Below, in pieces: positions 1 through 32,158 of a DNA stretch of 32,158 nucleotides (its first letter is position 1; each line of letters begins with the position of its first letter). The notes beneath the pieces were generated by a model that had not been told where the DNA came from, ran no database searches, and worked only from the letters and a program-made list of their open reading frames with translations. Position numbers and translations under genes: made by a program. Origin of the DNA: an uncultured Bacteroidales bacterium. GTDB taxonomy: Bacteria; Bacteroidota; Bacteroidia; Bacteroidales; P3. Location: positions 1 to 32,158 of the forward strand of contig ONLQ01000022.1 of NCBI GenBank assembly GCA_900318665.1, written 5' to 3'.

Positions 1-325
1 AGAGTATGGCGATGGAGAAGTTCTGATTTTTGAGAGTTGGATTTTGAGGTTCGTCGTTCGAATTTCGCGATTCAGCATTGCTCTGCGCGTAGCCTACGAG
101 GCCGGAGGCCACACCGTTGATGATGCCGTTGCCGCCGCAGGCCACGAAGCAGACCTCCTCGTCGGGGTGGAGATCGCAATAGAGGCGCACATAGCGTGTG
201 GCATCGCCCTCGCCCAGGGTGGTATAGACCTCGTGGGGGTGAGGGTTGGCCTTCAACTGCTCGAAGAACTCCTGATAATGCGGCGCCTTGTCGGCGCGCC
301 CGTTGATGATATAGATGTATTTCAT
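1..325 (-). CDS. Diacylglycerol kinase-family lipid kinase, N-terminal part (cut by window edge)
   Basis: The reverse strand from the ATG at 325-323 is open to the window edge (108 codons). It begins MKYIYIINGRADKA and has an ACGGNGIINGVASGL stretch at residues 62-76, matching the nucleotide-binding glycine loop of the DAGK catalytic domain (family consensus GGDGTxNEVxxGL). Such enzymes phosphorylate a lipid or sphingoid base with ATP at the membrane. Two oddities: the loop reads GGNGI rather than GGDGT, and a hydrophilic Asn/Ser/Gln-rich stretch (about residues 80-102) follows before the sequence returns to FSIAIL, where the family normally continues within a few residues. The ATG overlaps the stop of the upstream phosphatase gene (ATGA), so translation is probably coupled. 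The C-terminal two thirds lie outside the window, so family membership rests on one motif. Confidence 0.62.
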   Translation of the reverse strand, partial: MKYIYIINGRADKAPHYQEFFEQLKANPHPHEVYTTLGEGDATRYVRLYCDLHPDEEVCFVACGGNGIINGVASGLVGYAQSNAESRNSNDEPQNPTLKNQNFSIAIL

Positions 326-1443
326 ACTTTTACACTCATTATCGTGATGTCATCGTTTTGCGGATGACCTGCAGTGAAGGTTTTGACGGACTGATAGATG
401 TGGTTGACGACGGCAGCCTCGTCCATGTCGGGCTGCAAATGGGAGACCACGTCGATGAGGCGCTGCTCGCCGTAGAGTTCGAGGCGGTCGGTCTCGGCCT
501 CGGTGACGCCGTCGGTATAGACCACGATGCGGGTGCCGGGCTGGAGGTCGATATGCTCGTCTTGATAGGGGAACTGCTCCATGAGGCCCGCCGCGAGGTT
601 GCTCTTGACGGGGAGGAAGGTGGGAGTGCCGTCGGGGGAGATGATGAGTGGCGGGTTGTGGCCGGCATTGCAGTAGTCCATGTGGAGGGTCTTGAGGTTG
701 ATGCGGGCGATGAAGAGCGTGACAAACATGTCGTTGCGGTTGCCATCGGCCACGCTGTTGTTGATGCGGATGACGGACTCGTTGAAGGGCAGGTCGAGGG
801 TGGCGACGAAATGGAGCATGGCGCGCGTGATGGCCATGACGAGGGAGGCAGGAACACCTTTGCCGCTGACGTCGCCGACGGCGAAATGCAGCACGTCGCC
901 TTTGCGGATGAAGTCGTAGAGGTCGCCGCCAACCTCTTTGGCGGGATTGAGCAGGGCGTGGAGTTGCGGCGGGAAGTCGGTGTTGAGCATGCCCATCTGT
1001 ATGGTGCGCGCCACGTTGAGTTCGGACTCCATGCGCTCTTTGTCGCTACGGGTGGTTTTGAGTTGGGCGATGTAGTCGGAGATGGAGTTCTGGAGATAGA
1101 CGAAACTGTCGTGGAGTCGAAGCATCTCGTCTTTGCTGTTGATTTCGGGCAGTTTGGCCTTGAAATTGCCTTTGGCCATGTTGAGCGCCGAGACGGAGAG
1201 TTCGGTGATGGGACGCGTCATGCGGCGAATCTCGCGGCGGCAGACGAAAAAGACGACGACGATGCCAACGATGGCGACAAGCAAGAGGCTGAGCGCCAGA
1301 ACGGCAGGGGCCACGCTGGCGGACTCGTTGGCGATGATGTAATGCGAGACAAGGGCGATGACGCCAAAGGAAGCGAAAAAGACAACGGAGACGATGCCGA
1401 TGATTCGCCAACTCAACCTACTCGAGAATGACCTGTTATTCAT
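322..1443 (-). CDS. Membrane HAMP/SpoIIE-type PP2C serine phosphatase
   Basis: A 373-residue protein. Two membrane segments (about residues 13-37 and 45-67) flank a very short periplasmic loop, a HAMP-like linker follows (68-125), and a PP2C/SpoIIE (RsbU-like) phosphatase domain fills 140-373. Visible hallmarks are ARTIQMGML at the domain start, VGGDLYDF (D174), VGDVSGKGVPAS (D191), CNAGHNPPL, VVYTDGVTEAE (D311) and QNDDITIM near the end. The metal-binding aspartates are all present, so it should be active. This family dephosphorylates serine phosphates on anti-sigma-factor antagonists or similar partner-switch proteins; no such partner is visible here. The start overlaps the preceding membrane-protein gene by 8 bp and the stop overlaps the lipid-kinase ATG, indicating one transcript of three genes. 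With almost no periplasmic loop, sensing is probably membrane or cytoplasmic (inference). Confidence 0.92.
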   Translation of the reverse strand: MNNRSFSSRLSWRIIGIVSVVFFASFGVIALVSHYIIANESASVAPAVLALSLLLVAIVGIVVVFFVCRREIRRMTRPITELSVSALNMAKGNFKAKLPEINSKDEMLRLHDSFVYLQNSISDYIAQLKTTRSDKERMESELNVARTIQMGMLNTDFPPQLHALLNPAKEVGGDLYDFIRKGDVLHFAVGDVSGKGVPASLVMAITRAMLHFVATLDLPFNESVIRINNSVADGNRNDMFVTLFIARINLKTLHMDYCNAGHNPPLIISPDGTPTFLPVKSNLAAGLMEQFPYQDEHIDLQPGTRIVVYTDGVTEAETDRLELYGEQRLIDVVSHLQPDMDEAAVVNHIYQSVKTFTAGHPQNDDITIMSVKV

Positions 1444-2023
1444 CTGTTTTATTTCTATTGGGCTTGACTTTTTCTGATTCCGTTACAAAACAGGCTACGA
1501 GCCCATAGGTGATGGTGGGTCGTATCCATATCTCGGTAAGCAGATAGTCGGTATATTCGTTGATGGGTTCGATATAGATGTCGTAGTTGTAGAGCGCGGC
1601 AATGAGCATATCGATGATACAGATGACCCATAGGTTGCGCTTGGTGTAACTCTTCCAGTTCTTGCGGCCGTAGAAATAGGTGAGGGTGCAGAGCAACGTC
1701 ACCGAGAGGACGAGGCAAATCAAGTGGAGCCCATAGAAGGCAAGTGGCGGCGCAAAGAGTATGTCGCGCAGCAGCACGGAGACGCCCACGAGGAGGGAGC
1801 ACCAGTAGTTGAACTGGCGGGTGGTGATGCGGTAGTCGAAAAAGTACATCCATATCATCGCCAAGCAAGCCATATACAGCAAGTTGAGGATTAACTCGGG
1901 CCACGACTCGTGCAGGCCGAAATGGAACACGCCATAGAGCGTGACGCCGACCGAGAGCATGCCAGCCACGGTGGTGATGACGATATCGAATATCTTGGCT
2001 CCTTTCTTAAATCTTGTCTTCAT
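1436..2023 (-). CDS. Multi-pass membrane protein of unknown function
   Basis: 195 residues from the ATG at 2023-2021 (MKTRFKKGAKIFD). A longer in-frame start at 2098 exists, but those extra codons lie inside a repeat element and give a Lys/Arg-rich extension, so I reject it. About five to six hydrophobic segments can be seen, for example around residues 10-30, 37-57, 67-85, 90-113, 123-140 and near the C-terminus, with a charged tail (SEKVKPNRNKTDE). No recognisable family motif was found. It is the first gene of the minus-strand operon and overlaps the phosphatase gene by 8 bp. A role as sensor or partner of that phosphatase is possible from position only. The function is unknown. Confidence 0.75.
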   Translation of the reverse strand: MKTRFKKGAKIFDIVITTVAGMLSVGVTLYGVFHFGLHESWPELILNLLYMACLAMIWMYFFDYRITTRQFNYWCSLLVGVSVLLRDILFAPPLAFYGLHLICLVLSVTLLCTLTYFYGRKNWKSYTKRNLWVICIIDMLIAALYNYDIYIEPINEYTDYLLTEIWIRPTITYGLVACFVTESEKVKPNRNKTDE

Positions 2024-2046
2024 TGTTTTGCCTGTTCTCTTTTGTT

Positions 2047-2176
2047 TTTTGGGGAGTCGCTTCGCGAGAAATCCTTCAAATCGTTCCAAATCTTTCAAAT
2101 CTTTCTTTTTTCTATCTTCTTATTTGTTTGATTTGTTCAGATTTGTGAGATTTCTGCCGCGTCAGCGGCACTCCTT
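2047..2176. repeat. Hairpin-ended 130-bp interspersed repeat, copy A
   Basis: Identical to 2751-2880 except for one T/C change. On the plus strand the element opens with GGAGT and a small hairpin (TCGC-ttc-GCGA, 2057-2067), then GAAATC, a T/C-rich centre with several CAAATC and TTTCAAATC units, then GATTTC and a second hairpin (TGCCGC-gtca-GCGGCA, 2155-2170), closing with ACTCC. The outer words GGAGT/ACTCC and GAAATC/GATTTC are inverted, so the element is two facing hairpin units, as in a BIME or MITE. It carries no coding capacity. Confidence 0.85.
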
Positions 2177-2287
2177 GGAAGTCGCCTACGGCGAGAAATC
2201 CAACAAATCTTTCCAAATCTTTCAAATCTCTTTTTTCTATCTTCTTATTTGTTTGATTTGTTCAGATTTACGAATTATCGACACTCC
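2177..2287. repeat. Third, diverged copy of the hairpin-ended repeat
   Basis: Directly abuts copy A in the same orientation. The left hairpin is kept with compensating changes (TCGCC-tac-GGCGA, 2182-2194, against TCGC-ttc-GCGA in the others). The T/C-rich centre is recognisable, while the right hairpin has decayed, leaving only ACTCC near 2283-2287. Changes on both sides of the left stem suggest the hairpin itself is under selection or is what is recognised. Confidence 0.65.
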
Positions 2288-2294
2288 CTCATTT

Positions 2295-2720
2295 TCAAAT
2301 AAGTTTAATTTTATCAATATCGCCAGTTCTTTCGTTGTATTCGTACCACTCCGAGTAGAGACCGTCGGGACTGAAGTTAATGAGCATCCCGTAAGGTTTA
2401 TGGGTGATTAGCAAGTAGTTCCACAACTGACGGCGTTGAGGAGTGTCTATGTGGTTGATGGCTTTCAACTCGATAATGATGTCGCCGTCAACAAGAAGGT
2501 CGAGGCGGTAGTCCTGGTCGAGTTTCACATCTTCCCAATACATCGGCACAAACACCTGACGCTCCACGGTGTGTCCGTCCTGTTCCAAAAGGTATTTCAG
2601 TGCAGCCTCGTAAGCCGACTCCAGCAGACCACCATGGTACTTGCTGTGCACTCGCATTGCTACTCCTGTTATCTCACGGAAGAAAGCGTAGCGTTTGTTA
2701 TGCTCCTCTATTAAGTTCAT
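2295..2720 (-). CDS. GxxExxY protein (PD-(D/E)XK nuclease-like)
   Basis: 141 residues from the ATG at 2720-2718 (MNLIEEHNKRYAFF). The name-giving motif is visible as GLLESAY around residue 33, after VAMRVHSKYHG. Further on, YRLDLLVDGDIIIELKA carries the D...E-x-K core of PD-(D/E)XK nucleases, followed by RRQLWNYLLITHKPYGMLINF, which is typical of this family. The biochemical role of GxxExxY proteins is not established; a DNA-related function is assumed from the fold. An upstream in-frame ATG at 2783 lies in repeat copy B and adds a Lys/Arg/Ser-rich stretch; I judge it not used. The gene stands alone on the minus strand between repeat copies, with a TATTTTTG promoter-like box at 2949-2942, so the repeat would be part of its 5' leader. 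Confidence 0.88.
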   Translation of the reverse strand: MNLIEEHNKRYAFFREITGVAMRVHSKYHGGLLESAYEAALKYLLEQDGHTVERQVFVPMYWEDVKLDQDYRLDLLVDGDIIIELKAINHIDTPQRRQLWNYLLITHKPYGMLINFSPDGLYSEWYEYNERTGDIDKIKLI

Positions 2721-2750
2721 TTTATGGTTGTTTCTTGTTCGCCTTTGATG

Positions 2751-2880
2751 TTTTGGGGAGTCGCTTCGCGAGAAATCCTTCAAATCGTTCCAAATCTTTC
2801 AAATCTTTCTTTTTTCTATCTTCTTATTTGCTTGATTTGTTCAGATTTGTGAGATTTCTGCCGCGTCAGCGGCACTCCTT
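2751..2880. repeat. Hairpin-ended 130-bp interspersed repeat, copy B
   Basis: Same length as copy A (2047-2176) and the same sequence with one mismatch (C for T in the central ATTTGTTTG). The hairpins are TCGC-ttc-GCGA at 2761-2771 and TGCCGC-gtca-GCGGCA at 2859-2874. The two copies are direct repeats bracketing the GxxExxY gene. The near identity means recent duplication or gene conversion. Confidence 0.85.
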
Positions 2881-2941
2881 TTTTGAGTGTGTTCAGTTTG
2901 GGGGTTGGTTTGTTCTGTTTTGCTTTACTTTTTAGAGGGGG

Positions 2942-2949
2942 CAAAAATA
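2942..2949 (-). promoter_or_regulatory. Promoter-like -7 box for the GxxExxY gene
   Basis: On the minus strand this reads TATTTTTG, fitting the Bacteroidota -7 consensus TAnnTTTG. A TTG lies 11 nt upstream (2963-2961). It is placed about 220 bp before the GxxExxY ATG, with repeat copy B between. Assigned by motif only. Confidence 0.4.
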
Positions 2950-2980
2950 CGAAATTCCATCAATTTGCTTGTAACTTATT

Positions 2981-3335
2981 TTGGTAATCCTAAAAAATAC
3001 GAGTAAAAATGTCAGACTCGCGGAGATTGTCAGATGGTCGCGGATTTTGGTCTTTTTTGGGGGGTGTCGATGACTTTTTCGGGGGCTGGATTGGGGCTTT
3101 TCGGGACTGGACACAGTGTTTTTTCGGGGGGCATTGGCGGAGTCAGGAGAGGCGGGTGATTTTGGGCGTTTTTCGGGGTGTTTCAGGGTGTGGTAAATGT
3201 GGTTTCGATGTGGGACGAATGGCGTTTTGGGCATTTTTTCGTCCCTAAAAAGGGCATTTTCGTCCCATTTTCGGGTTTTTCGTGTCATTTTCGTCCCACC
3301 AATACCGATTTGGCTGGCGGAACAAAAAGTGGCCT
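2981..3335. other. G/T-rich non-coding stretch with repeated TTTTCGGGG and TTTTCGTCCC words
   Basis: No convincing gene is seen between 2881 and 3541. The plus strand is strongly G and T rich, with runs of five to six G and several near-copies of TTTTCGGGG (around 3072, 3097, 3122, 3170, 3270) and of TTTTCGTCCC (around 3235, 3258, 3288). Such strand asymmetry is unlike both the coding DNA and the AT-rich intergenic DNA elsewhere in the window. A 118-codon minus-strand frame here is rich in Pro, Lys and Ser and looks like a by-product of the composition. The role of the stretch is unknown. Confidence 0.5.
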
Positions 3336-3343
3336 TATCTTTG
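3336..3343 (+). promoter_or_regulatory. Promoter-like -7 box upstream of the SGNH hydrolase gene
   Basis: TATCTTTG matches TAnnTTTG. A TTTG lies 23 nt upstream (3309-3312). The start codon is about 200 bp downstream, leaving a long AT-rich leader that ends in a nine-codon open frame (3516-3545) whose stop overlaps the hydrolase ATG. Confidence 0.45.
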
Positions 3344-3541
3344 CAGCCGAAAAGCTACGAAACACTCATTTTTTCAAGTCTAAACAGACACTTTTTTACA
3401 TAAATCTCGGTAAGCACACACAGACATTGTTTCGTGACACAACAATACATCTGACACAAACAAAAAATTATCATTTCTCTTCATAAATCCGCCTTTCGCG
3501 ATTCGTGATTGACGCATGATAAATAAACAAAAAGATACTGT

Positions 3542-4222
3542 ATGAACCGCTCTATGTCATCGGAAAACTCAAAAAACAGCATAGAAAACCGCCCTATACA
3601 GAGCACTCGCACATCGGAAGGGACGCTACTATATAAGATATACGACGGCGACTTCCACTCTAACTCGGGATTTCTTTTTGTCAACACGCTGCTACACCTG
3701 CCCAACAAGACGCTGCGCCGCAACGTGAAACGCCAGATAAACACCATTGCCCACGGCGACACGGTGGTGATAGAATACGGCGGCAACGTATGCGACTACG
3801 ACTGGCCCGCTATCTCGGTATGCCCTGGCGGCGAGCACAAGCCCAAGACCAGCGTCAAGGACTTCCGCCTTTTCTACGACGCGGTGCTGGCACAGGTCTA
3901 TCAGGCTGGCGGCGTGCCGGTGTTGCTGACCATTCCCGCCGTGCGCAGCCAGCAACTCGTCAACAACGTGTGCCAAGGGCTTAACAAAGAAGGCATTATG
4001 CGCTGGATAGGCGGCGAGGCCGAATTCATAAAGGAGCGCATAGAGCCCTACAACGAGGCCATACGCGAGATTGCAGCCGAATACCAGACGCCGGTGATTG
4101 ACATAACCCACCTGCTGGACGAGCGCGACAACGCCGACGACTACTACGAGGCCGACGGCATCCACCCCAACGAGGCGGGCCGCGCACTGATTAAGGAGCG
4201 CATCCGACAATTCTATTTCTGA
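3542..4222 (+). CDS. SGNH/GDSL-type hydrolase family protein, nucleophile block not visible
   Basis: 226 residues. The second half matches SGNH hydrolases: VVIEYGGNVCDYDW (block III GGN, the oxyanion Asn, about residue 80), a GGVPVLLTIPAV strand, and YYEADGIHPNEAG (DGIHPN, catalytic Asp and His, about residues 201-211). Such proteins are esterases or deacylases acting on carbohydrate, lipid or envelope ester bonds. The N-terminal GDS block with the catalytic Ser, normally within the first 15 residues, is not recognisable; the corresponding stretch is a hydrophilic leader reading RTSEGTLLYKIYDGD. The protein may therefore be inactive, or the N-terminus has diverged. No signal peptide is seen, so it is probably cytoplasmic. 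The ATG overlaps the stop of a nine-codon frame at 3516-3545. The gene is followed by a terminator and forms a single-gene unit. Confidence 0.75.
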   Translation: MNRSMSSENSKNSIENRPIQSTRTSEGTLLYKIYDGDFHSNSGFLFVNTLLHLPNKTLRRNVKRQINTIAHGDTVVIEYGGNVCDYDWPAISVCPGGEHKPKTSVKDFRLFYDAVLAQVYQAGGVPVLLTIPAVRSQQLVNNVCQGLNKEGIMRWIGGEAEFIKERIEPYNEAIREIAAEYQTPVIDITHLLDERDNADDYYEADGIHPNEAGRALIKERIRQFYF

Positions 4223-4253
4223 AAAAACCGTTTGTTGTATGTATAAGTGCAGA

Positions 4254-4287
4254 AAAGGCTGTCCTTCGGGGGCGGCCTTTCTGTTTT
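4254..4287 (+). terminator. Rho-independent terminator after the SGNH hydrolase gene
   Basis: AAAGGC...GGCCTTT hairpin with a TTCG loop (stem 4254-4264 with 4269-4280, including G-T pairs), followed by CTGTTTT. It lies 30 bp after the hydrolase stop and separates that gene from the envelope cluster. Confidence 0.8.
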
Positions 4288-4334
4288 GGTGTAGCGGTCT
4301 CTAAATTTTATTCTATTGGTTTTCATTTATTTTG

Positions 4335-4342
4335 TATCTTTG
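4335..4342 (+). promoter_or_regulatory. Promoter-like -7 box for the M28-like/gldFG cluster
   Basis: TATCTTTG, a full match to TAnnTTTG, about 80 bp before the ATG at 4421. A TTG at 4316-4318 lies 16 nt upstream. It sits just after the terminator at 4254-4287, as expected for a new transcript. Confidence 0.55.
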
Positions 4343-4420
4343 TTTCGTGTAGTATGCCCTCGTAGTGCGTACTAACGTTTTTATTGTCAGAATAATAACC
4401 GATAACGATACACTATCGCT

Positions 4421-5962
4421 ATGAAAAGAAGAAAGTATATTGCTTTGTTAGTTTGTGTTGTGCTGGCTGGCATGGGCGCCACGGTGCGCGCGCAAGAGGC
4501 CTCGGCAGACACCATCATGAAACACATCCGCTATCTCTCCTCGTCGCGCTACGAGGGCCGTCAGGCTGGTACTCAGGGATATATGGATGCTGCAGACTAT
4601 GTGATTAACGCGCTACGCTCGTATGGCGTGAAGCCCTACGAGAAAGGCGAATGGATGAAATATATCTTCGACGTGGAGAGCAACCAGGTGGAGAACGCCT
4701 CGCTGTTCACCTACGTCCACAAGGACGACGTGCGCCAGTCCTATGTGCTGGGCAAGGACTTTGCCTGCGTCAGCATGACGGGCCGCGGCTATGCCGACGC
4801 TCCCGTGGTGTTCTGCGGCTACGGCATCGACAACAACGCTTTCAACGAATATGCCAAGGTTGACGCCAAAGGCAAGATTGTGATGGTGCTGACGGGCGTG
4901 CCGAAGTTCCTGCCCCAGAGCGTTACGGAGAAATACGCCACTCTGCGCGACAAGGCCCGCACGGCATTGGCACACGGCGCCGTGGCGCTGGTGGCCGTCA
5001 ATATGTCGGAGACCTGCCGCCCCACGGAGGTGCAGTGCCAGATGTTCTGCGGCAACCCGCCTCATCTGTTCACCTTCCCCATGCTGCAGGCCACGCGCTG
5101 GTGCGGCAACGAACTGCTGAAAAACGAGAAGATGACTATCGACTCGGTGCTGACAATGATGGACAGCACGCACAAGCCGCAGTCGTTCCTCTTGGACAAG
5201 AAATTCGCCATAGACGTTAACGCCACCTACAACCCCACGGCCAAGACGGGCAACGTGGTGGGCTTTGTGGAGGGCCGCGACCTGCGCCTGAAACGCGAGG
5301 TGGTGATTGTTGGCGCCTATCTCGACCACCTTGGAATACAGGGCGAGACGTGCTTGTTCCCCGGTGCCGACCAGAACGCCACGGGCGTGGCGGCGGTGCT
5401 GGAGGTGGCACGCATGCTGTCGCAGGCCGACGAATGGCAGGGCCGCAGCGTGGCTTTCGTGTTCTTCTCGGGCGGCGAGCACCGCCACAAGGGCGCCGAA
5501 GCCTTTGTGCGCACCTTCAAAGACCTGGAATGGGTTGACGCCTTCCTGAACATAGAGAGCGTGGGCAGCGGCGACAGCATTGCCGTGATGGGCAAAAAGC
5601 GCTTCCCGATACTGTGGAGCATTGTGAGCCACAACGACTCGCTCTACACGCAGTTGATGAAGCAAGAGGTGAACACCATGCCGCAGGGCGACGCCGTGGC
5701 TTTCGCCAAACTGGGCATCCCCGCGGTGAACATCTTTACCACCAACGGCCACCGCTACAACCACGTGCCGAGCGACATTGCCGAGAATGTGAACCGCCGC
5801 ATGGTGACCAGCGCCACCACCCTGCTCTATCGCACACTGATGCAACTGTGCAACGGCGACTACCAAGGCCGCGCCGAGGAGTCGCGCTACAACCGCTTTG
5901 AAAACACCTACGACGACGTGGACATCTACTCCACCGGGTCGTCGATAGACTCAAGAAGATAG
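4421..5962 (+). CDS. Secreted M28-family peptidase homologue with lost metal ligands (likely pseudoenzyme)
   Basis: 513 residues with a signal peptide (MKRRKYIALLVCVVLAGMGATVRA, cleaved before QEAS), a PA-like insert (about 100-290) and an M28 peptidase domain (290-475). The M28 landmarks align but the catalytic residues do not. GAHYDHLG is GAYLDHLG (zinc His to Tyr300), GADDNASG is GADQNATG (bridging Asp to Gln318), EE is GE (general-base Glu to Gly352, ligand E353 kept), and NLDMVG is NIESVG (zinc Asp to Glu379). The last ligand survives as H448 in YNHVPSD. Zinc binding and peptidase activity are unlikely by family knowledge. It ends 4 bp before gldF and is transcribed with it, so a structural or binding role in the periplasm linked to the transporter is a reasonable inference. 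Confidence 0.85.
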   Translation: MKRRKYIALLVCVVLAGMGATVRAQEASADTIMKHIRYLSSSRYEGRQAGTQGYMDAADYVINALRSYGVKPYEKGEWMKYIFDVESNQVENASLFTYVHKDDVRQSYVLGKDFACVSMTGRGYADAPVVFCGYGIDNNAFNEYAKVDAKGKIVMVLTGVPKFLPQSVTEKYATLRDKARTALAHGAVALVAVNMSETCRPTEVQCQMFCGNPPHLFTFPMLQATRWCGNELLKNEKMTIDSVLTMMDSTHKPQSFLLDKKFAIDVNATYNPTAKTGNVVGFVEGRDLRLKREVVIVGAYLDHLGIQGETCLFPGADQNATGVAAVLEVARMLSQADEWQGRSVAFVFFSGGEHRHKGAEAFVRTFKDLEWVDAFLNIESVGSGDSIAVMGKKRFPILWSIVSHNDSLYTQLMKQEVNTMPQGDAVAFAKLGIPAVNIFTTNGHRYNHVPSDIAENVNRRMVTSATTLLYRTLMQLCNGDYQGRAEESRYNRFENTYDDVDIYSTGSSIDSRR

Positions 5963-5966
5963 AACC

Positions 5967-6704
5967 ATGTTCACACTCTACAAAAAGGAACTCGCGACAT
6001 TCTTCACCTCGCTGATAGGCTATCTGACCGTGGTGGTGTTTCTCGTGCTCTGCGGCTTGATGCTGTGGGTGTTCCGCTCTGACTTCAACATTCTGGACTA
6101 CGGCTATGCCGACATGACGGGCTTCTTCCTGATAGCGCCGTTTCTGTACCTCTTCCTCATTCCCGCCATCACCATGCGTATGCTGGCCGAGGAGAAGAAG
6201 AACGGCACCATGGAACTGCTGCTGACCAAGCCCATGAGCGAGATGACGATAATATGGGCCAAGTTCCTGGCCGGCGTGACGCTGGTGTTTATCTCGCTGC
6301 TGCCCACGCTGGTGGTCTATTTCAGCGTGTATGCCCTCGGCGACCCCGTGGGCAACATTGACACAGGCAGCGTGATAGGCTCGTATATTGGCCTGCTGCT
6401 GTTGGGCGCCGCCTTCGTGGCAATAGGTCTGATGGCCAGCGCGCTGACGAGCAACCAGATAGTGGCGTTCATTCTAGCCGCCGTCATCAGCACCTTCGCC
6501 TACCTGGGCTTTGAGTCGCTCTACAATATGGAAATTCTCGGCAACGCCGACCTCTTTGTGAAATCCATAGGTATGCGCCACCACTACGAGAGCATAAGCC
6601 GCGGCGTGGTTGACACCCGCGACATTATCTACTACCTCAGCGTCGTGGCTCTCTTCCTTATGGCTACGCGCCTCGTGCTGCAAAGCAGGAAATGGCAGAA
6701 GTGA
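5967..6704 (+). CDS. gldF: GldF-type ABC transporter permease
   Basis: 245 residues, six predicted membrane segments, with AEEKKNGTMELLLTKPMSE (about 72-90), the cytoplasmic coupling region typical of ABC-2 permeases of the GldF/NosY type. The length matches GldF. It sits directly before gldG, as in gliding Bacteroidota, but homologues are also found in non-gliding members, where the substrate is unknown. The ATPase partner (GldA) is not in this window and must be encoded elsewhere if the transporter is functional. The stop codon TGA is part of a short intergenic repeat (TGATTTTAATTTTGAA) that recurs at the end of the SpoIID-domain gene. Confidence 0.88.
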   Translation: MFTLYKKELATFFTSLIGYLTVVVFLVLCGLMLWVFRSDFNILDYGYADMTGFFLIAPFLYLFLIPAITMRMLAEEKKNGTMELLLTKPMSEMTIIWAKFLAGVTLVFISLLPTLVVYFSVYALGDPVGNIDTGSVIGSYIGLLLLGAAFVAIGLMASALTSNQIVAFILAAVISTFAYLGFESLYNMEILGNADLFVKSIGMRHHYESISRGVVDTRDIIYYLSVVALFLMATRLVLQSRKWQK

Positions 6705-6802
6705 TTTTAATTTTGAATGTTGAAAGTTGAATTTTGAATTTGTGGGGTTGGGAATTTTGAAGGGTGAATTTTGAAATTCTATTTTTGGGAACTGCTTAAA
6801 AC
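6705..6802. repeat. Intergenic gaattttgaa-type repeat between gldF and gldG
   Basis: This spacer consists almost wholly of variants of GAATTTTGAA and GTTGAAAGTTGAATT. The first 16 bp, including the gldF stop, match the DNA at the stop of the SpoIID gene (13426-13441), and 6719-6733 matches 12022-12036 at the end of lpxB exactly. It contains TAATTTTG (6708-6715), which fits the TAnnTTTG promoter box, so it could also start transcription of gldG. Confidence 0.6.
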
Positions 6803-8575
6803 ATGAAACTACACTTATTTAATAATAGTGGCAAGAAAAGCAATCAGCGCCGCAGCGACTGGCTCGAAATGGCGGCAGGGGTGCTGATTATAGTGTTTGT
6901 CAACATCATAGGCTACTATCTCTTTGCCCGCATCGACCTCACCTCGGAGCGCCGCTACACGCTGTCGAAATCGACCAAGGAGATGCTGCGCAGCATTGAC
7001 GAGCCGGTGCTGTTCCGCGTCTATCTGGAAGGCGAGTTTCCGGCCGACTTCAAACGTCTGCAGAACGAGACCAAGGAGATGCTCAACCAGTTCAGAGCCT
7101 ACAGCCCATACATAAACTACGAGTTTGTAAACCCCAACAACTTTGAGAACCCGCAAGAGCGGCAGGTGTTCTATCAGAAACTGATGAGCAAAGGCATACA
7201 GCCGACGCAGATACAGGTGCGCAACGGCGACGCCACGACCACGCAGGTGCTGGTGCCCGCCGCCGACGTGAGTTACAGAGGCCGCGAGACCTCGGTGCAG
7301 TTGCTTCAGAACCAGAAATATGTGCCCGAAGCCGAACTGCTCAACAACTCGATACAGAACCTGGAGTATGTGCTGTGCAACGCCATTCGCGGCCTGTCAA
7401 GAGGCAAACGCCCGATGGTGGGCTTTCTGACGGGACACGGCGAGTTGAACGGCGGCGTGCTGTTTGACATACAAGGCGCGCTGCAAGAGCACTACGACCT
7501 CGACTACGCCACCATTGACGGACAGATTAACGCCCTGACGGCACGCCACCAAAGCAGCAAGGACTCGTCGTATAGTTTCTACAACAAATACGACCTGCTG
7601 ATTGTTGCCAAGCCCCGCACCGCCTTCAGCAACGAGGACCTCTATATACTCGACCAATACATAATGTATGGCGGCAAGGTGCTGTGGCTCGTTGATGTGC
7701 TTGACGCCGACCTCGACAGCCTGGCGCATCGTGGGCAGGCTCTCTCCACTACCCTGCCACTGGGCCTCGAGACGATGTTTTTCACCTACGGCGTGCGCAT
7801 AAACCCCGACCTGGTGCAAGACATACGCTGCCGCCCCATACCCATGACCGTAGGCATGGTGGGCGACAAACCGCAGATACAGTTCTGCCCGTGGTTCTAC
7901 TTCCCCGAAGTGGTGCCGACGGCACAGCACCCCATAGTGCGCAACCTCGACCTGATAAAATGCGACTTTGTGAGCAGCATAGACTTGATAGACAACGACG
8001 TGGAAAAGACCGTGCTGCTGACAACCTCCGACTATTCGCGCGTGAAGAACGCCCCCGTGGTGATAGACCTCAACGACGCCAAGGTGGACATCAACAGCAT
8101 AGACCAGCGTCTTTTCTCGCGCCAGCACATACCCATTGCCGTGCTGCTGGAAGGCAAATTCCACTCGATGTTCCGCAACAGGCTCACGCCGCAGTTTGAG
8201 GAACTGCCCGCCATGGGCTTCCGCCAGGAGAGCGAGCCGACGAAGATGATTGTGGTGTCGGACGGCGACATAATACGCAACCGCTACAATATGCAGGAGG
8301 GCAGCGGCTACCCCATGGGCTACGACCACTACACGCAGACCCTCTACGCCAACAAAGAGTTTATACTCAACGCCGTGGACTATCTGACCGGCGGCGAGGA
8401 CTTTATGGCTACCCGCTCGCGCGACGTGAAACTGCGCAAACTGAACGTGAAGAAAATCCACGACAGCCGCGCCATCTACCAGGTTGTCAACGTGGTGCTG
8501 CCAGCGCTGATTATAGCCCTCGTGGGAGTGGCTATGGTGCTGCTGCGCCGCAAGAGATTTCAGAAAAAGGCTTAA
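6803..8575 (+). CDS. gldG: GldG-type ABC transporter auxiliary protein
   Basis: 590 residues. A membrane anchor at about 22-43, then a long extracytoplasmic region beginning RIDLTSERRYTLSKSTKEML, which is the diagnostic start of GldG, with an ABC-transporter auxiliary domain containing GFLTGHGELNGG, and a second membrane helix at about 563-583 followed by a basic tail (LLRRKRFQKKA). GldG works with the GldF permease and GldA ATPase; the complex is needed for gliding in Flavobacterium-like organisms but its substrate is unknown. It follows gldF in the same direction after a 98-bp repeat-rich spacer and precedes the DUF4340 gene, which commonly accompanies it. Confidence 0.88.
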   Translation: MKLHLFNNSGKKSNQRRSDWLEMAAGVLIIVFVNIIGYYLFARIDLTSERRYTLSKSTKEMLRSIDEPVLFRVYLEGEFPADFKRLQNETKEMLNQFRAYSPYINYEFVNPNNFENPQERQVFYQKLMSKGIQPTQIQVRNGDATTTQVLVPAADVSYRGRETSVQLLQNQKYVPEAELLNNSIQNLEYVLCNAIRGLSRGKRPMVGFLTGHGELNGGVLFDIQGALQEHYDLDYATIDGQINALTARHQSSKDSSYSFYNKYDLLIVAKPRTAFSNEDLYILDQYIMYGGKVLWLVDVLDADLDSLAHRGQALSTTLPLGLETMFFTYGVRINPDLVQDIRCRPIPMTVGMVGDKPQIQFCPWFYFPEVVPTAQHPIVRNLDLIKCDFVSSIDLIDNDVEKTVLLTTSDYSRVKNAPVVIDLNDAKVDINSIDQRLFSRQHIPIAVLLEGKFHSMFRNRLTPQFEELPAMGFRQESEPTKMIVVSDGDIIRNRYNMQEGSGYPMGYDHYTQTLYANKEFILNAVDYLTGGEDFMATRSRDVKLRKLNVKKIHDSRAIYQVVNVVLPALIIALVGVAMVLLRRKRFQKKA

Positions 8576-8668
8576 AGGAAATAAGCAGGCCTTTGAGGCA
8601 TAGGAACTGCTATGGCTGCCTATGTCGGCATAGAAAAGCCTATAAAACTATAAAACAAACAAAACACT

Positions 8669-9751
8669 ATGTCACTCTCTCGACGTACTAAAAATATCAT
8701 TATCATTGCCATTGTTGTGGCGGCAGGCGTGGCGGCACTGATAGTCAGCCTCACGCGCGGCAAAAACGCCACCTTTGAGCAGGACTACCACATTGCCGAC
8801 ATCACGACGGTGACGAAGATTTATATGGCCGACAAGAACAACCACGACGTGACGCTGACACGCACCATTGGCGACAACGGCGACACAGCATGGGTGGTTG
8901 ACGGCAAATATCCCGCCAGCAAGCCCATGATAGACCTGCTGACCGAGACACTGAACACCATGCGCATACGCAGCCAGGTGAACAAAAACGCCGTGCCTAA
9001 CATCATCAAGGACATTGCGGCAGCCAGCGTGAAGGTGGAAGTCTATCAGATGGTGTATTTCATCGACTGGTTTGGCGGCAGACTACAACTCTTCCCCCAC
9101 GAGAAACTCACCACCACCTACTATGTGGGCCGCGAGACGCAAGACCAGATGGCGACCTACATGTTTCGCGAGGGCGACAAAGTGCCTTTCGTGATACATA
9201 TCCCCGGTTTCCGCGGCTATCTGACACCCACGTTCTCCACCTCGCCCTACACCTGGCGCAGCCACAACATCGTGGCCCTCGACGTGAAACAGATAGAGCG
9301 TGTGCAACTCGACATACTTGCCGCCCCCGAAGAGAGTTTCGCCATCTACCGCGACGGCGAGACCTTTGCCATGGAACTGACGGCCTCGCACACCGTGCTG
9401 CCCGGCTTCGACACCGCCCGCGTGGCACAGATGCTCATCTCGATGCGCAACCTCAACTTTGACGAGTACGCCGCCATAGTGCCTAACGCCAACATGGACA
9501 CCTCGTTCCGCGAAGGACCGCGCAACATTCTGACCATCACCGACACCGCCCACGTGAGCCACGAGGTTAAGACCTACATAAAATATGTGAACCCCGACGA
9601 CGCCAAGGCAATGCCAAACCCCGAACTCTACAACACCTTCGACATTGACCGCCTCTACGCCATAGTGGACAACAAAGACACCGTGGTGCTGCAATACTAC
9701 GTTTTTGACAACATACTGCAACCCGCATCTTTCTTCTTCAAGAAACAATAG
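8669..9751 (+). CDS. DUF4340-like membrane-anchored protein
   Basis: 360 residues: one N-terminal membrane helix (about 8-28, IIIIAIVVAAGVAALIVSL) and an extracytoplasmic part. It contains DITTVTKIYMADKNNHDVTL (37-56), AWVVDGKYPASKPMIDLLTE (69-88) and a repeated similar module later, as in DUF4340 proteins that sit next to GldG-type transporter subunits. Its role is unknown; by position it is probably a periplasmic partner of the GldF/GldG transporter. The 93-bp spacer before it has no clear terminator. The gene ends 25 bp before the chosen surE start. Confidence 0.75.
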   Translation: MSLSRRTKNIIIIAIVVAAGVAALIVSLTRGKNATFEQDYHIADITTVTKIYMADKNNHDVTLTRTIGDNGDTAWVVDGKYPASKPMIDLLTETLNTMRIRSQVNKNAVPNIIKDIAAASVKVEVYQMVYFIDWFGGRLQLFPHEKLTTTYYVGRETQDQMATYMFREGDKVPFVIHIPGFRGYLTPTFSTSPYTWRSHNIVALDVKQIERVQLDILAAPEESFAIYRDGETFAMELTASHTVLPGFDTARVAQMLISMRNLNFDEYAAIVPNANMDTSFREGPRNILTITDTAHVSHEVKTYIKYVNPDDAKAMPNPELYNTFDIDRLYAIVDNKDTVVLQYYVFDNILQPASFFFKKQ

Positions 9752-9776
9752 CGGCGCAACCTACAACTCCCACGAT

Positions 9777-10559
9777 TTGACACAGATACTCATAACCAAC
9801 GACGACAGTTATTCGGCCAAAGGGCTGCTGGCACTCATAGACGTGGCGGCAAAATTCGGCAATGTGCTGGTGATGGCGCCCGACCGCAACTCGTCGGGGC
9901 TGAGCCACTCGTTCACCTCGGGACGGCCGCTGCGAGTGTATGAGCACTGGAGCAACGAGCGGGTGTCTGTCTTTTCGTGCGACGGCACGCCGGTGGACTG
10001 CGTGAAACTTGCCATAGAGCATTTCTGTCCGATGCGTCCCGACCTCGTGCTTTCGGGCATAAACCACGGCAGCAACAGTTCGGTGAACGTGCTGTACAGC
10101 GGCACTATGGGCGCTGTGATAGAGGCCTCGACCTACGACTACAACGCCATAGGCTTCTCGCTACTGAGCCACGACCCCGACGCCGACTTTTCGGGCTGTC
10201 TGCCCTATGTGGAGCAGATTATTGCCAACGTGCTTGACAACGGGCTGCCCACCAATGTGTCGCTCAACGTCAACTTCCCCAACCTGCCCTTTGGAGAGAT
10301 AAAAGGAATGCGCGTGTGCCACGAGGCCAAAGCGCGCTGGGCTGACAGTTTCGAGAAACGCGTGGACCCCTACGGTCGCCCCTACTGGTGGCTTACGGGC
10401 CGCTTTATCTGCAACGACCACAGCGAAGGCACCGACGAGAAGGCGCTGGCAGACGGCTATGTGTCGATAGTGCCGACACAGCCCGACTACACCTGCTACA
10501 ACGCCATAGAGGCTCTGACGCCACGCTTTGAGCAAGACAGCGACACCGAAAAACAATAA
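9777..10559 (+). CDS. surE: 5'/3'-nucleotidase SurE
   Basis: 260 residues from a TTG codon at 9777, which gives the normal family beginning (TQILITNDDSYSAKGL). The only ATG further up (9705) would overlap the DUF4340 gene by 47 bp and add 24 unrelated residues, so I prefer TTG. Metal-binding NDD at the N-terminus, S39-like loop NSSGLSHS, and the signature SGINHGSNSSVNVLYSGTMGA are all present, so the enzyme should be active on nucleoside monophosphates and short polyphosphate. It belongs to the same plus-strand cluster as lpxB, an arrangement seen in other Bacteroidales. Confidence 0.92.
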   Translation: MTQILITNDDSYSAKGLLALIDVAAKFGNVLVMAPDRNSSGLSHSFTSGRPLRVYEHWSNERVSVFSCDGTPVDCVKLAIEHFCPMRPDLVLSGINHGSNSSVNVLYSGTMGAVIEASTYDYNAIGFSLLSHDPDADFSGCLPYVEQIIANVLDNGLPTNVSLNVNFPNLPFGEIKGMRVCHEAKARWADSFEKRVDPYGRPYWWLTGRFICNDHSEGTDEKALADGYVSIVPTQPDYTCYNAIEALTPRFEQDSDTEKQ

Positions 10560-10618
10560 AACGCACCATACTATAACCAAAAGGATAGCCCCCCTATCCT
10601 GCAACAAACAGAAAGACA

Positions 10619-10909
10619 GTGACCATCAAACAATATTTCCAGCAAGACAAGGCAACGGTAGGCGTTGTGGCAGTGCTTCTATCCGAACTGCTGCCGGCGC
10701 TGCTGCTCTGGGCTGTGCTGACAATCCTGGGCGAAAGCCCCGCCGGCCACATACGCTGGTTTGCGGGAGCCGCATTGCCAGCCCTGCTGGTGGTGCGCGC
10801 CTACGCCAAACACAAAGAATGTCTGTCCGCCACCAAAGGCGCCATAGTGACATTGTTTGCCACGTTCTTGATATTCATGCTTTTCCTGCTCAAGACCCAC
10901 ACGATATGA
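10619..10909 (+). CDS. Small membrane protein between surE and lpxB
   Basis: 96 residues from a GTG start at 10619. Three hydrophobic segments are visible (about residues 15-37, 46-62 and 73-92), with short basic loops (RAYAKHKE). No family motif is recognised. The stop overlaps the lpxB start (ATGA at 10906-10909), a strong sign that the frame is translated and coupled to lpxB. A role connected with lipid A or envelope synthesis is inferred from position only. Confidence 0.7.
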   Translation: MTIKQYFQQDKATVGVVAVLLSELLPALLLWAVLTILGESPAGHIRWFAGAALPALLVVRAYAKHKECLSATKGAIVTLFATFLIFMLFLLKTHTI

Positions 10910-12033
10910 AATATTATATCATAGCCGGCGAAGCCTCGGGCGACCTGCACGGCGCCAACCTGATGCGCGCGCTGCTGCGCCGCGACCCCTCGGCAGAGAT
11001 ACGCTTCTGGGGCGGCGACGACATGGCGTCGGTGGGCGGCACCTGCGTCAAGCACATACGCGACCTGGCCTTTATGGGATTCTTAGAGGTGGCGGCACAC
11101 CTGCGCACGGTGCTGGGCAACATAGCCCTGTGCAAAAAAGACATAGAGGCTTTCGGACCCGACGCGATAATATATATCGACTATCCGGGCTTCAACCTCA
11201 AGATTGCCAAGTGGGCGCACCGCAAAGGCTACCGCAACTTCCACTATATCTCGCCACAACTGTGGGCGTGGAAGAAAGGCCGCATCAAGAATATGCGCCG
11301 CGACCTCGACGCACTCTATTATATCCTGCCGTTCGAGCAGAAATTCTATGCCGCCAACAATATGCCGCAGGCCCATTTTGTGGGGCATCCGCTACTTGAC
11401 GCTGTGCCGCAGTTGAGCCGCAAGGCCGACACCATGACGGCCCCCGACGAGCGCCCCATCATTGCCCTGCTGCCTGGCAGCCGACGCATGGAACTGAAAA
11501 ACATGCTGCCTATAATGCTACGCATTGCGGCACATCACCCGGAATACCGTTTCGTGATTGGCGGCATGAGCCTGCTGGGAGAACAACGCTACCACCCCTA
11601 TCTGATACGCGCCACGAGCAACGTGGAAATTGTTTACGACCAGACCTACGCGCTGCTGTCGCAAGCCCACGCCGCCCTCATCTGCTCAGGCACCGCCACG
11701 CTGGAGACGGCGCTGTTCGACGTGCCACAGGTGGTGTGCTATGCTGGCAACCCGCTGTCGTACATCATTGCGCGCGCCTTTGTGGGCAAACGCATACGCT
11801 ATATCTCGCTGGTGAACCTCATTGCCGACAAACCTATACTGACCGAACTGCTGCAAGGCGGACTGAACGAAAACCGCCTCGAAAACGAATTCAACCTCAT
11901 TGCCAAAGACGAAGCCTACCGCAAGAAGATGCTCGACGGCTACGACGAAGTGCGCAGCCTACTGGGCGGCACTGGCGCCTCCGACCGCACAGCGGAGATG
12001 ATTGTCAAGGCAATAAAGAACGTTGAAAGTTGA
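10906..12033 (+). CDS. lpxB: Lipid-A-disaccharide synthase LpxB
   Basis: 375 residues from the ATG at 10906 (MKYYIIAGEASGDLHGANLM), the standard LpxB beginning. The frame is open further upstream, but those codons overlap the small membrane-protein gene in another frame. Other family landmarks: DYPGFNLKIAK, YISPQLWAWKKGR, FVGHPLLD, LLPGSRRMELK and ICSGTATLETALFDVPQVVCY. It joins UDP-2,3-diacylglucosamine and lipid X at the inner face of the inner membrane to make the lipid A disaccharide, showing that the organism is Gram-negative with lipid A. The last codons and stop (GTTGAAAGTTGA) coincide with a copy of the intergenic repeat also found at 6719-6733, so the C-terminus has probably been re-set by repeat insertion. 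Confidence 0.95.
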   Translation: MKYYIIAGEASGDLHGANLMRALLRRDPSAEIRFWGGDDMASVGGTCVKHIRDLAFMGFLEVAAHLRTVLGNIALCKKDIEAFGPDAIIYIDYPGFNLKIAKWAHRKGYRNFHYISPQLWAWKKGRIKNMRRDLDALYYILPFEQKFYAANNMPQAHFVGHPLLDAVPQLSRKADTMTAPDERPIIALLPGSRRMELKNMLPIMLRIAAHHPEYRFVIGGMSLLGEQRYHPYLIRATSNVEIVYDQTYALLSQAHAALICSGTATLETALFDVPQVVCYAGNPLSYIIARAFVGKRIRYISLVNLIADKPILTELLQGGLNENRLENEFNLIAKDEAYRKKMLDGYDEVRSLLGGTGASDRTAEMIVKAIKNVES

Positions 12034-12099
12034 ATTCCGAATTAGCCTAAAACATTTTCAAAATTACTCCTCTCTCACCATTCAAAATTCAAACTTACT

Positions 12100-13428
12100 A
12101 CGAAACCTCTACTCTCCATACTGCTTCTACTGCTTTGCTCTGCCTCGCTGATGGCCGAGCACGTTACCGTGCGCATTTTTTCCAACAACACTATATCGCT
12201 GCTCAATGTGTCGTTTGACCTCGGCACCTACAGCCTCTACGCCGACGACAGCACAGCCATAGACAGCGAGATAGGCAGCGGCCACTCGGTGGTGATAAAA
12301 GCCTCGGGCAACAGCGTGCAACTATCGGTGGACGGCCACAACCACGGCACCTTCCGCACGGCCCGCCTCGTGGCTTCCGACACCGCCTGCATTCTCTGCC
12401 TCAACCCCAAAAACGCCAAGCAGCGCACCTACGAGGGCAACCTCGTCATCAGCAGCAAAAAAGGCCAACTGACAATCATCAACGACGTGGATTTCGAGAC
12501 CTATTTGGCTGGCGTGGTGCAGAGCGAAATCTACGGCAAGGAGAGCGACATCTACCGTGTGCAGGCCATCATCTCGCGCACATGGGCCATGCGCAATATG
12601 CAGAAACACGCCGCCGACGGCTACAACTTCTGCGACCATGTGCACTGCCAAGCCTACCACAACCGCTGCATACGCCCCGAAATAATGCTGGGCACCATTG
12701 CCAGCAGCGGCGAGACCATAGTGGACCAGTCGGGCAACCTCATAGAGACACCATTCCACTCCAACTCCGGCGGCCAGACCTGCAACTCGGAAGACGTATG
12801 GCGCACGGCACTGCCCTACCTGCGCTCGATAGAGGACACCTTCTCCTACGGCATGAAGCAGTCGGTGTGGACTAAGACCATGAGCGCCGACCGCTGGCTC
12901 GGCTACTTTGCCAAGACACACAAACTCGACACCGACGACAGCCTTGTGCGCGACAGTCTGCTGCACTTCTGCCAGCCCGTAAGGCAGCCCCGTCTGCTGG
13001 GGGTGCAACTGACGAAGGTGAGAATGGACCTCGGACTGAAATCGACATTCTTCAGCGTGGAATATGACAGCGTGAAAAACAACGTAATACTGCACGGGCG
13101 TGGCTACGGCCACGGCGTGGGGCTGAGCCAGGAAGGCACCATACGCATGGTGCGCCTCGGCATTGCCTACGACAGCATCATACGCCACTACTATACCGAC
13201 TCCTACATACAGAACAACAACACCTCGCAGGACATTGCCCGCAGCCAGCAGTTGGCGCGCCACATAGGCGTGATAATCGAGGAAGACAAACAGCAAGCGA
13301 CCCAAAAGAAATCGAAAAAAGACGACTGGCTGGGACGCCTGTTCCGCATACGCGACCGCGAGGAACGCGAAGAGATATACGACCCCAAGAAACAAGACCT
13401 CGAAAGCGACTGGGAATATGAATGGTGA
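12100..13428 (+). CDS. SpoIID/LytB-domain secreted protein, apparent ACG start
   Basis: 442 residues if read from ACG at 12100; 425 from the first ATG at 12151. From ACG the reading is (M)KPLLSILLLLLLCSASLMA then EHVTVRIF, a textbook signal peptide, whereas the ATG falls inside its cleavage region and would leave no export signal. No ATG, GTG or TTG occurs in frame between the upstream stop (12043) and 12151. The SpoIID domain shows FETYLAGVVQSEI, YRVQAIISRTWAMRN, CDHVHCQAYH, HSNSGGQTCNSEDVW and GRGYGHGVGLSQEG, matching lytic transglycosylases that cut peptidoglycan glycan strands lacking stem peptides. The C-terminal 60 residues are charged. The stop TGA is again part of the intergenic repeat. 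Confidence 0.85.
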   Translation, partial: TKPLLSILLLLLCSASLMAEHVTVRIFSNNTISLLNVSFDLGTYSLYADDSTAIDSEIGSGHSVVIKASGNSVQLSVDGHNHGTFRTARLVASDTACILCLNPKNAKQRTYEGNLVISSKKGQLTIINDVDFETYLAGVVQSEIYGKESDIYRVQAIISRTWAMRNMQKHAADGYNFCDHVHCQAYHNRCIRPEIMLGTIASSGETIVDQSGNLIETPFHSNSGGQTCNSEDVWRTALPYLRSIEDTFSYGMKQSVWTKTMSADRWLGYFAKTHKLDTDDSLVRDSLLHFCQPVRQPRLLGVQLTKVRMDLGLKSTFFSVEYDSVKNNVILHGRGYGHGVGLSQEGTIRMVRLGIAYDSIIRHYYTDSYIQNNNTSQDIARSQQLARHIGVIIEEDKQQATQKKSKKDDWLGRLFRIRDREEREEIYDPKKQDLESDWEYEW

Positions 13429-13493
13429 TTTTAATTTTGAAGTTCTTTGGGGTACGGATTTTTAATTTTGAAGTTTTAATTTTTTGATAACCT
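13426..13493. repeat. Intergenic TTTTAATTTTGAAG-type repeat after the SpoIID gene
   Basis: TTTTAATTTTGAAGTT occurs twice (about 13430 and 13461) and matches the start of the gldF/gldG spacer. It contains two TAATTTTG boxes (13432-13439 and 13463-13470), the second with TTTG 13 nt upstream, so it may serve as promoter for the thioredoxin gene 40 bp downstream. Confidence 0.5.
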
Positions 13494-13509
13494 TAAAAAC
13501 ACAACCAAT

Positions 13510-14112
13510 ATGAAAAAACTCTTTTGTTTAGCCCTTGTGGCACTCCTTGCAGTAGGCGGTGCTATGGCACAGAAAAACACAGCCGCGACATCGGATGCCT
13601 CCGTAAACCGTGGCGGCAAACGCCAGATAGAATGGACTACCATAGAGAACGCCAGCAAGATGAAAGACAATACAAAACTGTATTTTGTTGATTTCTATAC
13701 CAATTGGTGCGGCTGGTGCAAACGCATGGACAAAGATGTCTTTACCGACAGCACCGTCATCAAACTGATGTCCCGCTTTTATGTGCCGGTGAAATTCAAC
13801 GCCGAAGGCAACTCGGAATTTGTGTGGAAAGGCACCAAATATGTAGGCACCCCCGTTCCCCCCAACGGACGCCCCACGCTCCACAGTTTCACACGCTCGA
13901 TGCTGGGCAGCCAATTAGGGTTTCCCTCATTCGTCATCTACAGCAAAAACCAAAGCACCCTCAACATCATTCAAGGCTATCAGCCTGCCGAAGACCTCGT
14001 GAAGATTTTGTGGTATTTCGCTTCGGGCGACTACAACAAATACAACTACGAGAAATATCAGACTATCTTCGACAAGGAGATACGCCCCAAGATGGAGGCC
14101 TCGTTAAAATAA
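13510..14112 (+). CDS. Periplasmic thioredoxin-fold protein (DUF255/thioredoxin_7 type)
   Basis: 200 residues with a signal peptide (MKKLFCLALVALLAVGGAMA, cleaved before QKN). The thioredoxin active site is in VDFYTNWCGWCKRMDKDVF (C67 and C70), followed by a conserved cis-proline loop LGFPSFVIY (P139). The C-terminal region LVKILWYFASGDYNKYNYEKY is seen in Bacteroidota members of this family. It is a probable thiol-disulfide oxidoreductase of the periplasm. No DsbD-like electron donor is adjacent. The preceding spacer holds promoter-like TAATTTTG boxes; a hairpin without a clear T tract follows the gene. Confidence 0.88.
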   Translation: MKKLFCLALVALLAVGGAMAQKNTAATSDASVNRGGKRQIEWTTIENASKMKDNTKLYFVDFYTNWCGWCKRMDKDVFTDSTVIKLMSRFYVPVKFNAEGNSEFVWKGTKYVGTPVPPNGRPTLHSFTRSMLGSQLGFPSFVIYSKNQSTLNIIQGYQPAEDLVKILWYFASGDYNKYNYEKYQTIFDKEIRPKMEASLK

Positions 14113-14136
14113 TCACGAAAGAGATTTTGAAAAAAC

Positions 14137-14169
14137 GGCTGTCTTGTAATCTATCCTACAACGGCAGCC
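14137..14169 (+). terminator. Possible hairpin terminator between the thioredoxin gene and ftsY
   Basis: GGCTG..TTGTA (14137-14148) pairs with TACAA..CAGCC (14157-14169) around an 8-nt loop, with a small internal loop. The downstream DNA is A/T-rich but lacks a continuous T run, so termination would be weak or the hairpin may have another role. Confidence 0.35.
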
Positions 14170-14190
14170 ACTAAAATCCTTCTAAAAATC

Positions 14191-15141
14191 ATGGGATTTT
14201 TTAGTCGCACAAAAGAAGAGAAAGAGACCCTCGACAAGGGTATGGCTAAAACCAAAGAGAGTTTTCTCGCCAAACTGACCAAGAGTGTCTTTGGCCGCAG
14301 CACCGTGGACGACAGCGTGCTTGACGACCTCGAAGAGACCTTGATAACCAGCGACGTGGGCGTGGAGACCTCGCTGAAAATCATTGACACCCTGCAGACA
14401 CGCATAAAACGCGACAAATACATAAGCACGACAGAACTGAACAACGTGCTGCGTGCCGAGATAGCGCAACTGCTGCGACAGGACACGAGCCACTTCCCCG
14501 CCGATTTCAACTCGCCTATGCCCCATAAGCCCTATGTGGTGCTGGTAGTTGGCGTGAACGGCGTGGGCAAGACCACCACCATAGCCAAACTTGCCTACCG
14601 CTACAAGGCCGCCGGCAAGCAGGTGGTGCTGGGCGCCGCCGACACCTTCCGCGCCGCCGCCGTGGAGCAACTGACGCTCTGGGCCGAGCGCGTGGGCGTG
14701 CCTATCGTGAGCCAGGGCATGAACGCCGACCCCGCCTCCGTGGCCTACGACACCCTGCAGTCGGCCATTGCCAAAGAGGCCGACGTGGTGCTGATAGACA
14801 CCGCCGGACGTCTGCACAACAAGGTTGGCCTGATGAACGAACTGACCAAGATTCGCAAAGTGATGCAGAAACTGGTGCCCGACGCGCCCCACGAGGTGCT
14901 GCTGGTGCTCGACGCCTCGACAGGGCAGAACGCCGTGGAGCAGGCACGCCAGTTTACCGCAGCCACCGAGGTCAACGCCCTCGCTCTCACCAAACTCGAC
15001 GGCACCGCCAAGGGCGGCGTGATAATAGGCATCAGCGACCAATTCCAGATACCGGTCCGCTACATAGGCCTCGGCGAGAAGATGACCGACCTGCAGATAT
15101 TCCGCCCCGAGGATTTCGTGGCATCGCTGTTCGAGAAGTAA
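14191..15141 (+). CDS. ftsY: Signal recognition particle receptor FtsY
   Basis: 316 residues. A short N-terminal helical N domain (about 1-95) lacks the long acidic A domain of E. coli FtsY, as is common in Bacteroidota. The NG GTPase domain has G1 GVNGVGKTTT (121-130), DTFRAAAVEQL, G3 DTAGRLHNK, G4 TKLDGTAKGG and the closing GLGEKMTDL. It docks ribosome-SRP complexes to the SecYEG translocon at the inner membrane. Start ATGGGATTTTTTAGTCGC gives MGFFSR, typical for the short form. It is followed 24 bp later by rimO, and the pair is frequently adjacent in this group. Confidence 0.96.
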   Translation: MGFFSRTKEEKETLDKGMAKTKESFLAKLTKSVFGRSTVDDSVLDDLEETLITSDVGVETSLKIIDTLQTRIKRDKYISTTELNNVLRAEIAQLLRQDTSHFPADFNSPMPHKPYVVLVVGVNGVGKTTTIAKLAYRYKAAGKQVVLGAADTFRAAAVEQLTLWAERVGVPIVSQGMNADPASVAYDTLQSAIAKEADVVLIDTAGRLHNKVGLMNELTKIRKVMQKLVPDAPHEVLLVLDASTGQNAVEQARQFTAATEVNALALTKLDGTAKGGVIIGISDQFQIPVRYIGLGEKMTDLQIFRPEDFVASLFEK

Positions 15142-15165
15142 GGCTATCCGTGTAAAAACCAACGT

Positions 15166-16491
15166 ATGCGCATAAACATTATAACCCTCGGCTGCTCGAA
15201 AAACACCGTCGATTCCGAAAACATCGCGGGCCACGCCAGCAAGGCAGGCCACACCGTCTATTTTGACCGCACCGCCAACGACTGCGACCTCGTGATAGTG
15301 AACACCTGCGGCTTCATCAACGACGCCAAGGAAGAGAGCATCAACACGCTGATAGAGCAGATAGAGGCAAAAAAGAACTTCGACCGCCGCCACAAACAGG
15401 ACGGCCGTCGCCGCCGCCTCGTGGCAGTGGGCTGCCTTGTGGAGCGCTATAAAGGCGACCTCGCCAAGGAGATGCCCGAAGTCGATGCCTGGTACGGCTC
15501 GCACCAGTGGCAGACCATCGTGGAGAAAGAGTGCCAAAACGGACAGACGCCGTTCACGCTGCTGCGCGACATCAGCACCCCGCGCCACTACGCCTATCTC
15601 AAAATAGCCGAAGGCTGCAACCGCCATTGTTCCTACTGCGCCATACCACTGATACGCGGCAAACACATATCGCGCCCCATCGACGAATTGGTCGAAGAGG
15701 CACGCCGCCTTGTGAGCGAAGGCGTGAAAGAACTGATACTCATAGCGCAAGACACCACCTACTATGGCGTTGACCTCTATGGCGAACGACGGCTGGGCGA
15801 ACTGCTGGACCGCCTTGCCACCGAGAGCGGCGCACGCTGGATTAGGCTCCACTACACCTACCCCACCTCGTTTCCCGAAGACGCTATTGCCGCCATACGC
15901 CGCCACTCCAACATCTGCAACTATATCGACATACCGCTGCAACACATCAACAGCAAAATCCTCTCCTCCATGCAGCGTGGCATAGACCGCGAAGGCACAT
16001 TGGCACTGCTCGCCAAATTCAGAGAGCAGATACCCGACGTCAGCATCCGCACCACCCTCATAGTGGGCTACCCTGGCGAGACCGAGAAAGAGTTTGATGA
16101 GTTGAAAGAGTTTGTCCGTCAGGCACGTTTCGACCGCATGGGCTGTTTCCCCTACTCGCCCGAAGAGGGCACACCCGCCGAAGGACTGGGCGACCCCGTG
16201 ACGGAAGAGGAGAAAGAACGCCGCGTGAGCGAACTGATGGCCGTGCAAGAGCAGATATCGCTCGAACTCAACGAGCAGCGCATAGGCCAGACCTACGACG
16301 TGATAATAGACCGCCGCGAAGGCGATTTCTACATTGGGCGCACCGAATACGACAGCCCGGAGGTTGACGACGAAGTGCTGATAGACAGCACAGCCTCCAG
16401 CCTCTCGCCACGCATAGGCGACTTCTGCCGTGTGCGCATACACGATGCCATGGAAAACGACCTCTATGGCACTATTGTTGACATCTTGTAG
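15166..16491 (+). CDS. rimO: Ribosomal protein S12 methylthiotransferase RimO
   Basis: 441 residues. The N-terminal methylthiotransferase domain holds the auxiliary 4Fe-4S cysteines C10 (TLGCSKNTVDSE), C48 (NTCGFI) and C90 (VGCLVERY). The radical SAM cluster is C151-x3-C155-x2-C158 (EGCNRHCSYCAIP), followed by IRGKHISRP, which is diagnostic of RimO over MiaB. A C-terminal TRAM domain ends the protein (from about 375). It methylthiolates Asp of ribosomal protein S12. A short basic insert (FDRRHKQDGRRRR, about 72-84) precedes the third cysteine. hydE starts 18 bp later, so the two are probably cotranscribed, both being radical SAM enzymes. Confidence 0.96.
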   Translation: MRINIITLGCSKNTVDSENIAGHASKAGHTVYFDRTANDCDLVIVNTCGFINDAKEESINTLIEQIEAKKNFDRRHKQDGRRRRLVAVGCLVERYKGDLAKEMPEVDAWYGSHQWQTIVEKECQNGQTPFTLLRDISTPRHYAYLKIAEGCNRHCSYCAIPLIRGKHISRPIDELVEEARRLVSEGVKELILIAQDTTYYGVDLYGERRLGELLDRLATESGARWIRLHYTYPTSFPEDAIAAIRRHSNICNYIDIPLQHINSKILSSMQRGIDREGTLALLAKFREQIPDVSIRTTLIVGYPGETEKEFDELKEFVRQARFDRMGCFPYSPEEGTPAEGLGDPVTEEEKERRVSELMAVQEQISLELNEQRIGQTYDVIIDRREGDFYIGRTEYDSPEVDDEVLIDSTASSLSPRIGDFCRVRIHDAMENDLYGTIVDIL

Positions 16492-16509
16492 CAGCACGCT
16501 CCACGTCCG

Positions 16510-17544
16510 ATGACACTCATAGCCGAAATACGGCAGTCGCGCACCATCAGTCTGCCACAGTTGCAGACGCTGCTCGAAACCTCCAACACCACCCTGCTTG
16601 AGGAACTACGGCTTACTGCACGCCAGCAAGCCGACGAAATCTATGGCCACGCCATCTATGTGCGCGGACTCATAGAGTTCAGCAACATTTGTCGCAACAA
16701 CTGCTACTATTGCGGCATACGTGCCGGCAACAGCAAGGCCGTGCGCTACAGGCTCGACAAAGAGCAAATCATGCAATGCACCCACACAGGCCACCGCCTC
16801 GGATTCCGAACCTTCGTGCTGCAAGGCGGCGAAGACCCACACTATACCGACGAGGTGCTGTGCAACATAGTGAGCAGCATCAAACACGCCTATCCCGACA
16901 GCGCCGTGACGCTCTCCGTCGGCGAGCGAAGCCGCGAGAGTTACCAGCGCCTACGCGAGGCAGGAACCGACCGCTACCTGCTGCGCCACGAGACCGCCAC
17001 CGAGAGCCACTACCGTATGCTCCACCCTGATTCCATGAGTCTTAGCCACCGCAAAGAGTGTCTTTTCGCACTGCGAGAACTCGGCTATCAGGTGGGGTCG
17101 GGATTCATGGTAGGCAGCCCGTTCCAGACCATCGAGCACCTCTATGCCGACCTGCTGTTTCTCCAAGAGTTGCAGCCCGCCATGATAGGCATTGGACCCT
17201 TTCTGCACCACCACGACACCCCCTTTGCTGACCAGCCCGACGGCAGCAGCGAACGCTGTCTGCGACTCATAGCACTGCTGCGACTGCTGTTTCCCACGGC
17301 ACTCATTCCCGCCACCACAGCCCTCGGCACCGCCGACCCCATGGGACGCGAAAAAGGCATTTTGCACGGTGCCAACGTGCTGATGCCCAATCTATCGCCC
17401 TCGGCTGTAAGAAAGCAGTACTCCCTCTACGACAACAAGATATGCACCGGCGACGAAGCCGCCGAATGTCACGCCTGCCTATCCCGCCGCATCAACCGCA
17501 TAGGCTACCGCCTCGTAATCGACCGCGGCGACAACAAAGCATAA
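16510..17544 (+). CDS. hydE: [FeFe]-hydrogenase maturase-type radical SAM protein HydE
   Basis: 344 residues. The radical SAM cluster is C61-x3-C65-x2-C68 in GLIEFSNICRNNCYYCGIR, a signature of HydE. A second cysteine set, C312-x7-C320-x2-C323 near the C-terminus, has the spacing of the accessory cluster of Thermotoga HydE. Other landmarks: VLQGGEDP, LRHETAT, GSGFMVGSPFQT and GIGPFLHH. HydE takes part in building the diiron site of [FeFe] hydrogenases with HydF and HydG, neither of which is in this window. A strong terminator follows directly. Confidence 0.88.
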   Translation: MTLIAEIRQSRTISLPQLQTLLETSNTTLLEELRLTARQQADEIYGHAIYVRGLIEFSNICRNNCYYCGIRAGNSKAVRYRLDKEQIMQCTHTGHRLGFRTFVLQGGEDPHYTDEVLCNIVSSIKHAYPDSAVTLSVGERSRESYQRLREAGTDRYLLRHETATESHYRMLHPDSMSLSHRKECLFALRELGYQVGSGFMVGSPFQTIEHLYADLLFLQELQPAMIGIGPFLHHHDTPFADQPDGSSERCLRLIALLRLLFPTALIPATTALGTADPMGREKGILHGANVLMPNLSPSAVRKQYSLYDNKICTGDEAAECHACLSRRINRIGYRLVIDRGDNKA

Positions 17545-17547
17545 AAA

Positions 17548-17577
17548 GGGGCGGACCTATGTGTCCGCCCCCTAAAA
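17548..17577 (+). terminator. Strong rho-independent terminator after hydE
   Basis: A perfect 9-bp stem GGGGCGGAC/GTCCGCCCC (17548-17556 with 17563-17571) and a 6-nt loop, 4 bp after the hydE stop. A runs lie on both sides (ATAAAAA and CTAAAAAACC), so it may act in both directions, which suits the convergent VWA-like gene that ends at 17639. Confidence 0.85.
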
Positions 17578-17638
17578 AACCTCTTTTCCACGCATTATTC
17601 GCCAATTATCGTCTCAGCGTGGCTGTTATTATAACTTC

Positions 17639-18529
17639 TTACCAACCAATAAAACTATCAATATACTTTTGTGTATGAGTTGGAAGATTGGTTTGAACCA
17701 CTTGCATTTTCTTGATGCCCATCCCATTGCACCAAGAAGTAATTAATTGCTCTATTTTGTTGAAATCGCTGGTTCTTGCAGATAATGGATTAATCTCAAG
17801 AAACAGAACCTCTAACTTATCATTATAGTTTTTCCCTGTTGGAGTTATTGCAGTTTGATTTTTAACTGTCCGCGGCAAAATTCCAGTATAAACATTAGGA
17901 CTTGTTTGTTCCCAATTTTTAGTATATTGAATGTAACCATCCGTTAGTATAATAAGTATATTTCTATGGTCTTGCTTTACACACAGCATTTCTGCATCTT
18001 TAGCAAAGAATCCCCAAATATCCGAACCAACCCAGTTACTACTTGCTATCGTTTGTCGATATATGCTACTAATGCTTGAACTCCATGTGCCTTCCATGGC
18101 TCTTAGCATTCTCTTATTGTTTGCAATTGATGGACCACCACTTATAGTAAGATCCACCGCCATATCAGATATTATGTTATTGATATTGGACAATGACGGG
18201 TTGGGATAACAAATAACCTGTATTTTATCCTGAGTAAAATTCATCATCCCATTTTTATACTGACGCTTATAGAATCCCTTCTGAATATTCATCAGTATAG
18301 TTGAATCTTTTTCTGCTTGAGGTATATTTGCTTGGTTTCCATCATTCCGTATGATTCTATTTGACAAGTCAAGCATTACGGTTATGTTCAACGGTTTAAT
18401 AACAGGTTTGCTTTCTTCTGTTGCCGTTGGTTGCTCCGAATTCTTGTACCCTTTTGAGAACAAAGATACAGCCAATACTGCCACGATAGAAACAGCAATT
18501 ATATAAATGTATTGTTTCTTGATTTTCAT
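17639..18529 (-). CDS. Membrane-anchored VWA-like protein, third gene of the AT-rich island
   Basis: 296 residues. One N-terminal helix (about 8-25) anchors a soluble domain. PLNITVMLDLSNRIIR (residues 46-61) gives a beta strand ending in DLSNR, like the MIDAS DxSxS of von Willebrand A domains but with the second Ser replaced; a later strand ILIILTDGYIQY (191-202) has the matching TDG. A degenerate metal site is likely. No close family is recognised. The ATG overlaps the stop of the preceding coiled-coil gene by 4 bp (18526-18529), so translation is coupled. GC content is much lower than in hydE next door. VWA domains mediate protein contacts and occur with TerB-type proteins in stress and conflict systems, but the role here is unknown. 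Confidence 0.75.
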   Translation of the reverse strand: MKIKKQYIYIIAVSIVAVLAVSLFSKGYKNSEQPTATEESKPVIKPLNITVMLDLSNRIIRNDGNQANIPQAEKDSTILMNIQKGFYKRQYKNGMMNFTQDKIQVICYPNPSLSNINNIISDMAVDLTISGGPSIANNKRMLRAMEGTWSSSISSIYRQTIASSNWVGSDIWGFFAKDAEMLCVKQDHRNILIILTDGYIQYTKNWEQTSPNVYTGILPRTVKNQTAITPTGKNYNDKLEVLFLEINPLSARTSDFNKIEQLITSWCNGMGIKKMQVVQTNLPTHTQKYIDSFIGW

Positions 18530-19830
18530 TGGTTATCCTCCTGTTTTTGTTTAAATCTATTTTTTATACCATCCATCCAATCATTCACAAGAGCCATCTC
18601 TTGCGCATGCGCTGCAGCAAGGTTGCCTGTATTTATGTCTGAAATACCCATATAAGCAACCCAACCTCTATAGTAATCAGCCAAATGCTGCTTGATGGCC
18701 TCAAAGTCATACCTCACATTAGAGAAATATTCATGTTGCTTTTGTTTAATCTTAGCAATCAGTTGGTTTATCTGAACCTGCAACTCATTTATTTTGTTCT
18801 GCTGTTCCACTTTTGCATCTTTTAATCTGGCTATTTGATTGTCAAGTTCTCGCAGAATGGCTGTATTATCCATTTTTCTATTATAGCAATCCATTACGAA
18901 TCCATAAAGCAATCCCCAGATAACATAGGCTACAAAACCACAGAAAATCACCATCCAGAAATTTGAATCCACGATTGCAAGACCAACATTATATGGAGGT
19001 GGCGTTACCTCTGCTATAACAGACTCCGCATCATACGCATGTTTTCCAATATTATAAGCAAGGAGAAAATCAAATGCAAATGTCATTAAGTACATCAATG
19101 TCACTTTGGCATATTTAGAGAATCCTTGGCTGTTTTTGCCCGAATGATGAGCGACATATCCCAAAGCCATAAAAACGATAGGTAGGAACAAGACAAAAAG
19201 GCCTGCAAGTGGTCCCTCCTGGAATGCTTTAACAACAGCCTCTCCATCAAAAATCTTTTTTATAACCTTTATATCCCCTTCATTTGTCAAACCAATACTC
19301 CAATCCCTGAAAAAGGCAGAATATGCTGTAGAAGAATAAAAAATAAACAGATAGACTGTCAGCAAAGTTATAAGAAACGTTCCTATCCATAAATTAACCG
19401 TATTAGTTCTATTGCTTTGTGTTACTCCGCTTTTAATTTTGGATTTATCATCATTCTTCTGGTCTATACTATCTTGAATATCTTTGAGTTTTTCTTGTTC
19501 TTGGCCCAATTTTGTCTCTTTTCCAGACTTCTCTCCTTCTAACCCCTCTATCTCCTTTTGCAGTGTTGCCTTCATCTTTTCCTGCATCTCAGAATCCAGC
19601 TCTTGCGACTTTTTAGATTGTGCAAATACAGATTGAAATCCAGCATGAAACGCATTTAAATCAGCATTGGAACACCCTGCATCCTGTATTCCCTTATTTT
19701 TCCAATCTACATTGGATGCAATAACAACATGTCCCGTAGAGGTTGTTCCCACAACTGTTGCGACATCACTTGTCCCGTCAACCACCTCTGGTTGTACTTT
19801 CTTTTTTTTGAATATATCAATAAGTGCCAT
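18526..19830 (-). CDS. Coiled-coil, four-helix membrane protein, second gene of the AT-rich island
   Basis: 434 residues from the ATG at 19830 (MALIDIFKKKKVQPE). A start 8 codons earlier (19854) would overlap the TerB-like gene by 8 bp and is equally possible. The layout is symmetric: a long charged coiled coil (about 72-137, rich in Glu, Lys and Gln), a membrane helix (144-168), a loop, three more helices (about 207-227, 242-262 and 291-314), then a second coiled coil (324-372) and a C-terminal soluble tail. Both coiled coils would lie on the same side if all four helices cross the membrane. No known family is recognised. Its position between a TerB-like and a VWA-like gene suggests a membrane scaffold for a complex (inference). 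Codon use is AT-rich, unlike the flanks. Confidence 0.8.
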   Translation of the reverse strand: MALIDIFKKKKVQPEVVDGTSDVATVVGTTSTGHVVIASNVDWKNKGIQDAGCSNADLNAFHAGFQSVFAQSKKSQELDSEMQEKMKATLQKEIEGLEGEKSGKETKLGQEQEKLKDIQDSIDQKNDDKSKIKSGVTQSNRTNTVNLWIGTFLITLLTVYLFIFYSSTAYSAFFRDWSIGLTNEGDIKVIKKIFDGEAVVKAFQEGPLAGLFVLFLPIVFMALGYVAHHSGKNSQGFSKYAKVTLMYLMTFAFDFLLAYNIGKHAYDAESVIAEVTPPPYNVGLAIVDSNFWMVIFCGFVAYVIWGLLYGFVMDCYNRKMDNTAILRELDNQIARLKDAKVEQQNKINELQVQINQLIAKIKQKQHEYFSNVRYDFEAIKQHLADYYRGWVAYMGISDINTGNLAAAHAQEMALVNDWMDGIKNRFKQKQEDNQ

Positions 19831-19846
19831 ATTCTGTTCAATTTTA

Positions 19847-20254
19847 TTATTCAAAAAATTCTTTTATCACTTGAGAATGAGTTAATTTCTGTTTTGCTTT
19901 TTCAAGCATCAAATCGGATAATTCATCTACTTTGTCTTCCTCAAACCCAAATTTCATGGCCGTCTGACGAAGCAATCCTTTCTCCTCATCTGTAATCTTT
20001 CCATCCGCCCAGGCCAACGATGCCATATCATAAAGATAAATTATCTTGTCTTCATCCTTTTCTGGCAAATAGAAAAGAATCTCGTTTGAAATAATAAGTT
20101 TGTCAAGTTCTTCAACTGTCAAACCAAATTCCTCTCTCCCGATGCGATATATTTCCGCTTTTTCCAAGGGAGACACCTCCATGTCAGCAATCATCATTCC
20201 ATATAGATTAAGGAAATGAGATTTAAGTGATGGACTAATTGTATTATCAGCCAT
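19847..20254 (-). CDS. TerB-like protein, first gene of the AT-rich island
   Basis: 135 residues from the ATG at 20254 (MADNTISPSLKSHF). An ATG at 20317 would add 21 residues with no family resemblance. Two helical halves are visible: MMIADMEVSPLEKAEIYRIG (20-39) and ASLAWADGKITDEEKGLLRQ (about 78-97). The second is the LAxADGxIxxEE pattern of TerB/DjlA-type domains, whose acidic residues can bind metal. TerB proteins are cytoplasmic or membrane-associated and occur in tellurite-resistance and phage-defence-like gene sets. It is the promoter-proximal gene of the three-gene set and ends next to or overlapping the coiled-coil gene. The domain assignment is fairly secure; the function is not. 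Confidence 0.78.
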   Translation of the reverse strand: MADNTISPSLKSHFLNLYGMMIADMEVSPLEKAEIYRIGREEFGLTVEELDKLIISNEILFYLPEKDEDKIIYLYDMASLAWADGKITDEEKGLLRQTAMKFGFEEDKVDELSDLMLEKAKQKLTHSQVIKEFFE

Positions 20255-20644
20255 AACGTTACTTTTTTTGTCCCGACCCTCCAACAGAACATTATTTTTA
20301 CGGAATAAGAAAGGCATGAGGTTATGTACTCATGTCCGTTTACTTGTAGGTTTCTGCAATCACCTTTGTGGGAAACGGGGAATAATGGAACATATCTCAC
20401 GCCTGAAGATATGCTATGGTTATAGCATACACATCCAAGCGAAAGCATAAATGCTCTTCCTTCCCACTGATAATTTTGCAGAATTTACAAGTAAGGACAG
20501 TCTTGCAATGCTTTTTCTTGCTTATGCTTTTTGCTCTTAAAAGCAGTGCAAAAATACAAAAAAACTAATATTTTCACTATTTTTTATTTATACAATAGTG
20601 TCCAATCTCAAAAACAACATGTCTCGAAAAAACTAGATTTTGTG
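20255..20644. promoter_or_regulatory. Leader region of the TerB-like operon with hairpins
   Basis: No supported gene in these 390 bp. On the minus strand a TATTTTTG box (20556-20549) would put transcription about 290 nt before the TerB-like ATG. The transcribed leader holds a perfect 8-bp hairpin TATGCTAT-ggtt-ATAGCATA (20410-20429) and a smaller one AGCAT-aa-ATGCT (20444-20455); related AGCATA and GCTTATGC words recur nearby. This could be an operator or a structured 5' leader. Short frames on both strands here have no family resemblance. Confidence 0.4.
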
Positions 20645-20652
20645 TATATTTG
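20645..20652 (+). promoter_or_regulatory. Promoter-like -7 box for the LolA-like gene
   Basis: TATATTTG fits TAnnTTTG, 66 bp before the ATG at 20718. No TTTG was found at the spacing seen for other promoters in this window. Confidence 0.45.
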
Positions 20653-20717
20653 CAAGTGTATTCCAGCAAGTGCGTTGGTACAATGCTAACGGTATTTTGT
20701 AAAATTCACACTGAACC

Positions 20718-21365
20718 ATGAAGCACACAAGTTTTATCGCAACAGTTTTAATTGCAGTAATATGCTTGGGTGGCATACCCCTGCAGGCTATGGCTAACGT
20801 TGCCGATAGTGCGGCAATATTGCAGAAAATTTATGAGACCAATGCGATGGTGAAGACCCTGCAAGCGCCGTTTACCCATCATCGGGTGTCGGGCGACGAT
20901 GTCTCGAACCGCAAAGGCGATTTCTATTATATCGCATCGACACAGCAGATGGCTATGCGATATTCGGAGCCAGAGGGGCGTTATTTCGTAGTTTCCGACA
21001 AGCATCTCTACAATAAAATTGGAGCCATACCGATGCACTTCAACACACGACGCTCGAAATTAATGCGCCTGTTTGGGAATTGCATGGTGTGGGCCGTGCG
21101 AGGCGACGTGCAGAACATCTATAAAAACAACAACGTAGATTTGTCAGTGTGGGAAGACGACAAGGAGGATTGCTATGTTGTGAAGATGACGGCTCGCAAA
21201 GGCGGCAACAAAGGCATAAGCAGCATTGAGTTGCGCTATGACCGTACAACATGCATTATCTTCCATATGGAGATTGACGAGGTGATAGGCGTTAATCATA
21301 TATTCCGCATAGGCCGCCAGCCACAGCACAACAAAGATATCGACCAGTCGCACTTCAAAGTCTGA
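20718..21365 (+). CDS. LolA-like outer-membrane lipoprotein carrier
   Basis: 215 residues with a signal peptide (about 1-26, ending LQAMA before NVAD). The body has the LolA pattern: a stretch aligning with the family start (KTLQAPFTHHRVS), GDFYYIASTQQMAMRYSEPEG (the strand with the conserved W/MRYxxP), FVVSDKHLYN, and VVKMTARKGGNKGISSIELRYD. LolA proteins carry lipoproteins across the periplasm; Bacteroidota also have divergent members that may carry other lipids. It stands alone between the AT-rich island and the MATE gene. Confidence 0.82.
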   Translation: MKHTSFIATVLIAVICLGGIPLQAMANVADSAAILQKIYETNAMVKTLQAPFTHHRVSGDDVSNRKGDFYYIASTQQMAMRYSEPEGRYFVVSDKHLYNKIGAIPMHFNTRRSKLMRLFGNCMVWAVRGDVQNIYKNNNVDLSVWEDDKEDCYVVKMTARKGGNKGISSIELRYDRTTCIIFHMEIDEVIGVNHIFRIGRQPQHNKDIDQSHFKV

Positions 21366-21483
21366 CCGACGCCACTCTCTTGTTTTTATTTCAACCCATT
21401 TCCACGAAAAGCCTTCTGCCGCTGCGGATTTGCAATCAGCAGCGGGAAATCCTCGCGGCTGCTTCTCTTTGCTCTATTTTTCG

Positions 21484-21491
21484 TAATTTTG
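21484..21491 (+). promoter_or_regulatory. Promoter-like box for the MATE gene
   Basis: TAATTTTG fits TAnnTTTG, 24 bp before the MATE ATG. TTTG at 21468-21471 lies exactly 12 nt upstream, the same spacing seen at other promoters in the window. Confidence 0.5.
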
Positions 21492-21514
21492 CACCGCTAA
21501 ACTGACTACGCCTT

Positions 21515-22894
21515 ATGGGCAGAAAAACTATACTGAAGAACGACAACAGAGACAGTATCGACTTTGGTGCCAACAACATCCAACGTCTTTTCGCCAGTAT
21601 CTTCTTCCCAACCGTGCTGGGCATGCTGTTCAGCATGGCCTTTATCGTAACCGACGGAATCTTTGTGGGTAACGGCCTAGGCAGTTACGGCCTTGCGGCA
21701 ATCAACCTCATTGCGCCCATAATGATGCTTATCAACGCCTTGGGCATGATGATAGGCAGCGGCGTGAGCGTGGTGGCCGCCATCCACCTCTCGCATGACA
21801 ACGAGAAAGCCGCACGCATCAACACCACACAAGCCTACGGACTCGGACTGCTGGTGGCGTTAGGGCTGGCGGCGCTATGCTACATTTTCCCCGAGCCCAT
21901 TCTGCGACTTCTTGGCGCACGCGGCGACCTGCTGCCTCACGCCAGAGAATACTATCTGTGGTTTATGCCGGCGTGTCTCTTCTCAATGGTCGGCACCATC
22001 GGAATGTTCGTCATTCGACTTGACGGCTCGCCACGCTACGCCATGCTAATAAACATCGTCATGGCCATCATCAACATCATTCTCGACTATGTGTTCATCT
22101 TCCCCTGCCAGTGGGGGCTGATGGGTGCGGCGCTGGCCACCGACGTTGGCGGCATAGTGGGCATGGTGATGGTGGTGCATTATATGGTGCGACGTGCCAA
22201 ACATCTGCAACTCTACCGTGTGAAGTTGACCCCCACGGGCCGCAAACTCACGAGGCGCAACATCGGATATATCTGCCGTATGGGACTGTCGGGCATGGTG
22301 GCCGAACTGGCAGTGTCGGTAATGATGCTCACCGGCAACCTCATCTTCCTGCACTATATGGGCGAGGACGGCGTGGCGGCATACAGCATCATCTGCTACC
22401 TCTTCCCGCTGGTCTATATGCTCCTTTTTGCCGTCTCGCAGTCGGCACAGCCCATCATTAGTTACAACCACGGCGCCGGCCTGCGCGACCGTGTGCGCCA
22501 CACCTTCCGCTTCAGCCTGCTCGTAGGCCTCGCCTGCGGAGTAGTGATAATGCTGGCGTTCATCTTCTATTCGCAGACCATAGTCTCCATCTTTGTTGAT
22601 AGCGACGAGGCGGCCTACCGCATTGCCAGCACAGGATTGCCTCTCTACGCCACAGGGTTCTTCTTCATGGCTCTGAACGTCTGCTATGTAGGCTACTGCC
22701 AGAGCATCGAGAAAGCACGTGCAGCAGTAGTCTTCACCATGCTGCGCGGCATCATATTCATGGTTGCATGCTTCATCATCCTGCCCACAGCAATAGGCAC
22801 CAACGGTCTCTGGTTAGCCATCCCCTTGGCCGAGGTTCTCACAACCCTCTGCATCATAGGTTACCAACTTCACCTATATCGGCATCGAAAATGA
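21515..22894 (+). CDS. MATE-family multidrug/organic-cation exporter
   Basis: 459 residues, about 12 membrane helices in two halves. The N-terminal half shows FPTVLGMLFSMAFIVTDGIFVGNGLG and INLIAPIMMLINALGMMIGSG, and the second half starts at MGLSGMVAELAVSVMMLTGN, as in MATE transporters of the DinF/MepA-like branch. These export cationic drugs or metabolites against a Na+ or H+ gradient across the inner membrane; the substrate cannot be told. The stop overlaps the ATG of a 44-codon RAYT-like fragment (ATGA at 22891-22894). Confidence 0.93.
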   Translation: MGRKTILKNDNRDSIDFGANNIQRLFASIFFPTVLGMLFSMAFIVTDGIFVGNGLGSYGLAAINLIAPIMMLINALGMMIGSGVSVVAAIHLSHDNEKAARINTTQAYGLGLLVALGLAALCYIFPEPILRLLGARGDLLPHAREYYLWFMPACLFSMVGTIGMFVIRLDGSPRYAMLINIVMAIINIILDYVFIFPCQWGLMGAALATDVGGIVGMVMVVHYMVRRAKHLQLYRVKLTPTGRKLTRRNIGYICRMGLSGMVAELAVSVMMLTGNLIFLHYMGEDGVAAYSIICYLFPLVYMLLFAVSQSAQPIISYNHGAGLRDRVRHTFRFSLLVGLACGVVIMLAFIFYSQTIVSIFVDSDEAAYRIASTGLPLYATGFFFMALNVCYVGYCQSIEKARAAVVFTMLRGIIFMVACFIILPTAIGTNGLWLAIPLAEVLTTLCIIGYQLHLYRHRK

Positions 22895-23025
22895 CAACCT
22901 CAGCCTACCGACCTCGCAACACCGGCCACGACTACTCTGGTCGCGGCGTATATCTCATCACACTGCTTATTAACAAACAAAAACAGTTGCCACACCGCAA
23001 CATTGAGATACGAACAGATAAATAA
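22891..23025 (+). pseudogene. Truncated N-terminal fragment of a RAYT/Y1-type transposase
   Basis: A 44-codon frame starting with ATG inside the MATE stop (ATGA). It reads MTTSAYRPRNTGHDYSGRGV then YLITLLI and LPHRNIEIR, resembling the conserved beginning of REP-associated tyrosine transposases and related Y1 (IS200-like) proteins (Rx..HDYxxxGxYxITx). The catalytic HUH and Tyr motifs, which lie further on, are absent because a TAA stops the frame at 23023. I regard it as a remnant left after deletion, though a short expressed peptide coupled to the MATE gene cannot be excluded. A perfect 14-bp inverted repeat lies 37 bp downstream. Confidence 0.5.
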
Positions 23026-23061
23026 GAAATTCTTTTTCGCCATTTCATTTTTTCCGTTGTA

Positions 23062-23100
23062 TTCATTACGGAATTCCCGTAACGTAAATTCCGTAATGAA
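23062..23100. repeat. Perfect 14-bp inverted repeat with an extra half-site in the spacer
   Basis: TTCATTACGGAATT (23062-23075) and AATTCCGTAATGAA (23087-23100) are exact inverted copies around an 11-nt spacer that itself contains CCGTAA. It lies between the RAYT-like remnant and the glycosylase gene. It could be an operator, a REP-like palindrome tied to the transposase, or a terminator for the MATE transcript; there is no T run after it, which argues against the last. Confidence 0.7.
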
Positions 23101-23142
23101 AAGATACATTTTGACCATCAAATGACATTTTAGAAACGCGAT

Positions 23143-23730
23143 ATGCCAGAAATTGAATATCATCCTTTGCGGCCATTCCTACCTCATAATGCGAGGTTGC
23201 TGATGCTGGGCAGTTTCCCTCCTCCTCGGCAGCGGTGGTGTATGGATTTCTTCTATCCCAACCGCAGCAATATGATGTGGGAGGTGATGGGGCAGGTGTT
23301 TTTTGCCGACGCTCAGCGGCTGGTGGATGCCGAACATAAGACATTCCGCAAAGAAGACATCATTGCCATGCTTAACGAGAAAGGCATAGCCATTTTTGAC
23401 ACCGCCACAGCGGTGCGACGCCTGCAAGGCAATGCATCGGACAAGTTTCTGGAAGTGGTAGAAAAGACCGACATTGCGGCATTGCTTCGGCAGATTCCTC
23501 ACTGCCACGACGTGGTGTGTACCGGGCAGAAAGCCACCGAGACGCTATGCTCCGACTATGGTGCGCAGCAGCCCCATATGGGCGAAAGCACAACATTCGA
23601 GATTGACGGCCGCACGATGCGCCTCCACCGCATGCCATCCACCTCGCGCGCCTTTCCTATGCCGCTGACCAAGAAAGCCGCCTACTACGAGAAAATGATG
23701 CGCCAAGTGGGCTGCCTCGACCAAGACTAA
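23143..23730 (+). CDS. Uracil-DNA glycosylase superfamily protein (Mug/hypoxanthine glycosylase-like)
   Basis: 195 residues. LLMLGSFPPPRQRWCMDFFYPN (residues 19-40) matches motif 1 of the Mug/HDG branch of the uracil-DNA glycosylase superfamily (GSFPP), followed by NMMWEVMGQVF. The C-terminal motif 2 is RLHRMPSTSRAFPM (about 164-177). These enzymes remove deaminated bases (uracil, hypoxanthine or mismatched thymine) from DNA. The start is the first ATG after the inverted repeat. The YqaA-like gene begins 14 bp after the stop, so they probably share a transcript. The exact substrate is not predictable from sequence alone. Confidence 0.85.
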   Translation: MPEIEYHPLRPFLPHNARLLMLGSFPPPRQRWCMDFFYPNRSNMMWEVMGQVFFADAQRLVDAEHKTFRKEDIIAMLNEKGIAIFDTATAVRRLQGNASDKFLEVVEKTDIAALLRQIPHCHDVVCTGQKATETLCSDYGAQQPHMGESTTFEIDGRTMRLHRMPSTSRAFPMPLTKKAAYYEKMMRQVGCLDQD

Positions 23731-23744
23731 ACACACTGCGCCGC

Positions 23745-24206
23745 ATGATAGCCTTTTTACAAAGTTGGGGACTGCTGGGACTATTCGTGGGTTCTTTTCT
23801 TGCTGCCACTGTGGTGCCGTTTTCGTCAGACGCACTGCTGGTGGGCATGCTCATGGCTGGCGTGGCACCGCTGCCATGCCTTGTGTGGGCCACGCTGGGC
23901 AACTGGCTCGGCGGACTGACATCGTTTGCCATAGGCTGGGCAGGTCGATGGGAATGGATAGAACGCTGGTTTAGAGTGAAACGCGAAACGCTGGAACGGC
24001 AACGCACACGCATAGAGCGCTGGGGCGCATGGCTGGCACTGCTCACATGGCTGCCAATCGTGGGCGATGTGTTTGCCATTGCGTTGGGGTTCTATCGCTG
24101 CCCGCCTATCAAGAGCGCATTGTTCATGCTGCTCGGCAAAGCCCTACGCTTTGCGCTATGGACACTGCTCTTCTACTACACAGGCTGGTCAATGGCCGAA
24201 GTCTGA
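23745..24206 (+). CDS. YqaA-family (VTT/DedA-like) membrane protein
   Basis: 153 residues. It has FVGSFLAATVVPFSSDALLVGM (about 14-35), LGNWLGGLTSFAIGWAGR (51-68) and LLTWLPIVGDVFAIALGFYR (98-117), the pattern of YqaA, a short DedA/VTT relative with the conserved G-[DN]-x3-[FYV]-x-G element. Four hydrophobic segments are visible. VTT-domain proteins are lipid scramblases or transporters in several organisms; the role of YqaA is not defined. It is the second gene of a pair with the DNA glycosylase. Confidence 0.85.
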   Translation: MIAFLQSWGLLGLFVGSFLAATVVPFSSDALLVGMLMAGVAPLPCLVWATLGNWLGGLTSFAIGWAGRWEWIERWFRVKRETLERQRTRIERWGAWLALLTWLPIVGDVFAIALGFYRCPPIKSALFMLLGKALRFALWTLLFYYTGWSMAEV

Positions 24207-24248
24207 AATAGTTAAAACTTTTAACTTTTCTCTTTGAGCAAAAGGGGG

Positions 24249-24256
24249 TACCTTTG
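24249..24256 (+). promoter_or_regulatory. Promoter-like box for the TonB-dependent receptor gene
   Basis: TACCTTTG fits TAnnTTTG, with TTTG (24233-24236) exactly 12 nt upstream. A 7-bp hairpin CCGATTT-gtcaa-AAATCGG (24260-24278) follows at the expected transcript start. Confidence 0.5.
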
Positions 24257-24433
24257 CGCCCGATTTGTCAAAAATCGGATTATTCATAACAATCCATAAT
24301 AAAAATGTCTAACAATCTTGCACCCAAAGTCTTCCGTTTTCGTCGGTTCTGCCGTGCCTCCTATGCCGTCTTTCGTTCTCTCCACATAGAGGTCACGATA
24401 GGACGTGTGGCGACATATATTGCCGACCGACAG

Positions 24434-26368
24434 ATGCGCAAATCGGCTCGCACTGTGGCTCTCTGCCTGATGATAATGATGGCAGGCAAAGCGATGGCCC
24501 AGAGCGACGACGACCTGGAAGGGCTGACGCTGCCAATGGTGTCTATCACCGCCAGCGGCGACACGGCGCAAAGCCCCACCGAGGGGGCGTGTGCCGTTCT
24601 AACTCACCACGACATTCAACATCTTTCGGCCAACACCATAGGCCAACTGCTGGAAATGCTGCCCTCCGTCGATGTGAGGAGCCGCGGCGTGGGCGATATG
24701 CAGGGCGACATAACCCTGCGCGGCGGCACTTTCGACCAAGTGGTAGTGCTGCTCAACGGCATCAATATCTCCGACCCGCAGACGGGGCACCACAATCTGG
24801 ACCTGCCCATAGACCTCGCCATGGTGGAACGCATCGAACTGCTGTCGGCTTCGGCACTGGTGCGCTATGGCGTTACGGCTTTCTGCGGCGGCATCAATAT
24901 TGTGACTGTTCCATCGTCAAGCGACCGAGTGCGAGCACGCCTCTCCGCCGGAAGCCACGGCACCGCCTCTGCCGCCTTGCGGGGCGACAAACGGATAGGC
25001 CGTTGGAACATAGCCGCCACAGGTGCCTACAACCGCAGCGACGGCTACAGGACTAACACCGACTATCGCAACGCCAACGCACTGCTCTACGCCTCACGAC
25101 GCGACACTCTCGGCACATGGCAGATGCAACTGGGCGGACAGATAAAGGATTTCGGCAGCCAAGCCTTCTACAGCCTCAAATATCCCGACCAATACGAAGC
25201 CACACGAACCCTGACCGCCGCACTGCAACGGCAGCAGCGCATAGGCCGTTGGAACAGCGAAATGGCGCTCTACGGACGACTGCACCGCGACCGCTTCGAA
25301 CTCTTCCGACAGGGTGCTGTCGAGCCTCCATCGTGGTATGGCGGACACAACTACCACCTCTCCTCGTCATGTGGCGCACGACTGCGAGCGTCGCGCCTCA
25401 ACCTGCAGAATGCCGCAATGCAAGGTCGGCTGACCCTCGGCATCGAATACCGTCGCGACGGAATTATCAGCAACGTACTGGGCGACAGCCTCGCGCAGAA
25501 ACGACGAGTACTGTTTGAGAACGGCGAACACTACTACACTCTCGGCTGTTCGCGACATAGGGGCAGTGCCTTTGCCGAGCAGAGCCTTTATGTTGGCGAC
25601 TGGGAGATGGCGGCGGCAGCACTAGTCCACGCCAACAGCGCCATGCCGTCGGGCTACGGCTACTCGCTCTCCGCCTCGTGGCATCCCACGCCAGCCCTCA
25701 CGCTCTCGGCGGCAATAGGCCGTTCCGACCGACAGCCCACCTTCACCGATCTCTACTACCACAGCGCGACACAGATAGCCAATCCCTTGCTACATTCCGA
25801 AACGAGCCACTCGGCCGAGTTCGCCGCCAAATACCACAAAGGTCTCTGGCACGCATCGACCGACATCTATCTGCGACGCGGCACCGACATCATAGACTGG
25901 GTGCGGCAGCCCGACGAAAGCGTGTGGCACAGCATGAACCACAGCCGCATCGACGCCATAGGCTTCGACATGAACATTGGCTATCATTCCGACAAATTTG
26001 TGCGATACGCAGATCTGACCTATTGCTACAACACCATCGACAAAGAGGCCAAAGGCTATGTGTCGCAATATGCGCTCGACTACCTGCGCCACAAGGTCAG
26101 CGCCAACATTGCCATCAGTCCCGCAAAGCCACTTGTGGTCAAGGCAAGTCTTGCCTATCACTACCGCATAGGCGGCTATACCGACCTCAGCGGCACAATG
26201 ATAAAATACAGCCCCGTCTGCATCATCAACGCCGCCATAGAATACCATCTGAAAAAGTGGATCTTCTTCGTCGAAGCCAGCAACCTGCTGAACCGCATCT
26301 ATTACGACTACGGCGGAATCCCCCTGCCCGGCACAACATGGGCGGCAGGAGTGAATACCGATTTTTGA
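24434..26368 (+). CDS. TonB-dependent outer-membrane receptor (BtuB-like layout)
   Basis: 644 residues from the ATG at 24434, which gives a clean signal peptide (MRKSARTVALCLMIMMAGKAMA before QSDDD). An earlier in-frame ATG at 24305 would add 43 Arg-rich residues in front of the signal and is less likely, though nearer the promoter. The plug domain shows VLTHHDIQHLSANTIGQLLE, RSRGVGDMQGDITLRGGTFD and VERIELLSASALVRYGVTAF; the barrel ends with NLLNRIYYDYGGIPLPGTTW and a terminal Phe, as in BtuB-type receptors. A TonB box may lie in the stretch LPMVSITASGD. The substrate is unknown; no B12 riboswitch motif was found in the leader. It converges with sufS, with 11 bp between their ends. Confidence 0.88.
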   Translation: MRKSARTVALCLMIMMAGKAMAQSDDDLEGLTLPMVSITASGDTAQSPTEGACAVLTHHDIQHLSANTIGQLLEMLPSVDVRSRGVGDMQGDITLRGGTFDQVVVLLNGINISDPQTGHHNLDLPIDLAMVERIELLSASALVRYGVTAFCGGINIVTVPSSSDRVRARLSAGSHGTASAALRGDKRIGRWNIAATGAYNRSDGYRTNTDYRNANALLYASRRDTLGTWQMQLGGQIKDFGSQAFYSLKYPDQYEATRTLTAALQRQQRIGRWNSEMALYGRLHRDRFELFRQGAVEPPSWYGGHNYHLSSSCGARLRASRLNLQNAAMQGRLTLGIEYRRDGIISNVLGDSLAQKRRVLFENGEHYYTLGCSRHRGSAFAEQSLYVGDWEMAAAALVHANSAMPSGYGYSLSASWHPTPALTLSAAIGRSDRQPTFTDLYYHSATQIANPLLHSETSHSAEFAAKYHKGLWHASTDIYLRRGTDIIDWVRQPDESVWHSMNHSRIDAIGFDMNIGYHSDKFVRYADLTYCYNTIDKEAKGYVSQYALDYLRHKVSANIAISPAKPLVVKASLAYHYRIGGYTDLSGTMIKYSPVCIINAAIEYHLKKWIFFVEASNLLNRIYYDYGGIPLPGTTWAAGVNTDF

Positions 26369-26379
26369 AACCTAAAGTG

Positions 26380-27570
26380 CTATTGCAGCATTGGCGCTAT
26401 GCGGTGCAACGCTGATACGAGGGCGTCGATTTCCTCGGTGGTGTTGTAGAGTGCAAACGAGGCGCGCACCGTGCCAGGTATGCCGTAGCGGTCCATGACA
26501 GGCTGTGCGCAGTGGTGTCCCGTGCGGACGGCAATGCCGAGTTTGTCGAGCAGTGTGCCAACATCGTAGGGGTGCGACTGACCGATGAGGAACGAGATAA
26601 CGCCAGCCTTATGCGGCGCGGTGCCATAAATTCGCAATCCCTCTATCTCGGCAAGGCGGCATGTGGCATAGTCAAGCAGCGATGCCTCGTGGTCGGCAAT
26701 AGCCTGTACGCCAGCCTGCTGCATAAAGTCGATGGCAGCCGAAAGACCGAGAGTATCGCCCACCGACGGCGTGCCTGCCTCAAAACGGAAAGGCAGTTCG
26801 TTGTAGGTGGTGCGCTCGAAGGTAACGTCCTTTATCATCTCGCCACCGCCCTGATATGGCGGCAAGGTGTCGAGTATGGCTTCACGCCCATAAAGCACGC
26901 CGATGCCCATAGGCGCATACATCTTATGCCCTGAGAAACAGTAGAAATCGCAACCAATACGCGCCACATCCACCACGGTATGCGCCACCGCCTGGGCTCC
27001 GTCCACCATCACAGGCACTCCGTGGGCGTGGGCTATAGCGGTAATCTGCTCTATGGGGTTGACCGTGCCGAGGCTGTTAGATACGTGTGCCACTGCCACA
27101 ATACGCGTGCGGCTGTTGAAAAGCGAGGCGTAGGCATCGAGGTCGAGCACACCATCGTCGCTAAAAGGTATGGGCCGCAGACGGGCACCCGCCAACTGCC
27201 ACGGCACAATGTTGGAATGGTGTTCCATGCCACTGACAATCACCTCGTCGCCCTCATGGATATAGGCCTTGCCAAACGATGATGCCACAAGGTTGATAGC
27301 CTCGGTGGTGCCACGAGTGAATACAATCTCATGGCTATGGGCGGCACCTATGAACTGCTGCACCTTGCGACGTGTCTGCTCATGCAGGTCGGTAGCCTCG
27401 GCAGCAAGATGATGCACGCCACGATGGATGTTGCTGTTGAGCGTAGCATAATAGCGGCTAACAGCATCTATCACCACCTGCGGTTTCTGTGTGGTGGCGG
27501 CGTTGTCAAGATAGACCAGCGGATGGCCGTAGATGGTAGTGTTGAGTATTGGAAATTGGTCGCGAAACAT
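26380..27570 (-). CDS. sufS: SufS-type cysteine desulfurase
   Basis: 396 residues. The PLP lysine is K216 in CFSGHKMYAPMGIG, and the persulfide cysteine is C354 in RTGHHCAQPVM, the short SufS/CsdA-type loop rather than the longer IscS loop. HIPR-like N-terminal landmarks: YLDNAATTQKP and NIHRGVHHLAAEAT. It releases sulfur from cysteine for Fe-S cluster assembly, which fits the Fe-S enzymes rimO and hydE nearby. No sufB, sufC, sufD or sufE/U gene is adjacent, unlike in many Bacteroidota where sufS ends the suf operon. It is transcribed alone from a TATATTTG box at 27713-27706. Confidence 0.95.
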   Translation of the reverse strand: MFRDQFPILNTTIYGHPLVYLDNAATTQKPQVVIDAVSRYYATLNSNIHRGVHHLAAEATDLHEQTRRKVQQFIGAAHSHEIVFTRGTTEAINLVASSFGKAYIHEGDEVIVSGMEHHSNIVPWQLAGARLRPIPFSDDGVLDLDAYASLFNSRTRIVAVAHVSNSLGTVNPIEQITAIAHAHGVPVMVDGAQAVAHTVVDVARIGCDFYCFSGHKMYAPMGIGVLYGREAILDTLPPYQGGGEMIKDVTFERTTYNELPFRFEAGTPSVGDTLGLSAAIDFMQQAGVQAIADHEASLLDYATCRLAEIEGLRIYGTAPHKAGVISFLIGQSHPYDVGTLLDKLGIAVRTGHHCAQPVMDRYGIPGTVRASFALYNTTEEIDALVSALHRIAPMLQ

Positions 27571-27705
27571 TTACTTACGCATTATTGATACGTTTATAAT
27601 CCATAAAGAAAAAAGAGCCACAGGCAGCACCCATAAGCCCATACATATTATATTCAGCACATTACATCACACTTCTCTAACGTCTGCACATCATCATACA
27701 GAAAG

Positions 27706-27713
27706 CAAATATA
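27706..27713 (-). promoter_or_regulatory. Promoter-like box for sufS
   Basis: Reads TATATTTG on the minus strand, with TTTG (27728-27725) 11 nt upstream. The transcript would carry a leader of about 130 nt. The remaining part of the 273-bp gap between sufS and the EF-hand gene shows only AT-rich sequence. Confidence 0.5.
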
Positions 27714-27799
27714 CATAAAATCCTCAAAACACCGCACATAGGCAATCATAGCACTGCACCACACAACGACTAAAAGCCACACTATATTCAGATTTTATG

Positions 27800-27807
27800 T
27801 AATTTTG
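27800..27807 (+). promoter_or_regulatory. Promoter-like box for the EF-hand membrane protein gene
   Basis: TAATTTTG fits TAnnTTTG and lies 37 bp before the ATG at 27844. No clear upstream element was seen. Confidence 0.4.
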
Positions 27808-27843
27808 CAATTTGTTAGAAACAATAATAAAACACAAAGCACC

Positions 27844-29838
27844 ATGAAGAAGAAGATTACCAAAATTCTTACGGCAAAAGACGGCTACGACTGGCAGTAC
27901 TGCTCGCTGGGCGGCGTCACTCGCGTCAAAATAGCCAGTGGCGAAGATATCAAGCACCTCGGCGAACTCGACCGCAAACTATGGACCGTGCTCTCCTGCC
28001 CCGTCAACGGGCTCGAATTTGACAGCCGCACGCTCCAACTCATGGACAGCAACCACGACGGCAAACTACGTATTGACGAAGTTGTCGAGGCTGCCGAATG
28101 GATTACCACCGTCCTGTCTGACGCCGACACCCTGCTCAACAGCAGCGATACCCTCGCCCTCTCGGCCATAGCCGACAACGAGGCTGGAAACAAAATCCGC
28201 ACCACCTGCGAGACCATTCTCAAAGAACTCGACCGCCCGCTGGAAACCATAAGCATCAAGGACGTGGCCGACTATAAGACCCTCATCGACGAACGCTATG
28301 CCAAAGAGGTCGCCGCCGTTGCCACCGAGGACATCCGTCCATATGGAGAAAACACCGAGGCCGTCACCGCAGCCGTCACCGCGCTGCGCGACAAGGTGGC
28401 CGACTATTTCATGCGCTGCCACCTCATCCGCTTCGACGCCGAATGTAAAGACGCCGTCGATGTGTCGGTAGAACGCATCGCCGCCATCGCCGCTGGCGAC
28501 GTGGCCAAAGCCACCACCGACATAGCCTCCTATCCCCTCGCCCGTCCCAACGCCGAAGGCACCCTCGCCCTCGACAACATCAACCCCGCATGGGCTGCCC
28601 ACATGACCACCATCAAGAAAATGGCCGTGGCCGAAGGCACCACCACGCTCGACGAGGCACAGTGGGGCGACATCGTGGCTAAGATAGACGCCTATACCGA
28701 CTATCTCGCCAAACAGTCAGACGGACAGGTGGAACTGCTCTCCAAAGGACAAGCCGAGGCAATGGAGCACTACACCCAGGCCGACAGACTGCTACACATA
28801 TACCGCGACTTCTACACACTCATCAAGAACTATATATTCTTCAAAGACTTCTATCAGAACGACCCCGACACCAAAGCCATCTTCCAAAGCGGTCGCCTCT
28901 ATATCGACCAGCGTTGCTGCGACCTCTGCATGCGCATAGACAGCATCGACGCCCACGCCCCTATGGCTGCCGCCAGCGGCATGTATCTCATCTACTGCAC
29001 CTGCACCTCGCGCGAGCGCAACGCCACACAGAACATCGTGGCAGTCCTCACCGACGGCGATGTGGATAATATGGAAGTGGGCAAAAACGCCATCTACTAC
29101 GACCGCGAAGGCCATTGCTGGGACGCCGTGGTGAAGAAGATTGTCGATAACCCAATCTCCATCCGCCAGGCCTTCTGGAGTCCCTACCGCAAATTCTGGA
29201 AATGGTGTACCGACAAAATCAATAAGTCTGCCGCCGAGAAAGAGGACAAAGCCTTCAACAGCCTCACCACCAAGGCCGACGCTGCCACCGAGGACGTGAA
29301 AACCAACCTTGCCGCTGCTCCCGACGCTGAGAAGAAAAAAGAAGAAAAGAAACCCACACCGTTCGACATCGCCAAGTTCGCCGGTATCTTTGCCGCCATC
29401 GGTATGGCCATTGGCTATATAGGCAGCGCCCTGGCAGGCATCACACAGACCATCGGCAGCAACCCGCTAAACCTGCTCATCCTCATCTGTGGCATAATCC
29501 TCGTCATTTCAGGCCCATCCATGTTCATTGCATGGACCAAACTGCGAAAACGCAACCTCGGCCCCATGCTCAACGCCAACGGCTGGGCCGTCAATGCTGT
29601 AATCCTTGTCAACGTGCGTTTCGGTGCCACGCTCACCAGCATCGCAAAATATCCCAAACTGGTGCTCGACGACCCCTTTGCCGAGAAAAAGATGCCGGCA
29701 TGGAAGAAATGGCTCATTTCTATAGCCGTAGTGATAGTAATAGCCGCCATAGCAGCACTCATCATCTACCTGATGCACCAGCAGCAAGCCCAAGCCGCCC
29801 AAGCAGTAGCCGACACTGTGGCGACTGTCGCAGAATAA
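27844..29838 (+). CDS. Large EF-hand protein with C-terminal membrane segments, unknown function
   Basis: 664 residues from the ATG at 27844 (MKKKITKILTAKDGYDW); an ATG 13 codons earlier overlaps the promoter box. A canonical EF-hand loop is seen at 68-79 (DSNHDGKLRIDE, with D, N, D, G and E at the calcium positions). A long, mainly helical, Ala/Asp/Thr-rich soluble part follows (about 85-460), then a charged Lys/Glu stretch (about 480-505) and three hydrophobic segments (roughly 510-530, 546-566 and 620-642). The tail is Gln/Ala-rich. No signal peptide is present, so the EF-hand part should be cytoplasmic if the first C-terminal helix enters the membrane. I do not recognise a named family. 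It is a single-gene unit with a strong terminator. Confidence 0.85.
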   Translation: MKKKITKILTAKDGYDWQYCSLGGVTRVKIASGEDIKHLGELDRKLWTVLSCPVNGLEFDSRTLQLMDSNHDGKLRIDEVVEAAEWITTVLSDADTLLNSSDTLALSAIADNEAGNKIRTTCETILKELDRPLETISIKDVADYKTLIDERYAKEVAAVATEDIRPYGENTEAVTAAVTALRDKVADYFMRCHLIRFDAECKDAVDVSVERIAAIAAGDVAKATTDIASYPLARPNAEGTLALDNINPAWAAHMTTIKKMAVAEGTTTLDEAQWGDIVAKIDAYTDYLAKQSDGQVELLSKGQAEAMEHYTQADRLLHIYRDFYTLIKNYIFFKDFYQNDPDTKAIFQSGRLYIDQRCCDLCMRIDSIDAHAPMAAASGMYLIYCTCTSRERNATQNIVAVLTDGDVDNMEVGKNAIYYDREGHCWDAVVKKIVDNPISIRQAFWSPYRKFWKWCTDKINKSAAEKEDKAFNSLTTKADAATEDVKTNLAAAPDAEKKKEEKKPTPFDIAKFAGIFAAIGMAIGYIGSALAGITQTIGSNPLNLLILICGIILVISGPSMFIAWTKLRKRNLGPMLNANGWAVNAVILVNVRFGATLTSIAKYPKLVLDDPFAEKKMPAWKKWLISIAVVIVIAAIAALIIYLMHQQQAQAAQAVADTVATVAE

Positions 29839-29857
29839 CAAAACATCTAACATACAC

Positions 29858-29892
29858 AAGCGGGGCGGTCCAATGGACAGCCCCGCTTATTT
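29858..29892. terminator. Convergent terminator between the EF-hand gene and the S8 protease gene
   Basis: AAGCGGGGC (29858-29866) pairs with GCCCCGCTT (29880-29888), extended by GTCC/GGAC, followed by ATTTCATT on the plus strand. It lies between two converging genes and probably serves both. Confidence 0.8.
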
Positions 29893-29912
29893 CATTGATA
29901 TCAACCGAAGGA

Positions 29913-31502
29913 CTATTTCTTTTCTTCGTTGTTCATTTGACGGTTGCGCATCTTTTCGCGGATGTCAATTCTTTTCGGATGTACTTTTTTCGATGGCATC
30001 GGCCTTACTAAAGCAGGTCTATCTGCACCATCCTTCTTCCCAGAATTCTCTACGCCCTCTTTCTTTTCGGTGCCAATCTGTTCGCCTAAACTCATTTTGG
30101 CGGCACGAGCACCTGCAAGACGCGATGCACCCACGGCACGCAGTGCCTTGCCGCAGTCGGGAATGCCGTAGCCGTAGCGGTTGTTGACCTTGTCGGCCAT
30201 ATTGCCCGCCATACGCACTGCCTTGCACAACTCCTCGACCGAGGCTTTGGGCGCAGCCTGACGCAGACAAGCCATCATGCCCGCCATGATGGGCGACGAG
30301 AACGAGGTGCCGTGAGCGCGGATATAACCTCCCGCAGGGGCTGCAACATAGACAAAGACGCCCTGTGCACACACATCGGGTTTCACACGGTCGTCGTAGG
30401 TTGAACCGTATGAACTAAAGCCCGAAATATTACCATTGCTCCACACCGCACCAACGGAGAGGATATGCTCGGCATCGGCAGGCACAGAGATGCTGTGCTT
30501 GCCCTGGCTGCCCTCATTGCCAGCACTATTGACACACAATATGCCACGAGTGGCGGCAATTTCGCCACCTATCGACATGAATGCCGTCATGCCGTTGAGA
30601 TGCTCAAACTTATAGTTGAGCGTAGTGTCCCAGAAGCCGCGATAGCCCAGCGAACTGTTGATGACATCAACGCCGAGGCTGTCGAGAAACTCAGCCGCCG
30701 ACACCCAGTTCAACTCTTCCACAGGGCTCTCGGTGCGGTTGTCCTCGGTGATGCAGAGCACATAGTCGGCCTTGGGAGCAGTGCCCACATATTTTCCAGG
30801 CACATAGCCCGCCAGCGTGGTGAGCACCATGGTGCCATGAGCATCGGCCAGATAGACCGACGGACGATGAGCGACAAAGTCGCGCGTGGCAACAATGCGG
30901 CCACTGCGACGCAACGTGTCGAACACCGACAGGGTGTCAACGCCAGGGAAACCACCGTCGCACACGCCTACCAGCACGCCCTGCCCCTCAAAGCCACGGC
31001 GGTGCAGACGCACACCATTCAACTGATTGATTTGCGAATAGGCCAGCGCGTAGTAGTTAGAATCATGAGGACGATAGGACAGCAACGTCGTGTCGCGGCC
31101 AGCGTCATATTTTATCGTCGTGGTATCGACCATGACGGCACGACGGTTGTAGAGTTTGACGCTTTTCACAAAGTCTAATTTCTCTATTTTCTCAACCTCC
31201 TTGGGCGTGGCAATAACCGTTACGCCGTTGAGCCATTTGCTGACATTGTGAATACGCGCGCCGGTCTTGGCAACAGCCTTCACATAAGCGGGATTGACGG
31301 GCAGGTCGATACTATCGACGGCTATGCCGAGACGCTGACGGCGGTCGAGAGAACGCTGCGAAAGATATTTCGACGGATTGTCTATCGTATATGGAGTCCC
31401 TGCCTTGTCGGCAAACTTGACCCAATAGTAATTGTTAGTGTCGTTGGCGGCCATAGCGCCGAGCGAAAGCAGCATAACAACAAAAAAACAAAGACGTTTC
31501 AT
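29913..31502 (-). CDS. Secreted subtilisin-like serine protease (S8 family)
   Basis: 529 residues with a signal peptide (MKRLCFFVVMLLSLGAMA, cleaved before AND). A propeptide-like region (about 25-125) contains the YLSQRSLDRRQRLGI motif common in Bacteroidota S8 proteases. The catalytic triad is intact: D182 (VGVCDGGFPGVD), H222 (ADAHGTMVLT) and S400 (AHGTSFSSPIMAG), with the oxyanion N329 in NSAGNEG. The final 70 residues are Lys/Arg/Glu-rich and lack the beta-rich C-terminal domain that directs type IX secretion in many relatives. The protein is therefore probably periplasmic or exported by another route (inference). It is a single gene transcribed from TATCTTTG at 31558-31551, divergent from the DUF456 gene. 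Confidence 0.93.
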   Translation of the reverse strand: MKRLCFFVVMLLSLGAMAANDTNNYYWVKFADKAGTPYTIDNPSKYLSQRSLDRRQRLGIAVDSIDLPVNPAYVKAVAKTGARIHNVSKWLNGVTVIATPKEVEKIEKLDFVKSVKLYNRRAVMVDTTTIKYDAGRDTTLLSYRPHDSNYYALAYSQINQLNGVRLHRRGFEGQGVLVGVCDGGFPGVDTLSVFDTLRRSGRIVATRDFVAHRPSVYLADAHGTMVLTTLAGYVPGKYVGTAPKADYVLCITEDNRTESPVEELNWVSAAEFLDSLGVDVINSSLGYRGFWDTTLNYKFEHLNGMTAFMSIGGEIAATRGILCVNSAGNEGSQGKHSISVPADAEHILSVGAVWSNGNISGFSSYGSTYDDRVKPDVCAQGVFVYVAAPAGGYIRAHGTSFSSPIMAGMMACLRQAAPKASVEELCKAVRMAGNMADKVNNRYGYGIPDCGKALRAVGASRLAGARAAKMSLGEQIGTEKKEGVENSGKKDGADRPALVRPMPSKKVHPKRIDIREKMRNRQMNNEEKK

Positions 31503-31548
31503 ATTGTATCTATTTTATTTTTGTTTGATTGCAAATGACGAAAAGCGG

Positions 31549-31589
31549 TGCAAAGATACATTTTTTGCTCAAATAATCTTATCTTTGCA
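31549..31589. promoter_or_regulatory. Mirror-image divergent promoters for the S8 protease and DUF456 genes
   Basis: TGCAAAGATA (31549-31558) and TATCTTTGCA (31580-31589) form a perfect 10-bp inverted repeat; each is a full TAnnTTTG box, one for each direction. CAAA at 31570-31573 is the upstream element of the minus promoter (11 nt spacing) and TTTG at 31564-31567 that of the plus promoter (12 nt), so the two promoters interleave. Confidence 0.55.
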
Positions 31590-31640
31590 CGCCCTATGGG
31601 ACGTTCCGTCATCATGGATTAACCAACAACAGACAAAACA

Positions 31641-32138
31641 ATGGAAATACTGCTCATAATACTCGCTTTCGTGTGTGCCGCCGTCGGAATAATAGGCTCC
31701 GTGGTGCCTGGTCTGCCCGGACCTCCACTGGCGTGGATAGGGCTGTTGCTGCTGTCTTTCACCGAGATGGCCGAGATTTCCGCAACGATGCTAATTGTCT
31801 CCGCCGTGGTGGCAACGGTCATCACCGTGATAGACTATGTGGTGCCATCGGCCTTCACCAAGCGTTTCGGCGGCAGCCGTGCCGGAATCTGGGGCTGCAA
31901 CATCGGACTCGTCATTTCCATTTTCGGGCTACCCTTCGGTCCGCAGGGACTGGCAGGAGTAATACTTTGGCCTTTAGTTGGCGCGCTTGTCGGCGAACTG
32001 CTCAGCCAAAAGCCTTTCGAACCAGCACTCCGTGCCGCCTTCGGCGCGTTCATAGGCTTCCTGACCGGCACACTCTCCAAATTGGCCTACAGCATTGCGC
32101 TGACAATAATAATGATTGTACGACTAATTAATGGCTGA
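31641..32138 (+). CDS. DUF456 family membrane protein
   Basis: 165 residues, with about five hydrophobic segments separated by glycine-rich turns. GIIGSVVPGLPGPPLAWIGLLLL (16-38) and the later FGLPFGPQGLAGVILWPLVGALVGELL are the typical features of DUF456. The function of the family is unknown. The start is the first ATG after the TATCTTTG promoter box (54 bp). Its stop overlaps the likely start of the next gene by 8 bp. Confidence 0.9.
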   Translation: MEILLIILAFVCAAVGIIGSVVPGLPGPPLAWIGLLLLSFTEMAEISATMLIVSAVVATVITVIDYVVPSAFTKRFGGSRAGIWGCNIGLVISIFGLPFGPQGLAGVILWPLVGALVGELLSQKPFEPALRAAFGAFIGFLTGTLSKLAYSIALTIIMIVRLING

Positions 32139-32158
32139 TGAAGCGGCCTACTATTCCA
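32131..32158 (+). CDS. Start of a further gene, cut by the window edge
   Basis: ATG at 32131, inside the last codons of the DUF456 gene, opens MADEAAYYS and runs off the window. An 8-bp overlap with the upstream gene suggests a coupled operon. Nine residues are too few to name a family. Confidence 0.35.

What the first reader, a model, noticed from the sequence alone, without database searches (positions are those of the whole stretch)
17639..20254. AT-rich three-gene island: TerB-like, coiled-coil membrane protein, membrane-anchored VWA-like protein
Three minus-strand genes, one of them overlapping the next by 4 bp, lie between plus-strand housekeeping genes. By eye their GC is about 35-42% against about 55-65% in the flanks, so they were probably acquired. 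The combination of a TerB-type domain, a four-helix membrane protein with coiled coils at both ends, and an anchored VWA-like domain with a degenerate DLSNR metal site matches no system I know. TerB and VWA domains do co-occur in ter-type stress and phage-conflict gene sets. I infer a membrane-associated sensing or defence complex: TerB in the cytoplasm, the coiled-coil protein as scaffold, VWA as binding module.
Basis: partly seen in the sequence, partly recalled or inferred. Interest (0 to 1): 0.75.

Follow-up and report, generated by a model that had tools for sequence, protein, structure and literature searches.

The report
Mobile three-gene bacterial membrane complex
A small block of three genes that Bacteroidota bacteria pass among themselves appears to build a complex across the cell membrane, and two distant relatives of it sit inside CRISPR immune loci, which suggests that it may help defend the cell.

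Summary
Three minus-strand genes (window 17639-20254; GC3 0.32-0.34 against 0.59-0.82 in 14 other window genes) encode a TerB domain (Pfam E 6.5e-8), a four-TM coiled-coil protein (CC) and a membrane-anchored protein whose model resembles VWA domains. CC and VWA have no Pfam family. The trio recurs: 64 of 82 distinct loci have TerB-CC-VWA, 13 CC-VWA, 5 VWA alone. CC and VWA profiles hit the same 21 of 392 phylum genomes, adjacent. Presence is patchy (6 of 120 genus genomes); one clade for four same-genus copies is rejected (p=0.0003). On a Runella plasmid CC and VWA are one 704-aa protein inside a type III-B CRISPR-Cas locus; genome G315 has CC-VWA beside Card1 and RT-Cas1. I infer a transmembrane complex with exchangeable cytoplasmic input, most likely a defence effector. 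No experiment shows this; besides Runella, Cas genes lay near one locus only among 107 stretches scanned. A rod-shaped RNA, unmatched in Rfam scans, leads the operon and other Bacteroidales genes.

The parts
20549..20556 (-). Bacteroidota-type -7 promoter element TATTTTTG in front of the leader RNA
   Evidence: sequence and position; the TAnnTTTG consensus is recalled, not from a call
20300..20549 (-). structured leader RNA (about 250 nt, rod-shaped), ending 45 nt before the TerB start
   Evidence: fold z-score -6.86, 0 of 200 shuffles as stable; 79% identical over 290 nt to the leader of a same-genus copy, L011, 84% over 226 nt to L252; in 5 aligned sequences 15 of 76 pairs keep pairing with both sides changed; the wider family covaries strongly. 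Against: the window's own copy scores only 14.2 bits, E 0.22, with model R1, and the covariation term is small
19847..20254 (-). TerB-domain protein, 135 aa, taken as cytoplasmic; acidic D24/E31 and D84/E91 conserved
   Evidence: Pfam PF05099 6.5e-8; D24, E31, E91 invariant and D84 nearly so in 41 aligned proteins, window included; PDB profile hit to a COG3793 tellurite-resistance protein, 2ou3, 1.6e-6
18526..19830 (-). four-TM coiled-coil membrane protein (CC), 434 aa, no known family
   Evidence: no Pfam hit above cut-off for the window protein; model pLDDT 89.2, pTM 0.65, no PDB fold match at E<=0.001; conserved residues in 64 aligned proteins
17639..18529 (-). membrane-anchored VWA-fold protein, 296 aa; N-terminal helix residues 5-24; motifs DLSNR (DLSDR in the family) and RNILIILTDGY
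   Evidence: model pLDDT 88.7 and Foldseek hits; motif counts

Best explanation
A horizontally moving membrane complex of Bacteroidota. Its core is the CC-VWA pair (shown: exact co-occurrence and a natural fusion; inferred: physical contact). CC spans the inner membrane four times and holds a long coiled-coil stalk in the cytoplasm (predicted); the VWA domain is anchored outside, apparently as a lipoprotein in most relatives and by a plain hydrophobic helix in the window (predicted). TerB, encoded first, is the cytoplasmic input in the stand-alone form; in the two copies found in type III CRISPR loci no TerB is seen and the CRISPR pathway presumably supplies the input. Proposed mechanism: an infection or envelope-stress signal received through TerB, or through CRISPR signalling, is carried by the stalk into the four-helix bundle and changes the membrane (leak, depolarisation or growth arrest), with the outer VWA domain gating or positioning the bundle through a non-canonical metal-site loop (DxSDR in place of DxSxS). 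The last two steps are inference.
For: Order TerB-CC-VWA in 64 of 82 distinct loci; gaps median 3 and 4 nt, TerB-CC at most 20 nt in 64 of 64. CC and VWA profiles hit the same 21 of 392 genomes, once each, adjacent. Runella plasmid: CC (E 7e-52) and VWA (E 3e-32) in one chain, between csx2/WYL genes and primase-polymerase, cas2, cas1 of a type III-B locus with cas10 and cmr1, 3, 4, 5, 6, and a repeat array of about 90 units behind. G315: CC-VWA beside Card1, Cas_NE0113 and RT-Cas1 (Pfam), with cas6-, cas2-, Csm- and Cas10-like genes adjoining (by eye and order). Neighbour clusters in 80 loci: SNase 13 members, HSDR_N 12, TIR/FGE 5, caspase 3 (Pfam of one representative each). Patchy presence and non-monophyly. 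Lipobox-like signal in 50 of 71 VWA proteins by a loose pattern.
Against: Cas genes were found near one locus (G315) in 107 stretches scanned by similarity, overlaps included, besides the Runella plasmid. No homologue was found in the phage, viral-contig and plasmid searches except Runella. PADLOC has no convincing match for CC or VWA; in a sample of 150 of 220 close neighbours its SNase-type model matched 12, two others 2 each, the rest of the 25 listed of 58 one each. No CARF or SAVED domain was seen in CC, VWA or the fusion. In Flavobacteria the genes follow a TPR-kinase and a response regulator, which fits a regulated envelope function as well. Charge around the CC helices is only partly as expected: K/R 5, 2 and 6 in the stretches taken as inner, 5 and 0 in those taken as outer. 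The VWA fold matches have TM-scores under 0.5 and rmsd of 7 to 20. No defence, leak or interaction was measured.
Confidence: 0.5

Rival explanations
1. Envelope-stress or surface-maintenance module without a defence role: a two-component system (TPR kinase and response regulator) switches on a variable set of small membrane and secreted proteins, TerB-CC-VWA among them.
For: A response-regulator cluster of 15 members and a TPR cluster of 10 lie mostly two or three genes upstream on the same strand; representatives match HATPase_c above its cut-off and Response_reg just below its cut-off (28.3 against 30.2 bits). The same pair is seen by eye in several of L241-L251. Small membrane proteins DUF6804, YidD, DUF4236 and Excalibur alongside.
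Against: The 14 regulator members displayed are from Flavobacteriales or Sphingobacteriales, so the Bacteroidales copies seem to lack it; patchy, transferred distribution; two CRISPR-embedded copies; nuclease, HSDR_N, TIR and caspase neighbours.
Confidence: 0.27
2. Ter-type metal or oxidative stress response: TerB binds a metal and the complex protects against tellurite-like stress.
For: TerB domain with its acidic residues kept.
Against: No TerC, TerD or TerZ family among the 25 of 90 neighbour families listed (the other 65 were not shown); 13 of 82 loci have no recognised TerB; the VWA metal site is degenerate.
Confidence: 0.1
3. Contact-dependent competition or immunity: the outer VWA protein binds an incoming toxin or surface partner and CC relays it.
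For: Outer location of VWA predicted; VWA domains are commonly adhesive (recalled).
Against: No toxin or secretion family among the neighbour clusters and families listed (capped lists).
Confidence: 0.08

Closest known systems
Shango (TerB-like protein, ATPase, helicase; PMC10250203, passages read)
   Same: Three-gene operon with a TerB domain; shown there to inhibit phages
   Different: Shango has a helicase and an ATPase; here the partners are a four-TM coiled-coil protein and an anchored VWA-fold protein, neither with an ATPase or helicase match above cut-off
Type III CRISPR membrane effectors Cam1 and Csx23 (PMC10808066, PMC11014256) and candidates Cam2, Cam3 (PMC11229360); passages read
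   Same: Membrane protein encoded in type III CRISPR loci, in two relatives of this family; membrane-directed output is plausible
   Different: No nucleotide-binding domain recognised; two-protein assembly with an outer VWA domain; nearly all copies seen are not CRISPR-linked; 'VWA' and 'coiled' do not occur in the main text of PMC11229360
TerY-P triad (VWA, PP2C phosphatase, kinase; described in PMC11090510, passages read)
   Same: A Ter-linked VWA protein in conflict settings
   Different: No phosphatase or kinase in this operon; VWA carries an N-terminal export or anchor signal and lacks DxSxS, whereas that paper describes the 5' TerY-like VWA of its systems as keeping DxSxS...T...D
Zorya (ZorA membrane coiled-coil motor; recalled)
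   Same: Membrane protein with a long cytoplasmic coiled coil
   Different: No MotA/ExbB match in Pfam; the PADLOC ZorA hit (E 0.0044) covers residues 323-384, coiled coil only; no other Zorya protein in the operon

Membership tests
TerB (PF05099) | profile match above curated cut-off | tested here: met
   33.3 bits against 24.4
VWA domain | alpha/beta VWA fold | tested here: met
   model pLDDT 88.7, pTM 0.83; 5 Foldseek hits at E<=0.001, all chains of TFIIH complexes, then PilB, BRCA1-A, Rpn10-type, Ku80 and INTS13-14 chains; TM-scores 0.23-0.49 among these, rmsd 7-20; other folds (azoreductase) from rank 24. That the TFIIH chains are the VWA subunit p44 is recalled
VWA domain | Pfam sequence match above cut-off | tested here: not met
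   none for the window protein; VWA_2 in 3 and VWA in 2 of 71 aligned proteins at E<=0.1
VWA domain | canonical MIDAS DxSxS...T...D | tested here: not met
   D54 and S56 in 70 of 71, but R58 in 70 of 71 where Ser is expected (the odd row reads X); D197 in 71 of 71; MIDAS definition from PMC11090510
Shango | ATPase and helicase partners | tested here: not met
   no such family above cut-off in the three proteins
Zorya | MotA/ExbB/TolQ-like ZorA | tested here: not met
   no Pfam match; PADLOC hit weak and confined to coiled coil
Type III CRISPR effector | located in type III CRISPR loci | tested here: inconclusive
   met by the Runella plasmid copy and G315; not by the window copy, nor found at the other stretches scanned
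Type III CRISPR effector | CARF, SAVED or other cyclic-nucleotide sensor domain | tested here: not met
   none matched in CC, VWA or the fusion (tallies in 59 and 105 show the first 25 families); an unknown sensor domain is not excluded
Anti-phage defence system | protects against phage | not testable with these tools
   needs an experiment

The most novel reading that the evidence does not exclude
CC-VWA is a new class of trans-envelope defence effector: a membrane machine whose cytoplasmic input module is swapped between a stand-alone TerB sensor and type III CRISPR signalling, so that one effector serves both innate and adaptive immunity in Bacteroidota, under control of a new RNA leader in Bacteroidales.
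Probability: 0.35. Interest if true: 0.85.

Novelty: new variant of a known kind. Interest (0 to 1): 0.64.

Why it matters
It puts two unnamed protein families together as one unit and gives them a testable role. If right, it adds a membrane effector with an outer-facing domain to the short list of type III CRISPR membrane effectors, and shows the same effector used with a non-CRISPR sensor. The leader RNA, if confirmed, is a widespread uncatalogued Bacteroidales RNA with strong covariation.

Tried and rejected
Searches of plasmids, phages and viral contigs with window VWA, the VWA and CC alignments, window CC (plasmids only), a Flavobacterium VWA (plasmids) and the Runella fusion gave only the Runella plasmid. 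Matches of CC to SMC, LmuB, spanins, dynein and the like were set aside as coiled-coil matches; the weak DUF4199 match was not pursued. An exact empty site could not be shown: the closest relative by hydE (G031) shares rimO-hydE but continues with other genes, and one genome per species is held. Of the 14 other hits of the leader DNA in the own genome, one, on C40, is a second copy; the 13 short ones look by eye mostly like shared promoter sequence, though L098 and L106 may be degenerate copies. The idea that the rod RNA is a standing part of the DUF805 leader was tested and dropped: 2 of 30 DUF805 loci have it. Class-wide searches around G315 (1 of 98 genomes) and G189 (1 of 4) found only those two genomes themselves. 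Dropped before counts: L013, L027, L056 and L067 as duplicates of L008, L010, L011 and L009 (the first searches still held them); L007, a fragment with two stops, was not used; rows shorter than 250 aa (VWA) or 380 aa (CC), rows open at an end and some near-duplicates were left out of alignments A5 and A6; G153 and G178 were found after the tree was made and are not in it.
Full report
WHAT IS THERE. Between a hydE-like gene and lolA-like and MATE-like genes (names by eye) lie three minus-strand genes: TerB 19847-20254, CC 18526-19830, VWA 17639-18529. CC and VWA overlap by 4 bp. Their GC3 is 0.32-0.34 against 0.59-0.82 in 14 other window genes.

PROTEINS. TerB matches Pfam PF05099 above cut-off; its acidic residues are conserved in 41 aligned proteins. 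CC has no family above cut-off. Its model (pLDDT 89.2, pTM 0.65; 64 sequences) is a bundle of long helices with no PDB fold match at E<=0.001. Hydrophobic stretches lie near 144-170, 202-231, 243-261 and 282-315; K/R counts of 5, 2 and 6 in the stretches taken as inner and 5 and 0 in those taken as outer support both ends inside only in part. VWA has no sequence family. Its model (pLDDT 88.7, pTM 0.83; 71 sequences) finds VWA-type chains first (best E 1.2e-4), but with TM-scores under 0.5 and large rmsd. Of 71 aligned proteins, 70 have D54, S56 and R58, 69 have D57 (the window has N), and 71 have D197, so the canonical DxSxS site is altered in the whole family. A lipobox-like motif is seen in 50 of 71 by a loose pattern, which misses some that look like lipoproteins by eye; the window has a plain hydrophobic anchor.

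A RECURRENT OPERON. One scan of the species-genome collection gave 234 relatives of VWA, of which the best 80 were kept. With the window and five loci from relatives, 82 distinct loci remain after removing four duplicates. TerB-CC-VWA is present in 64, CC-VWA in 13 (L012 and L048 cut), VWA alone in 5 (L016, L038, L047 cut; L030 and L068 not); the TerB-CC gap is at most 20 nt in 64 of 64, and CC-VWA at most 25 nt in 75 of 77, measured on mechanical starts. The set was chosen by VWA similarity, so the independent test is the phylum search: VWA and CC profiles each hit 21 of 392 genomes (own genome included), the same ones, at adjacent places (E<=1e-10, and only a few first-look candidates per genome were scored, so weak relatives may be missed).

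TRANSFER. 6 of 120 genomes of the window's genus carry VWA, against a hydE match in 56 of 59 (own genome in both). Four same-genus copies do not form one clade (AU p 0.0003, quick tree, long branches present), although the window and L013 are sisters. The island is lower in GC than its flanks by 0.05 or more in 34 of 69 loci with over 6 kb of flank, and in 22 of the 26 whose flanks have at least 45% GC, but not in L008 (0.49 against 0.48). At higher ranks the tree follows orders well (8 changes against 31.9 in shuffles), so transfer seems mostly to be within orders. Some hits bear titles from other phyla (Elusimicrobiota, Acidobacteria, Roseburia); these are metagenome bins and may be mis-binned.

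NEIGHBOURS. Clustering 423 neighbours of 80 loci (up to three each side) gave recurrent same-strand partners, mostly in Flavobacteria, Sphingobacteria and Chitinophaga: response regulator 15 members, SNase 13, HSDR_N 12, TPR 10, an unnamed lipoprotein-like cluster 10, DUF6804 10, YidD 9, Excalibur 8, DUF4236 8, TIR/FGE 5, caspase 3. The names come from one representative each (the regulator just under its cut-off), and clusters are single-linkage. A sample of 150 of the 220 nearest eligible neighbours agrees: SNase 12, DUF6804 7, HSDR_N 6, YidD 4, TIR 3 (first 25 of 90 families shown); in PADLOC an SNase-type model matches 12, two others 2 each, the rest shown 1 each (first 25 of 58). No background rate was measured, so I do not claim enrichment for defence genes.

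THE CRISPR LINK. CC found one plasmid, pSP2_2 of Runella sp. SP2. There a single 704-aa protein holds CC (residues 28-418, E 7e-52), a further hydrophobic stretch (by eye, near 440-466) and VWA (472-703, E 3e-32), with no TerB match on the stretch read. It lies between csx2 and WYL genes and primase-polymerase, cas2 and cas1 of a type III-B locus with cas10 and cmr1, 3, 4, 5, 6; a repeat array of about 90 units follows. In genome G315, CC and VWA are separate genes beside Card1, Cas_NE0113 and RT-Cas1 (Pfam), with cas6-, cas2-, Csm- and Cas10-like genes adjoining (by eye and gene order); no array was plain in the stretches of that locus searched for repeats. Similarity scans with 25 proteins of these two loci against 107 stretches (overlaps included) found Cas genes only at G315 itself, and one WYL relative near L069. 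About 8 kb each side were held for most loci, and distant Cas proteins could be missed. The fusion argues that CC and VWA work as one, and the extra hydrophobic stretch agrees with VWA lying outside the inner membrane.

LEADER RNA. The DNA upstream of TerB is conserved between loci. In eight Prevotella-type loci it forms a 56-pair rod, 15 pairs changing on both sides. Model R1 from these eight gave 27 matches at E<=1 in 85 sources, 6 of them on the antisense strand as a rod allows; 18 of the 21 sense matches lie before the operon and 3 (L030, L055, L108) elsewhere. In the 19 best, which include the eight, 92.8% of cells pair against 41.5-45.2% when slid, 50 of 56 pairs change on both sides, and 0 of 500 shuffles reach this (the alignment was fitted to the structure, so counts lean towards it). 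The window's leader folds with z -6.86 and aligns with four others, three from same-genus operons and one from its own genome; 15 of 76 pairs change on both sides, though the covariation energy is small (-0.16). The window's copy scores only 14.2 bits with R1, so its membership rests on L011 (79% identical over 290 nt; R1 E 3.6e-6). Rfam at E<=1 gave nothing over the RNA in the window stretch or in ten loci, apart from sub-threshold DUF805 and DUF805b hairpins just behind it in L055 and L050. R1 matches 33 of 148 Bacteroidales genomes, up to 10 copies in one, the window's own genome not among them; of 30 such places 23 have an ORF close behind, of varied kinds by eye, so the RNA is not specific to this operon.

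MECHANISM. Shown: operon, CC-VWA pairing, fusion, two CRISPR settings, patchy and non-monophyletic spread. Predicted: membrane topology and VWA fold. Inferred: that the pair is a membrane effector with exchangeable input and that its output harms or halts an infected cell. Cam1 and Csx23 are precedents for membrane effectors in type III CRISPR (PMC10808066, PMC11014256; passages read), and Shango for TerB in an anti-phage operon (PMC10250203; passages read).

IN PRINT. Searches for TerB with defence, VWA or membrane terms (no paper; 18 papers; 97 papers, 8 listed) and type III CRISPR with VWA and membrane terms (205 papers, 15 listed; 2 each) listed no paper whose title or abstract start describes this trio. 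Open-licence papers only are held; I read passages of five (PMC11229360, PMC11014256, PMC10250203, PMC10808066, PMC11090510) and only the listing of the rest. Supplements of type III CRISPR surveys were not searched and may hold these proteins unnamed.

Noticed in passing
window 20300-20549 (-); L022:415-594, L024:659-836 and other loci: A rod-shaped structured RNA with strong covariation, unmatched in Rfam scans, in 33 of 148 Bacteroidales genomes, before varied genes.
   Followed up: partly
L108 (own genome, contig C40) about 7744-7949, before the ORF at 7955-8833: Second copy of the leader RNA in the window's genome, before a gene that looks like a GIY-YIG protein by eye.
   Followed up: partly
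L031, L061, L077 upstream genes: In three Chitinophaga loci the operon follows caspase and TIR-FGE genes (clusters; Pfam of L031).
   Followed up: no
L058, L063, L086, L089 upstream of CC: In four Pedobacter loci a DUF6804-type membrane protein sits where TerB would be (cluster; Pfam of L058).
   Followed up: no
L020:2689-4577: Two VWA genes in tandem after CC in one Bacteroides-titled bin.
   Followed up: no
L237, L239, L046 next to CC-VWA: In three loci without a recognised TerB, unnamed genes of similar look lie beside CC-VWA (by eye).
   Followed up: no
L235:14150-15616: The Runella CRISPR plasmid also carries a DUF7017 and S1CSD-TOTE conflict-system protein.
   Followed up: no
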